Part shown: one piece after another, positions 1-64,000 of the stretch
Layout: each line of letters begins with the position of its first letter
Position numbering within the stretch: the first letter of the stretch is position 1
DNA from: a virus
Length of the DNA: 64,000 nucleotides
IMG/VR virus record: IMGVR_UViG_3300025096_002738
Coordinates: 1 to 64,000 of that record
Direction: 5' to 3' (one strand)
Made by a program: the position numbers and the translations under genes
Notes under the pieces: generated by a model
The model's database searches: none
The model's input: only the letters and a program-made list of their open reading frames with translations
What the model was told of the DNA's origin: nothing

Positions 1-25
1 ACATTCAATCAAGGAAAAACCCTAC

Positions 26-250
26 ATGGCCCGAAACCTCGACACCGTACTCACCTGGGATCAAGCGGTCGCAGACTTCACAGACAATATCATGCCCTAT
101 GTGCGCGAGCAATATGAACAGGACGGCATCGCCGACTGGCCAGCCCGCCGGGAGACATGGAACAACTGGACCGATTCGCTCTGCAAGGACGGTCAGATTT
201 CTGACTGGCAGTATGAGAATTGGTCGCAGCCCCCCATTTGCGGGGCTTGA
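26..250 (+). CDS. Small acidic protein of unknown function
   Basis: 74 aa. I do not recognise a domain. It is Trp-rich and acidic, with a middle segment (WPARRETWNNWTDSL) and a DGQISDWQYENW stretch that looks like a compact helical fold. The ATG follows an AAGGAAAAA purine stretch. The stop TGA is embedded in the first TTGAC box of the promoter module that drives the next gene, the arrangement seen after four other genes here, which supports it as a real gene. Confidence 0.7.
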   Translation: MARNLDTVLTWDQAVADFTDNIMPYVREQYEQDGIADWPARRETWNNWTDSLCKDGQISDWQYENWSQPPICGA

Positions 251-301
251 CATTCTCTTGACAACTTCGTGCTTGACTTCTGCTCATGCATGTGGGATAA
301 T
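247..301 (+). promoter_or_regulatory. Triple-TTGAC promoter module A
   Basis: TTGAC boxes start at 247, 258 and 273 (spacings 11 and 15). The third is the -35 (TTGACT, 273-278), followed by a 17-bp spacer and a -10 GATAAT (296-301). The first box overlaps the stop codon of the upstream gene. The same layout recurs at 823, 1755, 3405 and 4991. Confidence 0.85.
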
Positions 302-328
302 ATAGCATATTCAAACGGGAGTACATTC

Positions 329-826
329 ATGAAAGTCCGCGCAGCCCTCAAGAAAGTCAAGAGCCATTTCAAGAAGCAGGGGATCAACATCCAGATCTGC
401 GCTCCTGCCCGGCATGGAGATTATAAGTGGTCCTTCGAGCACAACGGGTATGTTGGCTCCTTCTCGGTCAACGGCATGCACGGCTGGGACCCTGCTGCCC
501 TGGATGGCGAGGCTACGCTCTTTCACGTCCGCGCCGTTGGCGATATTAGCGATCCTTACACGGATTACCATGCTGGCTCGTTCCGTGACAACATCACGCA
601 GGTCTGCCGTAGCTTGCTGCCGAGCCCTCCAAAGTATCCGGCTGGAACCTTGGTGCGAGGTAAGGACACGAAGCGAGCAGTGCGCTGGGGCTTCGCCGCC
701 AAGGTGGGTCTCGTCATGAGCGCCGGCGATGGATACTGCAAGGTTGCCTGGACCGGCGATCGTCCCAATCAATGGGGTGATTGGCCTTCGGTCTCTGCCC
801 GCGATCTTGAGAACATCAGCAGTTGA
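329..826 (+). CDS. Hypothetical protein with C-terminal SH3-like 'GTLV' domain
   Basis: 165 aa from ATG 329, preceded by CGGGAG. An in-frame codon at 269 lies between the -35 and -10 of module A, so it cannot be the start on that transcript. The N-terminus is basic (KVRAALKKVKSHFKK). Residues about 100-165 (YPAGTLVRGKD...GLVMSAGDGYCKVAWTGD) follow the pattern of the small 'GDLV..G.V....V.W' proteins scattered over this window and are probably an SH3-like barrel. Function unknown. Its stop codon begins promoter module B. Confidence 0.7.
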   Translation: MKVRAALKKVKSHFKKQGINIQICAPARHGDYKWSFEHNGYVGSFSVNGMHGWDPAALDGEATLFHVRAVGDISDPYTDYHAGSFRDNITQVCRSLLPSPPKYPAGTLVRGKDTKRAVRWGFAAKVGLVMSAGDGYCKVAWTGDRPNQWGDWPSVSARDLENISS

Positions 827-877
827 CATTCACTTGACAATTTGCCACTTGACTCTCACTCGCACAGGTGGTATAAT
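823..877 (+). promoter_or_regulatory. Triple-TTGAC promoter module B
   Basis: TTGAC boxes at 823, 834 and 849 (spacings 11 and 15). The -35 is TTGACT at 849-854 and the -10 is a perfect TATAAT at 872-877, with a 17-bp spacer. It drives the zinc-knuckle gene at 916. Confidence 0.9.
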
Positions 878-915
878 GATGCATCAAGTAAGAAGAAGTA
901 AGGAGAAAAAAGTCC

Positions 916-1758
916 ATGTCATTTAACGGAACCGTCCGCTGCGGCTATTGCTACGTCACCGGCCACAATGCTCGTAAGTGCCCCGCTAAGATTGCCCGCG
1001 TCAAGGAAAGCTATGAGCAAGCCCTTCGTCGCCTCGACCATGCCGAAACGTCGTGGGACAAAGAATACTGGGCCGACCAGACCAGCAGGAGGCGCGAAGA
1101 GTACATCAGGTACACGAAGATCGATCTTGCCACCGGCAATAAGGTCACGAACAAGGCGGCCAAAGCGCTCCGCATGAAGAAGGTCCGGTGCAGCTATTGC
1201 TTAACCCGTGGACACACGCGGCGAGTCTGTCAGAACCTGAAGAACGACTACACGATCTTTAAGACCCGCACGGCGGCAGCACGCAGCCGGTGGCATGCCA
1301 CGCTTGTAGAAAAGCAAGCTGGCCGGGGATCACTGGTCATCACCGGATCGTGGGGCTATGACTCCGCCGGGGAGTGGGGGTTCAGAAAAACGTCTTCCCT
1401 ACTCTCAGGCTACAGCGTGAAGAATGTCCATGCCCACACTAACTTTCAGGCGTGTGTCTCCCTTGAGACCGTACCCCTGTCGGGATTTCAGGGCCGCGAG
1501 GTGTACCGCTCAGAAAATTGGATGGCACTCGCCGCAGTGACAACAGCCCCTGGCGAGTCCTCCTCTCACATCGCGTTCTCGCCGGCGGGAACTGTCCCGG
1601 CTCTGGAGGACATCCCTGGCATCGATGAGGTGCCCCCGCTCAAGCAAGTTTTCCCTACCGGGTGCCAGCGCTCCGGCCACTACGCCGACGGACGCTTTAG
1701 CGAGACCTTCGGTTCTGGGCTTCCAACCGATGCTTACAGTGCCCCCGCCGGTACTTGA
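916..1758 (+). CDS. Protein with two CCHC zinc knuckles
   Basis: 280 aa. It has two retroviral-type zinc knuckles, each CX2CX4HX4C: CGYCYVTGHNARKC near residues 9-22 and CSYCLTRGHTRRVC near residues 92-105, separated by a charged helical segment. Zinc knuckles of this type usually bind single-stranded RNA or DNA. The C-terminal 150 residues (from about ITGSWGYDSAG) are unrecognised and rich in Gly, Ser and Pro. The ATG has a strong Shine-Dalgarno (AAGGAGAAAAAA). It stands alone between promoter modules B and C. A role in RNA binding or host-transcript control is inference. Confidence 0.85.
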   Translation: MSFNGTVRCGYCYVTGHNARKCPAKIARVKESYEQALRRLDHAETSWDKEYWADQTSRRREEYIRYTKIDLATGNKVTNKAAKALRMKKVRCSYCLTRGHTRRVCQNLKNDYTIFKTRTAAARSRWHATLVEKQAGRGSLVITGSWGYDSAGEWGFRKTSSLLSGYSVKNVHAHTNFQACVSLETVPLSGFQGREVYRSENWMALAAVTTAPGESSSHIAFSPAGTVPALEDIPGIDEVPPLKQVFPTGCQRSGHYADGRFSETFGSGLPTDAYSAPAGT

Positions 1759-1809
1759 CATTCCCTTGACAATTTAGTTGTTGACTTTCCGCTCATCTTC
1801 ATCTATAAT
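1755..1809 (+). promoter_or_regulatory. Triple-TTGAC promoter module C
   Basis: TTGAC boxes at 1755, 1766 and 1781 (spacings 11 and 15). The -35 is TTGACT at 1781-1786 and the -10 TATAAT at 1804-1809, with a 17-bp spacer. It drives the AAA ATPase and the two small genes after it. Confidence 0.9.
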
Positions 1810-1857
1810 GTACTACATAAGATAGAGCAATACTTCCACTTCCCCTCGGAGAAAATC

Positions 1858-2940
1858 ATGGCTGTCGATTTCGCCACCTTCTTGTCCATCGCCCCGCTCA
1901 TCCTTGACAGCCGGCTGCCCGTGCTTATCCGCGGCGGACACGGCAAGGGCAAGTCTGAGATCGTCTACATGATCGCAGCCACTCGCGAGCTTCCTGTCGT
2001 CGAGCGCCGCGCGTCTCAGATGACTGAGGGCGATCTCTTGGGTCTCCCCGATACCGCTGAGACCAGCATCGCCGGCCGCAAGTCCACCACCTGGAACGCC
2101 CCAGATTGGCTTGTGACGGCTTGCGAGCAGCCGGTCCTGCTCTTCCTTGACGAAGTGGACCGCGCGACCGTAGAAGTCCGCCAAGGGCTCTTTGAGCTTA
2201 CGGATAGCCGGAAGATCAACGGCTGGCAGCTGCACCCTGACACCCTGATCATGGCTGCCGTCAACGGCGGCGAGCACGGTGCCCAGTACCAAGTGGGCGA
2301 AATGGACCCCGCGGAGCTTGATCGCTGGACCGTCTTCGATGTCGAGCCGACCGTGGAAGACTGGCTTGTCTGGGCTAAGGATAATGTTGACACGATTCTG
2401 TGGGACTTCATTAACCACAATCGGCAGCACTTGGAGCACGTTGGCGACTTCGAGCCTAACAAGGTCTACCCCTCCCGGCGTAGCTGGAAGCGCTTCAACG
2501 ACACTGTGGCGGCCGCAGGGGCCTATGAGCAGGATGCTGATCGCAACGTGCTCTTCCACCTTGCTACCGCGTTCGTTGGTTTTGAGGCCGCCGTCACCCT
2601 GAAGGACTTCGTTGAGAAGTACGAGTGGCAGGTCACGATTGAGGATATCCTGGACGCCGGCGATCTTTCCAAGGCTGCTAACTGGGGTATCAATGACCAC
2701 GCTGCCATGATCGAGAAGTTTCAGGCTGCTGAGACGTTCGGTGAGACCCTTACGCCGGCCCAGATTCACAATCTCGCTAACTACTTCGTCTCGATGCCCT
2801 CCGAGGTTGCGATGAAGCTGTGGACCGTTATCGGTGACACTGATAACATCGACAACGTGGTCGAGCTTCACAAGAGCACTGCGGCTAACGGCACGAAGGT
2901 CTCTGATCACCTCGTGGTTATCCTTGGCGGTGACATGTGA
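1858..2940 (+). CDS. MoxR-type AAA+ ATPase
   Basis: 360 aa. Walker A is GGHGKGKS (residues 26-33), Walker B LLFLDEVD (94-101), and a sensor-1 type AAVNGG lies at about 133-138. This architecture fits the MoxR group of AAA+ ATPases, which act as chaperones or remodellers together with VWA-domain proteins. The next large gene (3485) encodes exactly such a protein, with a metallopeptidase and a VWA-like domain, so the pair probably works together. It is preceded by a CGGAG ribosome site and promoter module C, and the next gene starts inside its stop (GTGA). Confidence 0.9.
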   Translation: MAVDFATFLSIAPLILDSRLPVLIRGGHGKGKSEIVYMIAATRELPVVERRASQMTEGDLLGLPDTAETSIAGRKSTTWNAPDWLVTACEQPVLLFLDEVDRATVEVRQGLFELTDSRKINGWQLHPDTLIMAAVNGGEHGAQYQVGEMDPAELDRWTVFDVEPTVEDWLVWAKDNVDTILWDFINHNRQHLEHVGDFEPNKVYPSRRSWKRFNDTVAAAGAYEQDADRNVLFHLATAFVGFEAAVTLKDFVEKYEWQVTIEDILDAGDLSKAANWGINDHAAMIEKFQAAETFGETLTPAQIHNLANYFVSMPSEVAMKLWTVIGDTDNIDNVVELHKSTAANGTKVSDHLVVILGGDM

Positions 2941-3149
2941 GCCGACGGTCCTTTGTCTCAAAGGTCAAGACCGGCGACGTGGTTCGCTGGCTTCAGAGCC
3001 ACTCAGACCCCACCGTCGGCATTGTGCTTAGCGTGCGAGAGGGTAGGACACCGACGGCCTACCCTCTTGTAGAGGTAAAGTGGACGTCTGGCGCTTATTG
3101 TCCTCCGCTCGTCATTGAGCCAGAGCTAGAGGTTATCAGTGCGGCGTAG
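2937..3149 (+). CDS. Small SH3-like 'GDVV' protein
   Basis: 70 aa, GTG start overlapping the ATPase stop by 4 nt (GTGA), so translation is coupled. The pattern KTGDVVRWLQ...VGIVLSVREG...LVEVKWTSG...LEVIS belongs to the dispersed small beta-rich family of this window. The fold is probably an SH3/KOW-like barrel. Function unknown. Confidence 0.7.
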   Translation: MSRRSFVSKVKTGDVVRWLQSHSDPTVGIVLSVREGRTPTAYPLVEVKWTSGAYCPPLVIEPELEVISAA

Positions 3150-3180
3150 AAGACGTTCGTTAAAATTGGAGAACGATCTG

Positions 3181-3408
3181 GTGGCCACGAGGGATGTTAG
3201 AGTAGGCGACCTGTTGGTAAGGTATAGCGATGGCACCCCTGCGGTTGTCCTGGAGGTTGCTAAAGATCTTGGCCGTCCTCACTTCCAGGTCCGCCCCAGC
3301 GAGGACGTCCCGCCCAGGAAACAATACCGCCTCTGGACGGAGGGCAGCGACGTCTGGATTAAGGAATTCTCTCTGAACGCCCAGTATTACCGGGCCTGCG
3401 ACCCTTGA
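3181..3408 (+). CDS. Small SH3-like 'GDLL' protein
   Basis: 75 aa from GTG 3181, chosen because GGAGA lies about 10 nt upstream. A longer in-frame GTG at 3139 would add a basic run (MRRRRRSLK) and overlap the upstream gene. The N-terminal half (VRVGDLLVRYSDGTPAVVLEVAK) matches the GDLV family. The C-terminal half is charged and unrecognised. Its stop forms part of promoter module D. Confidence 0.65.
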   Translation: MATRDVRVGDLLVRYSDGTPAVVLEVAKDLGRPHFQVRPSEDVPPRKQYRLWTEGSDVWIKEFSLNAQYYRACDP

Positions 3409-3460
3409 CATTCCCTTGACAATTTGGTTGTTGACAAGCCCCTTCCGCCTATGGTATACT
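3405..3460 (+). promoter_or_regulatory. Triple-TTGAC promoter module D
   Basis: TTGAC boxes at 3405, 3416 and 3431 (spacings 11 and 15). The -35 is TTGACA at 3431-3436 and the -10 TATACT at 3455-3460, with an 18-bp spacer. It drives the metallopeptidase/VWA gene. Confidence 0.88.
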
Positions 3461-3484
3461 ACGTATATAAGGATCGAGAACTAA

Positions 3485-4750
3485 ATGAGCACTTCTGATA
3501 ACAGTCCCCCGCCCTTTGACCTCAACATGCACGCAGCGCGTCTGCTGATGCGTGAGTCCTTCTTTGCCGCGCTCTCGCGCCGCATCGACAAGACTCCGAC
3601 CGATCAGATCCCGACGGCTGGCGTCCGCGTCAATCCTGCCACTGGCTGGTTTGAGCTTATGTACAATCCTGAGTTCATGGGCTCGCTCGACGATGAGCAC
3701 AAGCTGGGCGTGCTCATGCACGAATTCTACCACTGCGTTCTGGAGCACGTCACGGGCCGCAAGCCTGCGGATGGTCTCCAGCGCATTGATAACATCGCGA
3801 TGGACCTTGCGATTAACGGTCTCCCGGAGATGCGGAACAAGCTCCCGGATGAGAACAATCCCGGTCCCATGATGCCAAGCGGCGAGCCCATGAAGGCGGT
3901 TGTGCCCGGCCAGGGGCCGTTCGCAGAGCTTCCCGCTAACATGAGCTACGAGTGGTATCTGGAGGCGCTCAAGCGCATGGGCGAGGACCAGGAGGAAGGC
4001 GAGGGTCAAGGTCAACCCGGAGAGGGCGATGGCGATGGTCAGGCCGATCCCTTTGGCGGCGCTGACAGCTTTGATAGCCATGAGGGCTTCGGAGAGGCCC
4101 AGGGAGCCGTCTCCGAGATTGCCAAGGAGCGACTCCGGGATACCATCAAGAAAGCCGCCCAGGAGGCCGAGCAGGCCCGCAACTGGGGCTCTGTGTCCTC
4201 CTCCATGCGCCAGGACATCCTGGAGCGCATCCAGAGCCGAGTGGACTGGCGCAAGGTGCTGCGTTACTTTGTCAAGACTTCCCAGCGGGCCGAGGCCCGC
4301 TCTACTCCGCGGCGGATCAATCGTCGTTTCCCCCGTATCCACCCTGGCAAGCGCGTGCGGCGCCATGCGCGGATTGCGATCAGCATTGATCAGTCCGGTT
4401 CGGTTGATGATCGTATGCTCACCGCGTTCTTCTCGGAGCTTAACAAGCTTGCAGAGATTGCAGAGTTTACCGTCATTCCTTTCGACACTGAGGTTGCCGT
4501 GGACAAGGTCTACACCTGGAAGAAGGGATCGGCCCGGAAGACGGAGCGCGTTATGTGCGGCGGCACGGATTTTGATGCTCCGACCAAGTACGTCAATAAG
4601 GAGAACTTCGATGGACATATCATTCTAACTGATATGATGGCTCCTAAGCCCATTTCCAGCAAGTGTCAGCGCATGTGGATGACCACTCGCGCATGCATGC
4701 AGCGCCCATATTTCAGTACGAATGAGCGCGTTATCGCGATTGATGTATAG
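3485..4750 (+). CDS. Putative metallopeptidase with VWA-like domain (DUF2201-like)
   Basis: 421 aa. The N-terminal domain has a zincin motif HEFYH (residues 79-83) with another His at 88. A low-complexity acidic/Gly linker (about 168-205) follows. The C-terminal domain carries a VWA/MIDAS-type motif DQSGS (302-306) and a later GGTDFD. This two-domain layout is that of the putative metallopeptidase plus VWA-like proteins that accompany MoxR ATPases in bacteria. Together with the ATPase at 1858 it may form a remodelling or proteolytic complex; the substrate is unknown. It starts with ATG after promoter module D. Confidence 0.85.
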   Translation: MSTSDNSPPPFDLNMHAARLLMRESFFAALSRRIDKTPTDQIPTAGVRVNPATGWFELMYNPEFMGSLDDEHKLGVLMHEFYHCVLEHVTGRKPADGLQRIDNIAMDLAINGLPEMRNKLPDENNPGPMMPSGEPMKAVVPGQGPFAELPANMSYEWYLEALKRMGEDQEEGEGQGQPGEGDGDGQADPFGGADSFDSHEGFGEAQGAVSEIAKERLRDTIKKAAQEAEQARNWGSVSSSMRQDILERIQSRVDWRKVLRYFVKTSQRAEARSTPRRINRRFPRIHPGKRVRRHARIAISIDQSGSVDDRMLTAFFSELNKLAEIAEFTVIPFDTEVAVDKVYTWKKGSARKTERVMCGGTDFDAPTKYVNKENFDGHIILTDMMAPKPISSKCQRMWMTTRACMQRPYFSTNERVIAIDV

Positions 4751-5019
4751 TGCGCGGCGGCCGTCCATATGCTCGGGTCAAGACAGTCTTTAAGGCAGGC
4801 GATCTTGTCCAAGTAGTAGGCACTCACCAGGAAGACATGCCCAGCGCGAGAATAGGAATCATCACCGAGAAGGTTTTGAGTTTTCACCCGCATGAAGGAG
4901 GCTCCTTCTGGCTCGTGCTCTTCACGAACGGTATCACCATTCGGATCTGGGAAGGTCATCTAATGCATGTCGTCGGCACCACCTCCACTCTTGACACTCC
5001 CTTGACAAGTTCTACTTGA
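4750..5019 (+). CDS. Small SH3-like 'GDLV' protein
   Basis: 89 aa, GTG start overlapping the stop of the metallopeptidase gene by one base. The core FKAGDLVQVV...ARIGIITEK...FWLVLFTNG.....IWEGHLMHVV is the dispersed GDLV family. The reading frame continues through the first two TTGAC boxes of module E and stops inside the third. The last ten residues may therefore simply be read-through of promoter sequence. Confidence 0.6.
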   Translation: MRGGRPYARVKTVFKAGDLVQVVGTHQEDMPSARIGIITEKVLSFHPHEGGSFWLVLFTNGITIRIWEGHLMHVVGTTSTLDTPLTSST

Positions 5020-5044
5020 CTTTAGCCCCAGCCTCCTGTATAAT
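4991..5044 (+). promoter_or_regulatory. Triple-TTGAC promoter module E
   Basis: TTGAC boxes at 4991, 5002 and 5016 (spacings 11 and 14). The -35 is TTGACT at 5016-5021 and the -10 TATAAT at 5039-5044, with a 17-bp spacer. It drives the 5077 gene. Confidence 0.88.
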
Positions 5045-5076
5045 GTATCAGTACCGTCGAGAAAGGAACACATAAC

Positions 5077-5940
5077 ATGGCTCGCACTTCTTGGAAACTC
5101 GCCTTCCCCACTCTCCTCGCCCACAAGGGGCTGTCTTCGCGTGATCGCAAGGTCATCGAGGACATGAAGCGCGGCTATGGCCACAGGGGCGCCTCGTACA
5201 TGACTCCTGGCCGCCGGCGCTACTTTAAGCAGATCCAGGAGCGCTCTCAGGGCGCCCTGGAGGCCATGGCAGCGCGGGAGGCCTCTGGGCCCACGGAGTT
5301 GGATACACGGCTCTCACGGCTCGCTGAGCGCGTCACAGCCGGCTCTTGGGCCCATGGCTTCGTGGAGTCCCTCCAGGAGCAGGTAGCCTACCGCGGGCCG
5401 CGTCTCTCAGACGGTCAGATGCGGACCCTTGAGAAGATCGAGGCAGAACATTCTGACGAAGCCATGGAGCGCATCGCTGGCTTTGTGGAGCGTTGGAAGA
5501 ACGACACCGACAAGACGCGGACCAATTTTCACAGAGTGATCGACTACTATCGCGCCGAGGCCATGTACTGGCGTAAGACCGTCCACGCCGTCGATGATGC
5601 CGCGGCTGCCGGTAAAGAGTACATCCCGGACCTGGAGACCTGGAAGAGGGTAGTGCAGAATAAGTACGCTCAGAAGGTGATTGCAGGCTATGAGCAGCCT
5701 CCGCTCTACCCGGTGGGTTCGATGGTCTCCCAGCGTGCTGGGGGTTTCGTGCGAAATCCCTACCAGCGACCCTCTCGCTCTGCGGTTAAGCTTGTGCCGC
5801 TGATCATTATCAGCACTGACGAGACTATCGTGTCCGCCGCCAAGGGTAACAAGCGCTACAAGGTGCTGCCCGTCGGCAGTGCAACCACCACTGTTTGCGA
5901 AGAGCGCGACATCAAGCGCTACCGTCCGAGCAAGAAGTAA
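5077..5940 (+). CDS. Basic protein of unknown function
   Basis: 287 aa, not recognised. The first 190 residues are Arg/Lys-rich and predominantly helical, with repeated charged segments. From about residue 215 (YPVGSMVSQRAGG...KLVPLIIISTDE...YKVLPVG...CEERDIKRY) the sequence resembles the small SH3-like family found around it. It may therefore be a helical protein with a C-terminal barrel, possibly nucleic-acid binding (inference from charge). Ribosome site GAAAGGAACA. It starts a unit with the two genes that follow. Confidence 0.7.
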   Translation: MARTSWKLAFPTLLAHKGLSSRDRKVIEDMKRGYGHRGASYMTPGRRRYFKQIQERSQGALEAMAAREASGPTELDTRLSRLAERVTAGSWAHGFVESLQEQVAYRGPRLSDGQMRTLEKIEAEHSDEAMERIAGFVERWKNDTDKTRTNFHRVIDYYRAEAMYWRKTVHAVDDAAAAGKEYIPDLETWKRVVQNKYAQKVIAGYEQPPLYPVGSMVSQRAGGFVRNPYQRPSRSAVKLVPLIIISTDETIVSAAKGNKRYKVLPVGSATTTVCEERDIKRYRPSKK

Positions 5941-5979
5941 AACACACCCCCCGTATCTCATAAGGAGAGAAACAGCAGA

Positions 5980-6249
5980 ATGAACACGAACGATCAACCC
6001 ATCGAAACCCTTGTGCGCGAGCTTATTGAGAGCGTGAACAGGGCAGCCTACTCGGAGTCCGTGGAGGGCATGCGTGAAGGCCTTCGGGCTGCCGTAGAAG
6101 CCTTTGAGAGCGCCCGACGGGTGCATACCACGGCGGGACGCTGGGAAGCGCTCCAGGGGCGCGTGGAGACCCTCCACGAAGACCCTCCGTCAGCCACAGT
6201 CGACCCCTTCGACCCTTATACTTTCAATGGCCCGGAGAGCCGACGATGA
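5980..6249 (+). CDS. Small helical protein, unknown function
   Basis: 89 aa. Strong ribosome site AAGGAGAGAAA. It is mostly helical (LVRELIESVNRAAYSESVEGMREGLRAAVEAFESARR) and then Pro/Asp-rich. No family recognised. The stop overlaps the next start (ATGA). Confidence 0.6.
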   Translation: MNTNDQPIETLVRELIESVNRAAYSESVEGMREGLRAAVEAFESARRVHTTAGRWEALQGRVETLHEDPPSATVDPFDPYTFNGPESRR

Positions 6250-6551
6250 ATAGACAGAATAATAGGGAAGTCCTGCTTCAATGGATTCAAGGCAGAGCCC
6301 CGTGCCACAATCATCGAGGATCGTTGCGAGCCGATGCCTTCGGAGGATTATGGTCCTACAACCTGAAGATTGGTCAGCGCACCGATTCCCAACGGCTTGT
6401 GATTGCTGATTACACGGCTACAAGTGGGGAGTTTCGTTCTCAGACCACATCGACGCACGTTAATCTTGCTCGTCAGTATGCTGATGACGTGATGCACCCG
6501 CGCGTCTGGATGACGACACCCCTCTCAGTGGATCAAGAGATCCCGTTTTAG
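6246..6551 (+). CDS. Hypothetical protein
   Basis: 101 aa, start overlapping the upstream stop by 4 nt. The central LWSYNLKIGQR....RLVIADYTA..GEFRSQTTSTHVNLAR looks like a small beta sheet with one helix. No function recognised. Its stop TAG abuts the inverted GTCAA boxes of the next control region. Confidence 0.6.
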   Translation: MNRQNNREVLLQWIQGRAPCHNHRGSLRADAFGGLWSYNLKIGQRTDSQRLVIADYTATSGEFRSQTTSTHVNLARQYADDVMHPRVWMTTPLSVDQEIPF

Positions 6552-6610
6552 TCAAAAGGATGTCAAATCGGGGCACTTTGGCTTGACAAACCGCCCCAGA
6601 CGGTTACATT
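6551..6610 (+). promoter_or_regulatory. Promoter with two inverted TTGAC boxes upstream
   Basis: GTCAA (the reverse complement of TTGAC) occurs at 6551 and 6562, 11 nt apart, the same spacing as boxes 1 and 2 of modules A-E. A -35 TTGACA follows at 6583-6588, and TACATT at 6605-6610 is the likely -10 (16-bp spacer). This is the same element with its distal boxes turned round. Confidence 0.6.
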
Positions 6611-6636
6611 ACATAAGCGAAAAGGAGATAGATCGC

Positions 6637-6963
6637 ATGGCAAAGAAGTACGACAACTGGTATGTTAGCAAAGTGGACGTGACCCGGAGCAATGAGGGGC
6701 GCCTACAGGCGCTTGAACGCCCTCTAACACGTCCTGAAGGCTCCAAGAGCCTCACCGAGGGTAAGAGGCTGGCCCGCGTCTCTCTCGCCCGCATGAAGGC
6801 GATGGGGCTGGAGAACCTCGTCCTGTGCAAGCCGGATCACAAGCGGTATTCTCGCCTTCTGCGCGAGTCAAACAAGCGCAATAAGGCCAAGCGCATGACG
6901 AAGGCTGATATTGCTGCGATCATGGCTGACGGTGTAACTGAAGAGAAGAAGGGCGAGGTCTGA
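6637..6963 (+). CDS. Basic protein of unknown function
   Basis: 108 aa from ATG 6637, which has AAAAGGAGA at the right distance. An earlier in-frame codon (6583) lies inside the -35 and was not used. It is Lys/Arg-rich throughout, with a helical C-terminus (KRMTKADIAAIMADG). A nucleic-acid-binding role is possible from charge alone. No family recognised. Confidence 0.65.
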   Translation: MAKKYDNWYVSKVDVTRSNEGRLQALERPLTRPEGSKSLTEGKRLARVSLARMKAMGLENLVLCKPDHKRYSRLLRESNKRNKAKRMTKADIAAIMADGVTEEKKGEV

Positions 6964-6965
6964 AA

Positions 6966-7073
6966 ATGAGAAACTTGAACAAGTATGGGGCTGTTTTTCT
7001 CCTCGCTGACATTGTTTGCTGGGGGAGCCTCATCTTTTACGCCTGTCACTATATGCGGTGTCCACTGTCATGA
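6966..7073 (+). CDS. 35-aa single-span membrane peptide
   Basis: ATG 6966 starts just after the upstream stop. The peptide has one hydrophobic segment (YGAVFLLADIVCWGSLIFYA), then a short CHYMRCPLS tail. Its stop TGA overlaps the ATG of the hydrolase gene (ATGA), which supports translation and coupling. Function unknown. Confidence 0.5.
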   Translation: MRNLNKYGAVFLLADIVCWGSLIFYACHYMRCPLS

Positions 7074-7564
7074 CAACACAGAACGCCGAACCCATCCGTG
7101 TCGTATTTTTGCATGGTTACGAATCCAGCCCGAAGGGTCAGAAAGTACGACATCTGAAGAACGCCGGCCTGGACGTTATTGCGCCATGGCTTGACCGCGA
7201 TAGTTGGGACCACTCCGTCACGGCTGCCCGACATACCATTTCTGTATACAATCCTGATGTTATCATCGGCTCCTCTCGTGGGGCCGCGGTAGCCATGGCC
7301 ACAAACACACGGCTGCCTACGGTGCTGATCGCCCCAGCATGGCGAACATGGTGTCCATGGGCAACTCCCCGCGGTGACACTATCATTCTTCATTCATGGA
7401 GCGACACCGTGATCCCCTACGCAGATAGCGAAATGCTGTCGCGAGAGAGCGGCAGCATGCTCATTGAATGTGGTATCAACCATCGCATGAACGACGAAGA
7501 GGCGCTGCGTCTGATGCTTAATGCTGTTAAAATGCAACATGCTAAGCGCCAAGGGGATGTTTGA
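7070..7564 (+). CDS. Alpha/beta hydrolase, YqiA/RBBP9-like
   Basis: 164 aa from ATG 7070. FLHGYESSPKGQK is a typical oxyanion-loop start, and the nucleophile elbow is GSSRG (Ser69, residues 67-71). The acid is probably Asp112 in HSWSDTVIP and the His is His138 in GINHRM. Short single-domain hydrolases of this kind act on small esters or thioesters; the substrate is unknown. Longer in-frame starts (7016) would extend through the coupled membrane peptide and are unlikely. Confidence 0.8.
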   Translation: MTTQNAEPIRVVFLHGYESSPKGQKVRHLKNAGLDVIAPWLDRDSWDHSVTAARHTISVYNPDVIIGSSRGAAVAMATNTRLPTVLIAPAWRTWCPWATPRGDTIILHSWSDTVIPYADSEMLSRESGSMLIECGINHRMNDEEALRLMLNAVKMQHAKRQGDV

Positions 7565-7573
7565 AAGCAAGTT

Positions 7574-14731: not shown

Positions 14732-15114
14732 AACTCCTACTTGAAAATTGGCGAGAGTATTTGGATGAGAACGAGGAAGTTGTCAAGAAAACCTTTCGAA
14801 TAGATGGTGGCCGGATAGTGGTCATTGAAAACAGTAAATGGGCTGGCGGTGCCCATTCGATAAGTGGTTTTTTTGTTGATGAAGACAAAAGGGGCAAAGG
14901 CTTAGGAAAGAAATTAATCCAATTAGTATTGAATAAGTATCCGGGTGAAGAAATCTCCGCACAAGTAAGCAGTTTAGCCTCCTTGAAAGCTTTTATGGAT
15001 TTAGGCTTTAAGCCTCCTGAGAAACCTGATGCATCGTTCGAAGAAGCGGAAGACATTTTTAGCCGCAACTATGGTAGTCTAAATTTGAGGATAAACAATG
15101 AAACTCCTACTTGA
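14728..15114 (+). CDS. Leader-tagged GNAT acetyltransferase
   Basis: 128 aa. Residues 1-14 are the shared leader (MKLLLENWREYLDE). The body is a GNAT domain: ISGFFVDEDKRGKGLGKKLIQLVL holds the acetyl-CoA loop RGKGLG (55-60). SLASLKAFMDLGFKPP near residues 90-105 is the usual GNAT C-terminal part. The acceptor is unknown. If the leader is removed after Glu14 the GNAT domain stays intact. The start overlaps the upstream stop (ATGA); the 3' end overlaps the next leader by 17 nt. Confidence 0.85.
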   Translation: MKLLLENWREYLDENEEVVKKTFRIDGGRIVVIENSKWAGGAHSISGFFVDEDKRGKGLGKKLIQLVLNKYPGEEISAQVSSLASLKAFMDLGFKPPEKPDASFEEAEDIFSRNYGSLNLRINNETPT

Positions 15115-16243
15115 AAATTGGCGAGAGTATTTGAGCGAAAGAGTTTATGGCAATTTGATTACTGCTTACTCTCGCACATCTCGTTTAGCTAATATCAAGA
15201 GTATGCTAAAAAATGGCTGGCGAATTGGCGACTACGGCGATTTTGAGCCTGGGATATATCTCGTTTATAACTTTGAAGAAAGCGAATATGCAGATCGTTG
15301 GTATGGCACATATGTTATGAAGTTCGCTATTAAGGCAAATAATAAGTTTTTAATTTTTGACCCAGATGCTGCAAAGACAGTGTATGGAGAGAATTCCGAT
15401 CTTCGGTCTCAGATTGAATTGATCGATCCGGAACTTCTAGAAGATGAAAGAGTTGAAAGCTGGATAGCGAGGAGGGAAAAATATGGTGGGGGTTTCTCCG
15501 CATTTCCATCAGAGCTTAAAGAATCTATTAATGGAATAATGATAAATACTGGACCCAAGAAAGATGGATATGTAGCAGTAATTTACAAACCAGAAAACGT
15601 CCTGACTATGACTTCGTGGGCAAAAATTCCTGAATTATATAGCGTTGAAAAACTCCCCAGAGAACAATGGGAGGATGCGGTGTATGCAGCAAAATCTGGT
15701 GCTGATGAACTACTTTTGAGATTAATAAAAATATACGATGGCGATGTTTATAAACTAAAAACAAATCCGCCCACACAAGAAGAATTGGAAGCTATCGCAG
15801 AAACCATAAGATACCCAGAAGCCACAGAAGAAGATAGTTTGAGAGCTTTAAAGGAATTTTATATTGCGATATATGCTTATCCAGATAGTATAAATGATAT
15901 GACATTAGAAGAACTTATAGAAGAAATATATGAAACAGATTATATAGATTTTTCAGGCTTAAGTGCATCGGAGATCATTGCAGAATATGTCGACGCCGAA
16001 GATATATCAGAATTTATACAACCCGGCAAAGAAGTAGCTTTGCGTAATATAAAAAGCTTTTTGAATATTCGCGATAGAGGGGCGCGAGACTTTGAAGCCA
16101 CCACATTTGATGAATATTTAGAATGGATGAAGAAAATAGGACTTGATCCTCAAAAACGAACAGATCCATATAGCAGAAAAACACTCGAATGGAATAGAGA
16201 GGTCGATGGCATACAATTACCGCAAAGGATTAAATTGGCATAA
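15098..16243 (+). CDS. Leader-tagged ADP-ribosyltransferase-like protein
   Basis: 381 aa. Leader MKLLLENWREYLSE at 1-14. Residues about 20-90 (AYSRTSRLANIKSMLKNGWRIGD...PGIYLVYN) resemble the start of an ADP-ribosyltransferase fold: a Y-x-R-T strand, then a helix ending in 'Gw..g', then G-x-Y. The C-terminal 200 residues are helical, acidic and unrecognised. The ART call is a weak fold-level reading without an assigned catalytic Glu. T4 packages an ART (Alt) behind a leader in the same way. Confidence 0.5.
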   Translation: MKLLLENWREYLSERVYGNLITAYSRTSRLANIKSMLKNGWRIGDYGDFEPGIYLVYNFEESEYADRWYGTYVMKFAIKANNKFLIFDPDAAKTVYGENSDLRSQIELIDPELLEDERVESWIARREKYGGGFSAFPSELKESINGIMINTGPKKDGYVAVIYKPENVLTMTSWAKIPELYSVEKLPREQWEDAVYAAKSGADELLLRLIKIYDGDVYKLKTNPPTQEELEAIAETIRYPEATEEDSLRALKEFYIAIYAYPDSINDMTLEELIEEIYETDYIDFSGLSASEIIAEYVDAEDISEFIQPGKEVALRNIKSFLNIRDRGARDFEATTFDEYLEWMKKIGLDPQKRTDPYSRKTLEWNREVDGIQLPQRIKLA

Positions 16244-16497
16244 TGAAACTCCTACTTGAAAATTGGCGGAAGCTTATAAATGAAGAGGTTGTTGATTTCC
16301 CAAGTGAGGCAACCGCTTCCGAGCGTTATGAAAGTTATAAAACACATATGGACTCAGCAATTGAGCAAATAAAGTCTTTAGAAAAGATTTTTGAGCGACA
16401 AGGTTCAACCACAGAAGATTTAGTTAAGATTAGAATGAGTCTTGAAATATTGCGAGATGACGAGATGCTGAAATACGACATAGAAGGATACGAATGA
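16243..16497 (+). CDS. Leader-tagged small helical protein
   Basis: 84 aa. Leader MKLLLENWRKLINE at 1-14, then a helical body (YKTHMDSAIEQIKSLEKIFERQG). No known domain. It starts inside the upstream stop (TAATG) with no ribosome site, so it depends on coupling. Confidence 0.75.
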   Translation: MKLLLENWRKLINEEVVDFPSEATASERYESYKTHMDSAIEQIKSLEKIFERQGSTTEDLVKIRMSLEILRDDEMLKYDIEGYE

Positions 16498-16994
16498 AAC
16501 TCCTACTTGAAAATTGGCAGGAATATTTGGAAGAAGAGATCTCAAAGATATACTATTGGCAAACGAGAGGTCCTTGGAAAAGTGAAAGTCAAATTGAATT
16601 TGGTGTTACTCATGTTCCAAAAGCAACACCTCGCCAACGAGATAGAACAGAAGAAATATTTGAAGAAGTTAGAAAAGAAAAGTTTCCAGATCGTCCAAGT
16701 CGCTTAAATTGTGTCTATTTATGTGAAAATCTTAAAGGTTGGGAAGGAAAAAGCTTTTGTAGTTATCCTGCTCGCAACAATAGTGAAACTTATGAAGTGG
16801 AACTTCGCGGAGACTATAATTTATTTAAGACGAATGCAGAATATTGGACCGAGGCTGTGATGAGAGGAGATGAAGAATCAGCAAGAAGTTATGCTGAAGC
16901 TTATTGGGAGGGCGCCGGTGAATATGTAACATCTTTAGAAATACTCGTCGATCCGCCAGAGGCAGCGATAATAGTGGAGAAATACGAAGAATGA
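16494..16994 (+). CDS. Leader-tagged protein, possibly ART/DUF2441-like
   Basis: 166 aa. Leader MKLLLENWQEYLEE at 1-14. The body (YYWQTRG...RPSRLNCVYLCENLKGW......YEVELRGDYNLFKTNAEYW) has the feel of small ADP-ribosyltransferase-type folds, with an Arg-Ser pair followed by beta strands and a final helix (AEAYWEGAGEYV). Low confidence in function; the leader is certain. Both ends overlap neighbours by ATGA. Confidence 0.55.
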   Translation: MKLLLENWQEYLEEEISKIYYWQTRGPWKSESQIEFGVTHVPKATPRQRDRTEEIFEEVRKEKFPDRPSRLNCVYLCENLKGWEGKSFCSYPARNNSETYEVELRGDYNLFKTNAEYWTEAVMRGDEESARSYAEAYWEGAGEYVTSLEILVDPPEAAIIVEKYEE

Positions 16995-17194
16995 AACTCC
17001 TACTTGAAAGTTGGCGTAAGTTCGTATCCGAGGAAGAGGACACACAGCCCTCTCTGCCCTTGGACCACGTTTTTACTGTGGGCCGGCCCTCAGATGGGGA
17101 AATTAGAAGATTACCACAGGAGGAACGCATCGGCGGACTTACTGTATTGCATAGGACAGAACGCCCAGAAACACAGGCAGGGCCGGCAAAATGA
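16991..17194 (+). CDS. Leader-tagged short protein, unknown
   Basis: 67 aa. Leader MKLLLESWRKFVSE at 1-14 (one N-to-S change), then a short polar body rich in Glu, Arg and Pro. No domain recognised; it may be a truncated cargo. It overlaps the neighbours by ATGA at both ends. Confidence 0.6.
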   Translation: MKLLLESWRKFVSEEEDTQPSLPLDHVFTVGRPSDGEIRRLPQEERIGGLTVLHRTERPETQAGPAK

Positions 17195-17538
17195 GCTTAC
17201 CTGTTTTTGTAGAAAATAGCAAAGTACCAGTTTGGCTATCAAAGATTTCTCCGATTGAGATTGAAGCTATAAGCCTAGGCGTTTTTGTATTTTCGAGAGG
17301 AACAATAAGCGAAACCACGCGCCGGCACGAAACCATTCACTATCACCAATGGAGAGAGCTAGCCTTTCTTCTATTCCCAATTTTATATGGGCTTTTTTGG
17401 TTGGTTGGTTTTGCTAGGTATCGAGATGGTGTCAAAGCATATTATGCTATACCATTTGAGCGTGAGGCTTATGTAAATGATGATAATCCAGACTATTTAG
17501 AAAAAAGGCCATTTTGGGCATGGAGAAAGTATTTATGA
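17191..17538 (+). CDS. Membrane-associated zincin-like protein
   Basis: 115 aa, no leader. HETIH (residues 46-50) followed by a hydrophobic span (LAFLLFPILYGLFWLVGFA, 57-75), and FEREAY (about 89-94) as the possible third zinc ligand. Small phage zincins with this order exist; the substrate is unknown. It is the only gene in the stretch without the leader, though it is coupled to leader genes on both sides. Confidence 0.65.
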   Translation: MSLPVFVENSKVPVWLSKISPIEIEAISLGVFVFSRGTISETTRRHETIHYHQWRELAFLLFPILYGLFWLVGFARYRDGVKAYYAIPFEREAYVNDDNPDYLEKRPFWAWRKYL

Positions 17539-18167
17539 AACTCTTAATTGAAAATTGGCGAGAGTATTTAGACGAAATGGTGTCAGATGGCAGAGGGCTT
17601 GCACATCACGGACAGTTCAAGGGCTTAATTGAAAGAGATGTGAATATACCAAAAATGGTAGGCTACCATGTGACCAGAGCGGTGTTTGATCAGTTTGATA
17701 ATAGCAGATTAGGAAGCAATACCGATATGGGTAAAGCCGGCCAAGATAAATATAACTTAGACAGCTATCTCGGACATATGTTCGTTCCAGATTATCAGCA
17801 ATTAGGACCGCACAAAGACAAGCTTGTGGGAGATGGAAATACCCCTTATATGTATTCTGTCACATTAACGCCCGGTAAGGTAGCCGTGTTGAACATTAAA
17901 CGATTTAAAAAATGGTTCAGCGCTGATGCGAAGCACTCAAGACAAAATCTTAAGGAATTTGGAAAATGGCTGAAGCAAAATGGATACGGTGGCTTGCATT
18001 ACTCAGATCCGACGATGAAAGGCAGACTTATGGCTGACACAATACAAATATTTGATGCTGGTGATACCAAGATCAGAAGTATCTGGAACATGGATACAGA
18101 CGTAAGATTCCGAGCCAAAGATTTACAAGGTCAATCATTTGCAGATGCTTTTGGGGCTAACCAATGA
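17535..18167 (+). CDS. Leader-tagged ADP-ribosyltransferase
   Basis: 210 aa from ATG 17535. Leader MKLLIENWREYLDE at 1-14. The body matches the polyvalent-type ART pattern: MVGYHVTRAVFDQFDNSRLG (YHVT at 44-47), HMFVPDYQQL, a strand VAVLNIKRF, KQNGYGGLHYSDP and a final DTIQIFDAGDTKIRSIW. In such proteins the conserved Y-H-x-T binds NAD. The target is unknown. A packaged ART would be analogous to T4 Alt, which modifies host RNA polymerase on injection. Confidence 0.75.
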   Translation: MKLLIENWREYLDEMVSDGRGLAHHGQFKGLIERDVNIPKMVGYHVTRAVFDQFDNSRLGSNTDMGKAGQDKYNLDSYLGHMFVPDYQQLGPHKDKLVGDGNTPYMYSVTLTPGKVAVLNIKRFKKWFSADAKHSRQNLKEFGKWLKQNGYGGLHYSDPTMKGRLMADTIQIFDAGDTKIRSIWNMDTDVRFRAKDLQGQSFADAFGANQ

Positions 18168-18793
18168 AACTCCTACTTGAAAATTGGCGAGAGTTTGTAA
18201 ACGAAAAGAAATGGGAAGATTATGAGATCGACAAAAATACTTGGACCGAATTCTCTCCTGATGAAATAGAAGCCTCTCGTGATCCTATTGAGGTGGATCT
18301 TCCAGAGGAATTTATAGCCTTAATTAACAAGGCTTATGAAAAAATTGGAGGAAACTTTGATTTTGGGGCCCCCGAAGACGTTCCCGGTGATGCTGATATT
18401 TGGGCGGCAATCGATATTGATGATGACCCCGAGCCCGACGCTCTTAGAATCGGAAAAACAAAACCGCACGGTGTTAAGCTCTCTGCTTCGGGGCACGACG
18501 GCACTCGCCCAGGAATCAATGCTTACATACAAAAAACAGCCGATTTGTTAAATAGTCCCGGCTATTACGCAGAAATGTCTAAAGGGATTGCCCACGTTAT
18601 GTTAAAATATCATAATGTTTCTTATGTTGATGATCCTGAAAAAGTACAGAAGATTTTAGGACCATCAAAACTAATTAAATGGCTTGGACCTCACCCTGAA
18701 GGAAAATATCCTGGTATTGATGGATGGTACACCCGCACTATCTCAGGGCACGAGGATGAATTAAAGATTATGTTAGGAGAGCCAAACGCATGA
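18164..18793 (+). CDS. Leader-tagged conserved phage protein
   Basis: 209 aa. Leader MKLLLENWREFVNE at 1-14. The body has the blocks FIALINKAYEKIGGNF, DIDDDPEPDALRIGKT, GHDGTRPGINAYI and DGWYTRTISGHEDELKIMLGEP. I know this layout as a recurring phage protein that may be GNAT-like, but I cannot name an activity. It overlaps the next gene by ATGA. Confidence 0.65.
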   Translation: MKLLLENWREFVNEKKWEDYEIDKNTWTEFSPDEIEASRDPIEVDLPEEFIALINKAYEKIGGNFDFGAPEDVPGDADIWAAIDIDDDPEPDALRIGKTKPHGVKLSASGHDGTRPGINAYIQKTADLLNSPGYYAEMSKGIAHVMLKYHNVSYVDDPEKVQKILGPSKLIKWLGPHPEGKYPGIDGWYTRTISGHEDELKIMLGEPNA

Positions 18794-21594
18794 AAGATTG
18801 GCTTCAAGATTGGAATAAATTTCTAAACGAAGAGAAACAAGTTGTTTCAACGCGAGAAGAACTAGTTGATCTATTGCGAGATAATCCTGACCAAAAAAGA
18901 AAGCTGGATATGCGCAAGGGAGAAGGACACAAGTCTTTTGGCGGTGTCTTCAATCCGCCAATACAGGTTGAGTTCGATTATGGAGAGTTTCCAGAGTTGA
19001 TCAATCCTGCCGACGGCATGGGTTGGGATATAATTCTTGCTGACAACTCTAATATAGATGACGATAATCTATTGCCAGTTGGGCACTTTGGTTACATTCA
19101 AGATAAAGATCTATGGAATAACCATGGTGTATACGATATGCCAGAAAAGGTGGGCGGAAACTCTAAGATTGTTTTGTCAAAAGATGGCAATATTAGTGGC
19201 GCCGAAAAAGATCATCTTACAAAATTCTTCGAAGATATGTGGCAGTTTGAAAAGCCGGAATGGTATACTGTTGAAGAAGAGCGTATTCTTCGAGAAGTTA
19301 CCGAAGACGAGCTACGAGTAGTTGAAGATATCTTAGATAAAATGGCTGAGGATCCAAAATGGCTGCCATTTAATGATATATTTGGCGACAAAACTCGGTT
19401 AGTCATTAACTTTCCAACTATGGATAGACATTCTGAACTTGGTAGATTTGCTGATGTGATACAGAATCAGCTTGGACTATCTGTAGACTGGAACAAAGGT
19501 ACTGTTTCCGCTGATAGACGATGGAATGACCACGTCGGTGCAACAGAACGCATCGCAAACAGGCTTGTCGGAGGGAATGCCAATGAACAAGATAGTGGAG
19601 TAATAGAAAGAAGCTTTACCATGAAAATTGGTAAGTATTTTGCTAGATTAGAAAATCTTTTAAAGAAACTTTATGATACAAAACACGCGGTGAGATCGAA
19701 CAGATTCGTGCACATGCAGTCGCTTTCTTCAAGGATGGTAATAGATGCTATAGGCGAAGATGGAAATAAGCGATATGACCAACTTTTGAATCAATTAGAA
19801 TTGTATCTAGGAGGATCTGGAGGGAAAGCTAATAAGCACTGGTCGTCTAAAGATAGAGAAGAAGGAGATCCTGTTTCGGAATTCCCGGAATTTGCCGACT
19901 ATTGGCAAAAAAATGCCGCTTATATTAAGCAAAATCTGAGTTCTCTTAACAGCGATAAGTATTCAATAATCATTACTCGACACCCAATTGATGTTCTTCG
20001 AATGAGTGATTATGAAAATATTACATCTTGTCATTCTCCTCCAAGCCAAGAAAAAGTTGGGCAAAGTTACTATAAATGCGCGGCAGCAGAAGCTCAGGGC
20101 CATGGGGCAATTGCATATGTTATAGAAACAGAAGAACTACTTTCTGAAACAAACACAGGTAATATTGAAAGCGCCGAGCAGGAAATTCAAGAAGGCGAAA
20201 TATTTTACGACGATCAGAGGCCCCAAGATACGGGAGATATAAGACCAGTTTCGCGAGTTCGGGTACGGAAGCTAATGTACTCTGAAGATGATGAGACTGG
20301 CGGCCAAGATTTTGCGTTACCTGAAAAGCGTATTTACGGCGCCGGCATTCCTGGCATAGCCGATCGGGTTCGCGAGTGGGGTAGACAAACACAAGAAGCA
20401 AAGATTGAGAATCTGCCAACAAAAGATGGCAAAATTAATCTCAACGATTTCCAGATATACGGCGGATCTTATGAAGACACTGCCGGGTGGGTGGGTCGTG
20501 AAGAGTTGATGTTGCTTCTTTTGCAAAAACCAAGCAACGATTTTACTGGCAGGATTAGCCAAAACATAGAAACTGAAGATGATTTAGATGCTGAGCTTCT
20601 TGGTGACCCAGCCGGAATGTATGAAAATGAGTGCCGGCTGATTGCAGCGGAATGGAACAATAGATATGCTAGTGTTAGTGTTGGTTACCAAGTAGAAGGT
20701 GATGGAGCCGATGGTGTTTATATTGGAGCAGAAGCTACGATACACATTAAATGGGACGCTGACGAATGGACTAGCCTTCCCAATACTTGGGACAGAATTG
20801 TAAGTTATAGCGCCGATGAGTTAAATGGCTTGTTTGGAGATCTTTTTCTAGACCGGGCCCGCTTGTATCGTTCGGGGCAGGAAATTAAATGGGAATGTTC
20901 GCTTAATCTTGAGCACCCAGATTTCGGTGGACAATCTTATATGGTAATACCATACGAGTTTAATGAGATGTGTGAGGTCGTCGATGTAAACGCTGACGAT
21001 AGACGGGATGCTTTTAAGGAATATCTTACCGAATACTTTAGACGCGAAGGATTTATACAAGGCGCCCAATATGTGCAACTTGCTATGTCGATTGAAGATG
21101 GAGGGGGTGACCACCTAGAGTGGGATGTAGAAACCGACGGTGAGTATACAAGTTCATATGTGTCGTATGCTTCTGTTAGTTTTTATTATGATCCAGAAGA
21201 ATGGAAAATAGATCCGAGAGTATTACTTCAAATATTAGATTCGCGCGATTTTAAAATATTATTAAGAAATAATATGCTAGCGGGCCCTAGAAGACAAATA
21301 TCTACTGATTATTATCTTGATATTTCAAGCGCCGGCGCCGTTGATGTCGGAGGCGAACTTAAATATACAATCCAGTTTAAGATCACACTTGATGATCCAG
21401 ACGAAAGAGTAGAGTTATTTAAAGAACTCGTCACCGGTGATATGGATGATGAAGACGAAATAACACGAGTATTTAACAAAACTCTTGCTCAAATAAAATA
21501 CGAAATGAGCCATGGCACTGCGTGGGGATCAGACCTCGACGATATTCAAGAAAGCATGCAGCGGCGATGGACAAGATTCCTGCTGGATGTATGA
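18790..21594 (+). CDS. Large protein with degenerate leader, unknown function
   Basis: 934 aa. It starts MKDWLQDWNKFLNEE, a diverged leader keeping Trp8 and the hydrophobic-x-Glu at 12-14. The body is acidic and multi-domain. A distinctive central block (about residues 398-445) reads SIIITRHPIDVLRMSDYENI, CHSPP, YYKCAAAEAQGHGAIAYVI, with Cys, His and Arg positions that could be catalytic. The C-terminal third is beta-rich. No family recognised. If packaged, it would be the largest cargo of the set. It overlaps the next gene by 8 nt. Confidence 0.7.
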   Translation: MKDWLQDWNKFLNEEKQVVSTREELVDLLRDNPDQKRKLDMRKGEGHKSFGGVFNPPIQVEFDYGEFPELINPADGMGWDIILADNSNIDDDNLLPVGHFGYIQDKDLWNNHGVYDMPEKVGGNSKIVLSKDGNISGAEKDHLTKFFEDMWQFEKPEWYTVEEERILREVTEDELRVVEDILDKMAEDPKWLPFNDIFGDKTRLVINFPTMDRHSELGRFADVIQNQLGLSVDWNKGTVSADRRWNDHVGATERIANRLVGGNANEQDSGVIERSFTMKIGKYFARLENLLKKLYDTKHAVRSNRFVHMQSLSSRMVIDAIGEDGNKRYDQLLNQLELYLGGSGGKANKHWSSKDREEGDPVSEFPEFADYWQKNAAYIKQNLSSLNSDKYSIIITRHPIDVLRMSDYENITSCHSPPSQEKVGQSYYKCAAAEAQGHGAIAYVIETEELLSETNTGNIESAEQEIQEGEIFYDDQRPQDTGDIRPVSRVRVRKLMYSEDDETGGQDFALPEKRIYGAGIPGIADRVREWGRQTQEAKIENLPTKDGKINLNDFQIYGGSYEDTAGWVGREELMLLLLQKPSNDFTGRISQNIETEDDLDAELLGDPAGMYENECRLIAAEWNNRYASVSVGYQVEGDGADGVYIGAEATIHIKWDADEWTSLPNTWDRIVSYSADELNGLFGDLFLDRARLYRSGQEIKWECSLNLEHPDFGGQSYMVIPYEFNEMCEVVDVNADDRRDAFKEYLTEYFRREGFIQGAQYVQLAMSIEDGGGDHLEWDVETDGEYTSSYVSYASVSFYYDPEEWKIDPRVLLQILDSRDFKILLRNNMLAGPRRQISTDYYLDISSAGAVDVGGELKYTIQFKITLDDPDERVELFKELVTGDMDDEDEITRVFNKTLAQIKYEMSHGTAWGSDLDDIQESMQRRWTRFLLDV

Positions 21595-21919
21595 ATACAA
21601 CGCGAAATTAGACAGAATCATTGATGGTGACACGGTAGACGCCCTCATTGATCTAGGTTTTGATATTTGGATCAAAAAGCGTATTCGTCTATACGGCATA
21701 GATGCCCCTGAGACACGCACAAGAGACTTAGAGGAGAAGAGCCTAGGGTTCGCTGCCAAGGAGCGCTTAGAAGAGCTTCTAGAGGCTTCTGGGGGGCTGT
21801 TTGTACTCTCTTCTGCTGGTGTTGGCAAGTATGGCAGGTGTCTTGGGACAATCTTTATCGATAACAAAAACATAAATGAACTTTTAATTTCGGAAGGCCA
21901 CGCGTCGATATACGAGTAA
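21587..21919 (+). CDS. Thermonuclease (staphylococcal nuclease-like)
   Basis: 110 aa from ATG 21587, inside the upstream stop. RIIDGDTVDALIDLGF, IRLYGIDAPETR, GFAAKERLEELL and GKYGRCLGTIFID..NINELLISEGHAS are the SNase landmarks: the Asp of DGDT for calcium, Arg in IRLYG and the Glu of APET. No leader or signal peptide on this start. It is coupled to the cargo genes, so host DNA or RNA degradation is a plausible use. Confidence 0.9.
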   Translation: MYEYNAKLDRIIDGDTVDALIDLGFDIWIKKRIRLYGIDAPETRTRDLEEKSLGFAAKERLEELLEASGGLFVLSSAGVGKYGRCLGTIFIDNKNINELLISEGHASIYE

Positions 21920-21973
21920 GAAATAGGTTATTTTATTACTTCTATAACAAATATAAAAGATACGTGACCGGGG

Positions 21974-21992
21974 AGTGTTCTGTAACACTTTT
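21974..21992 (+). terminator. Short hairpin with T-run
   Basis: AGTGTT (21974-21979), 4-nt loop, AACACT (21984-21989), running into TTTT. It lies after the nuclease gene, at the end of the leader-tagged cluster. Only a 6-bp stem, so weak. Confidence 0.4.
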
Positions 21993-22035
21993 AAATGCAG
22001 CAAGAGCCTAGTTATGTCTGTAAGAGGAGATAGAA

Positions 22036-22362
22036 ATGTCGCAAGATCAGCCGGGTTGGGGAGAATATTCCAGATTAGTCCTACAGCAACTTGAAACTTT
22101 GTCTTCAGGGATCGAGTCATTACGCACAGAACTTCAAGATATGAAAGGCCAGCTTACTGAGCTTAAAGCTAAAGAAGATCGTGTACAAGACTTGAAAGCT
22201 TGGAAAGAAAAGATGGACGAAGTTGCTTCCCCCACGCAGCTAAAAGAACTTGTGGCTCATGTAGAGGAACTTAAGACCTTCAAGACCAAAGCTGTGACTA
22301 TATTTATGGTTGTTCAGTTTGGAATGGGTGTCGCCATGGCTCTTTTATCATATTTTAAATAA
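22036..22362 (+). CDS. Coiled-coil protein with C-terminal membrane anchor
   Basis: 108 aa, ribosome site GAGGAGATAGAA. A coiled coil (about residues 15-85; LETLSSGIESLRTELQDMKGQL) is followed by one span (VTIFMVVQFGMGVAMALLSYF). It resembles XhlA-like or holin-associated phage proteins. A lysis role is possible but not shown. Confidence 0.65.
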   Translation: MSQDQPGWGEYSRLVLQQLETLSSGIESLRTELQDMKGQLTELKAKEDRVQDLKAWKEKMDEVASPTQLKELVAHVEELKTFKTKAVTIFMVVQFGMGVAMALLSYFK

Positions 22363-22382
22363 CCCGTATCTCACATATTTCG

Positions 22383-22676
22383 ATGTCATCAAACAATAAA
22401 CCCACTGTTGAACAGGTTTTGAAAGTATTGATGAGACAATTAACAGGAAAACTAACTGAATCAGATTCTGTTGTTCCGCAAATAATCATTAAAGGCGAAG
22501 GAAATATTTGGGCCTGGGATCCGTATAATAAAAAGTTAATTTGCGTAGAAAGAGGAACCATCGGCTATATTCTTATGGAAAAACACAATTTAGAAAATAA
22601 AACATTAATTTATTGCTCGGGTGGTGATATAATCTGTATAGACCCCGACGAGATCGAGCCAATTGGTTTAAATTAA
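22383..22676 (+). CDS. Hypothetical small beta-rich protein
   Basis: 97 aa. A helix (VEQVLKVLMRQLTG) is followed by beta strands (IIIKGEGNIWAWDPYNKKLICVERGTIGYIL...IICIDPDEIEPIG). The C-terminal part vaguely resembles the SH3-like family. Function unknown. Its stop overlaps the next start (TAATG). Confidence 0.6.
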   Translation: MSSNNKPTVEQVLKVLMRQLTGKLTESDSVVPQIIIKGEGNIWAWDPYNKKLICVERGTIGYILMEKHNLENKTLIYCSGGDIICIDPDEIEPIGLN

Positions 22677-22831
22677 TGTTTTATGCGTTTAATTCATTCT
22701 GGTATGGAGTGACAGCTTTATGTGCGACATGGATGTTTTATAGTTTGTTCGACTATGAAGCCTGTGTTGTTACACTATTAACCCTAATATTTTTACAAAC
22801 TAAAAGGAAAGATGAAAATACAAGTAATTAA
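22676..22831 (+). CDS. 51-aa two-span membrane protein
   Basis: ATG 22676 within the upstream TAATG. Two hydrophobic segments (FWYGVTALCATWMFYSLF and ACVVTLLTLIFLQT) and a charged C-terminus (KRKDENTSN). It overlaps the next gene by 20 nt. Function unknown. Confidence 0.5.
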   Translation: MFYAFNSFWYGVTALCATWMFYSLFDYEACVVTLLTLIFLQTKRKDENTSN

Positions 22832-22973
22832 TTATAGAACAGGCGCCGTGAAAGTGTTTGATTCAGAAGAGGAAGAAATTCAGCCGTTTATTTACAAAGA
22901 GCGTTATTATAAGTCAGGAAGAGTGCATAAGCCTACTTATAGACAGGATGGAAGGGAAAAAAACAAGCCATAA
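22812..22973 (+). CDS. 53-aa hypothetical protein
   Basis: The ATG follows AAAAGGAAAG. Sequence KIQVINYRTGAVKVFDSEEEEIQPFIYKERYYKSGR, then a basic tail. Possibly one beta hairpin. Function unknown. Confidence 0.45.
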   Translation: MKIQVINYRTGAVKVFDSEEEEIQPFIYKERYYKSGRVHKPTYRQDGREKNKP

Positions 22974-23163
22974 GAAAAGAAGGTACCTTTCTCAAAGACT
23001 TCAAGATGAAAAAGGACCTATCTTTCTAGTCTTTATTCACACCCCTGAAAGATATTTTACGAAATCGGAGGGGCCATTTAAAGATCAAACAAAAGCTTTT
23101 GAGGTGATGGCCGAGCATTTGCGCCGTGGCCATATTTCATGGATTGTCTCATACGATGCATAA
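22948..23163 (+). CDS. 71-aa hypothetical protein
   Basis: Start at ATG 22948, overlapping the upstream gene; a longer frame from 22858 lacks support. Basic N-terminus, then GPIFLVFIHTPERYF, a helix (AFEVMAEHLRRGH) and a short strand (ISWIVSYDA). Function unknown. Confidence 0.5.
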   Translation: MEGKKTSHKKRRYLSQRLQDEKGPIFLVFIHTPERYFTKSEGPFKDQTKAFEVMAEHLRRGHISWIVSYDA

Positions 23164-23410
23164 AAAAGATGATTTTGGCTCGATAGTCGAAAAAGACTTC
23201 AGAGTAGGAGATATTGTAGAGTGGTCTACATTTAATGCTATAGAATCTGAATGGACGACCCATTACGGAATTATTACCACTATTTGTAAAGAGATTGAGT
23301 CAGAAAGATTAGTATCTGTTTCCAAAGTGTTGCCACTTAATGGCCCACAAGTAGAAATTAAGTTTTTCACAGCCAGTTTAAGATTGGTTTCAGAAAGAAA
23401 GGGGTCGTAA
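23156..23410 (+). CDS. Small SH3-like 'GDIV' protein
   Basis: 84 aa from ATG 23156, overlapping the upstream stop. FRVGDIVEWSTFN....THYGIITTICKE......VLPLNGPQVEIKFFTASLRLVS is the GDLV family pattern. Function unknown. Confidence 0.68.
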   Translation: MHKKDDFGSIVEKDFRVGDIVEWSTFNAIESEWTTHYGIITTICKEIESERLVSVSKVLPLNGPQVEIKFFTASLRLVSERKGS

Positions 23411-23417
23411 GAAGCCA

Positions 23418-23762
23418 ATGAGTTCTAAAATAGATCATGTAGCATTATTAGTAGATGATTTGGAAATAGCCGAGACTTGGTATTTAGAAAATCTAGATGC
23501 TGTAGTTGAATTTAAGGATCAATATTATACCAGACTTCGTTTACATCATACCTGTATTGCTTTAATAGACAGGACACACTACCCACGAGAACATATAGGA
23601 ATTTTGATAGAAAATATCGAAGATTTGCCCACTGAGCGAGGAGAAGTAGTGAAACATCGCGATGGGACCATAGGAGTTTATGTAAAAGACCCTTTTGGTA
23701 ACTATTTAGAGTATATTTGGTATTCTGACAACCAAAAGAAGGTTTTTTTGAAAGATGGCTGA
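23418..23762 (+). CDS. VOC/glyoxalase-fold protein
   Basis: 114 aa. IDHVALLVDDLEIAETWYLENL, HHTCIALI, HIGILIENIEDL and DGTIGVYVKDPFGNYLEYIWY are the paired beta-alpha-beta modules of the vicinal oxygen chelate fold, with His7 and Glu about 99 as likely metal ligands. The reaction is unknown. It overlaps the next gene by 8 nt. Confidence 0.8.
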   Translation: MSSKIDHVALLVDDLEIAETWYLENLDAVVEFKDQYYTRLRLHHTCIALIDRTHYPREHIGILIENIEDLPTERGEVVKHRDGTIGVYVKDPFGNYLEYIWYSDNQKKVFLKDG

Positions 23763-24738
23763 TATTGATTCTTTAATGCCGCTGATTAAACACTTTATGC
23801 CCTTTGCTCAAGAGCGAATGGGGTTTAAAGAGCCACCGCGCTTGTTTCTTAAAGGAGACACAGATAATGCGTCCGATCCTCTAGGACGGACAGCTTTCTA
23901 TGATCCTGCCGAACGCGCGGTGACAGTGTATATCACCAGTCGTCACCCAAAAGACATTCTAAGGTCCATATCTCATGAGCTTGTTCACCACACTCAAAAC
24001 TGTAATGGTGATTTTAGCGATGCTGGTGAGATGGGTGAGGGGTATGCACAAAGCAACCCTCACATGAGAGAAATGGAGCGTCAAGCATACGAAATGGGGA
24101 ATATGTGTTTCCGAGATTGGGAAGACACAATAAAACAGACTATTTATCATGAGCATCTAAATAAAGGAGATTATACGATGTCAACTAAAGATTGGAAAAA
24201 CAAGGAGATGAAAAGTCTTCTCTCAGAGGCATGGGGGTTCAAAATGGACCTCAATAGAATAAACGAGGTGTCCGACAACGAAGATGTCATGGATGCAAAG
24301 GAGGAAACCGAAGGTGATGCCGTCGATGCTGAAGAAGAAGCGGCACTTGAAGAAGATTCTGCGGCTAAACACAGAACGGCCGGGAATACCATCGACGAGG
24401 AAAGCGATGCTGAAATCGAAGAATGTGGTGAAATGCCAGAAGAAGGCGAGATTGTCGTAATGGGAGATGAAGAGTCTGGTGTCGAAGTTGGCGCGGAAGA
24501 TCCTGCCGAGCGTGTAGGCGCACTGATGGATGAACTTAAGGGATTACTGATGCAACTCGCTGGTGGTGGTGAGAGTGCGGCCATGGCAGATGAAGACCCT
24601 ATGGAAGAAGGCGGAAGCGGTCGCAAAGACCCAGTACGCAAGCGCCCAGGCCGCGATTCTGATGATAGAACACGACCTATGCAAGAAGAGAAAATGCGTG
24701 CGATGGTGCGCAAGGCAATTAAGGAAGCGATGAAATAA
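23755..24738 (+). CDS. Zincin-like protein with acidic C-terminus
   Basis: 327 aa. HELVH at residues 74-78 with strands (VTVYITSRHP) and a helix before it; the Glu of REMERQAYEMG downstream may be the third ligand. From about residue 180 the sequence is very acidic (EETEGDAVDAEEEAALEEDS), ending in a basic tail (MRAMVRKAIKEAMK). Such a layout is seen in virion-associated proteins of large phages. It could be a maturation protease or a structural protein; both are guesses. Confidence 0.6.
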   Translation: MADIDSLMPLIKHFMPFAQERMGFKEPPRLFLKGDTDNASDPLGRTAFYDPAERAVTVYITSRHPKDILRSISHELVHHTQNCNGDFSDAGEMGEGYAQSNPHMREMERQAYEMGNMCFRDWEDTIKQTIYHEHLNKGDYTMSTKDWKNKEMKSLLSEAWGFKMDLNRINEVSDNEDVMDAKEETEGDAVDAEEEAALEEDSAAKHRTAGNTIDEESDAEIEECGEMPEEGEIVVMGDEESGVEVGAEDPAERVGALMDELKGLLMQLAGGGESAAMADEDPMEEGGSGRKDPVRKRPGRDSDDRTRPMQEEKMRAMVRKAIKEAMK

Positions 24739-24990
24739 ATGTCTGCTGACTCCAATTGGAGTGACTTCTTGCAGGAAGGAATAACTGAAAAGACTATTTT
24801 CACTTATATTCAAGGACTACAAGAGGTTATCAACAACCTCCAACCTAAAACCCTTAAAGAAAAGAACCGTCTAACGCTTGCAAAACAACACTTGCGAGAA
24901 ATTAGACGGCAAGCTCGACGTATGCTCAACGAAAATGTTGAATTGCAAGAAAAGCTGACGTTACTAGAAGAAAACAAAGGAGGTGAGTAA
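24739..24990 (+). CDS. Small coiled-coil protein with NWSDFLQE start
   Basis: 83 aa. The N-terminus MSADSNWSDFLQEG keeps the NW-x-x-aromatic-hydrophobic-x-E core of the leader family at 14183-18790. The rest is helical and basic (LKEKNRLTLAKQHLREIRRQARRML). Perhaps another packaged or scaffold-associated protein. Confidence 0.6.
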   Translation: MSADSNWSDFLQEGITEKTIFTYIQGLQEVINNLQPKTLKEKNRLTLAKQHLREIRRQARRMLNENVELQEKLTLLEENKGGE

Positions 24991-27237
24991 ATGGGCGGTG
25001 CTGGCGGACATATGCGTCATCCTCATGATTTAAATGAGGTGGAAGATGGTCAAGATGTTGTTAACCTTTTTAAAGCTATTCCAGCTTATCTTAAAACCAA
25101 AGAGTTTCAAGGTGGTGCATCTTCTTCTTTAAAGGTTGATGGTAGTAATAATGGCTTAAAAGTTGTTGTACGTAATGGCGACTATACTTTTGCAGTTGAT
25201 CGTGGGACACAGATGGCCGCTGACGTGGCGGGAGTGTCCTTGGGCGACATGGACATCCGATGGCCCGAGAAAATCGATCCTGCGACCGGTGAGGCCAAGC
25301 CACGGGGGCTGATGGGTTCATCTATACAACTTGTTACTATGATGAATGAGGCTTTAGCTGCAAATCGAGCCAAGATGGTTGGATTATTAACACAACTCGG
25401 CCTTTTACAAGAAGACGGCTACCCCGATTTAAGTAAGTTTATTATGATCGAGTGGGTCGAGCGAAGAGCATTTGATCACCCCACCAATCCTGATCTCGGT
25501 AGAGCGAACGTTATTTATTATCCTTACGATTTTATTGCGTTTCTTGGTGTAAATCAGTTTTTTGAAATGACCAATCGTCACGGTGAAGTCACGCGACCGA
25601 GTGACCTTAAGGCCACAGAAGAAGACTCGGGTCCTGGAAAACCTGCTTCTTATGATCGCGAAGCACTATCGGAACTCGTTGAAATGGTTAAGCCATTTGC
25701 CCCTGAAGGTTTTGAGGTTTTATCTCCAATCTCCCTTAAAGTCGCGGTGGGCGGTGATGTGCCAGAAGAGGAACAGGAAGCAGCAGTCACAGAGGCTGTT
25801 AGCACTTTAGCTCAAAACATCGATGCCACATTACAAGAGCAGATTCCGATTAGACTGCACAGCGGCGACGATAGGTTACCAACTACTCACACTTTAGAAG
25901 AGTGGTTAGGAATGGCCGAGAACTTTCCCTATAAGCCAGATATCAAGATAAAACAAATGGTCGGCGAAGAAGAACGCATTAGAAAAGTCAGCCCTTTTCA
26001 CAAAGATATTCATAAGGCTCTGTTTTATGAAAATGTTGCGTTACCCGATCTTGTTGTTGATACAGAAATAGCTGAAGCTGTTCGCGGGGATTTAACTCCT
26101 TCACTAAAAGCGCTCTATGGTGCAATCTTTATAGAAGCCGCACGAAGATTAGGTAATACTGTCAAACAATCTTTAGGTTCGAGCGTAGAAGAGTTTGGAC
26201 CTACGGTCAGTCATGAAGGGGTTGTTATCGATGCTGGAATGAAGTTCGGAGATAAAAAAACAGGACACCCTTTTAAGATTACAGGAGAGTTCATTGTGGA
26301 TGCCACCGGTGGTGCATATGCTGGCGGTCAAGCATTGGAAGAGCAGGGAGTAGATTTAGAAGTTATCGAAGATGAAGGTGGAGATCCTGTTGTCGATGTA
26401 GATGCTGCTCCGCAAACAGTTGCGTTGGTGCCGGGAGCATTTAAGCCTCCACACAAGGGGCATGCCGATATGGTGAGAGCCTATGCAACTGGAGATGGAG
26501 TGCCAAAAGCAGATAGAACCATTATTTTGATTTCCAACCCTGAAGGTGCTTTACGCAGTTTGCCTCATGATAGTTCAGAAGTAAACGCAGAACATTCCCG
26601 ACAAATTTGGGAAACAGTTTTTTCCGATGTTACAAGTTTGCCGGGTGTTGAAATAGAAATAGCTTCTTCAGACATGCGATCTCCGGTGAGTATTGCTTAT
26701 GAATATATTAGCGAAACAACTCCACTAGATATTAGGGCCGGCGACAATGTTATTCTGGGAGCAAGCAGAAAGGACCGCGATTACGAGCGCTGGAAGGGTG
26801 CTACAGAGTATCATAAGAAGAAGCAGGGGGTGAATGTCCTTGCCGGCGAAGAGTACGCTGTGGAGCCTTCAGAGCGCTCTGATGGTAAAAACTTTAGCGC
26901 TAGCGATTCGCGGCAGTTGATCAGCAATTTGGTTACTAATCCAGAAGATATGGAATCACTTCGACAATTAACTGAATATATCCCACAAGATAAGATTGAT
27001 GAGTTATATCGTATTCTCGGACAGCCATCGCCTGTTTCACCAGAACCGCCCGAAGAAGCAGAGATAGAAATAATACCGCCAGAAGAATCCGAACTGGAGG
27101 AACTGTCGGCAGTCGGGGCAGGCGCCATCGAAGGACCTGGCGGAAGAAGAAAGAAAAAGAGCATTATTAGAAGAGAAAATAAACAAACCGTTGATGACGT
27201 AATAAGACTACTTATGGAAAGAGGTATCATGACATGA
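24991..27237 (+). CDS. Ligase-like nucleotidyltransferase plus HIGH-type nucleotidyltransferase
   Basis: 748 aa. The N-terminal domain (GGAGGHMRHPHDL... SSLKVDGSNNGLKVVV... TFAVDRGT) carries a KVDG nucleotidyl-lysine motif near residue 48 and KFIMIEWVERR further on. This resembles the DUF6267 proteins of aquatic T4-like phages, which look like the DNA/RNA ligase fold. The C-terminal domain (about 475-640) has VALVPGAFKPPHKGHADMVRAY with the HxGH of NMN/cytidylyl-transferases, and ILGASRKD. An acidic linker and basic tail follow. Possibly repairs or modifies nucleic acid ends; not proven. Confidence 0.7.
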   Translation: MGGAGGHMRHPHDLNEVEDGQDVVNLFKAIPAYLKTKEFQGGASSSLKVDGSNNGLKVVVRNGDYTFAVDRGTQMAADVAGVSLGDMDIRWPEKIDPATGEAKPRGLMGSSIQLVTMMNEALAANRAKMVGLLTQLGLLQEDGYPDLSKFIMIEWVERRAFDHPTNPDLGRANVIYYPYDFIAFLGVNQFFEMTNRHGEVTRPSDLKATEEDSGPGKPASYDREALSELVEMVKPFAPEGFEVLSPISLKVAVGGDVPEEEQEAAVTEAVSTLAQNIDATLQEQIPIRLHSGDDRLPTTHTLEEWLGMAENFPYKPDIKIKQMVGEEERIRKVSPFHKDIHKALFYENVALPDLVVDTEIAEAVRGDLTPSLKALYGAIFIEAARRLGNTVKQSLGSSVEEFGPTVSHEGVVIDAGMKFGDKKTGHPFKITGEFIVDATGGAYAGGQALEEQGVDLEVIEDEGGDPVVDVDAAPQTVALVPGAFKPPHKGHADMVRAYATGDGVPKADRTIILISNPEGALRSLPHDSSEVNAEHSRQIWETVFSDVTSLPGVEIEIASSDMRSPVSIAYEYISETTPLDIRAGDNVILGASRKDRDYERWKGATEYHKKKQGVNVLAGEEYAVEPSERSDGKNFSASDSRQLISNLVTNPEDMESLRQLTEYIPQDKIDELYRILGQPSPVSPEPPEEAEIEIIPPEESELEELSAVGAGAIEGPGGRRKKKSIIRRENKQTVDDVIRLLMERGIMT

Positions 27238-28037
27238 ATAAGCAAGAAGAACAAGATTTTAGAGAGAACATACGAACTCTTATTAAGCTTGTAAAAACCA
27301 AAAAGAGCTTTAACGAATCTCGAATTCGCAGTTCTCTAAAAACTCTGGCAAGGCTAGAACTACAAAGGATGATCAGTGAGCGAGAAGTCGCTGATACCGA
27401 TCCGACTCCCAATAAATCAACTGGAATTAATATCCTGGAAGACCTTCTTAAGAAGATCGTCCCCGTGCTGGAAGTGGACTATAAGAGTCTGACAACTAGT
27501 GATGAACAGCGGCAGTCTTTCCGCGCCCACGTCATTAACGCAATTGTGGCTACCCTCACTCCGGTTGAGGCAAACAATCTAGCTGGCGAAGAGGCTAGCC
27601 AAGGTACAAACCCCGCGGAAGTCGATGATATAGATGAAGAAATCAACATCGATGTTGGTGACGACGCTGGGGCCGATGACGACAAGTTTATTGATATTCG
27701 CACAGATGCAGAAATAGCTGCTGATGAAGAGACTGAAGAAGAGGATCCTGTAGGGGATTTTGGTATCGAAGGTCAGGATGAAACCGGTCGCAATATGGCT
27801 TATAACTCGTTTAAGAAGATTGAAACCTCTATCATTGATTCTTATGAATTGCTTTCAAATCCAGAGGATCAGGAGCTATTTTATGATTACCTGATCGCAA
27901 ACACTAAGCTGTATTTCGATAAGTTCGAAGATGAGTTGACCCCAGAACTAAGCGAGCCAACTAATCAGGCTTACGCTACTGCCAGCCAAGATCTTGACTC
28001 TGATAGCAGTGAAGAAGAACTAGAAATCGAATTATAG
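27234..28037 (+). CDS. Acidic scaffold-like protein
   Basis: 267 aa. A helical, basic N-terminus (NIRTLIKLVKTKKSFNESRIRSSL), then a long Asp/Glu-rich region (about 130-185), helices and an acidic tail (DSDSSEEELEIEL). Composition fits a prohead core/scaffold or another virion internal protein. No homology recognised. It overlaps the upstream gene by ATGA. Confidence 0.5.
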   Translation: MNKQEEQDFRENIRTLIKLVKTKKSFNESRIRSSLKTLARLELQRMISEREVADTDPTPNKSTGINILEDLLKKIVPVLEVDYKSLTTSDEQRQSFRAHVINAIVATLTPVEANNLAGEEASQGTNPAEVDDIDEEINIDVGDDAGADDDKFIDIRTDAEIAADEETEEEDPVGDFGIEGQDETGRNMAYNSFKKIETSIIDSYELLSNPEDQELFYDYLIANTKLYFDKFEDELTPELSEPTNQAYATASQDLDSDSSEEELEIEL

Positions 28038-28136
28038 GACGGCATCCGCGCCGTTTGGACTCATGTGCTGTGATTGTTAGTTGAGCGCTAAAGAAGTAAA
28101 ATCACTAGACATTGAATTTTAATTAATTAATTTCAC

Positions 28137-28165
28137 TTGACAGAGCTTTGAAATGCTGGTACATT
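28137..28165 (+). promoter_or_regulatory. Sigma70-like promoter
   Basis: TTGACA (28137-28142), 17-bp spacer, TACATT (28160-28165), in the gap before the HTH gene. Confidence 0.7.
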
Positions 28166-28246
28166 ATGGATGTGGTGGTGCTGTGATAGTAATTGATTGC
28201 AGACATAATTCATATTCAATCTAATATATCTAATATATCAAAACAA

Positions 28247-28594
28247 ATGAAAAAAAGCAATAGACATAATACTACAGCTTTTAACAGTGTTAGAATTAAA
28301 TTAGAAGAAGAAGGGTTAATTAATAATGAATTGCTTGTTTTGATAGCAGCGCTTTCATTAGAAGATCTGATTGCTTTGAAATTAGAACTGGCATGTGGTG
28401 AGGTTCGAAATCGTCTATATGGATTTGACATATGGAGAAATCTAAAACCTATTGTCCAGGAATCAGTCTTGAAGTTTGCGATCTCAACAAGAAAGTCAAA
28501 AAAAGATGCAGCCCGATTTCTTGGACTCAATTATTTAGAATTCAAAAAGTTACTAACTAAATACAACATAGAGGAATACTTCGACATGGTTTAA
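28247..28594 (+). CDS. Fis-type HTH DNA-binding protein
   Basis: 115 aa from ATG 28247; a TTG at 28193 is possible but adds only a low-complexity stretch. Helical core (NNELLVLIAALSLEDLIALKLELACGEVRNRLYGFDIW), then a C-terminal helix-turn-helix (KSKKDAARFLGLNYLEFKKLLTKYNI) typical of Fis/NtrC C-termini. Widespread in aquatic phages with unknown targets. It has its own promoter at 28137. Confidence 0.75.
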   Translation: MKKSNRHNTTAFNSVRIKLEEEGLINNELLVLIAALSLEDLIALKLELACGEVRNRLYGFDIWRNLKPIVQESVLKFAISTRKSKKDAARFLGLNYLEFKKLLTKYNIEEYFDMV

Positions 28595-28608
28595 GTAGGA
28601 GATGAACA

Positions 28609-28732
28609 AGTTGGTTAGAAAAATACTTATAGCAGGCTCCAAGCCAATCACGAGCCTGCTGGTCAAAGGGTGACGAAAAAAACACTAAACTGTGGTTCTA
28701 GCAAGTGGTGAGCAAGAGATCCACGACCAACT
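28609..28732 (+). ncRNA. Candidate structured RNA
   Basis: A closing helix AGTTGGT (28609-28615) pairs with ACCAACT (28726-28732). Inside are a 9-bp perfect hairpin AGCAGGCTC/GAGCCTGCT (28631-28660), a small GTCA/TGAC hairpin (28662-28674) and GTGGTTCT/AGATCCAC (28692-28724, one mismatch). The whole is a four-way junction of about 124 nt, just upstream of the tmRNA and tRNA. No known RNA family recognised; a hammerhead core is absent. Confidence 0.45.
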
Positions 28733-28757
28733 GGTGTCATATATATAAAGGTGCAAT

Positions 28758-28964
28758 ATGTGGAAAGTGTATAAATGGAATGGTCACTATATCGAGGGGG
28801 ATTTGTTAAGCAAGCACTCATCCGAAGAAGCAGCCCTCAAAGCTGCCAAGAAGGCCATAAAGTTTAATAAGACAGAAAAAGAGAAGAAAAAAAAGGAGAT
28901 ACTTATTTGGCTTGACGGTGAAAATGGAACACCGTTAGGTGTGATCGTTAAAAAAACAAAATAA
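28758..28964 (+). CDS. Small basic protein, unknown
   Basis: 68 aa. WKVYKWNGHYIEGDLLSKHSSEEAALKAAKKAIKF, a Lys-rich run (EKEKKKKEILIW), then DGENGTPLGVIVKK. It looks like a small alpha/beta fold with a strand-helix-strand order. It sits directly before the tmRNA. Function unknown. Confidence 0.6.
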   Translation: MWKVYKWNGHYIEGDLLSKHSSEEAALKAAKKAIKFNKTEKEKKKKEILIWLDGENGTPLGVIVKKTK

Positions 28965-28965
28965 T

Positions 28966-29302
28966 GGGGACGAAATGGCTTCGACAGGGTAAGAAAGAGG
29001 CATAGTGCAAGTAGGTTAGATACGACCTTAACAGTTCAAAACAATAGTTGCAAATAACAACAATCACTTCGATTCTGTTCGCCTAGCGGCTTAATCGGGA
29101 GGTTGCTCAGAGCCTTCTATCCAATTTGAGCAAAACAACAGACAAGTTGTAAAAATCAAAACCATCTATTGCAACAGGACGGTAAGCAATAGATTATAAC
29201 CGTCTACCTTTGTCAGTTTGGACGGTATAAACTGAATAAACTTGTGAATGACTAGAATTAGACTTATTTTGGACGACGGTTCGATTCCGTCCGTCTCTAC
29301 CA
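28966..29302 (+). ncRNA. ssrA: tmRNA (transfer-messenger RNA)
   Basis: The 5' end GGGGACGAAATGGCTTCGAC and 3' end CGTCTCT-ACCA pair as a 7-bp acceptor stem with two G-U pairs; GGTTCGATTCC is the T-loop, and CCA is encoded. The tag reading frame runs from GCA 29050 to TAA 29092-29094 and gives ANNNHFDSVRLAA, ending in the LAA signal for ClpXP-type proteases. Length 337 nt, normal for one-piece tmRNA. It would rescue stalled ribosomes and mark nascent proteins for degradation. Confidence 0.95.
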
Positions 29303-29304
29303 TT

Positions 29305-29379
29305 GCGGGTGTAGCTCAGCGGTAGAGCCTCACGTTGCCAACGTGACTGTCGCTGGTTCAAATCCAGTCACCCGCTCCA
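29305..29379 (+). tRNA. tRNA-Gly (GCC)
   Basis: Acceptor GCGGGTG/CACCCGC, D-stem GCTC/GAGC, anticodon stem TCACG/CGTGA with loop TTGCCAA (anticodon GCC), T-loop GGTTCAAATCC, encoded CCA at 29377-29379. It starts 2 nt after the tmRNA, so both probably come from one transcript. Confidence 0.95.
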
Positions 29380-29411
29380 TCAAATAATCATAACAAACAA
29401 AAGGAAAAATA

Positions 29412-31304
29412 ATGATTAAATTACTCACACTTGGACTTATTTTGGCTGGTTGCCGAGATAATCTTAATTATGATGACGTCTATACTGGCGACACTCACGG
29501 CAAAATCTCAGGCATTGTCACTTCTACTGATGGCGCCGCCCTCGCAGGAGTCACTGTGACTGCGCAGGATGCCACAACCACCACAGATGAGAACGGAATT
29601 TACACACTACTTGATGTTTCTCCATCTCAGACTATTGTAGTGAAGTTTTCAAAGCAGGGCTATGCTAAGAATTACAAGACCACAGCAATGCAGACCTGGG
29701 AGACAGTTTCTTCTAATGCCTCACTGCTTGAAGCCGATGGTACTTCTGTCATTGACAGCCAGATCTCTAACACTGTCGTTGTAGAAGGCACTACTGTTAG
29801 GTTTTCAGAAAATTCATTTGTAAATGCTGATGGTAGTGAATATGTAGGAGATGTTACTGTTCAGGTGACTCACGTAGACCCCTCTACAGACGACCTAGTA
29901 GGCGCTCCACGGGATTTGACTGCGATTACTAGGCAGAGTACCGACTCAACTGCAAAAGACGCCACAACGGCGTCTCAGCTAGTTTCTTATGGAATGGTAG
30001 ATGTTTCCCTCTTCAACGCTGACGGCGAAGAACTCAATCTTTCTTCCGAAGTCCCAGCTTACCTAGAAATTCCTATTACCAATGGTGAACTACCGGATCT
30101 ATATCATCTTTCTGATGGCGATAGTCAGTCGGCTTGGTCTTTTGATCCTGATATTGGCTCATGGGTAGAAGAAGGAGTTGGAGTGATTGTAGAAGAAGAC
30201 GGAAACTCATATTTTCAGTTTGAGGCTGATCATTTTTCATGGTGGAATTGCGATCAGGGCTTTGTCCCCTCTTGTGCTACAGGTAAGGTGATAGACACTT
30301 TAGAATTTCCTGTTAGAGGTGCTGAGGTTATTTGTGCCGGGGGACAGTCAACCACCACCGCAGTAACTGATGATGATGGAAATTACGTCTGTAGTATTCT
30401 TGTTGGAGATACAGTGAGATTTACCGGCACAACTTTTGTTGATAATCGCAACTGGTCAAACAACGTCAGCAAGTTTATGGATGGCGAAGGAAGCGATGCC
30501 AACACATGTGAGCCTATTGAAACCATCCAGATCGATGTTTGTCGTCTTGCCGGCGCCATTAATGTTCAGAACATGCGCGGCACTAGCGAAACAATACAGG
30601 AAATGGAAGCTGATAATATTATTGCCTTCTTTTGGGAGCCGCTTGGCGAACCTTTCTACTGCGATGACCTTTGGCAGTCTTTGGAGCCGGGCTCATGCTG
30701 GACAGGAACTCAAGAAGAGGTCCTTAGTGCCTTCCCGCAGGGTGCTACCCCTGGCATGCCAGATGATTCCCGCTCTGTTGGAAGTTGGCTTGAGGTTCGA
30801 ACCAATAAGAGTGTATACCGCATCGATCGGGAAACAGTTAGCGGTGAACCAAATTACAATTGGGACTCCCATACAGTTGATGGGACCACAGTTTCCGATC
30901 ACAGGCCAGAAATCAACAATGGTGATATTCTAGATGTCCAGGCTCCCGGTGATTACTCATCTTATTTTGGTGCTTGGGAGTTGGCTGAGTTTGCGACAGT
31001 TCCGACGGCTGTAGAATTCAGTAGCGCTGACACTACGTTGGACTGGAACAATGCAAATCTTACTGTGACTTATAATAATCACAATGATGAAAACATATTT
31101 GTAAACGTTCTTGTTGGCGAGACACAGATGCTTTGCAAGTTTGATGATACTGGTCGATTTACCGTGAATTCCATGGGACTAGATACGGGCTTCGGAGGAC
31201 TTTCAATCCAACATGTAGAGACAGAGCTATTTCCTGGTCCTGATGGGCTTCCTATCAGAACCATGGTTATATCTGGCGAGAGTGTCGCTGTTGACATAAA
31301 GTAA
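29412..31304 (+). CDS. Large lipoprotein with carboxypeptidase-regulatory-like domains
   Basis: 630 aa. The signal peptide ends in a lipobox (LLTLGLILAGC, Cys14). Then a CarboxypepD_reg-like domain (ISGIVTSTDGAALAGVTVTAQDATTTTDENGIYTL, about residues 33-68). A second follows near 288-330 (ATGKVIDTLEFPVRGAEVICAGG...TDDDGNYVCSILVG). The rest is beta-rich with several Cys. As a lipoprotein it would sit in the host envelope. A role in surface change or superinfection exclusion is inference. A hairpin follows the gene. Confidence 0.8.
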   Translation: MIKLLTLGLILAGCRDNLNYDDVYTGDTHGKISGIVTSTDGAALAGVTVTAQDATTTTDENGIYTLLDVSPSQTIVVKFSKQGYAKNYKTTAMQTWETVSSNASLLEADGTSVIDSQISNTVVVEGTTVRFSENSFVNADGSEYVGDVTVQVTHVDPSTDDLVGAPRDLTAITRQSTDSTAKDATTASQLVSYGMVDVSLFNADGEELNLSSEVPAYLEIPITNGELPDLYHLSDGDSQSAWSFDPDIGSWVEEGVGVIVEEDGNSYFQFEADHFSWWNCDQGFVPSCATGKVIDTLEFPVRGAEVICAGGQSTTTAVTDDDGNYVCSILVGDTVRFTGTTFVDNRNWSNNVSKFMDGEGSDANTCEPIETIQIDVCRLAGAINVQNMRGTSETIQEMEADNIIAFFWEPLGEPFYCDDLWQSLEPGSCWTGTQEEVLSAFPQGATPGMPDDSRSVGSWLEVRTNKSVYRIDRETVSGEPNYNWDSHTVDGTTVSDHRPEINNGDILDVQAPGDYSSYFGAWELAEFATVPTAVEFSSADTTLDWNNANLTVTYNNHNDENIFVNVLVGETQMLCKFDDTGRFTVNSMGLDTGFGGLSIQHVETELFPGPDGLPIRTMVISGESVAVDIK

Positions 31305-31328
31305 AATATTGCTTTATTTGAAATAGAC

Positions 31329-31362
31329 TGTGGCGGGGGTAGCGTTTGTTGCCTCCGCCACA
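31329..31362 (+). terminator. Terminator-like hairpin
   Basis: TGTGGCGG pairs with CCGCCACA, extended by a G-T wobble and GG/CC, 11 bp in all with a 12-nt loop. It is followed by AAGCATTTTA, only a short T-run. It lies after the lipoprotein gene. Confidence 0.6.
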
Positions 31363-31405
31363 AGCATTTTAGGAATAAGAAATCTTCTCCCATATATACT
31401 ACAGT

Positions 31406-31906
31406 ATGAAGACGCTTAAGTTGGATAGTTCTTACAAACCAATACAAATTATAAGTGTTGAAGAGGCGTTCTGCATGATCTGGTTGAATAGGGCCAATCT
31501 AGTAGAAGTATACGACGATGTTTTTTTAAGATCTGCGCATGAGTCTTTTTTAGCCCCTTGTGTTGTTTCAATTAATCGCTTTGTTAACAACTCGAAGTTT
31601 TCTCTTATATGTAATAGAAGAAATGTGATACATAGAGACAACTTTACATGTCAATATTGTGGTGTTGTCTTTCCTTTTAGCCAACTAACGCTGGATCACA
31701 TTATTCCGCGCAGCAGAGGCGGCCTGAAAACATGGGACAATATTGTTACTAGCTGCATGCGCTGTAACCAGAGAAAGGCCAACAAGCTTCCGCATGAAGC
31801 CAATATGAAACTCTTGGGGGTACCAAAGGTACCGCCCTATCAAATATTTCACACTTTTGAAAAAGATTCAATCGATGATAAGTGGCGCCCCTACTTAAAG
31901 ACATGA
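31406..31906 (+). CDS. HNH endonuclease
   Basis: 166 aa. N-terminal beta-rich part (LKLDSSYKPIQIISVEEAFCMIWLNRANLVEVYD), then HNH with zinc pairs: RDNFTCQYCG (CX2C), LTLDHIIPRSRGG..TWDNIVT and SCMRCNQRKAN (CX2C). This is the common stand-alone HNH_5-type protein of bacteria and phages. It could be a homing or packaging-related nuclease. ATGA overlap with the next gene. Confidence 0.9.
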   Translation: MKTLKLDSSYKPIQIISVEEAFCMIWLNRANLVEVYDDVFLRSAHESFLAPCVVSINRFVNNSKFSLICNRRNVIHRDNFTCQYCGVVFPFSQLTLDHIIPRSRGGLKTWDNIVTSCMRCNQRKANKLPHEANMKLLGVPKVPPYQIFHTFEKDSIDDKWRPYLKT

Positions 31907-32094
31907 GCGCCAACCCAAAAAAATACCATATTGATGAGTGGGTGTTTTATTGGCCAACAGAAATCCATGATAAAAAACGCGCATTAATTTTATGGTGTTA
32001 CAACGATAACAGAACAATATGGGACTATGAGATAATTCTCGATGAAACTGGAGAAAAAAGAAAAGTACTAGAGAGTTCTCTTTTTACAGAATAG
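31903..32094 (+). CDS. Small SH3-like protein
   Basis: 63 aa from ATG 31903, overlapping the HNH stop by 4 nt. YHIDEWVFYWPTEIHDKKRALILWCYNDNRTIWDYEIILDETGEKRKVLESSLF fits a distant member of the small GDLV-like family, with the first Gly-Asp replaced by Asp-Glu. Function unknown. Confidence 0.55.
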   Translation: MSANPKKYHIDEWVFYWPTEIHDKKRALILWCYNDNRTIWDYEIILDETGEKRKVLESSLFTE

Positions 32095-32114
32095 CCTCCT
32101 ACCTACTAATAGGG

Positions 32115-33074
32115 ATGCATCGGGTTTTTGCGATTTTAGTTTCTTTAGTCTGCGTACTTACAGCAGGCTGTACACCTGACTACGGCATTGTTGCACCCGA
32201 TCCAGTATATATTGAAGTTCCAGTATATATTGAAGAAGAAGTCCCCGAAGACCCAGGCTTAGTGTGGGTTGATGCAGTCACACAGGTGGCTAGTACAAAT
32301 GGTACTGACATCTTGTGGATTATAGACACGTCATGTTCGATGGACGATGACGCCAGCAGAGTGTTGTCGGGAATCGAAGCAATGATTGATTCCCTTCCGA
32401 CTTCTGGTTGGCGTCTTAACATGTTGAGCGCCGACCCTCGCGACTATACAGATGAACAGTTTCCTCTGGTACCTGGAGACACAATTGTTGAAGCAGAGAG
32501 AATGTATGGTCAGATGTCTCGTGGAAGCCTTGAAAATGGGTTTGAAGCTGCTCAAAAGTACATCGAAGAGAGTGCATACGCTCTCACATGGATGCGAAAG
32601 GACGCGTCCTTATTGATTGTCTTTGTGTCTGACGAAGAAGAGCAAAGCACCGCAGTATTTTATACAGTGTCGTCTTTTATTGATTGGCTTGATGACATTC
32701 GAACTGGGATATTTGTTTCAAGTATCGTGAACTTTGAACAGTCAGAGTCTTTATGCAATGCACACCCCAGCAGCGAAGGCATTCGTTTTGCAGAGGTTAC
32801 AAATCACTACGCGGGAGTAATGGTTGATATTTGCTCCGAGGATTGGTCTCCAGGCGTCCGTGATGCTGCGGCACAGCTAGAGCCCTACGAGAGCATAAAA
32901 CTCTCTCACGAGCCCGTAGAAGGCTCCGTGAGGGTATTTGTGGATGGCTCCATCTACAATGACTGGTACTACGATAACACCGACAACACTGTTTACTTTG
33001 TAGTCGTCCCTGAATCAGGGTCCTTAATGGAAGTCGGATATAGGTACCATCCTCTTGATACAGGAAATAGTTAA
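32115..33074 (+). CDS. VWA-domain lipoprotein
   Basis: 319 aa. Signal peptide and lipobox (FAILVSLVCVLTAGC, Cys19), a Pro/Glu linker with a repeated VYIE, then a von Willebrand A domain with MIDAS motif DTSCSM (about residues 72-77) and LLIVFVSDEEE. The C-terminal part (VEGSVRVFVDGSIYNDWYYDNTDNTVYF) is a separate beta domain. Probably displayed on the host envelope and binding a protein ligand. It is separated from the other lipoprotein by two small genes. Confidence 0.8.
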   Translation: MHRVFAILVSLVCVLTAGCTPDYGIVAPDPVYIEVPVYIEEEVPEDPGLVWVDAVTQVASTNGTDILWIIDTSCSMDDDASRVLSGIEAMIDSLPTSGWRLNMLSADPRDYTDEQFPLVPGDTIVEAERMYGQMSRGSLENGFEAAQKYIEESAYALTWMRKDASLLIVFVSDEEEQSTAVFYTVSSFIDWLDDIRTGIFVSSIVNFEQSESLCNAHPSSEGIRFAEVTNHYAGVMVDICSEDWSPGVRDAAAQLEPYESIKLSHEPVEGSVRVFVDGSIYNDWYYDNTDNTVYFVVVPESGSLMEVGYRYHPLDTGNS

Positions 33075-33084
33075 TAAATAATAC

Positions 33085-33112
33085 TTGACAAATCTCTATT
33101 TGCGGTTATAAT
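33085..33112 (+). promoter_or_regulatory. Sigma70-like promoter
   Basis: TTGACA (33085-33090), 16-bp spacer, TATAAT (33107-33112). The TAAATAATACTT just before the -35 recurs before the 33665 promoter. Confidence 0.78.
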
Positions 33113-33170
33113 TAAGATTGTTAGGCAAGAAATATTTTGCTAATCATTTACACACTAATAAAAAGGTATT

Positions 33171-33653
33171 ATGATGCATAATGAAGAAGATGTGGGAGAA
33201 AACCCCACAGTAATGGTGTCTGGGGGCTTTGATCCCGTACACGCTGGCCATATCCGTTTAATCCGACATGCTGCTGAATTTGGTGACGTCATTGTGGTTG
33301 CCAATTCTGATGAGTGGCTTTTCCGCAAGAAAGGCTTTGTGTTCATGGAGTTTGAACGACGTATAGAGATCTTAAATGCGATTAAGGGAGTTATTTTAGT
33401 TGATTCTGTAGATGACTCCGACGAAACTGTTTGTGAGGCGATCCGTCGGCTTAAGCCAGATTATTTTGCAAATGGAGGAGATCGGGGCAGAGCCAACACT
33501 CCCGAACAAAACGTTTGTGAAGAATTGGGTATTGAGATGCTGTGGAGCATCGGAGGAGATGAAAAGCTCCAAAGTTCTTCGGTTCTAACAAAAAAGGGCC
33601 GAGATTACGAGCCTCCTCCTAGGCGAATTCAAACGCCAGTTTCAGAAAGATAG
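33171..33653 (+). CDS. Cytidylyltransferase (HldE/RfaE C-domain-like)
   Basis: 160 aa. VSGGFDPVHAGHIRLIRHAAEFGDVIVVANSDEWLFRKKG holds the HxGH nucleotide-binding motif; NGGDRGRANTPEQ follows. This is the fold of glycerol-3-phosphate and ADP-heptose synthase nucleotidyltransferases. In a phage it may feed the surface-sugar genes at 37.8-55.5 kb, but it lies 4 kb upstream under its own promoter. Confidence 0.82.
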   Translation: MMHNEEDVGENPTVMVSGGFDPVHAGHIRLIRHAAEFGDVIVVANSDEWLFRKKGFVFMEFERRIEILNAIKGVILVDSVDDSDETVCEAIRRLKPDYFANGGDRGRANTPEQNVCEELGIEMLWSIGGDEKLQSSSVLTKKGRDYEPPPRRIQTPVSER

Positions 33654-33664
33654 TAAATAATACT

Positions 33665-33692
33665 TTTACAGATGGGAAATCTGTGTTATTAT
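33665..33692 (+). promoter_or_regulatory. Probable promoter overlapping a small hairpin
   Basis: TTTACA (33665-33670), 16-bp spacer, TATTAT (33687-33692). ACAGAT/ATCTGT (33668-33684) forms a hairpin over the -35 and spacer. It shares TAAATAATACTT with the 33085 promoter. Confidence 0.5.
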
Positions 33693-33749
33693 ATACATGA
33701 ATCAAAGATAGAACTTATGTGGTTTACATTTTTAAAAAAGGAGAAAAAA

Positions 33750-33947
33750 ATGAGCACTACAACAGCGAATAAGGGTGTCAAGAAGCTTGAGGCAGCCGTT
33801 GCCTCCCAGAGCGAGCAGCTATCTTCTGTTCTTAATCGGATGAACAGAATGGCTGATGAGATTCACGTTCTTAAGGGTGAACTTAATCGATTTAAGAGCG
33901 ACGTCGCAAGCGATGTCAAGTATCTCACCGACCGCGTCGATTCTTAA
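33750..33947 (+). CDS. Small coiled-coil protein
   Basis: 65 aa from ATG 33750, preceded by AAAAAAGGAGAAAAAA. Heptad-like helix (LEAAVASQSEQLSSVLNRMNRMADEIHVLKGELNRF). Probably an oligomer. Function unknown. Confidence 0.7.
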   Translation: MSTTTANKGVKKLEAAVASQSEQLSSVLNRMNRMADEIHVLKGELNRFKSDVASDVKYLTDRVDS

Positions 33948-33956
33948 GAGAAAATA

Positions 33957-34436
33957 ATGAACATATATGAAAGATTAGCAACTCTTAACTTGCCTGAAGA
34001 TACCGATGTCACTCTGACCTATAGTCAGGGAACAGGTGTGTTTGTTCACAACGAAACTGCCGTTGATACAGCAATTGCTGATACAGATGTTATTAGTGAG
34101 TTTGCTGATCTAGTCGCAACTCCAGGGCTTCAGACGTCCGTTCCGTATGTCGGCAACGTGCTGGAGACCATGAGAGAAAGCGGCTTTCTAGATGATTATG
34201 AGCGCGGCAGTTTTGCATTTGAAGACTTTATTCGTGAAGTTCTCCATGGCAATTTCTATGATCAAGAGTTCATTGGGAACTCGATAAAGCGTTACGATTA
34301 TAAACGAGGCTTCTGTACTCTAGAGACAACAGTTACAGTCCCTCTGGCTAATTTTCTAGATCTCCAGCCCTTGGTGTATGGATGGGTTGTATCAGTAGCT
34401 ACCCCTGCTGGTACCCTCACCGTCACCGACGACTAA
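33957..34436 (+). CDS. Hypothetical alpha/beta protein
   Basis: 159 aa. Conserved-looking blocks MNIYERLATLNLPEDTDVTLTYSQGTGVFVHN, MRESGFLDDYERGSFAFEDFI and YDYKRGFCTLETTVTVPLANFL. It is of a type I have seen in aquatic phages, without known function. The coding end leads into a run of RNA hairpins. Confidence 0.65.
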   Translation: MNIYERLATLNLPEDTDVTLTYSQGTGVFVHNETAVDTAIADTDVISEFADLVATPGLQTSVPYVGNVLETMRESGFLDDYERGSFAFEDFIREVLHGNFYDQEFIGNSIKRYDYKRGFCTLETTVTVPLANFLDLQPLVYGWVVSVATPAGTLTVTDD

Positions 34437-34447
34437 AGACAGAATTC

Positions 34448-34550
34448 CCACCGCTGCATCGTCGGCTCATATATAACGATGCGTGGCTGCCAGACGTTAC
34501 GTTGGCAGGGGTTTACCGGTCATCCTTGGACGCAAAAAACCGGTTTTTTA
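34448..34550 (+). terminator. Three consecutive hairpins ending in a T-tract
   Basis: Hairpin 1: CCAC + GCATCGT (34448-34462, 4-nt bulge) with ACGATGC + GTGG (34476-34486). Hairpin 2: CTGCCA (34487-34492) with TGGCAG (34503-34508). Hairpin 3: ACCGG (34515-34519) with CCGGT (34540-34544), followed by T34544-34549. The last is a usable terminator; the first two could be a structured RNA or RNA stabiliser. Confidence 0.6.
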
Positions 34551-34621
34551 TTCTTGGTTATGTTTAGTCTATAAAGTCACTAATAACGCGAGACAACTAT
34601 ATATGTTATATTTGGTGTTCA

Positions 34622-35968
34622 ATGGCTAAAAAGAATTTTGTTGTAGATACGAGCGTTTATTTGACAGACGCGGACTCGATATTTAAGTTTGATAATCATG
34701 ATGTGTTTATCCCTCTTAAGGTTTTAGAGGAAATAGACAAACACAAGAAACGCCAAGATATGGTAGGTATCAACGCTCGTAAGATTATTCGAACTCTAGA
34801 CGAGCTTCGTTCGCGCGGTAGTCTTCAGAAGGGTGTACGTCTAGGCAAGGGAAAGGGCATTATCAAAGTAATGTCTTACAACTGCCTTAAAGATACAATA
34901 TTCCCGCCTGACTTAGATCTAAGAGTACCTGACCATATTATTGTCGCTACTGCACTGGCAGTGAGAGAATCCCCCACGCGCAGAAAGACTATCGTAGTCT
35001 CTCGCGACATCAACATGCGAGTCATCTGCGACTCGATTGGTCTTGAGGCAGCAGACTATCAAAATGAAAAAGCGGTAACATCGTCTGACGATCTGTACCA
35101 AGGATTTACTACTCTTTCCATAGACGATCAGGCTATTGAACGGTTCTATGCCAATGAAAAGATACTTCTAGAAGAAGAAGATGTGAAAGAAACTCTTTAT
35201 CCAAATCAATATATTATGATGGTGTCTAATGCTAATCCTAAAAAGAGTGCCCTGGCTCGCTTTGATGGATACCACAATCCGCTATGTAAAGTTAATAACG
35301 ATAGAATCCCAGATTGGAAGATAAGCTCAAGGAACAAAGAACAGGCCTTTGCTATCGACTTGCTTTTAGACCCAAGCGTGAAAATCGTTTCTTTGGTGGG
35401 ACGCGCTGGTTCTGGAAAGACATTGATGGCCATTGCGGCCGGACTCCAGCAGACAATAGGTCTGCCGGCCCCGTCAAGAGACGAAAACCCATATTCACGC
35501 CTGATTGTTTCGCGCCCTGTGCAACCGATGGGTAAAGATATTGGATTCTTGCCTGGAACATTCGAAGAAAAGATGCTTCCATGGCTAATGCCCATTCAAG
35601 ATAATCTCCAGCATCTGCTTGGAAATAATAAAAGTACGTTGTCAATGTATATTGATAAAGGTAAGATTGAGATTGAGGCTCTGACTTATATTCGCGGCCG
35701 TTCTATTTCTAATGCGTATATCATCATTGACGAAGCTCAGAACCTAACCAAGCACGAGATCAAGACCATTATCACTCGCATAGGGGAAGGAACAAAGATT
35801 GTTCTGACCGGAGATGTTGAGCAGATTGATAACATCTATGTTAACGAAACCACTAACGGCTTAGCACACGCAGTCGAAAAATTCAAAGAATATAGGTTGG
35901 CAGGACATGTCACCTTCAAGAAGGGCGAGAGAAGCGACGTCGCTACTTTGGCTTCTAAAGTTCTTTAG
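34622..35968 (+). CDS. phoH: PIN domain plus PhoH-like ATPase
   Basis: 448 aa. PIN nuclease domain at the N-terminus (FVVDTSVYLTD with Asp, then later VVSRDINMR). A PhoH ATPase follows from about residue 230, with Walker A GRAGSGKT (about 261-268), ARG-type motif SRPVQPMGKDIGFLPG and Walker B AYIIIDEAQNL. PIN-PhoH proteins are RNA helicase/nuclease fusions and PhoH is common in aquatic phages. Target RNA unknown. Confidence 0.93.
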   Translation: MAKKNFVVDTSVYLTDADSIFKFDNHDVFIPLKVLEEIDKHKKRQDMVGINARKIIRTLDELRSRGSLQKGVRLGKGKGIIKVMSYNCLKDTIFPPDLDLRVPDHIIVATALAVRESPTRRKTIVVSRDINMRVICDSIGLEAADYQNEKAVTSSDDLYQGFTTLSIDDQAIERFYANEKILLEEEDVKETLYPNQYIMMVSNANPKKSALARFDGYHNPLCKVNNDRIPDWKISSRNKEQAFAIDLLLDPSVKIVSLVGRAGSGKTLMAIAAGLQQTIGLPAPSRDENPYSRLIVSRPVQPMGKDIGFLPGTFEEKMLPWLMPIQDNLQHLLGNNKSTLSMYIDKGKIEIEALTYIRGRSISNAYIIIDEAQNLTKHEIKTIITRIGEGTKIVLTGDVEQIDNIYVNETTNGLAHAVEKFKEYRLAGHVTFKKGERSDVATLASKVL

Positions 35969-36013
35969 TAAACAAAAGCTTATTTTTAGGTTATTATTGT
36001 TAAAGGAGTAAAT

Positions 36014-36277
36014 ATGAGTGAAGAAAAAACTATTACCGAAGAAGAAATACATACAAATAGTGTGCTAGCCATGCACGTAACTCCTGATTCTCCATTGAAG
36101 GAGTATTTAGTAGAGTACGTGGGCAAGAAGTTTGATCAGGAAGAAGTGACCGTTAATATGGTAGCTGAAGTCATGGCATCCGATTTCCCTGAGTTCGTAT
36201 TTTCTTTCGCAGAAGAAAACTATCTGCGTGGATATCAGCAGGGCCTCGATGATGCTATTAAACTACATACGTCATAA
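36014..36277 (+). CDS. Small acidic helical protein
   Basis: 87 aa, ribosome site AAAGGAG. EEEIHTNSVLAMHVTPDSPLKEYLVEYVGKKFDQEEVTVNMVAEVMASDFPEFVFSFAEENYLRGYQQGLDDA. Acidic and helical; no domain recognised. Function unknown. Confidence 0.68.
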   Translation: MSEEKTITEEEIHTNSVLAMHVTPDSPLKEYLVEYVGKKFDQEEVTVNMVAEVMASDFPEFVFSFAEENYLRGYQQGLDDAIKLHTS

Positions 36278-36299
36278 AAATTTAGTTGTTGAGAATAAC

Positions 36300-36950
36300 A
36301 TGGACTTTTACACATCAAATGGTATTCATGTTTATTTCAAGGATCCGGTTAAAAACAACGACGTCGATATAGAAGAATGTATCGCTAAGGCAGAAAGTGT
36401 GTTAGCTAATCATCTTTTAGATGAAGTAGAAATGGTTATTATTGGGCACTTCGAAGAGTTTGACGACCGAAGTCTGACCGCTTTTTACGACGGCGGGACA
36501 CTATACCTGACCCCCGAGCATGAATCCCAAGAAGACGCATTTAATGACATTGTTCACGAAGTCGCGCATTCATTAGAAGAACCCTATGGTGCCTTGATCT
36601 ACCAGGACTCCAAAATAGAAAAAGAATTTTTAGATAAGAGAGTCAATCTGCACAAGATATTGTGGGAACTTGGCTTTAAGACCCCAGAGGCAGTTTTCCT
36701 AGAGACCGAATACAATGAAGAATTCGATATGTTCCTTTATGAAGATGTGGGATATGACAGGCTGTCGATAGTTACACAAGGCATCTTCATTTCGCCTTAC
36801 GCGGCAACATCTCTGAGAGAGTATTTTGCCACTGGGTTCTCTGAATATTATGTGGATCCCAGCCATGGCTATTTAAAAACCACATGTCCTCAACTATACA
36901 AGAAGATTTTGCTGCTTCAAGATAAAGAAGCACTTGACAAAACTTACTAA
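36300..36950 (+). CDS. Zincin-like metallopeptidase
   Basis: 216 aa from ATG 36300. HEVAH at residues 86-90, then LREYFATGFSEYYVDPSHGYLK, in which the Glu is the likely third ligand (the layout of anthrax lethal factor-type and related zincins). N-terminal ferredoxin-like part (IHVYFKDPVKNNDVDIEECIAKAESVL). It may act on virion or host proteins; unknown. Confidence 0.7.
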   Translation: MDFYTSNGIHVYFKDPVKNNDVDIEECIAKAESVLANHLLDEVEMVIIGHFEEFDDRSLTAFYDGGTLYLTPEHESQEDAFNDIVHEVAHSLEEPYGALIYQDSKIEKEFLDKRVNLHKILWELGFKTPEAVFLETEYNEEFDMFLYEDVGYDRLSIVTQGIFISPYAATSLREYFATGFSEYYVDPSHGYLKTTCPQLYKKILLLQDKEALDKTY

Positions 36951-36962
36951 GTCGAGTATAAT
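36934..36962 (+). promoter_or_regulatory. Consensus sigma70-like promoter
   Basis: Perfect TTGACA (36934-36939) and TATAAT (36957-36962) with a 17-bp spacer. It drives the RecB-like nuclease and possibly the long glycan locus behind it. Confidence 0.85.
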
Positions 36963-36982
36963 GAAAGAAAAGGGAGGGCTTT

Positions 36983-37753
36983 ATGCCTCATATTTCTTAT
37001 TCTGAAATGAAAGACTGGGCGTTCTGCGCCTTTTACCACAAGCTTACTCGCGTTGACAAGATTGATGGCTTCAAGGGAAACGCTTTTACTGCATTTGGAA
37101 CTGCTTTGCACTCTGTGTGCGAGAGGAAGCTTCTTAAGGCTCCTGTCGACGAGCAGTACTTTATCCAAGAGTTTGAGAAGTGTATTGAAAAGTTGCCTGA
37201 TGACGTTGAGGTTGACGAGAGCCTTGTTGCTGCCATGAGGGAGCAGGGCCAACTGATTATGCCAGAGATCCAAGATGCTTTGGATAACTACTTCGAAGAG
37301 TACGAAGTGCTTGCAGTAGAAATGCCCTTGATGGAGACTATTGAAGAAGAAAAAGAGTATAAATTTAAGGGATTTATTGATGCGATTGTTGCAACCCCTG
37401 ATGGAAAAGTCCATATTTTTGACTGGAAAACTTGTGGGTGGGGATGGGATTCTCGCAAGAGAAGCGACAAGTTGGTCAATTATCAGCTAACTCTATATAA
37501 GCACTTTTTCGCTCAGAAAGCAGATGTCGATGTTAACGATATCGAAACACACTTTGCACTACTTAAGAGAACGGCAAAGAAAAACCGTGTAGAGTTTTTT
37601 CGAGTAACGAGTGGCCCGAAAAAAACACAAAATGCTTTAAAATTAATGAATACTGCTCTATACAATATTCAAAATAAGCGTTATATTAAGAATAGACTAT
37701 CTTGCACCAACGGATATGGGTGCAAATTTTACAAGACAGAACACTGTCCTTGA
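36983..37753 (+). CDS. PD-(D/E)XK nuclease, RecB/Cas4-like
   Basis: 256 aa. SYSEMKDWAFCAFYHKL at the start, FGTALHSVCER, then KGFIDAIVATPDGKVHIFDWKT with the acidic residues and Lys of the PD-(D/E)XK centre. NYQLTLYKHFF is motif IV-like. C-terminal Cys residues (CTNGYGCKFYKTEHC) plus an N-terminal Cys could hold an iron-sulfur cluster as in AddB/Cas4. Likely a recombination exonuclease. Confidence 0.85.
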   Translation: MPHISYSEMKDWAFCAFYHKLTRVDKIDGFKGNAFTAFGTALHSVCERKLLKAPVDEQYFIQEFEKCIEKLPDDVEVDESLVAAMREQGQLIMPEIQDALDNYFEEYEVLAVEMPLMETIEEEKEYKFKGFIDAIVATPDGKVHIFDWKTCGWGWDSRKRSDKLVNYQLTLYKHFFAQKADVDVNDIETHFALLKRTAKKNRVEFFRVTSGPKKTQNALKLMNTALYNIQNKRYIKNRLSCTNGYGCKFYKTEHCP

Positions 37754-37760
37754 GGAATAA

Positions 37761-39047
37761 ATGAAAAAGAAGAAGATATTGGTCTTATCTGACCATCCGC
37801 TTTCACCTTCCGGTGTTGGCACTCAAACGCGCTATATGATTGAGGCACTTCTTAAGACCGGTCGGTATTCGATTGTGTGTCTTGGAGGCGCCGTTAAGCA
37901 TAAGGACTATCAGCCACAGAAGGTAGAACCTTGGGGAACTGATTGGATGATCTATCCAATCGACGGGTACGGCAGCCAAGAGATCATTCGTTCGGTTCTC
38001 CAGAAGGAGAAGCCAGATGCGTTGTGGTTCATGACCGATCCTCGTTTTTATGGTTGGCTTTGGGAGATTGAAGACGAAGTCCGAGCTAACGTGCCGATGA
38101 TTTATTATCACGTTTGGGATAACTTCCCGGCGCCCCATTTCAACGGGCCGTTCTACCGCTCTACTGATGAGATAGCTTGCATTTCAAAGGTGACGCACGA
38201 GATTGTTAAGCAGGTCGCCCCAGAGGTGAATAGCAGGTATCTGCCGCATGCTGTTAATAGCACAGTGTTTAAGAAGTACACGGAAGATGTAGACAAGCAG
38301 AAGATGAAGAATATTCGCGCAAAGCTAACAGAGAGCAATAGCCCAGCCGTCCAGAACCCAGATAAGAAGATCTTTTTCTGGAATAACCGAAACGCCCGCC
38401 GAAAGCAGTCAGGCACTCTCATTTGGTGGTTTAAGGAATGGCTAGACAAGGTAGGTCACGACAAGGCGATGCTTTTGATGCACACAGATGCTCAAGATCC
38501 GCACGGACAAGATTTGCCGCACATCATCAAGCACCTGGGAATTTCAGACGGACAGGTGATGTTGTCGACTAATAAGGTACCGCCAGAAGATCTGGCGAAT
38601 ATGTACAATGTAGCTGATTTCACCCTTAATATTTCTGATGCTGAGGGATTTGGTCTTGCAACTCTAGAATCTCTCTCTTGCGGCACTCCTATCATTGTCA
38701 ATATGACTGGAGGCCTCCAGGAGCAGGTGACTGACGGTAACAAATGGTTTGGCTACGGCATTCAGCCGGCCTCTAAGGCAATAATCGGCTCTTTGCAGGT
38801 TCCTTATATTTATGAAGATAGAATTTCACAGGAAGACTTTGAGAAGTATCTAACAAAGGCACTCAAGATGTCTAAAAAGATGTACGAAAAGATGGCAGCC
38901 GACGGCCAAGCCCATGTGGCGGCCAACTACAATTTTGAAGTTTATGAAGAGTCATGGGTAGAAACTATGGATGATTTTATTGAGCGTAATGGCTCATGGG
39001 AAAGCAGAAAGGGGTACAAGCCCTGGTACTTATTGGAGGTAGCGTGA
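37761..39047 (+). CDS. Glycosyltransferase, GT4-like
   Basis: 428 aa. ILVLSDHPLSPSGVGTQTRYMIEAL (acceptor-side Rossmann), a donor domain from about residue 205 (KKIFFWNNRNARRKQSG) and the donor motif ISDAEGFGLATLESLSCGTPIIV. A retaining GT-B enzyme that transfers a sugar from a nucleotide donor; donor unknown. First gene of the glycan locus; the stop overlaps the next start (GTGA). Confidence 0.9.
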   Translation: MKKKKILVLSDHPLSPSGVGTQTRYMIEALLKTGRYSIVCLGGAVKHKDYQPQKVEPWGTDWMIYPIDGYGSQEIIRSVLQKEKPDALWFMTDPRFYGWLWEIEDEVRANVPMIYYHVWDNFPAPHFNGPFYRSTDEIACISKVTHEIVKQVAPEVNSRYLPHAVNSTVFKKYTEDVDKQKMKNIRAKLTESNSPAVQNPDKKIFFWNNRNARRKQSGTLIWWFKEWLDKVGHDKAMLLMHTDAQDPHGQDLPHIIKHLGISDGQVMLSTNKVPPEDLANMYNVADFTLNISDAEGFGLATLESLSCGTPIIVNMTGGLQEQVTDGNKWFGYGIQPASKAIIGSLQVPYIYEDRISQEDFEKYLTKALKMSKKMYEKMAADGQAHVAANYNFEVYEESWVETMDDFIERNGSWESRKGYKPWYLLEVA

Positions 39048-40300
39048 AAAAGAAGAAAGTACTGTTGAGAGGTCCCCTCTTAACTCGCTCAGGATATGGC
39101 GAACAGGCTCGATTTGCATTGAGGTCTCTGCGATCTCAGCCCGAAGCCTGCGAGGTGTTTATTCAGCCCACAGGTTGGGGAAAGACATCTTGGGTTAATA
39201 TCCAGGACGAAGAGCGGCTCTGGATTGACCAGACGATCGAAAAGACGATTGCCTATATTCAGCAGGGAGGACAATTTGATATATCAGTTCAGGTAACTAT
39301 CCCGAATGAATTTGAGAAAGTTGCCCCGATAAATATCGGCTATACAGCCGGCATTGAGACCACTAGAGTCGCTCATGAGTGGCTTCTAAAGGCAAACGAG
39401 ACAGTTGACAAGATCATTGTTGTTTCAAATCACTCAAAGAATGTTTTGGAAAATACTGAATATGTTGGCCGCGACGAAAGAACAAATCAAGAAGTTAGAC
39501 TGACCTTGGCAAAGCCAACATACGCTGTAAACTATCCCGTAAAGAAGTACGAGAACCTACCAGAACTTGAGCTTGAACTAAAGCACGACACAAACTTCCT
39601 AGCAGTCGCACAGTTTGGTCCAAGAAAGAATGTTCCCAACACTGTTAAGTGGTTCATGGAAGAGTTCAAGGATGACGATGTAGGGCTTGTATTGAAGACA
39701 AACATAGCCAAGAACTGCTTGATGGATCGAGAAAAGATTCACAATGATTTGAAGCAGTTTCTATCATCTTACAAGGATCACAAGTGTAAGGTTTACGTTA
39801 TCCATGGAAACATGACCGATGAAGAGCTTCATGCGCTGTACGTCCACCCCAAGATTAAGGCATTTTTGACTCTTGCTCACGGTGAGGGTTTTGGTCTTCC
39901 GATTTTCGAGGCAGCCTATAGTGGGCTTCCTGTCGTCTCTCCTGGCTGGTCTGGCCAGATGGACTTTTTGTGTGACACCGAGGGTAAAGAGCATTTCTAC
40001 AATGTACCATTCGATCTCCAGCGGGTACAGCCTGAAGTCGTCTGGCCCGGCGTTATTGTTGCTGACTCCATGTGGGCATATGCCCGCGAAGAGGGTACTA
40101 AGAGCAAGATGCGACAGTGCTACGATGATATTGTAGAAAATAGTGGATATGTCGCCGCCAGTTGCGAGTACGCTACCGAACTAATGGAACGCTTTGAAGA
40201 GAGTAAGATGTATGAACAGTTTGTTTCTTTGGTACTCCCTTTGGACGAGATGAAGGAAGAAGCCCAAAAGATAGATGATCTCTTGAGTGACCTACTATGA
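39044..40300 (+). CDS. Glycosyltransferase, GT4-like
   Basis: 418 aa from GTG 39044. LLRGPLLTRSGYGEQARFALRSL at the N-terminus and LAHGEGFGLPIFEAAYSGLPVVSPGWSG near residue 295 mark a GT-B enzyme like its neighbour. Its C-terminus overlaps the next gene by ATGA. Donor and acceptor unknown. Confidence 0.88.
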   Translation: MKKKKVLLRGPLLTRSGYGEQARFALRSLRSQPEACEVFIQPTGWGKTSWVNIQDEERLWIDQTIEKTIAYIQQGGQFDISVQVTIPNEFEKVAPINIGYTAGIETTRVAHEWLLKANETVDKIIVVSNHSKNVLENTEYVGRDERTNQEVRLTLAKPTYAVNYPVKKYENLPELELELKHDTNFLAVAQFGPRKNVPNTVKWFMEEFKDDDVGLVLKTNIAKNCLMDREKIHNDLKQFLSSYKDHKCKVYVIHGNMTDEELHALYVHPKIKAFLTLAHGEGFGLPIFEAAYSGLPVVSPGWSGQMDFLCDTEGKEHFYNVPFDLQRVQPEVVWPGVIVADSMWAYAREEGTKSKMRQCYDDIVENSGYVAASCEYATELMERFEESKMYEQFVSLVLPLDEMKEEAQKIDDLLSDLL

Positions 40301-41154
40301 GCCAATACGTATTTGTCTCAGATATGTTCATACAGGATTATCGTGGCGGTGCAGAGTTAACAACCGAGGCACTGATACGCTCGATGCCTTTTGGAAGTAA
40401 GTTTGCAAGAACGCACAGTCATACATTGACTACTGATATGTTACGAGACAATGCGGAATTCCATTATATTGTTTGCAATTTTGCATCTTTACGTGACGAT
40501 GTGAAGCTTTTCATGTGCAGGAATGAGATTCAATATTCGATTGTTGAATACGACTACAAGTTTTGTAAATATCGTTCCATGGAAAAACACTTAGCATTAG
40601 AAAACAAAAAGTGCGATTGTGTTGAAAAACACGCTGGAAAGGTCAATAGCGCTTTTTATGGATATGCATCGAAGGTGTGGTTTATGAGCGAAGCACAAAT
40701 GAACATTTTCTTGACAAGAATAAAAGTACTTAAGTCAGAAAACTGCGAAGTTCTTAGTTCTGTGTTTATGCCCGGAGACTTGGCGTTTATGGGCGCGATT
40801 AAGGAAAATGAAAAAGACGGTAAGTACCTTATTTTAGGATCTAATTCTTGGATAAAAGGCACTCAAGATTGCATTCAATATGCGAATGACAATGAACTAG
40901 AGTTTGAGATCGTTAGCGGCTTGCCGTATCATGAGCTTTTAATTAAGATGTCTACTTCTAAAGGCTTGATTTTCCTTCCATTAGGTGCTGATACTTGTCC
41001 CCGGTTTGTTATCGAGGCTAAGCTGCTTGGATGCGATCTGAGGATTAATGAAAACGTACAACATAAAGACGAGCCATGGTTTGAAACGCAAGAATCAACA
41101 GCAGCTTATTTAGCAGACCGAACTTCGGTGTTTTGGAGCCATTATGAAGGGTGA
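40297..41154 (+). CDS. Putative glycosyltransferase, GT-B-like
   Basis: 285 aa. VFVSDMFIQDYRGGAELTTEALIRSM is a GT-B-type N-terminus (GGAE); LILGSNSWIKGTQD and FLPLGADTCPRFVIEAKLLGCDL are the donor-side motifs. It is shorter than its neighbours but appears complete. Coupled to both neighbours. Confidence 0.75.
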   Translation: MSQYVFVSDMFIQDYRGGAELTTEALIRSMPFGSKFARTHSHTLTTDMLRDNAEFHYIVCNFASLRDDVKLFMCRNEIQYSIVEYDYKFCKYRSMEKHLALENKKCDCVEKHAGKVNSAFYGYASKVWFMSEAQMNIFLTRIKVLKSENCEVLSSVFMPGDLAFMGAIKENEKDGKYLILGSNSWIKGTQDCIQYANDNELEFEIVSGLPYHELLIKMSTSKGLIFLPLGADTCPRFVIEAKLLGCDLRINENVQHKDEPWFETQESTAAYLADRTSVFWSHYEG

Positions 41155-41839
41155 CACTATTGTAGTGATGGGAAACGGACCATCATTAAAAGATGTTGAT
41201 TTTGATATGTTGAATGGGGTTGATACTTTTGGTTTAAACTCTGCTTATCGAGCTTATGAGCGCATAGACTGGTGGCCGACCTATCATGGTTGTTTTGATT
41301 ATCGCGTAACGGATAGCCATCGTGAAAACTTTATTAATCTGATTGAGAACAGCCCCGTTGAAAGATGCTTTTATATCAAAAACATAAGTGATTCTCCAGA
41401 TATGCAGTTTGTTAACATGTTAGAACATGGCACAACGGCAAGATGGAATAACTGCGAAGAAGACTTCAAGGAATTTCACGACAATGGGAATTCGGGCGCC
41501 AATGCCTCATCAGTTTCAGCCTGCTTGGGATATAAAAAGATTATATTGTTAGGGGTTGACTGCAACTACGTTGAGCTTGTCGAGGGAAGCAAGAAAGATG
41601 GCCCCGGACAGCTTGTGATGGAAAAGACACCAGAGACAAATCCAAACTACTGGTTTGATGATTACCAGCAGAAGGGTGACGAATACAACGTCCCAGATGG
41701 ATTGTCCTTTCACATGCCTACGTGGAACCTGTTTGCTTATAAAGCCGCCCACGCGGGCGTACAAGTCGTTAACTGTAGCCCGATAACCAATCTCCGGTGT
41801 TTCAAGCGAACCACGCTTGAGGAGGCCCTCAAGTGCTAA
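41144..41839 (+). CDS. Sialyltransferase-like / DUF115-type protein
   Basis: 231 aa. IVVMGNGPSLKDVDFDMLNGVDTFGLNSAYRAYERID is the start typical of GT42-like and DUF115 glycosyltransferases, with NSGANASSVSACLGYKKIILLGVDCNY as a second motif. It probably transfers a sialic-acid-like or other acidic sugar; the exact substrate is not visible. Confidence 0.7.
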   Translation: MKGDTIVVMGNGPSLKDVDFDMLNGVDTFGLNSAYRAYERIDWWPTYHGCFDYRVTDSHRENFINLIENSPVERCFYIKNISDSPDMQFVNMLEHGTTARWNNCEEDFKEFHDNGNSGANASSVSACLGYKKIILLGVDCNYVELVEGSKKDGPGQLVMEKTPETNPNYWFDDYQQKGDEYNVPDGLSFHMPTWNLFAYKAAHAGVQVVNCSPITNLRCFKRTTLEEALKC

Positions 41840-42258
41840 AGAGGTACTATTCTTCTACCAATCCTGATGTCCTGTTGCACATAGTATGCAGCACTGCTGA
41901 CATTAGCGACACTCGCACGGATGTAGTAGATGACAACGAATTCCTACAGTTGGCTATTTTAAAGCTTCCGCAAGGAAAAACTTTTGTGCCACACAAGCAC
42001 ATTTTTAAGGACGTCCCAAGTCAAGCAATCGCTCAAGAATCTTGGGTCGTATTAAAAGGAAGTGTCTTGGCTGTTTTCTACGATTTGAATGATAAGGTGC
42101 TGGCAAAACATGTGCTACAGTCCGGCGACGTATCAATTACTTTAAACGGTGGCCACAACTACGAGATCCTAGAAGAAGACACTCTAGTGTTGGAGTATAA
42201 GACAGGCCCCTACTATGGACAGAAGCTAGACAAGGTGTTTATCGATGATAAAGATTAA
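41833..42258 (+). CDS. WbuC-type cupin protein
   Basis: 141 aa. Single cupin domain: FLQLAILKLPQGKTFVPHKHIFKD with two His, ESWVVLKGSVLAVFYDLNDKVL, and GDVSITLNGGHNYEILEEDTLVLEYKTGPY. Small WbuC-like cupins accompany O-antigen gene sets and are thought to act on sugar nucleotides. It overlaps the neighbours at both ends. Confidence 0.72.
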   Translation: MLKRYYSSTNPDVLLHIVCSTADISDTRTDVVDDNEFLQLAILKLPQGKTFVPHKHIFKDVPSQAIAQESWVVLKGSVLAVFYDLNDKVLAKHVLQSGDVSITLNGGHNYEILEEDTLVLEYKTGPYYGQKLDKVFIDDKD

Positions 42259-42328
42259 TATGGGTTGTGGCTGGCGTAATTTTGGCTCTGATTGGATCCA
42301 TATTGATGGCGGCGATTATGAGCTTTGA
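42245..42328 (+). pseudogene. N-terminal remnant of a SAM-dependent methyltransferase
   Basis: ATG 42245 opens a 27-aa frame ending in TGA 42326-42328: KINMGCGWRNFGSDWIHIDGGDYEL. This is the start of class I methyltransferases of surface-sugar loci (motif I GCG plus WIHIDGGDY). The rest of the enzyme is missing, replaced by the aminotransferase gene that begins inside it. Codon usage is that of a real gene. Probably a deletion remnant kept for translational coupling. Confidence 0.6.
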
Positions 42329-42926
42329 GGTGGTTGAGGAATTTGAAAGGCAGGTAGCCGATTTTTTCGGGGCCCCCCACGCAGTGGCAGTCGACTGTTG
42401 TACGCATGCTTTAGAGTTGTGCTTGAGACACCAGAACATACAGAGCTTTAGTGCCCCGAAACGCACTTACATTTCCGTTCCGTTTCTGTCACAGAAGTTG
42501 AATATTGACTTCGAGTGGAGAGACGAAGATTGGCAAGATTATTATTATCTTGGCGGTACAAATATTATTGATGCTGCTGTTTTGTGGAAAAAGAACAGCT
42601 ACATTTCAGACACGTTTATGTGTTTAAGCTTTCAATATCGAAAGCATTTAAGCCTCGGCCGCGGCGGCGCTATCCTAACAAATAATAAAAATGCAGCCGA
42701 AGCCTTAAAAAAAATGGTATATGATGGTAGAATATCTAATGTACCATGGCGAGAGCAAAACATATCGTCAATCGGGTATCACTATTACATGACACCAGAG
42801 ATTGCAACTTTAGGTTTGGAAAAACTACCAACAGCGATTGAAACGAAGCCTCACCGCTGGGTGGTGACCGACTGGCCAGATTTGACAGAGATGGATGTTT
42901 TCAAAAATAAAAATGGAGATTTTTAA
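42318..42926 (+). CDS. Compact DegT/DnrJ-type aminotransferase
   Basis: 202 aa from ATG 42318; the longer frame from 42267 reads through the methyltransferase remnant. FFGAPHAVAVDCCTHALELCLR, IIDAA, and FQYRKHLSLGRGGAILTNN, whose Lys aligns with the PLP lysine, match PLP-dependent sugar aminotransferases. GYHYYMTPEIATLGLEKLP follows. Usual members are about 370 aa; here the C-terminal domain is absent, so activity is uncertain. Confidence 0.68.
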   Translation: MSFEVVEEFERQVADFFGAPHAVAVDCCTHALELCLRHQNIQSFSAPKRTYISVPFLSQKLNIDFEWRDEDWQDYYYLGGTNIIDAAVLWKKNSYISDTFMCLSFQYRKHLSLGRGGAILTNNKNAAEALKKMVYDGRISNVPWREQNISSIGYHYYMTPEIATLGLEKLPTAIETKPHRWVVTDWPDLTEMDVFKNKNGDF

Positions 42927-43904
42927 ATGAAAAAGGCTTTAATTACCGGCATCAGCGGCCAGGACGGCAGCTACCTTACAGAATATCTACTTTCTTTAGG
43001 ATATGAGGTACACGGTGTGGTGCGACGGCACTCAGTGGCGGAAAACCAGAACCACCGACTTCACAAGAGCAACATAAATGATCATGACCGTGTTCACACA
43101 TATTATGGCGATCTTTTAGATTATCCTTCTCTCATCAGAATTGTACAGCAAGTCCAGCCTGACGAAATCTATAATCTCGGCGCCATGAGCCACGTTCGTA
43201 TTAGTTTCGATGTGCCATCCTTTACAATCCAGACAAACGCTTTAGGCGTATTGAACATGCTTGAGGTTTATCGGACTTGTGCGCCAGAGGCCAAGTTTTA
43301 TCAGGCTAGTTCGTCAGAAATGTTTGGCAACTCAGTCGATGACGATGGTGTCCAGCGTCTTACTACACCCATGAACCCTGTTAGCCCTTATGGGTGCGCC
43401 AAGGTTATGGGATTCAACCTTGTGCGCCACTATAGGCACGCTTACAAGCTACATGCATGTAATGGTATTCTCTTTAATCACGAATCTCCACGCAGAGGTT
43501 CTAACTTTGTGACCAATAAGGTCGTCAAAGGCGCCGTCTCGATCGCTAAGGGTTTGCAAACTAAGCTTGAGCTAGGAAACATGGACTCATATCGCGATTG
43601 GGGACACTCAAAGGACTACGTTCGTGCCATGCACGCCATCGTTAACCACGATGTTGCAGATGAGTTTATTGTAGCCACCGGTGAGACTCACTCTGTCAGA
43701 GAACTGTGTGACACTGTGTTCAGCAAGCTTGGGATGAATTACGAAGACTATATTGTCCAGAACCCAAAATACATGCGCCCCGAAGAGTTGAAGTACCTCA
43801 AGGGGGACCCGTCTAAGTCCCACGAGGTTTTAGGCTGGAAGCCTGACTATACCTTCGATAGCATGATGGACGAGATGATAGACAGATGGTTAGCGGAACT
43901 GTAG
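42927..43904 (+). CDS. gmd: GDP-mannose 4,6-dehydratase
   Basis: 325 aa. TGISGQDGSYLTEYLLSLGYEVHGVVRR (Rossmann GxxGxxG), YNLGAMSHVRISFDVP, SSSEMFGN, SPYGCAK (YxxxK) and FNHESPRRGSNFVTNKV are textbook Gmd signatures. It makes GDP-4-keto-6-deoxy-mannose, the precursor of fucose, rhamnose or perosamine-type sugars. The aminotransferase just upstream would suit a perosamine-like product. Confidence 0.95.
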   Translation: MKKALITGISGQDGSYLTEYLLSLGYEVHGVVRRHSVAENQNHRLHKSNINDHDRVHTYYGDLLDYPSLIRIVQQVQPDEIYNLGAMSHVRISFDVPSFTIQTNALGVLNMLEVYRTCAPEAKFYQASSSEMFGNSVDDDGVQRLTTPMNPVSPYGCAKVMGFNLVRHYRHAYKLHACNGILFNHESPRRGSNFVTNKVVKGAVSIAKGLQTKLELGNMDSYRDWGHSKDYVRAMHAIVNHDVADEFIVATGETHSVRELCDTVFSKLGMNYEDYIVQNPKYMRPEELKYLKGDPSKSHEVLGWKPDYTFDSMMDEMIDRWLAEL

Positions 43905-44113
43905 CATACAAAAAAGGTGACCTGATCAAGTGGTATGAATACTACGCCGACGGCTTTATGGTGCGTGACGCAGGCTACGGTATTATAATCAGGAAGACGC
44001 CGCTGCCTACACGCTGTGGCATTCACGCAGGATTATATCGAGTATTCCGTATGTCCTATTCTGATGTTACAACATTTTCTGGTAATGAAATGGAGAAAGT
44101 ATATGATACATAA
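43886..44113 (+). CDS. Small SH3-like 'GDLI' protein
   Basis: 75 aa, overlapping the dehydratase end by 19 nt. VAYKKGDLIKWYEYYADGFMVRDAGYGIIIRKTPL....AGLYRVFRMS is the GDLV family, here embedded in the sugar locus. Function unknown. Confidence 0.65.
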   Translation: MVSGTVAYKKGDLIKWYEYYADGFMVRDAGYGIIIRKTPLPTRCGIHAGLYRVFRMSYSDVTTFSGNEMEKVYDT

Positions 44114-46001
44114 AAAGCGACTATGCATACTTCAGGTGGCCCCGACCCACCCGGATCCGCTCCATGTTGAAATGTTTCGTGACAAAGAAGAATGCGATTT
44201 CTATTTTGTAACTCACGATAAAGAACATCCCGACGCCCTCCAGTTTTGTCCCAACACAACATGGACCGACACGAGGAACATTCTAGCCGCCAAGGTTCCC
44301 AAAGACTATGAGTATTATGCTTTCGTAGATTATGACTATATCTTTCGTCCCCAGCGAGATCTTGGGCCCCTAGAGCAGATTTTAGAGGATTTAGAAGAAT
44401 ACAATCCGGCGGTTCTTACATATTATCCGGGCACCGGACTGACTACTCCGTTCGCACAAAACACAGAGTATAGAGATAGCACGAGCGCCTCCGTGCTGCC
44501 ATTCAGTCACTGTGGAATGAAGGTGACCCATCACAGCTTGATGAGTTGGTTTTTCCCAATGGTTACTCGGTTCGGAGGAGGGGTTGAAGCATGTCACCTA
44601 TTCAATATTCTAGAAATTCCTTTCCTGAAACATGTCGTTTGCAGCCACAAGATGGTATATGACAACGGTTTTACCGATGAAGAAGCCCCACATAATCTAG
44701 ACGGAGCTTGGAATAAATACAGAATGGATGAGATGTGGAAATGGATAAGGCCTGCATTTAAAAAGGTCGCTGCCATTGACTCATATGCCCAGACTGAGGC
44801 AGCTAAACTGGATTCTCTACTGCCAAAGGCGGCATTTGTTAATCTGTTTCTTGCCAAAAACATAACCCCCAGTCATTCTGAGCCACGCGAAAGTTACTTG
44901 GATCTAGAACTTCTAAACAAGTTTTTTGATTTGTCGCATGAACGGTTCCTAAACATAGGGCTATCTTTAGAAAAAAGAGAAGAATCTCCCGAAGCACTAA
45001 AAACAGTACGAGAACATGTATCAAATATAACATTTAATGAGCTAAAAACAACTGAAGATCCCTGGCTAGCCATTTCACGGAACATTAATGAGCACATTGT
45101 GGGGGCCAGAAAGTTTACTGTAAATGAGATTGTAGAAGAATATCAACGTTCGGCGCCGCCCTCTTTGTTTAAAAACAGTTGCGCAGTTAATGAAGATATA
45201 TTACAATACTTAAAAGATAAAAGAGTGGCGATCGTCGGACCTGCGCCCTATCTGCGTAAATTGAACAAAGGTGGGGAAATCGACGGTTATGACGTAATTG
45301 TACGAATTCAACATGACATACCAAATACAGAAGATTATGGTTCACGAACGGATATAGTGCAGAGTTGTCTTAACTCAAATTACGGACCTCCGGTAACTGA
45401 ACACTTGCGTTCGTTGCCGCTCGACTGCCGCCCCAAGTTTGTTATATGTAATGACACTGCTAGCGAACAGAAGCCCGACGGGTCTTGGGCGTTTGTTGAC
45501 GAAGTGTACGAAGCAACCCTGGCCGACTTAGATGTACCTCTAGTTCACTTGAGAAACAAGGATGGCACCTGGGACCGATGGAACTTATATTGGGAAGTAT
45601 ACCCAAAAGAGCACATTGAGTATTTTGGATTAAACAAATACTCATATCATACCGCAAACTTTAATTCGGGTTATGGCGCCCTCAACTATTTATTGCGTTA
45701 TCCGATTAAGGAGCTTGGGGTATTTGGAATAGATTTTTATAACTGTGCCGTCCCGCAGTCCAACGAAGCGAAGTATAACGAAGAATACATTAAAACTTAT
45801 GGTAACGAAGGGCGCTCACTGGGTCCAAGCCTGCTTCTGCATGACCAGATGTCCCAAATGCTACACTGCAAAAACGTATTGCTACAGGACGAACGATTTA
45901 ACTTAGATCCGATAGTGAAAGAAAAACTTCTTTCTGATGAGGTAACTCAAAGATTGACCGCTTTTAAGTCGCTGCCAAAATTTAAACATGAGACAAGATA
46001 A
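44103..46001 (+). CDS. Two-domain glycosyltransferase with sialyltransferase-like C-domain
   Basis: 632 aa from ATG 44103, which has GGAG 10 nt upstream. The N-terminal half (CILQVAPTHPDPLHVEMF...YAFVDYDYIF) has an acidic DYDY of GT-A type. The C-terminal half (from about residue 370) carries RVAIVGPAPYLRKLNKGGEIDGYDVIVRIQHD, EDYGSRTDI and NSGYGALNYLL..YPIKELGVFGIDFY, the motif order of GT29-type sialyltransferases. It would add two sugars in turn. Confidence 0.7.
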   Translation: MIHKKRLCILQVAPTHPDPLHVEMFRDKEECDFYFVTHDKEHPDALQFCPNTTWTDTRNILAAKVPKDYEYYAFVDYDYIFRPQRDLGPLEQILEDLEEYNPAVLTYYPGTGLTTPFAQNTEYRDSTSASVLPFSHCGMKVTHHSLMSWFFPMVTRFGGGVEACHLFNILEIPFLKHVVCSHKMVYDNGFTDEEAPHNLDGAWNKYRMDEMWKWIRPAFKKVAAIDSYAQTEAAKLDSLLPKAAFVNLFLAKNITPSHSEPRESYLDLELLNKFFDLSHERFLNIGLSLEKREESPEALKTVREHVSNITFNELKTTEDPWLAISRNINEHIVGARKFTVNEIVEEYQRSAPPSLFKNSCAVNEDILQYLKDKRVAIVGPAPYLRKLNKGGEIDGYDVIVRIQHDIPNTEDYGSRTDIVQSCLNSNYGPPVTEHLRSLPLDCRPKFVICNDTASEQKPDGSWAFVDEVYEATLADLDVPLVHLRNKDGTWDRWNLYWEVYPKEHIEYFGLNKYSYHTANFNSGYGALNYLLRYPIKELGVFGIDFYNCAVPQSNEAKYNEEYIKTYGNEGRSLGPSLLLHDQMSQMLHCKNVLLQDERFNLDPIVKEKLLSDEVTQRLTAFKSLPKFKHETR

Positions 46002-46432
46002 TGGGAATAAAAACACATTCTGACAGCGATTTAATAAGCGTATTGGAGAAGGACGGTGTTCCTTTTTCCGAACTTGATAAATATGAAAATTGTTCAACTG
46101 TGAATTTAAGAGACCTCCGCGAAGATCTAGGAATGGGCTCGTGGGCAGTGCGAATTGCATATAATGATCGCTTTGGAGGGGTTATAATCCAACAGCACCC
46201 TGGAGAAGGTAACCGAAAGCATTTTCACCCCGATGCTGATGAGAATTGGGTCATTCTAGATGGTGAATGGGAGTGGTGGATTGAGGGAACCGGTACGCAG
46301 ACTGTTCGTACAAACGACATCGTCGTCGTTCCGAAAGGTGTTTGGCACAAGATAACATGCGTAGGTAATTCACCGGGAGTACGGTATGCCGTTACTCAGC
46401 CGGATGTTGAACATGTTTATGAAGATGAGTGA
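46001..46432 (+). CDS. Cupin-domain protein
   Basis: 143 aa. GVIIQQHPGEGNRKHFHPDADENWVILDGEWEWWIEG gives His-x-His and Glu metal ligands, and IVVVPKGVWHKI a later His. A single-domain cupin; in sugar loci such proteins can be isomerases or epimerases. The overlapping starts couple it to both neighbours. Confidence 0.78.
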   Translation: MGIKTHSDSDLISVLEKDGVPFSELDKYENCSTVNLRDLREDLGMGSWAVRIAYNDRFGGVIIQQHPGEGNRKHFHPDADENWVILDGEWEWWIEGTGTQTVRTNDIVVVPKGVWHKITCVGNSPGVRYAVTQPDVEHVYEDE

Positions 46433-47141
46433 TACGACATACAACTTTTGTGACAAAACAGTTTTAATATTTGGCGGCAGCCGCGGCATCGGAAGAGAAA
46501 TATCTCTTCAGTTTAGAACCTCCGGCGCCATTGTTTATTGTGCCTCTAGAACAGATCCCGCACTCCCTGGTATAAAGCACTTGCAATGCGACATGTCTCA
46601 TGAAAAGGAAATTCTACGTGTTTTCGAACAGTTAAAGAATGTCGACTTTGTGATAAATGTGGCTGCTACCAATCTATGTGAGCCAATCGATTCTATCGAC
46701 GTCCAGGAATGGGATAGGCTAATGGACATAAATCTAAGGTCTTTCTTTGTTAGCTGCAAGTCTGCCGTCAAGATGATGAAGAGGAACGGTGTCTCTGGGA
46801 GAATCGTTAACATCTCTTCTATTGCCGGCCGCCACAAGAGCGTTGTCAGCGGTGTACACTACACATCAAGCAAATATGGCATTATTGGACTCACTAAACA
46901 GCTATCTCATGAAGTAGCCAAGGACAATATATTAGTAAATTGTGTATGCCCAAGTCAAACAATGACTGAGATGTTGGCCGCATCCATGACACCTGAGCAG
47001 CTTGAAGAGTTGTCATCGAAGATACCTGTCCGCCGCATAGCTACGCCGAGAGAACAGGCTCAGCCAGTGCTATTCTTGTGTTCAAACGCTGCCTCATATA
47101 TCACTGGCACAACTTTAGACATAAACGGAGGACAGTTCTGA
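46425..47141 (+). CDS. Short-chain dehydrogenase/reductase
   Basis: 238 aa from ATG 46425. TVLIFGGSRGIGREISLQF (TGxxxGxG equivalent), INVAATN, ISSIAGRHKS, YTSSKYG (catalytic Tyr and Lys) and DINGGQF at the end are classical SDR landmarks. FabG-like length. In this locus it probably reduces a keto-sugar or related intermediate. Confidence 0.9.
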   Translation: MSDTTYNFCDKTVLIFGGSRGIGREISLQFRTSGAIVYCASRTDPALPGIKHLQCDMSHEKEILRVFEQLKNVDFVINVAATNLCEPIDSIDVQEWDRLMDINLRSFFVSCKSAVKMMKRNGVSGRIVNISSIAGRHKSVVSGVHYTSSKYGIIGLTKQLSHEVAKDNILVNCVCPSQTMTEMLAASMTPEQLEELSSKIPVRRIATPREQAQPVLFLCSNAASYITGTTLDINGGQF

Positions 47142-47806
47142 TGGCAAGAGATACAGACATAAATGTTTTGATAGCAGTTCGTGGGGGCTCAAAAAGGGTC
47201 CCACGTAAGAATATACGCCCGTTTGCTGGCTCATCTATGCTACACCTCAAAGTCGAGCAGGCAATGCGCCTAGAGGGCATTAGCGACGTTGTAGTGACGT
47301 CTGATGACGATGAGATGCTTGAAATAGCCGCCCGCCTTGGCGCGACAACCATGAAGAGGGATCCTTATTATGCTAGTGATACGGTGCCGATGGGAGATGT
47401 CTATGTTCATCTAGCCTCAAGCTTGGATTGTAAAGATATTCTATGGACCCCAGTAACAAGCCCGCTAGTGCGAGACGAAACAGTACAAGAGTGTATTGAT
47501 ATATATCGGAATTTACCAGAGTATGACTCAGTGGTGACCACCAATATCATTAAGGAATACATGTGGTACAATAACGAGGCAATCAACTACGATCCCGAGA
47601 ACCATCCCCGTTCACAGGATCTTCCAGATATCTATGCATTAAATTTCGCTGTCAATATCTTGCCAAGAGAACTGATGATTAAAAATAGGAATATTCTTGG
47701 AGACGACTTTTATGCGCACATGCTGGATGAAGTTGAAGCATTGGACGTAGACACAGAATATGAGTTTATGTTGGCAGAAATTTTGTACGAGAAAATAAGA
47801 GAATAA
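47141..47806 (+). CDS. CMP-sugar cytidylyltransferase (NeuA-like)
   Basis: 221 aa from ATG 47141. VLIAVRGGSKRVPRKNIRPFAG is the CTP-binding loop of CMP-NeuAc/CMP-Kdo synthetases; VVTSDDDEMLEIAARLGA and TPVTSPLVRDETVQECID follow. It activates an acidic nonulosonic-type sugar with CMP. A matching synthase (NeuB) is not in the window. Confidence 0.88.
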   Translation: MARDTDINVLIAVRGGSKRVPRKNIRPFAGSSMLHLKVEQAMRLEGISDVVVTSDDDEMLEIAARLGATTMKRDPYYASDTVPMGDVYVHLASSLDCKDILWTPVTSPLVRDETVQECIDIYRNLPEYDSVVTTNIIKEYMWYNNEAINYDPENHPRSQDLPDIYALNFAVNILPRELMIKNRNILGDDFYAHMLDEVEALDVDTEYEFMLAEILYEKIRE

Positions 47807-47807
47807 T

Positions 47808-48737
47808 ATGAAAAACATAAAAGTGTTTATCGTCACTTACAGGCGTACCGATATTCTAAACAAGACTCTTAACACATTGTTTAATGAGACGGATTTTGCT
47901 TCTATTCCCAATACTGAGGTCAATATAATTAATAATCATTCTGAGTTTCATTTGAATGAAGAGTTTGTTGACAAGGTGAATGTTCTTCACAATACCACGC
48001 GCCCGGATTGGGATACTGGCAATCTTGCACGCAATTGGAACGAAGCGCTCCTTCACGGATTTAAAGACCTAAACAACCCAGATGCCAAGATTGTCGTTAC
48101 AATGCAGAATGATATTGTACTACATCCTGCTTGGGCTACAAATCTCCTAAAAATGCACCAAAAGTATACGTTCGTTACTGGCCAGCTTGGAGACAACATT
48201 GTCAGTTATCGTCCCGAAGCAGTAAAGAAAATTGGAATGTGGGACGAGCGTTTTATAACGCCGGCAAATAAAGAAGCTGATTATTATATTAGAGCATTGA
48301 TTTATAATAAAGAAAAATCCTTAATAAATGATAGAGTCCATGGTAGACTATTGAATGAACATGATGCACTGGAGCTTGACACTTCAGAATATCAAGGCGG
48401 AGAGCCTACATGGCGCGAGATTAAGTCCAATGACAACAGCAAAGAAGGGTGGTTTCACACATCCCAGATTTTCTATTGGAAATGGAAAGATACGTGGAAG
48501 ACGCAACCAAGTTATTATGGATGGCTGACGCAATGGCCCAAAGACTTTATCGATAATCCCCCTACATCCCCTAAGATTCCAAATTTCGTGCAATACTATT
48601 ACTTTGAAAAAGATATTGAGCTAAAAGACAAAAACTATATTGGATGGCGTCAAGGTGATTATTGGTTAGATGCCAATAAGTGTTGCGATATAGATGTTCA
48701 TCCATTTAAAGACGGCGAGAAATTTAGAAATGATTAA
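47808..48737 (+). CDS. Glycosyltransferase, GT2-like
   Basis: 309 aa. IKVFIVTYRRTDILNKTLNTLF, NLARNWNEALLHGF, VVTMQNDIVLHPAW (DxD replaced by QND) and a hydrophobic middle are those of GT-A family 2. The long C-terminal half is Trp/Tyr-rich. Donor unknown. The stop overlaps the next start. Confidence 0.8.
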   Translation: MKNIKVFIVTYRRTDILNKTLNTLFNETDFASIPNTEVNIINNHSEFHLNEEFVDKVNVLHNTTRPDWDTGNLARNWNEALLHGFKDLNNPDAKIVVTMQNDIVLHPAWATNLLKMHQKYTFVTGQLGDNIVSYRPEAVKKIGMWDERFITPANKEADYYIRALIYNKEKSLINDRVHGRLLNEHDALELDTSEYQGGEPTWREIKSNDNSKEGWFHTSQIFYWKWKDTWKTQPSYYGWLTQWPKDFIDNPPTSPKIPNFVQYYYFEKDIELKDKNYIGWRQGDYWLDANKCCDIDVHPFKDGEKFRND

Positions 48738-50100
48738 ATTGGTAGTTTTTGATTTGGACGGAGTGCTAGTTGATGCACGAGAATTGCACTATGAAGCACT
48801 TAATGAGGCCCTAGCTGACGTTGGTGAAGAATACGTAATTAATCGTGCTGAGCATCTTTCCACTTATGATGGGCTTTCGACATCTAAAAAGCTGTCTATG
48901 TTGACAAAAAACAAAGGATTGCCCGAAGAGTTACACAATGCTGTTTGGAAACTAAAGCAGAGAAAGACCATAGAAATCATCGATGCCTTTACTCCAGACG
49001 AAAGAATGATTCGTATACTTAAGCGCCTCAAGAATGATGGCTATACTCTGGCATGCGCAACTAACTCTATCAGAGAGACAGCAAAGTTACAGCTTATCCG
49101 CCGCGGCTTTTTTGAGCACCTGGATTTTCTGTACTCTAACCAAGATGTAGAAAAGCCTAAGCCAAGTGCTGAAATATACATGCGTAGCATGTTACGTGCC
49201 GGCGCCGATCCAGATGAGACGGTTATTGTTGAGGACTCCCATCATGGAAGAAAAGCCGCTTTATGCAGCGGCGCCCATCTTTGTGCTGTTAAGAACAGTG
49301 AAGATGTAACTTATGACAAGATTAGAGAGGTAATAGATGCTGCAAGCGGAAAAGACAAAACAAGACCTAAATGGCAAGGAGGAAAGATGAATGTTTTAAT
49401 TCCAATGGCGGGTGCCGGTTCGAGATTTCAGAAGGCAGGATATACTTTTCCTAAGCCCCTGATCGAAGTTAACGGTAAGCCGATGATTCAAGTAGTAGTG
49501 GAGAATCTCAATATTGATGCTCGACATATATTTGTTGTACAGAAGGAGCATTATGAAAGTTACAACCTCAAGCATTTGCTAAATTTGATTTCCCCAGGTT
49601 GTGAGATTGTTCAGGTTGACGGCATGACCGAAGGGGCGGCTTGTACTACTCTATTGGCCAAGGAGTTTATTAACAATGATGAGCCACTGCTGTATGCCAA
49701 CTCAGATCAATTTCTTGATTGGGACAGTAACGAGTTCATGTATTCTATGGAGGCCGACGAGGTTGACGGTGGCATGCTAACTTTTACAGCAACTCACCCA
49801 AAATGGAGTTTTGCCAAGTTAGGCGAAAAGGGATTCATTACTGAAGTAGCCGAAAAGAAGCCAATTAGTGACATAGCAACCACTGGGATATATTATTGGC
49901 GCCATGGTTCTGATTATGTCAAGTACGCCGAAGAGATGATACAGAAGGACATACGGGTGAATAATGAATTTTATGTCTGCCCTGTCTTCAATCAAGCGAT
50001 TGCTGATGGTAAGCGCATCAAGACATTTCATTTTGATGGCATGTGGGGAATAGGTACCCCGGAAGATTTGGATTACTTTAATAAGTTTCACGGAAAATAA
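48730..50100 (+). CDS. HAD phosphatase fused to a nucleotidyltransferase
   Basis: 456 aa from ATG 48730. Residues 1-210: HAD (VVFDLDGVLVDARELHYEAL, ACATNSIRETAKL, VEKPKPSAEIY, VEDSHHG). Residues 220-456: sugar-phosphate nucleotidyltransferase (VLIPMAGAGSRFQKAGYTFPKPLIEVNGKPMI, YANSDQFLDW). The order mimics GmhB plus HddC-type activities of heptose activation. A strong internal start (ATG 49387 with GGAGG) may also give the second domain alone. Confidence 0.85.
   Translation: MIKLVVFDLDGVLVDARELHYEALNEALADVGEEYVINRAEHLSTYDGLSTSKKLSMLTKNKGLPEELHNAVWKLKQRKTIEIIDAFTPDERMIRILKRLKNDGYTLACATNSIRETAKLQLIRRGFFEHLDFLYSNQDVEKPKPSAEIYMRSMLRAGADPDETVIVEDSHHGRKAALCSGAHLCAVKNSEDVTYDKIREVIDAASGKDKTRPKWQGGKMNVLIPMAGAGSRFQKAGYTFPKPLIEVNGKPMIQVVVENLNIDARHIFVVQKEHYESYNLKHLLNLISPGCEIVQVDGMTEGAACTTLLAKEFINNDEPLLYANSDQFLDWDSNEFMYSMEADEVDGGMLTFTATHPKWSFAKLGEKGFITEVAEKKPISDIATTGIYYWRHGSDYVKYAEEMIQKDIRVNNEFYVCPVFNQAIADGKRIKTFHFDGMWGIGTPEDLDYFNKFHGK
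49376..49389 (+). promoter_or_regulatory. Internal ribosome site in the HAD-nucleotidyltransferase gene
   Basis: AAGGAGGAAAG precedes the in-frame ATG 49387, at the exact N-terminus of the nucleotidyltransferase domain. It could produce the second domain as a separate protein. Confidence 0.55.
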
Positions 50101-50796
50101 ATGGATCTTAAAGAAATAGAAATTGTCGATACAACCCAGGGGTTATATGATTGCTTCAATGGCTTCATACTTAGCCCAGACACAAAAGTGTTTGGCAAGC
50201 TGCTAGCTAGAACCCTTTTATTTAGTCAAGTAAAAGACCTCCCTGGGGACATTGTTGAATGCGGCGTCTTTAAAGGCACAGGATTGCTTACTTTCCTCAA
50301 ACTTAAGCGTTTTTTGTGCCCGAATACTGGAAAGAAGATCGTAGGCTTTGACTTCTTTAACTCAGAAAAGCTTGTTGAAAGCCTTTCGGGTATCGATAAA
50401 GAGGCTATGAACACCCTATTTTGCCAGAGAAACTATAAGCATGAGTCCAATCAGGCACAGCTAATGGATGATTTTATCGCACAATGCGGCTTTGCAGAGC
50501 ATGAATACGAGTTGGTAGCCGGCGACATTACCGAAACTGCCTCTAAATACGTATCAGAGCGCCCCGGCTTTAGGATTTCGCTGCTGTATATCGATTTAGA
50601 TGTTGATATACCAACATATGAAGCACTAAACGCCATGTGGGATCGAGTAGTCAAAGGCGGAATTGTAGTGTTTGATGAATATGCGTTTCACAAGTGGTCG
50701 GAAGCTGCTGGCGTTGATCGGTTTTTTGCAGACAAAGATGTGGAAATAAAAACCCTTAACTACATCTGTCCCTCGGCATATGTGGTGAAGAAGTGA
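50101..50796 (+). CDS. TylF-like SAM-dependent methyltransferase
   Basis: 231 aa. LPGDIVECGVFKGTGLLTFLKLKRF (motif I), IVGFDFFNSEKL, AGDITETASKY, ISLLYIDLDVDIPTYEAL and GGIVVFDEYA are TylF/macrocin O-methyltransferase features. Likely O-methylates a sugar hydroxyl. The stop overlaps the next GTG. Confidence 0.82.
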   Translation: MDLKEIEIVDTTQGLYDCFNGFILSPDTKVFGKLLARTLLFSQVKDLPGDIVECGVFKGTGLLTFLKLKRFLCPNTGKKIVGFDFFNSEKLVESLSGIDKEAMNTLFCQRNYKHESNQAQLMDDFIAQCGFAEHEYELVAGDITETASKYVSERPGFRISLLYIDLDVDIPTYEALNAMWDRVVKGGIVVFDEYAFHKWSEAAGVDRFFADKDVEIKTLNYICPSAYVVKK

Positions 50797-51242
50797 TTTT
50801 AATAGCTCATCGCGGTAATATCGATGGACCCAATCCAGAAATGGAAAATAGTTTACAATATATTGACAAAGCCATCGATAGCGGTTATAATGTAGAAATA
50901 GATATATGGGGCTCCTTAGTCGAAGGGCTATATCTTGGCCACGATGAGCCCCAATATGAAGTTTCACCTGATTGGATTTTTGAGAGAACAGAATATTTAT
51001 GGTTTCATGCTAAAGACATCCCCGCACTATACACTTTCACGCAACAAGTCCGTGGATGTAATGCGTTTTGGCATGAAGAAGACAAGCACACTCTGACGAG
51101 CGCAGGCTTCATCTGGGCTTACCCCGGAAGTATATTAACCCCTCGCTCTATTTGTGTAATGCCGGAACGCGTCCAATACTCGGAGACGGATTTGGCTGAT
51201 TGTTTAGGCATCTGTTCAGATTATGTGAGTAAATATAGATGA
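50793..51242 (+). CDS. Glycerophosphodiester phosphodiesterase-like protein
   Basis: 149 aa, GTG start within the upstream stop. LIAHRGNIDGPNPEMENSLQYIDKAIDSGYNVEIDIW is the GDPD start (HRG..., N, E-D pair) and LYLGHDEPQY the second His. It is shorter than true GDPDs (about 240 aa), so probably a family variant found in sugar loci. Function unproven. Confidence 0.7.
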   Translation: MILIAHRGNIDGPNPEMENSLQYIDKAIDSGYNVEIDIWGSLVEGLYLGHDEPQYEVSPDWIFERTEYLWFHAKDIPALYTFTQQVRGCNAFWHEEDKHTLTSAGFIWAYPGSILTPRSICVMPERVQYSETDLADCLGICSDYVSKYR

Positions 51243-51916
51243 AATTAGCATGGCAACAAATACCGTCTCCCGTTGTTTCTGATCTATTATGCTTGAATAA
51301 GCTAGATGGAGTGGTTATTGATACCGAACACGCAGCTTATAACAATGAAACACTATACAACTGTATTCAAGTTATCACATCACAGGATAAAACATGTTTT
51401 GTGCGCTTAACGGAGCCGAACAAGACTATGGTGAGAATGTGTCTAGACGCCGGCGCCGATGGGATCATCTTCTCAACAATCGAAACATCAGAACAATGCC
51501 GGCAAATCGCTGAGATATGCAAGTTTCCACGCTATGGCGGTAAGCGAGGGCTAGGACTCGTGCGCCAAAATCGTTGGGGTAACTCAGCCTTGATCAGCCG
51601 ACCTCCGCAGATTGTGGTACAGGTAGAGACGAAAGAAGGTATCCAGAATATAGAAGAGATCTACTCCTTTGATTTTGATTTTTACATGATCGGTCCCTTC
51701 GATTTGTCAGCTAGCATGGGAGACCCTGGCAATTTTGATAATGAGAAGTACTTGAAGGCGCTGTCTTCAGTCAAGAAGGTGGTTCCAAATAACAAGATGG
51801 CTGTCCATGTTCCGACCGATGTAAAGAATCAGATTAAAAAATATGAAAACTATGGTATGATAGCAGTAGGAATGGATACAACCGGATTATTGGAATTCTA
51901 TAAGGAGATAATATGA
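51239..51916 (+). CDS. HpcH/HpaI-type aldolase
   Basis: 225 aa. VVIDTEHAAYNNETL, FVRLTEPNKTMVRMCLDAGADGIIFSTIET, VVQVETKEGIQNIEEIYSFDFDFYMIGPFDLSASMG match class II pyruvate aldolases with Glu (in QVET) and Asp as metal ligands. It joins or splits a pyruvate-type unit and an aldehyde. It may supply a keto-acid sugar. Confidence 0.85.
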   Translation: MKLAWQQIPSPVVSDLLCLNKLDGVVIDTEHAAYNNETLYNCIQVITSQDKTCFVRLTEPNKTMVRMCLDAGADGIIFSTIETSEQCRQIAEICKFPRYGGKRGLGLVRQNRWGNSALISRPPQIVVQVETKEGIQNIEEIYSFDFDFYMIGPFDLSASMGDPGNFDNEKYLKALSSVKKVVPNNKMAVHVPTDVKNQIKKYENYGMIAVGMDTTGLLEFYKEII

Positions 51917-52875
51917 AAGTAATTGTAACTACTTACCCATATAATTCTGAAAATATAGAAGTGAAGGCCGCCCTAGATGAACTTCGCAGCACCTACGGCA
52001 TCGAAATCAAATTTAATCACTGCCGACGGAAGTATACTAAGCAAGAGCACTTGGAAATTCTCCAAGACGAAAAGCCTGACATTATAATCGCGGGTACTGA
52101 GTCATACGATGCAGAGCAACTTGACGTATGCGATAATCTCAAAATGATTTCACGCGTTGGAATTGGATTAGATTCAGTTAATTTGGAAGAATGTAAGAAG
52201 CGCGGTATCGTGGTGACCAACACTCCTGACGCTCCAACTAATGCAGTGGCGGAGTTGACGCTGTCTCAGATCCTCTCTCTTCTACGTCTCAATCATACAG
52301 TAGACGCAGAGTTAAGGGCCGGAAACTGGACACGTTTTATTGGCCGTGAAATAGGCAATTGCTGCGTCGGTGTTGTCGGCAACGGGAGGATAGGTTCCTC
52401 GGTTATTGAGAAGATACAGGCGTTCTCTCCGCGAGAGATAATGTACGTTGACACCGACACAACCAAACAAACCCATCCTGCTCATACATGGTCTACCAAA
52501 CAACAGATCCTACAGCGCTGTGATATCATCACTCTCCATATCCCTTTGAATAAAGATAATAAGAATTACATAGGGCAACGAGAACTATCGTTGTTGAAAG
52601 AAGATGTTGTATTAATTAACACGTCACGCGGCTCAATCATCGATGAGGAAGAGCTATATTGGTTCCTAAAGAATAACCCACTCGCTAGCGCCGCTATTGA
52701 TGTGTTTGAGAAAGAGCCATACGAGGGTAAACTGCTGGAACTCTCTAATATTCTTCTGTCCCCTCATCTTGGTTCCTGTACTCAAAATAGCCGCCTGTTA
52801 ATGGAAAGCCGATCTGCATTGGCGGTTTTGAACTATCTCCAAGGCGCCTCTCTTTTGAGTGAGGTGGTAGCATGA
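51913..52875 (+). CDS. D-2-hydroxyacid dehydrogenase
   Basis: 320 aa. ISRVGIGLDSVNLEECKKRGIVVTNTPDAPTNAVAEL, the NAD-binding GVVGNGRIGSSVIEKI, ITLHIPLNKDNKNYIGQREL, INTSRGSIIDEEELYWFL, and SPHLGS with the catalytic His. Phosphoglycerate dehydrogenase family, without the regulatory C-domain. It probably interconverts a 2-keto and a 2-hydroxy acid together with the aldolase. Confidence 0.9.
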   Translation: MKVIVTTYPYNSENIEVKAALDELRSTYGIEIKFNHCRRKYTKQEHLEILQDEKPDIIIAGTESYDAEQLDVCDNLKMISRVGIGLDSVNLEECKKRGIVVTNTPDAPTNAVAELTLSQILSLLRLNHTVDAELRAGNWTRFIGREIGNCCVGVVGNGRIGSSVIEKIQAFSPREIMYVDTDTTKQTHPAHTWSTKQQILQRCDIITLHIPLNKDNKNYIGQRELSLLKEDVVLINTSRGSIIDEEELYWFLKNNPLASAAIDVFEKEPYEGKLLELSNILLSPHLGSCTQNSRLLMESRSALAVLNYLQGASLLSEVVA

Positions 52876-53756
52876 AAAGAGTAGTGGTATTTGGCGGCGC
52901 CGGCTTTATTGGCTCCTATATGGTCGATCACCTGCTGAGTCATGGCTGTGAAGTTACATCATTCGATTTACGCCCCCACCCGAGTTTGTCGGATAAATAT
53001 AATATCGTGGGCGATGTATTGGATGCGGAACTGGTTTCGTCTGCTGTAGAAGGCGCCGATATAGTCTTCAACTACGCCGCCATCGCTGATATCGAAGAAT
53101 GCAACGAAAATCCATTTCGGGCCGTCCAAATAAATATTTTGGGGAATACAACCGTTCTTGATGCATGTGTATCTCATGGAGTCCGTCGATATATGTTTGC
53201 AAGCTCGGTGTATACTGAGTCATCGCTTGGAGGAGTCTATAGCACCAGCAAGCGTGCCTGTGAATCGCTGATCAAAGATTACAGCAAGTACCATGGGCTT
53301 GATTACACAATACTCCGCTATGGTACTGTATATGGCCCCGGCAGCGATGAAAACAACAGCGTTTATCGATTTGTCAATGAAGCTCTTGCTGACAAGAAAA
53401 TCAGATACCAAGGCACAGGTGAAGAGCGCCGCGAGTATATTCACGCATTAGACGCCGCAGCCTTATCTTTTTCTGCGCTTGAAAAGAGGTATTTAAATAC
53501 CACTACCACACTTACTGGACATAAATCCTTAAAAGTTAAGGATTTGTTTGCTATAATAAAAGAAATACTAAATGATGAAGAGATAGAGTTTGAGTTTGTT
53601 TCGGAACGAAACAAGAAGTTACTTAAGTCTCACTATAAAACAACCCCCTATTCATATAGCCGCGACCTGCCGACGAAATTAGTTGGCACCCAATACATCG
53701 ACATCGGCGCCGGACTATTACAGTGTATACGAGAGCAAGATGAACAAAATAGATGA
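52872..53756 (+). CDS. NAD-dependent sugar epimerase/dehydratase
   Basis: 294 aa. VVVFGGAGFIGSYMVDHLLSHGCEVTSFDLR, FNYAAIADIEECNENPFRAVQINILGNTTVLDAC, SVYTESSLGGVYSTSKRACE (YxxxK) and LRYGTVYGPGSDENN mark an extended SDR of the GalE type. The sugar is unknown. It overlaps the upstream gene by ATGA. Confidence 0.9.
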   Translation: MKRVVVFGGAGFIGSYMVDHLLSHGCEVTSFDLRPHPSLSDKYNIVGDVLDAELVSSAVEGADIVFNYAAIADIEECNENPFRAVQINILGNTTVLDACVSHGVRRYMFASSVYTESSLGGVYSTSKRACESLIKDYSKYHGLDYTILRYGTVYGPGSDENNSVYRFVNEALADKKIRYQGTGEERREYIHALDAAALSFSALEKRYLNTTTTLTGHKSLKVKDLFAIIKEILNDEEIEFEFVSERNKKLLKSHYKTTPYSYSRDLPTKLVGTQYIDIGAGLLQCIREQDEQNR

Positions 53757-54690
53757 CATATTAAAGCACACCGCTGTTCAATATGCCAAGGTTGTCAAGC
53801 AATCAGCTTGGCGCGATCTTGAGGTAGCCTTTCGGGAAAACAAAGTTGTACTCATTTGTACGCATGGCGGCAATATTGCTGTCGCTCGTCATGTGGCGTC
53901 TGATCTGTCGCGACATTTGAATTGGCAAAAGAACATTGAAGTACCTGATAGCGATACGGTAGCCATCTGGCACGGCGATTTTAATTATGAAACATGGCTT
54001 GTAGACTGGATTAGAACAAAGACCAGTGGCCACAGGGTTTCAGATGTTCTGGTGATAGGAGTGTCGTCTTCCGGTGCCTCTCCTGACGTGGACTATGCCG
54101 TTGAATATGCGCTAGGTTGCGGATTCAGAACGGCATACATCTCAGCACAGCCCGTGCGCACCCCAGGCAACACAATCAATATTACGACCGGCGTGAGGCA
54201 TTACTATGCTTCAGAGGTTATGTTAATGTCGCTTGGTCAGCGCCTCTTAAATAGTTGTGGCAAAGGCGTTCAGCCGCTTAAAACCCTTTCTCCTGGCGCT
54301 CCCATCACGATTCGGGATAACAGTGACCCGGATGAGTTGGTGAACATCGGCATTGACTTTGATGGCGTCATGCATCTCAACTCTAAGGGCTTCTATGATG
54401 GTACTATATACGACATTCCCGTTCCAGGTACCAGAGACGCGCTAAAAGCGCTTTCTGAGAAGTATAATATCATTATTTATACCTGTAAGGCTAAGCCTGA
54501 CCGCGAGCTTGTCCATGGCCAAACTGGCACCGAGCTAGTCTGGCGTTGGCTAGAAGAACACAATATGGCACAATACGTTTCAGGGGTTACTTCCGATAAG
54601 CCCCGCGCAGTGTTTTATATTGACGATAAGGCAATCCGCTTTGACAATTGGGAAAAAACCTTTAATGAGATAGGTGAATATTATGGCTAA
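53740..54690 (+). CDS. SIS isomerase fused to a HAD-like phosphatase
   Basis: 316 aa from ATG 53740. N-terminal SIS domain (VVLICTHGGNIAVARHVASDLSRHL, VLVIGVSSSGASPDVDYAVEYALGCG) of GmhA/KdsD type. C-terminal HAD-like domain from about residue 203 (NIGIDFDGVMHLNSKG, IIIYTCKAKP, VFYIDDKAIRFDNW). Isomerase plus phosphatase fits two steps of heptose or Kdo-type synthesis. Confidence 0.8.
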   Translation: MNKIDDILKHTAVQYAKVVKQSAWRDLEVAFRENKVVLICTHGGNIAVARHVASDLSRHLNWQKNIEVPDSDTVAIWHGDFNYETWLVDWIRTKTSGHRVSDVLVIGVSSSGASPDVDYAVEYALGCGFRTAYISAQPVRTPGNTINITTGVRHYYASEVMLMSLGQRLLNSCGKGVQPLKTLSPGAPITIRDNSDPDELVNIGIDFDGVMHLNSKGFYDGTIYDIPVPGTRDALKALSEKYNIIIYTCKAKPDRELVHGQTGTELVWRWLEEHNMAQYVSGVTSDKPRAVFYIDDKAIRFDNWEKTFNEIGEYYG

Positions 54691-55537
54691 GTGCTTGGTG
54701 ACAGGTCACATGGGCTACATTGGTTCGCGCCTATACAAAAGACTCAAAGATGATGGCCATGAGGTCATGGGCGTCGACCGCAGGGCTGATAATCCTGACG
54801 AAAGACTCGACATTCGCCATAAGCTTTTTCACAGACACACTCCCTGGCCAAAGTTCCAGGCAGAGTATGTGTTTCATCTTGCAGCACAGCCAAGCGTTCA
54901 GTGGAGCATCGAGAATCCTTCTACTGCCCTCTCACACAACGTACACGGCTCGTCAGCCGTCTTAGACTATTCAAAGCATGTCGGGGCCAAGCGAGTTATC
55001 TTCGCAAGCTCAGCGGCCGTTTACGGAGCTTCTAGCCCCTATGGGCTCCACAAGCTGATGACTGAGATGGAATGCAGTCTATATGCAAAGCTTTATGGTC
55101 TGGACACTGTATCGTTGCGGTACTTTAATGTTTATTCCGAGGATCAGCAATTTGGTGGCGCTTACTCTACCGTGATTGCTGCTTGGATGGAGATGATGCG
55201 CCAAAACAAGCCCTTACGGGTTGATGGCGATGGTAATCAAACAAGAGATTTCATTCACATAGATGATATAATAGATGCGAATATATTTTGCATGAACCAC
55301 GAAGGCAATTTAGCCGGCCTTAGCTTTGACGTCGGCACCGGAGTGGAAACTAGTTTGAATGAGGTGCGCGATATTGTAAATCAATATTGTGAACCTGAGT
55401 GGTGTAATGCCGACTCGCGATTGGGCGACATTCATTTTTCAAGAGCCAATACCCAGGGTCTTGAAGGTTTGGGCTGGAAGTCCAAAATTGATATTGTAGA
55501 CGGCTTAAAAAAATGCTTTGGAGGTAATAATGAGTAA
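54683..55537 (+). CDS. NAD-dependent epimerase/dehydratase
   Basis: 284 aa from ATG 54683, with AGGTGA upstream. CLVTGHMGYIGSRLYKRLKDDGHEVMGVDRR, FHLAAQPSVQWSIENPSTALSHNVHGSSAVLDY, SSAAVYGASSPYGLHKLMTE and LRYFNVYSEDQQ are extended-SDR motifs. Last enzyme of the glycan locus. Confidence 0.9.
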   Translation: MAKCLVTGHMGYIGSRLYKRLKDDGHEVMGVDRRADNPDERLDIRHKLFHRHTPWPKFQAEYVFHLAAQPSVQWSIENPSTALSHNVHGSSAVLDYSKHVGAKRVIFASSAAVYGASSPYGLHKLMTEMECSLYAKLYGLDTVSLRYFNVYSEDQQFGGAYSTVIAAWMEMMRQNKPLRVDGDGNQTRDFIHIDDIIDANIFCMNHEGNLAGLSFDVGTGVETSLNEVRDIVNQYCEPEWCNADSRLGDIHFSRANTQGLEGLGWKSKIDIVDGLKKCFGGNNE

Positions 55538-55766
55538 TACTACAACAACTAACTATCCCGTGTTGAGACTATCTAATCAGGCTCTCGGCGCTGTGATGAT
55601 GGCTCTTCAGGAGTCGTTGCTTAATGAGATTGATATTGTCCCTATTCTAAAGGGATTTGAGTTGGTTGACACTGCTGACGGTTTGGTGGTAAAGAATCCG
55701 CCTACGGTTCGCGTGTCTAACAACGCAGAAGTTACAGAAGAAGACCTGTCAAACATGGCAAGGTAA
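55530..55766 (+). CDS. Small hypothetical protein
   Basis: 78 aa from ATG 55530 with GGAGGTAATA. YPVLRLSNQALGAVMMALQESLLNEIDIVPILKGFELVDTADGLVVKNPPTVRV. A helix with flanking strands. Proteins of this look are neighbours of FmdB-like genes in aquatic phages. Function unknown. Confidence 0.68.
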   Translation: MSNTTTTNYPVLRLSNQALGAVMMALQESLLNEIDIVPILKGFELVDTADGLVVKNPPTVRVSNNAEVTEEDLSNMAR

Positions 55767-56023
55767 TGCCCCGTTATTGTTACAAATGCGAGAACTGCGC
55801 TAGCGAAGCGACCATATTTCATTTAATAGATGAAACAGTGGACGAGTGCTTGGCCTGCCGAAGTCGCGATACAATGATAAAGCAATTAACCAAGCCACTT
55901 TACAGAACTAAGACAGAAGATCGTGCCCAAGAAGTCGGCACTATCACAAAGGAATATATCGACTTAAATAGAGAAATACTGAACGAAGAAAAGAAGAAAA
56001 GAGAAGACTATGACCCAACTTGA
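55766..56023 (+). CDS. FmdB-type zinc ribbon protein
   Basis: 85 aa. PRYCYKCENCASEATIFHLIDETVDECLACRSRDTMIKQLTKPLY: CX2C and CX2C pairs as in FmdB/regulatory zinc ribbons. The C-terminus is a charged helix. Possibly transcription-related, given its place before the late sigma gene. Confidence 0.8.
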   Translation: MPRYCYKCENCASEATIFHLIDETVDECLACRSRDTMIKQLTKPLYRTKTEDRAQEVGTITKEYIDLNREILNEEKKKREDYDPT

Positions 56024-56348
56024 AATAATATTACTATCCGTCGCAGTCTGCTCAATTTTGAGCACGGTATTTTTATTTATTTATGCACGCGCAATCTTAG
56101 CGAGATTGCTATTTGTATCTGATGAACTAGGGGATTTGCAAGACATGATCAATAGTTTTGCCAAGCACCTACAATCAGTTTACGAATTAGAAACATTTTA
56201 TGGCGACCAAACTCTCCAAGGGCTACTGGAACATGCAGTAGCCTTTAATGAGCAACTTGAAACGTTTGAATGGATCTACCACATAACCACAGAGGAAGCT
56301 GAAGATGACGACGACAACAGAAGCGAAGCCGAAAACGCGCCGTCGTAG
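56010..56348 (+). CDS. Membrane-anchored helical protein
   Basis: 112 aa. One N-terminal span (IILLSVAVCSILSTVFLFIYARAILARLLF), then FVSDELGDLQDMINSFAKHLQSVYELETFYGDQTLQGLLEHA and an acidic tail. Common in aquatic myoviruses, function unknown. It overlaps both neighbours; the overlap with the sigma gene is 44 nt. Confidence 0.65.
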   Translation: MTQLEIILLSVAVCSILSTVFLFIYARAILARLLFVSDELGDLQDMINSFAKHLQSVYELETFYGDQTLQGLLEHAVAFNEQLETFEWIYHITTEEAEDDDDNRSEAENAPS

Positions 56349-57024
56349 AACACGTCGTAAAAACCATTATTTTACACAAGAACATGAAGACGCTATAGTA
56401 CGTTACGCACAATCAACATGCAATAGAGAAAGAACAGATTTATATGTGCAGCTTATTGGTCCAGCCTTCAACGAGATGGTTGATAAGATTGTTTATACTT
56501 ATAAGTTTACAAGTTTGCCAAATTGTGATTATTTGCGAGATGAATGTAAGGTATGGCTAATGACCATACTCGATAAATATGATCCCAACAAGGGCTCTAA
56601 GGCATTCTCGTATTTTTCAGTCATCACAAAGAACTGGTTTATCCACAAGGTCAAGCGCCAACAAAAGCAAACTCGCCGCGAAGTTGATTATGATAATATA
56701 TCAAAGGCTCACGAAGAAGAGTTCCTGTCTACTAATCAGTCTTACCTTTCCGAACGTTTAGAGAAAGAGTTCTGGACATCATTTTATAATGAGCTTGCGT
56801 CATGGGATGTGGCCCAAATGAAGGAGAACGATCTGAAGGTATATCAAGCCATTATTGTTCTTTTTGAATCAAGAGAAGATATCGAGATTTTTAATAAGAA
56901 GGCTATTTATTTGTATCTGAGAGAGATATCTGGACTAAACACAAAACAGATTGTAAACTCTCTTAAGAAATTCCGTAAGAGATACGGAACGTTTAGAGAC
57001 GATTGGGATTCAGGTAAAAAATGA
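56305..57024 (+). CDS. Late sigma factor, T4 gp55-like
   Basis: 239 aa. Basic N-terminus, then a sigma region-2-like core: LRDECKVWLMTILDKYDPNKGSKAFSYFSVITKNWFIHKVKRQQKQTRREVDYDN, where KYDPNKGSKAFSYF is the hallmark of gp55-type factors. A C-terminal helix-turn-helix-like stretch (YLREISGLNTKQIVNSLKKFRKRYG) follows. It directs host RNA polymerase to late promoters. The virion genes start directly behind it. Confidence 0.8.
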   Translation: MTTTTEAKPKTRRRRTRRKNHYFTQEHEDAIVRYAQSTCNRERTDLYVQLIGPAFNEMVDKIVYTYKFTSLPNCDYLRDECKVWLMTILDKYDPNKGSKAFSYFSVITKNWFIHKVKRQQKQTRREVDYDNISKAHEEEFLSTNQSYLSERLEKEFWTSFYNELASWDVAQMKENDLKVYQAIIVLFESREDIEIFNKKAIYLYLREISGLNTKQIVNSLKKFRKRYGTFRDDWDSGKK

Positions 57025-57332
57025 GCAAGAAAGATTTGGAATCGCTATATGATGAGGCACTCGACAACGTGCGCGAAGATCGCAAGTTGGCCCGCGAGTT
57101 CCTAAATGAAGTAGCAAACCAGATCGTTAAAGATGCTTCACAAAACAAATACCTAAGCCCCGTGGCCGCAAAACACGTAGAATCTTTACAGAGGTCAAAT
57201 GAACAGCTTGTAAAGATTATTACATTGCGACAAAAGGCCGCCGGCCCCTCCTTGGACTTGACCGAAGCGGACAAGGACAGTCTCTTTGATATGATACAGG
57301 GAGGCCCGCCACATGACCACGAAGAGCACTAA
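57021..57332 (+). CDS. Small helical protein next to the late sigma factor
   Basis: 103 aa, ATGA overlap with the sigma gene. LESLYDEALDNVREDRKLAREFLNEVANQIV, KHVESLQRSNEQLVKIITLRQK, LTEADKDSLFDMIQ. All helical. Position and size would allow a gp33-like late co-activator or a small terminase-type protein; neither is shown by sequence. Confidence 0.6.
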   Translation: MSKKDLESLYDEALDNVREDRKLAREFLNEVANQIVKDASQNKYLSPVAAKHVESLQRSNEQLVKIITLRQKAAGPSLDLTEADKDSLFDMIQGGPPHDHEEH

Positions 57333-58461
57333 TTTTGGAGATTTCACTGAAGCCGGCCAAGCCCTAGACCTCTATGGAAATGCTATTCGTCAGTCGATCG
57401 CGACCGACGTATACAAGAATACATATACATTTTCGGTCGTTGTACTGACCAAGCCGCTTCCTATGAGCCAGGATGGAATTTCAGTAAGCGGCTTTAAATT
57501 TAAAGGCCGGATCCTTGACCCAGAAACAATGCGGGATCAAGACGGTTCTTCGGTGATCAAAGGGCCTCCTTCACCGCACAGGCTTCTCCCCGACCCGTGT
57601 AAACTTAGTACAGCGGCCAGTGCCGCCCAGGCGATTAAAATTATTGCGCTACACACAGAGTTCGCAGGTCCTGCTGAAGGCCAAATACCCAACCCAGGCG
57701 ATGAAGTCATTGTCCAGCTACAGCCTGGAGATTATTCTTATAATGTTGCCCGCGCAACTTTTACTAAATTGACTGTCAAAAATGCCAATAGAAACCTAAA
57801 CGCAGCCTCTGGGTGCTCTGCTGGGGAACTAGGAGACCTTTTTGAAGATGGTGCCGGCTCCTTGCTCGATCCCAACGATTTTAGTCCTCGCCAATATCGC
57901 TATCTTGGCAACGCGGCTGGTCTTAACAACACGATCGTTGAAAACGGCAAGCTTCCACCGGATTTACTTGGAACACTAAATACAGATTATAGCGCTTATG
58001 CCGCTAAGATGCTAAAGGATACGCTCCCGAAATGGGATGCTCTTGCCGCGGCCTATCATAAACAATTTAAAGGGGAGAAATTCCCCGCGACACCCGGCGG
58101 CGGCTACCGTACTTTTGAAAAACAACTCGACGCTCGTCAAAGGTACGGAAAAAAAGCAGCCAAACCCGGCACATCAAACCACGGACTCGGCACAGCATTG
58201 GATATCTCCAGTAATATAGTGCAATTTGGCAATGACAGGTATCAATGGCTTTTTGAGAATGCCCCCAAAACAGAATATCAAATAATTCACCCGTGCTGGG
58301 CTCGACAGAAGCGGGATACAAGTACAATTGCCGCTTCACGCTGCAACGGTTGCCCACCGGCTACGTCGACAACGCGCGATAAATGCGGTACAAATGTAGA
58401 AGTATGGCACTGGGAAATTACCCACTCACAGATCAAGGCCCTGCTAGCACGTATTTATTAA
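57313..58461 (+). CDS. Spike-type baseplate protein with M15 (VanY-like) peptidase
   Basis: 382 aa. The N-terminal part (about residues 35-155; SVSGFKFKGRILDP... IPNPGDEVIVQLQPG) looks like the OB-fold of gp5-type spike proteins. The C-terminal domain (about 270-380) has SNHGLGTALDIS (His and Asp zinc ligands of SxHxxGxAxD) and VEVWHWEI (ExWH), the M15 D-Ala-D-Ala carboxypeptidase/endolysin signature. It would open peptidoglycan during injection. Confidence 0.78.
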   Translation: MTTKSTNFGDFTEAGQALDLYGNAIRQSIATDVYKNTYTFSVVVLTKPLPMSQDGISVSGFKFKGRILDPETMRDQDGSSVIKGPPSPHRLLPDPCKLSTAASAAQAIKIIALHTEFAGPAEGQIPNPGDEVIVQLQPGDYSYNVARATFTKLTVKNANRNLNAASGCSAGELGDLFEDGAGSLLDPNDFSPRQYRYLGNAAGLNNTIVENGKLPPDLLGTLNTDYSAYAAKMLKDTLPKWDALAAAYHKQFKGEKFPATPGGGYRTFEKQLDARQRYGKKAAKPGTSNHGLGTALDISSNIVQFGNDRYQWLFENAPKTEYQIIHPCWARQKRDTSTIAASRCNGCPPATSTTRDKCGTNVEVWHWEITHSQIKALLARIY

Positions 58462-58485
58462 TGACAAATCATAAGTGATAATAAA

Positions 58486-59457
58486 ATGGCAACTATTAAA
58501 ATATTTGATATTGATCAACTAACAGAAGATCAAAAACAACAGTATGGTGCCTTTAAGGCTTCGAGCATCGTTAGTGATGCGATGGGAATTTTTAACACCC
58601 GCGTATATGAACCTACATACAACTATCTTCGAGCACAAAATGAGCAGTTGTTAGGAGACGCAACAGTTGACGCAAACATCGTCATTGGTACCGATCGCCC
58701 TTCCCAGATCTCAGGACCCGGTTATGGAGCTTACGGCGCCCAAAAGGCAAACACGATTGATATCGTCGTGGGAAGAATGGCCGCCGCCCGTTCAGGCAAA
58801 GGCCCAGACAACGGAACGTTTGTCAATCCTTCATTTGCCGCCGACGCTGCCCGCATTTATATTAGCCAGATGACCGACATAGATACCAACTTTGGCATTG
58901 CGAATGGCCGCACTGGAAATATAACAGGGCGTTCTGCGATTGGCATGAAGGCTGACGCAGTTAGAATCGTTGGGCGTGAAGGTGTCAAGATAATCACCGG
59001 CGCTTCATTCGAGTTTGAAAATGCAGGTAACGGCAATGGTGAGACAAACTCCAAAGGCGGCGATCTCATGCCGGCACCGTTCATCGAGCTTATTGCAGGC
59101 AACATTACATCGGAAAACGAATCAAACAATGGGCAGAAATATATCCAAGGAGTCGGCAGGGGCGAGAACATTGTTGACTGCTTGGAGGATCTCACCGACT
59201 TGATGAATGACTTTTTGGGAGCTATGATTAACTTCTGCTATCTTCAGATCGTATTCAATACTGCTGTGCAGGTTAACGTCTTTCCCTTCCACAGTTTCCA
59301 CTCTGCCACTGGTACAACTATTAATCAGCAACTATTGACGTCAGTGTTTAACGCCCTACATCACATAAGGACTCAATTAAACTCAACTTTCCCGACAGAC
59401 TATTTAAAGGTTAGCGGCAACAAGTACATTGCCAGCAAGACCGTTTTTGCTACATAG
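58486..59457 (+). CDS. Virion structural protein, probably baseplate or spike-associated
   Basis: 323 aa. DIDQLTEDQKQQYGAFKASSIVSDAMGIFNTRVYEPTYNYL, then a Gly-rich repetitive beta section (GIANGRTGNITGRSAIGMKADAVRIVGREGVKIITGASFEF) like a beta-helix needle, and a helical end. Located between the spike and a giant structural gene. Probably a spike companion; no family recognised. Confidence 0.6.
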   Translation: MATIKIFDIDQLTEDQKQQYGAFKASSIVSDAMGIFNTRVYEPTYNYLRAQNEQLLGDATVDANIVIGTDRPSQISGPGYGAYGAQKANTIDIVVGRMAAARSGKGPDNGTFVNPSFAADAARIYISQMTDIDTNFGIANGRTGNITGRSAIGMKADAVRIVGREGVKIITGASFEFENAGNGNGETNSKGGDLMPAPFIELIAGNITSENESNNGQKYIQGVGRGENIVDCLEDLTDLMNDFLGAMINFCYLQIVFNTAVQVNVFPFHSFHSATGTTINQQLLTSVFNALHHIRTQLNSTFPTDYLKVSGNKYIASKTVFAT

Positions 59458-59466
59458 GAATTTCTC

Positions 59467-62400
59467 ATGGCTGAAGAAGATTCAAAATTTCTAAAATTTC
59501 AAGATAAAGACGGCAACTTACTTATTGATAGTTGTCCTGACGTTGAATTCGTCCCAGCACCCCTTGATTGCCCCGATTGTAAGCCAGATCCTAAATATAT
59601 CGCCCCCAATTGGAAGTCACAAACAATCGATGAACCGTGGCTCAATCAAAAAGAATGCAGGTATTATATTACAGTCACGACTCCTGAGACGTCGTTGTTG
59701 CCGGAAGGCGCGACTGTGGTATCAGATACAGAGGCGGAAGAACATCTAAAGACCATTTACACTAAATATGTGACAGACGCTGCTCTGGGATTGCTCGTAG
59801 CGTACAACAAGAAGACAGACGATAGTACAATAGATCTGATCATTCCAGCAATGAAGGCTGAAAAATCCTCCTTGGATTCTCGCAAGTTCTCCCGCCTAAA
59901 GTTGTTATACTCTATTGCCTATGAGGACTTCGCAGGACTAGAAGAGCAAGAAGGGGACGCTGACGGCGAAGACGATTCTAATGCAAACGGCGTTACAGTA
60001 GTTTACGATGCAAACGAGATCTACCATAAGTTAAGAACATTTCAAAAGACAATGAAGCTATACGCTGGCTTCTATTATGGCCGCCGCCTAATCGACAAAG
60101 GCTCATTGATCTTCCAGCACCCCGATGGTGTCGAAACCCTCTATACTAATGAACAACTCGATAGATATGGAACCGGGGTATTTGGCGAAGACTATATGAT
60201 GTCAGCCCTTACGTCGCTCGATGACTTTTTGAACAATAGAGGGTTCAATATTTTTACCGGTTTTGAAATAGCCGACTGGTTTAGCAACAAGAACATAGTA
60301 GGACGCGTAGAGCTATTCTATAACAATGAGTATTTTCTTGAGAAGCTAAAAGTAACTGCGGGCTGCGGAGAGGCTGAGTGGACAGGAAGGAAGCTTCAAG
60401 CATTGACCCGAAAAGAGATCTATAAAGATCCAACTGCGATGGCTTACTTTGCTCAACTGAACGAGATGGACAGAGCGATCAAATCCCGCGAAACACCTGC
60501 TTGGATAGAGTTCCTTACTACCTATACATATCCGCCTGTAAAAGAAACATTTGACTGGCCTTACGCCGATGCCGGCCCATCAGAGGGCGGCTGCATTGTT
60601 GGCGCCTTAGAACGAGAAGCCAAACAACTAGGCGTCGATATTTTAAATGATACCATGAGCATCGGAAAAGCCGCGGCCTATGCATATGTAAAGAACGTTT
60701 GTATGTCTTCATCGGCCGAAGATCGTATTGGTGCCCCCGTGGAGCAGATGAGGGAGCTTGGTCTTTTGTACACCCCGACAGAGAGTGCGTCGGGAGAGAT
60801 GGCGAAAAAGAACATACTGGCGTATTCTACAGAGCAAGCCTTTAAGGAACTGGAGAGTAGCTCCCAGCCATTTATTAACATCTGTGCTAAGATGGGAACA
60901 GTGGTGCCGGGAACCGACAAGAAGATGTTGGATGATATGTGGTCAGGCGCTTTTGATCAGGCTAAATTGGCTGGTCTCAAGAGCTTCTTGCTAGAAGGCG
61001 TTACTTGTCTTATGGGAAGTGTGACATTCGAGGAATTCCTTGCGACGTCATTGCAGTCTGCGCTTGAGTCAATGACACTAGAAAATTTTGGAGAGCTATT
61101 CGGTGGCTTGCCGCCGGAAAGACAGCAAGCTATACAAGACAAGCTTAATGCTCGATGGGAAAGCGGAGAACTGCTCGAAGAAAATAGCAATAGTCAATAC
61201 TTGTCTGACGTAATTCAAGACATGCCTAATGGCGTCCCATCACCTTGGACAGATCCGAATATGGTCGCCCTCCAGAACGCCCATGTCACCGAAGACCCGG
61301 CTACAAATGCTCCTATTGTTCCGACAACAATCTCTGGAAATGCATTAGAACCAAACCGCAGAACTTTGGCAACGCGACTTGATACTGCTTCGCAGACCTA
61401 TTCTTCAGTCCCCGGCATTATGGAACTGTGGGCTAGCCAGATGATACAGGAATATCAGGAGGATCTGCTAGAACTACTTGAACCAATTGGAAAGTTTCCT
61501 GGCGCCCAGGTTATTACACATACGCTATTAGAGTTAGACTGCCCGTTGCCGCCTTTGATGACGCCGACGTTCATGGCGAAGATGTCCAGCCTACGCCCGG
61601 ACCTTCCACAGTTTAAGACAAAAGACGACGTTAAAATTCCAAAAACAGAATATCCCGCAGGCTGGGTTCCTAAGTATAAAGATTGGACTGCTTTTATTTA
61701 CGAGGCAGCCAAGTTGGTAATCCAGCAAGTTCTAATACAGACAATAACAAGGCTTATCAAAAAGGTGTGCCAGCTTCTTGGTGATGCAATTTGCGCAGCC
61801 ATTGAGACTGCTGGAAAGCTTGCCGCGGCAGCCATTACTGATGGTTCAAGCGCAGAGTTTGGGAACATTATCCGTGACAGCATTTGCGGCCCAGATGCCG
61901 ATCAGGCAACTGTCGATAAGACAATCCAAGAGATGTTCGAAAAGCTCGGTGTTGGTGGCGCTGCATTGGCAGATCCTATAGCGGTCCAGAACTTCGTATC
62001 TGATGTTTCTTCAGCAGCTAGCCGTAAAGAACTACTCAATGCATTTGACGGCGAAATGTCTGCTGAGTTGGCTGAGATCATAGACAACTTGATCGAATAT
62101 GAATACCCGCAGTTCCGTCAGGGGCTATCAAATCGCGGCGCCATAGCAGGATTCTTTAAGAATATCGGTAACATAATGCCCATTGATGTTCGTGCTGCAA
62201 TGAAAGACTTTGTTAACTCACTTCCAGAGCAAGACATCTTGCCGGCCAACCCTTCTCTTTGTGCCACGCCTGAAGACCTTGAAGACTACTGTAACTTGAG
62301 AGCCGCGCTCTTAACAGGTCGCTCAACCCCAGCACAATCGCAGGAAATGTGTCAGGCAGATAAGGACGAGCGCCTTGCCGACTTGGCAGACTTGGCTAAC

Positions 62401-64000
62401 GCCCTCAATGGGCTGCCTGTAGACCTTCCTCCCATGCTTTCGGACCCTGGGTGTGAGAACGGGTTGTTCCCCTTCGAAAACCCCGCCCAAACGGCAGCCA
62501 CGGCGACTGCGCTCGGAGGCTCTTTAGAACAGCTTAAGATTGACTTTACAAAGGACATGATCGGTAATGGGCCCTTTTGGAGCGACTGGGGCTTTCTAAA
62601 CATGACCTTGTCAGACACGATGGGTAAAGCTTTGAGCACCCACCATCGCGAAGTATCCTTTTCAAGAAGCAAGGTGGACTTTGTTAGCGACCTCTCCCTC
62701 CCAGACGATTATGTCAAAGAGGAGAATTTTCTATGGGTTTTCAGCGATCCAGTGGCGACCCCCGGTCAATATAGTAACTTTCCCAAGTCAGTGGCAGAAT
62801 GGCTCAGAGATCAAATAGATGTGCTTCCGATTAGCTATAACCTCAATAACGATTTCAGTGGCAGTGAAATATTCGATCAGAGTTTTGAGGCTCTTGGGGT
62901 AACAACTTGGAATGGTAGCGTCAATGTTTTGGGCGTACCAGATTATGGCTACAATATTAACCTAACAACACAGTGGGACCCGACCACGAATGCCAGCACT
63001 GAGAATGGTGCTTCTTCCGCAGGCTTTATACGACTTGAGCGCCTTCCCAGGAAGTTCACGCCAGATCTTCATTTGGAATTCCGTGACAATTTCGATGGCC
63101 GCAAGGAAGCCCAATTTGGAGTTGGCTACAATATTGGACTTTATCTATCCGATATAGTACAGAAAGCCGATGGGACCTACACCAACAAGGGGCTACCTAC
63201 TGCTCCACTGGACGCAAATCGAGTCCTTATTTATGAAATGCTAAATGAGGCGGCCATGGCCACAGGCGCCGAAGCCGGCTCCGAAACTTTAATTCAAGAC
63301 ATGTTGTTTGAATTCCTGGCGGTAGATGATACGCTGGGTTATTTCTACGAGGACGACGGCACTCGATTGTCTGAGTTCCCTAACTTTACGTCTTGCTTCG
63401 AAACCCACCAAGACCACACTCCCCCTGTGGTCCTCCTAAATGAACTATTAGACAAGGTTCCATCTTCTGAGGCTCCCACAAAAGGCCGGTTAAGAACCTT
63501 CATCCAAGACTATATGTCACAGTTTACAAACGACATTAAAGCCGAGATTGCAGGCAACAAAGCAGCTTGGGCTTATGGCGCCAAGTTTGATGACCTATCC
63601 CAGAAAGATATAGAATATGTTGTCGATGATAATCAGGTAACAGACGCCTATGTTGATGGAGTATACTATGATTTGGTTCCTGGCGGTACTCTATATGGTT
63701 CCATTAAAAAAGTAGATACCACTGCAACTAAAAACTTTAATCCTGATGGCTTGCGTAGCTTGCGCAATTCAGACGCAATCATGGGATTAAGCCGAGATCA
63801 ATACGAGAACAAAAACGCTCCTAAGAAGATTAGAGCATATTATCTCAATCCAAGCACATACGGAGGCACGTATACTTCGCCTCCGATTTATATCAAGCCC
63901 CAGAAGAACGAAGGCTGGATGGGGATGGCTGAAGTCCTTTTTCCCGAAACCAGTCCCTGCAAGCCGTCCAAGAAGGAGATGGTAGATTTTGATGGAATAC
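59467..64000 (+). CDS. Giant virion structural protein (partial, runs off the window)
   Basis: More than 1511 residues, open at the right edge. ATG 59467, 9 nt after the upstream stop. The N-terminus (EEDSKFLKFQDKDGNLLIDSCPD, then CPDCKPDPKY) is followed by long helical regions and hydrophobic helices near 760-800 (LVIQQVLIQTITRLIKKVCQLLGDAICAAI). Its size and place after the spike genes suggest a baseplate or tail-tip protein. No stop codon in 4.5 kb. Confidence 0.7.
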   Translation, partial: MAEEDSKFLKFQDKDGNLLIDSCPDVEFVPAPLDCPDCKPDPKYIAPNWKSQTIDEPWLNQKECRYYITVTTPETSLLPEGATVVSDTEAEEHLKTIYTKYVTDAALGLLVAYNKKTDDSTIDLIIPAMKAEKSSLDSRKFSRLKLLYSIAYEDFAGLEEQEGDADGEDDSNANGVTVVYDANEIYHKLRTFQKTMKLYAGFYYGRRLIDKGSLIFQHPDGVETLYTNEQLDRYGTGVFGEDYMMSALTSLDDFLNNRGFNIFTGFEIADWFSNKNIVGRVELFYNNEYFLEKLKVTAGCGEAEWTGRKLQALTRKEIYKDPTAMAYFAQLNEMDRAIKSRETPAWIEFLTTYTYPPVKETFDWPYADAGPSEGGCIVGALEREAKQLGVDILNDTMSIGKAAAYAYVKNVCMSSSAEDRIGAPVEQMRELGLLYTPTESASGEMAKKNILAYSTEQAFKELESSSQPFINICAKMGTVVPGTDKKMLDDMWSGAFDQAKLAGLKSFLLEGVTCLMGSVTFEEFLATSLQSALESMTLENFGELFGGLPPERQQAIQDKLNARWESGELLEENSNSQYLSDVIQDMPNGVPSPWTDPNMVALQNAHVTEDPATNAPIVPTTISGNALEPNRRTLATRLDTASQTYSSVPGIMELWASQMIQEYQEDLLELLEPIGKFPGAQVITHTLLELDCPLPPLMTPTFMAKMSSLRPDLPQFKTKDDVKIPKTEYPAGWVPKYKDWTAFIYEAAKLVIQQVLIQTITRLIKKVCQLLGDAICAAIETAGKLAAAAITDGSSAEFGNIIRDSICGPDADQATVDKTIQEMFEKLGVGGAALADPIAVQNFVSDVSSAASRKELLNAFDGEMSAELAEIIDNLIEYEYPQFRQGLSNRGAIAGFFKNIGNIMPIDVRAAMKDFVNSLPEQDILPANPSLCATPEDLEDYCNLRAALLTGRSTPAQSQEMCQADKDERLADLADLANALNGLPVDLPPMLSDPGCENGLFPFENPAQTAATATALGGSLEQLKIDFTKDMIGNGPFWSDWGFLNMTLSDTMGKALSTHHREVSFSRSKVDFVSDLSLPDDYVKEENFLWVFSDPVATPGQYSNFPKSVAEWLRDQIDVLPISYNLNNDFSGSEIFDQSFEALGVTTWNGSVNVLGVPDYGYNINLTTQWDPTTNASTENGASSAGFIRLERLPRKFTPDLHLEFRDNFDGRKEAQFGVGYNIGLYLSDIVQKADGTYTNKGLPTAPLDANRVLIYEMLNEAAMATGAEAGSETLIQDMLFEFLAVDDTLGYFYEDDGTRLSEFPNFTSCFETHQDHTPPVVLLNELLDKVPSSEAPTKGRLRTFIQDYMSQFTNDIKAEIAGNKAAWAYGAKFDDLSQKDIEYVVDDNQVTDAYVDGVYYDLVPGGTLYGSIKKVDTTATKNFNPDGLRSLRNSDAIMGLSRDQYENKNAPKKIRAYYLNPSTYGGTYTSPPIYIKPQKNEGWMGMAEVLFPETSPCKPSKKEMVDFDGI

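What the first reader, a model, noticed from the sequence alone, without database searches (positions are those of the whole stretch)
247..5044. Five copies of a triple-TTGAC promoter module
At 247, 823, 1755, 3405 and 4991, three TTGAC boxes stand at fixed spacing (11 then 15 nt, once 14). The last is the -35 of a near-perfect promoter (spacer 17, once 18). The 11-nt step is about one helical turn, so boxes 1 and 2 face the same side. In the first four modules box 1 overlaps the upstream stop codon. This is not a normal sigma70 promoter: the extra boxes may be regulator sites, polymerase-recruiting decoy -35s or overlapping promoters.
Basis: seen in the sequence. Interest (0 to 1): 0.78.

Follow-up and report, generated by a model that had tools for sequence, protein, structure and literature searches.

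The report
Swappable regulator sites on phage promoters
A widespread group of ocean viruses of bacteria places the same two-part protein-docking site in front of many of its gene switches, and close relatives have replaced that site with a different one at a similarly fixed place, which points to an undiscovered control protein.

Summary
In detail: five modules, TTGAC-N6-TTGAC-N9/10-TTGAC plus a -10, at 247, 823, 1755, 3405 and 4991. They are not peculiar to this window. In loci from 80 viral relatives, TTGAC-N6-TTGAC occurs 317 times on the coding strand and 5 times on the other; the 11-bp step is rigid. In complete-size relatives (185-205 kb, far-T4-like marine myoviruses) nearly all modules lie in one block of about 7-20 kb. 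Box 3 is an ordinary -35. Boxes 1 and 2 are more conserved than that -35, have no -10 of their own, and occupy about -61 to -46. In related phages they are replaced by GTGACA-N4-GTGACA or by a GGACA-N5-TGTCC palindrome, mostly at fixed distances within each phage, while the -35 mostly stays TTGAC-like. So boxes 1-2 look like a protein-binding site, not decoy -35s or overlapping promoters. Direct repeats of 7+4 bp are the geometry of OmpR/PhoB-family sites; I infer a head-to-tail dimer, more likely an activator than a repressor. No regulator was identified, and activation is inferred, not shown. In 136 of 286 modules the TGA of box 1 also ends an upstream open frame.

The parts
247..251 (+). 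module 1, box 1 (TTGAC; TGA 248-250 is the stop of ORF 26-250)
   Evidence: sequence
258..262 (+). module 1, box 2
273..278 (+). module 1, box 3 = -35 (TTGACT)
296..301 (+). module 1, -10 (GATAAT)
329..826 (+). gene behind module 1, 165 aa, no family
823..827 (+). module 2, box 1 (TGA 824-826 is the stop of 329-826)
834..838 (+). module 2, box 2
849..854 (+). module 2, box 3 = -35 (TTGACT)
872..877 (+). module 2, -10 (TATAAT)
916..1758 (+). gene behind module 2, 280 aa, zinc-knuckle-like motifs (only a weak Pfam match)
1755..1759 (+). module 3, box 1 (TGA 1756-1758 is the stop of 916-1758)
1766..1770 (+). module 3, box 2
1781..1786 (+). module 3, box 3 = -35 (TTGACT)
1804..1809 (+). module 3, -10 (TATAAT)
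1858..2940 (+). gene behind module 3, MoxR-like AAA ATPase (AAA_5); anchor used to fetch relatives
3405..3409 (+). module 4, box 1 (TGA 3406-3408 is the stop of ORF 3139-3408)
3416..3420 (+). module 4, box 2
3431..3436 (+). module 4, box 3 = -35 (TTGACA)
3455..3460 (+). module 4, -10 (TATACT), spacer 18
3485..4750 (+). gene behind module 4, DUF2201 metallopeptidase/VWA protein
4991..4995 (+). module 5, box 1
5002..5006 (+). module 5, box 2
5016..5021 (+). module 5, box 3 = -35 (TTGACT), 14 after box 2; TGA 5017-5019 closes the frame of ORF 4750-5019
5039..5044 (+). module 5, -10 (TATAAT)
5077..5940 (+). gene behind module 5, 287 aa, no family

Best explanation
Each module is a host-sigma70-type promoter (box 3 = -35, then a -10) with one bipartite protein-binding site, CTTGACA-N4-CTTGACA, at about -61 to -46 (assuming the start lies 7 bases after the -10). 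A regulator that binds as a head-to-tail dimer, each half on one 7-bp box and both on one face of the helix, sits just upstream of the -35 and contacts the RNA polymerase; it most likely activates, so that one factor switches on a row of short transcription units in one genome block together. Some relatives have exchanged the site for GTGACA-N4-GTGACA or GGACA-N5-TGTCC, so the factor or its specificity has been replaced repeatedly. Shown: the anatomy, its conservation, its strand and spacing, its clustering and its replacement. Inferred: that a protein binds, that it is a head-to-tail dimer, that it activates, and that these are early genes. Unknown: whether the protein is phage- or host-encoded.
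For: Spacing: TTGACA pairs at step 11: 286 on the coding strand, 3 on the other; step 10: 0; step 12: 16. The -10 lies 49+-1 from box 1 in 226 of 244 distinct modules with a strong -10. Leave-one-out conservation: box 1 at least 4 of 5 letters in 198 of 200, box 2 in 179 of 180, box 3 (the -35) in 171 of 233: the upstream boxes are held more strictly than the -35, as expected when an activator helps the polymerase. No -10 serves boxes 1 or 2. GT-type promoters: element to -35 exactly 25 and to -10 exactly 48 in 10 of 10; L040: palindrome start to -35 exactly 34 in 8 of 8, centre near -62; L060: palindrome centred near -41 with a poor -35, the place of a class II activator, but only two promoters. 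Clustering in one block per genome. In the AAA tree GT arose at least twice and GG at least twice on well-supported branches. A 7-bp unit with a 4-bp spacer is the tandem-dimer geometry of OmpR/PhoB-family sites (PMC4832192 and PMC4415409).
Against: No regulator gene was found: no OmpR/PhoB DNA-binding domain over the family cut-off in 18 phage records, and the only HTH seen recurrently, a small zinc plus sigma4-like protein, is present in genomes with and without the module. The -35 and -10 are close to consensus in many modules, which an activator-dependent promoter does not need. In L228 the palindrome stands at two main distances from the -35, 7 bp apart, not a whole helical turn, which fits activation poorly. 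No expression data exist. Host unknown.
Confidence: 0.55

Rival explanations
1. Boxes 1-2 are operators of a phage-encoded repressor, used for timed shut-off of these genes or for superinfection exclusion; the exchange of sites among relatives is heteroimmunity.
For: Repeated change of site with the promoter kept resembles heteroimmune operator families such as cluster A mycobacteriophage stoperators; near-consensus promoters need no activator; P2 C is a phage repressor that binds direct repeats; in L228 and L060 the element abuts or overlaps the -35.
Against: In TT, GT and L040 types the site lies wholly upstream of the -35 and nowhere over the start; the -35 is less conserved than the boxes; no repressor and no lysogeny gene among the domain matches listed (two of those lists are cut at 25 families).
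Confidence: 0.25
2. The boxes are read by the RNA polymerase itself, as an UP-element-like contact for alpha-CTD or an extra sigma contact; the one-turn step mirrors the two alpha-CTD subsites.
For: Position -61 to -46 and one-turn step; several relatives without the boxes have A-rich tracts just upstream of the -35.
Against: The boxes are sequence-specific and G/C-containing, unlike A-tract UP elements; the exact letters (TTGACA, GTGACA, GGACA/TGTCC) and strand matter and change between close relatives.
Confidence: 0.1
3. Boxes 1-2 are decoy -35s or the -35s of overlapping promoters.
For: Same pentamer as the -35.
Against: 0 of 299 modules have a -10 for box 1 or 2; GT and GG relatives abandon the -35 letters upstream while mostly keeping them in box 3.
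Confidence: 0.03

Closest known systems
PHO box and other OmpR/PhoB-family response-regulator sites
   Same: Two direct repeats of 7 conserved + 4 less conserved bp, 11-bp step, strict spacing, next to or over the -35. Read on the opposite strand the site is TGTCA-N6-TGTCA; the E. coli unit CTGTCAT has the same TGTCA core.
   Different: Orientation to the promoter appears reversed compared with the E. coli unit (own knowledge of PHO box orientation); GG relatives use a palindrome, GT relatives a 10-bp step; no such protein found in the phage genomes; the site serves a whole phage gene block, not phosphate genes.
lambda CII sites (TTGC-N6-TTGC, own knowledge)
   Same: Phage promoters with two short direct repeats about one turn apart, bound by a protein that activates with sigma70 polymerase.
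   Different: CII repeats flank a poor -35 with a 10-bp step; here both repeats lie upstream of a recognisable -35. A CII-like gene was not specifically searched for.
T4 middle promoters (MotA box, sigma appropriation; PMC2988021, PMC6755090 listed)
   Same: A T4-related phage uses the host polymerase and a short sequence near the -35 in a promoter class of its own.
   Different: The MotA box replaces the -35 near -30 and is single (own knowledge); here the -35 stays and the site is double and upstream.
Cluster A mycobacteriophage stoperators (PMC6550527)
   Same: Many copies per genome in one orientation to transcription; site sequence differs among related phages; CTTGACA-like core (TGTCAAG, own knowledge).
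   Different: Single asymmetric sites, mostly not at promoters, bound by an immunity repressor of temperate phages; here double sites tied to promoters in phages with no lysogeny gene seen.

Membership tests
sigma70-type promoter (box 3 and -10) | -35 TTGACA-like and -10 TATAAT-like with spacer 16-18 | tested here: met
   in 249 modules the -35 matches at least 4 of 6 in 230 and the -10 at least 5 of 6 in 229
overlapping promoters from boxes 1 and 2 | a -10 at 16-18 bp from box 1 or box 2 | tested here: not met
   0 of 299
OmpR/PhoB-family site (PHO-box-like) | two 7-bp direct repeats with a 4-bp spacer, strict 11-bp step | tested here: met
   step 11 = 286, step 10 = 0, step 12 = 16; reference geometry
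OmpR/PhoB-family site (PHO-box-like) | bound by an OmpR/PhoB-family protein | not testable with these tools
   host unknown; domain PF00486 absent from 18 phage records at the family cut-off, so if it is one, it is probably a host protein
OmpR/PhoB-family site (PHO-box-like) | repeat orientation to the promoter as in E. coli PHO boxes | tested here: not met
   TGTCA lies on the non-coding strand of the promoter; the E. coli orientation is from own knowledge
lambda CII site | TTGC-N6-TTGC straddling the -35 | tested here: not met
   both repeats lie upstream of the -35, step 11
UP element | A/T-tract at -40 to -60 | tested here: not met
   TTGAC boxes with fixed G and C; A-rich tracts occur instead in some other lineages
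T4 MotA-dependent middle promoter | MotA box at -30 in place of a -35 | tested here: not met
   a -35 is present in all five modules
T4 MotA-dependent middle promoter | motA and asiA genes in the phage | not tested
   these genes were not searched for by name
cluster A stoperator | single asymmetric sites, mostly outside promoters | tested here: not met
   sites are paired and tied to promoters
cluster A stoperator | an immunity repressor gene | tested here: inconclusive
   none seen in the domains scanned, but small divergent phage repressors can be missed

The most novel reading that the evidence does not exclude
A lytic-looking, far-T4-like phage family controls a whole gene block through one exchangeable factor-site pair: the promoters are kept while the upstream site (TTGACA x2, GTGACA x2, GGACA/TGTCC) and its unknown, phage-encoded partner of a new DNA-binding type are swapped between lineages, perhaps under pressure from co-infecting relatives.
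Probability: 0.3. Interest if true: 0.8.

Novelty: new variant of a known kind. Interest (0 to 1): 0.62.

Why it matters
Far-T4 phages are abundant but uncultivated, and a survey of them reports that T4 genes of transcription control were not detected (PMC4360716). This gives the first cis-regulatory code I know of for such a group: a promoter class recognisable by sequence alone in dozens of marine genomes, with natural site replacements that work like mutants and show which bases matter. It predicts a regulator that can be fished out with a short DNA, and it offers a clean case of how a phage changes the specificity of many sites at once.

Tried and rejected
Decoy -35s and overlapping promoters (no -10). 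UP element (letters do not fit). The sigma4-like zinc protein as the binder: in genomes of both kinds with much the same helix. A small winged-helix protein upstream of the AAA gene: present in some TT, GT, GG and module-free phages but missing from many TT phages. Gene-content comparison of six TT genomes with four module-free and two GT genomes gave no gene that looks DNA-binding and follows the site type; weak Pfam searches of ten such genes gave nothing useful. PF00486 and HTH_3 searches. Host search through GTDB: the one hit, a WOR-3 MAG chromosome, carries phage-like sequence next to a run of N, so it says nothing about the host. The GT pattern in IMG/VR hits almost only contigs without the family proteins, hence not informative. 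No nearby isolate: no near DNA match in phage records and at best about 32% identity of the AAA protein. A new GG set from L060 relatives: none in the nine newly fetched records checked. Literature searches found no report of this promoter type in the open library.

Full report
WHAT IS THERE. The five triple-box modules exist exactly as described. The longer consensus of the five is CTTGACATTCnCTTGACAAnTT, 4-5 variable bases, nTTGAC as -35, a spacer of 17 (once 18) and TATAAT. In the 81-kb virus record that holds the window there is no further promoter-linked copy; one lone pair lies on the minus strand at 6551-6566. The first four box-1 TGAs are stop codons of the upstream ORFs; in module 5 the frame of ORF 4750-5019 ends in box 3.

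WHOSE DNA. The AAA gene behind module 3 (1858-2940) has 221 relatives among IMG/VR contigs; several of the best lie on contigs of 185-205 kb. One of them, G001 (195 kb), encodes a Gp23 capsid protein, T4-type portal, gp32, T4 baseplate and tail-tube proteins, DNA polymerase A, DnaB, class II ribonucleotide reductase and a GroEL-like chaperonin: a distant T4-like myovirus. I found no close isolate and no host.

CONSERVATION. In the 80 loci plus the window TTGAC-N6-TTGAC occurs 317 times on the coding strand and 5 times on the other. After removal of exact duplicates 283 modules in 55 loci remain; of 244 with a strong -10, 226 have it 48-50 bases from box 1. In TT-type loci the TTGACA-TTGACA step is 11 in 286 cases, 10 in none and 12 in 16; on the other strand 3 cases at 11. 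Conditioning on two perfect boxes and a -10 and looking at the third, box 1 has at least 4 of 5 letters in 198 of 200, box 2 in 179 of 180, box 3 in 171 of 233. These are not independent observations, since the phages are related, but the difference between boxes is within the same sequences. In large records the modules sit on one strand in one block: over about 7-13 kb in the clearest cases; a looser scan finds 15-23 per genome over up to about 20 kb, with one stray copy each in two of four genomes. A stricter DNA pattern hits 56 stretches of IMG/VR; most of them also encode a family protein, including relatives whose AAA protein is only about 50% identical.

REPLACEMENT IN RELATIVES. Other members of the family have different elements. 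GT type (L005, L055, and less strictly L194): GTGACA-N4-GTGACA; in L005 and L055 the second box stands 15 bp before the -35, as in TT, with 25 and 48 bp from the first box to -35 and -10 in 10 of 10. GG type: GGACA-N5-TGTCC; in L040 8 of 8 stand 34 bp before the -35, centre near -62; in L228 the palindrome mostly abuts the -35 (15 bp) or stands about 22 bp before it; in L060 (two promoters) it is centred near -41 where the -35 should be. A further group has A-rich tracts just upstream of the -35 or nothing I could recognise. Of 121 loci, 53 are TT, 3 GT, 5 GG (three of these on few sites), 60 other. On a quick AAA tree GT needs two changes and GG five, of which two each are forced by well-supported branches; one GT pair lies inside the main TT clade, the other next to two TT phages. 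The tree is of one gene, and recombination of the block is not excluded.

WHAT IT MEANS. Box 3 is the -35: it keeps a -35-like sequence when the upstream boxes become something else. Boxes 1 and 2 are therefore a separate element. They cannot be -35s of other promoters (0 of 299 with a -10) and do not look like an UP element. A rigid one-turn direct repeat with a strand preference calls for a protein whose two halves stack head to tail; 7+4 bp is the unit of OmpR/PhoB-family sites, whose strict 4-bp spacer has a structural reason (PMC4832192; PMC4415409). The place (-61 to -46), the fixed phase and the weaker hold on the -35 favour an activator. L040 (near -62) and L060 (near -41, poor -35) lie where class I and class II activators sit in E. 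coli promoters (own knowledge). The two distances in L228 and the near-consensus -35 and -10 are the main points against, and a repressor stays possible.

THE MISSING PARTNER. I looked for a phage gene that follows the site type. No OmpR/PhoB DNA-binding domain was found over the cut-off. HTH_3 picked up weakly only what is, in the genomes compared, a small zinc plus sigma4-like protein, which occurs with and without the module; at two of the chief -35-contact positions of sigma70 (R584, E585, own knowledge) it has other residues. A winged-helix-like protein near the AAA gene is too patchy. Gene-content comparison of twelve genomes gave no clear candidate; several of the genomes are incomplete. 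The partner may be a host protein, but then close phage relatives with different sites would need different hosts or host factors. A phage protein of an unrecognised fold is at least as likely.

GENE PACKING. In 136 of 286 modules the TGA inside box 1 ends an upstream frame of at least 50 codons. One string of DNA thus serves as stop codon and half-site, which helps to explain why TTGAC boxes are tolerated in so dense a block.

LIMITS. No transcription start was mapped; positions relative to the start assume 7 bases after the -10. The genes' timing is inferred only from their clustering. The label 'other' includes elements I did not recognise. The literature search covers open-access papers only.

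Noticed in passing
window 9955-10040; similar in L016 15540, L014 10339, L010 10822, L055 16185, L075 16910: Conserved non-coding element ACCCCCCTCCCCCCTACCCGGAATGTATGTC, often followed by GGCTAAGTAC, just behind the module block, in 24 of 121 loci by a strict pattern and in TT, GT and module-free types. The opposite strand carries G6 runs (possible G-quadruplex); RNA folding is no better than shuffles (z -0.78).
   Followed up: partly
L008 6223-6860; L014 10275-10330; L010 10772-10815: Arrays of TTTGACA/TGTCAAA half-sites next to that C-rich element, not tied to clear promoters; possible further binding region or iterons of the same factor.
   Followed up: partly
window 28966-29379: A phage-encoded tmRNA (tag ANNNNHFDSVRLAA) followed by tRNA-Gly; Rfam also gives a match to permuted tmRNA.
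   Followed up: no
G001:141593-141853 and relatives (L233-L250): 80-110 aa protein with a Cys-rich (probably zinc) N-terminus and the HTH half of sigma region 4, conserved across the family; possibly a late-transcription factor.
   Followed up: partly
window 2937-3149, 7991-8281 and many ORFs in L040, L055, L060, L228: Many small ORFs with a shared MKVGDLV(R/K)-like start, several per genome block, no Pfam match where tested.
   Followed up: no
L194 4212-4802, L055 14332-15009, L060 9523-9864: A winged-helix-like domain (LTxDEW...DMLVLAGL...LTxxG), in some fused to a VGSLVRH domain, patchily present near the AAA gene.
   Followed up: partly
L310 (CP070664.1, WOR-3 MAG chromosome), about 4600-6750: Phage modules and a phage-like protein next to a run of N inside a bacterial MAG chromosome: probably a chimeric assembly.
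   Followed up: partly
L055, L040, G001, G021: Several otherwise different proteins start with a common motif of the kind M(K)LLLENWRRFLNEE or ITKxQLRxIIxEE.
   Followed up: no
L046 (IMGVR_UViG_3300020185_000228): A TT subtype with CTTGACAGAAC as second box and a shorter gap to the -35, with several nearly identical cores of the form TTGACTTTCNCTCTCGCATATGAGATAATGTATACAT.
   Followed up: no
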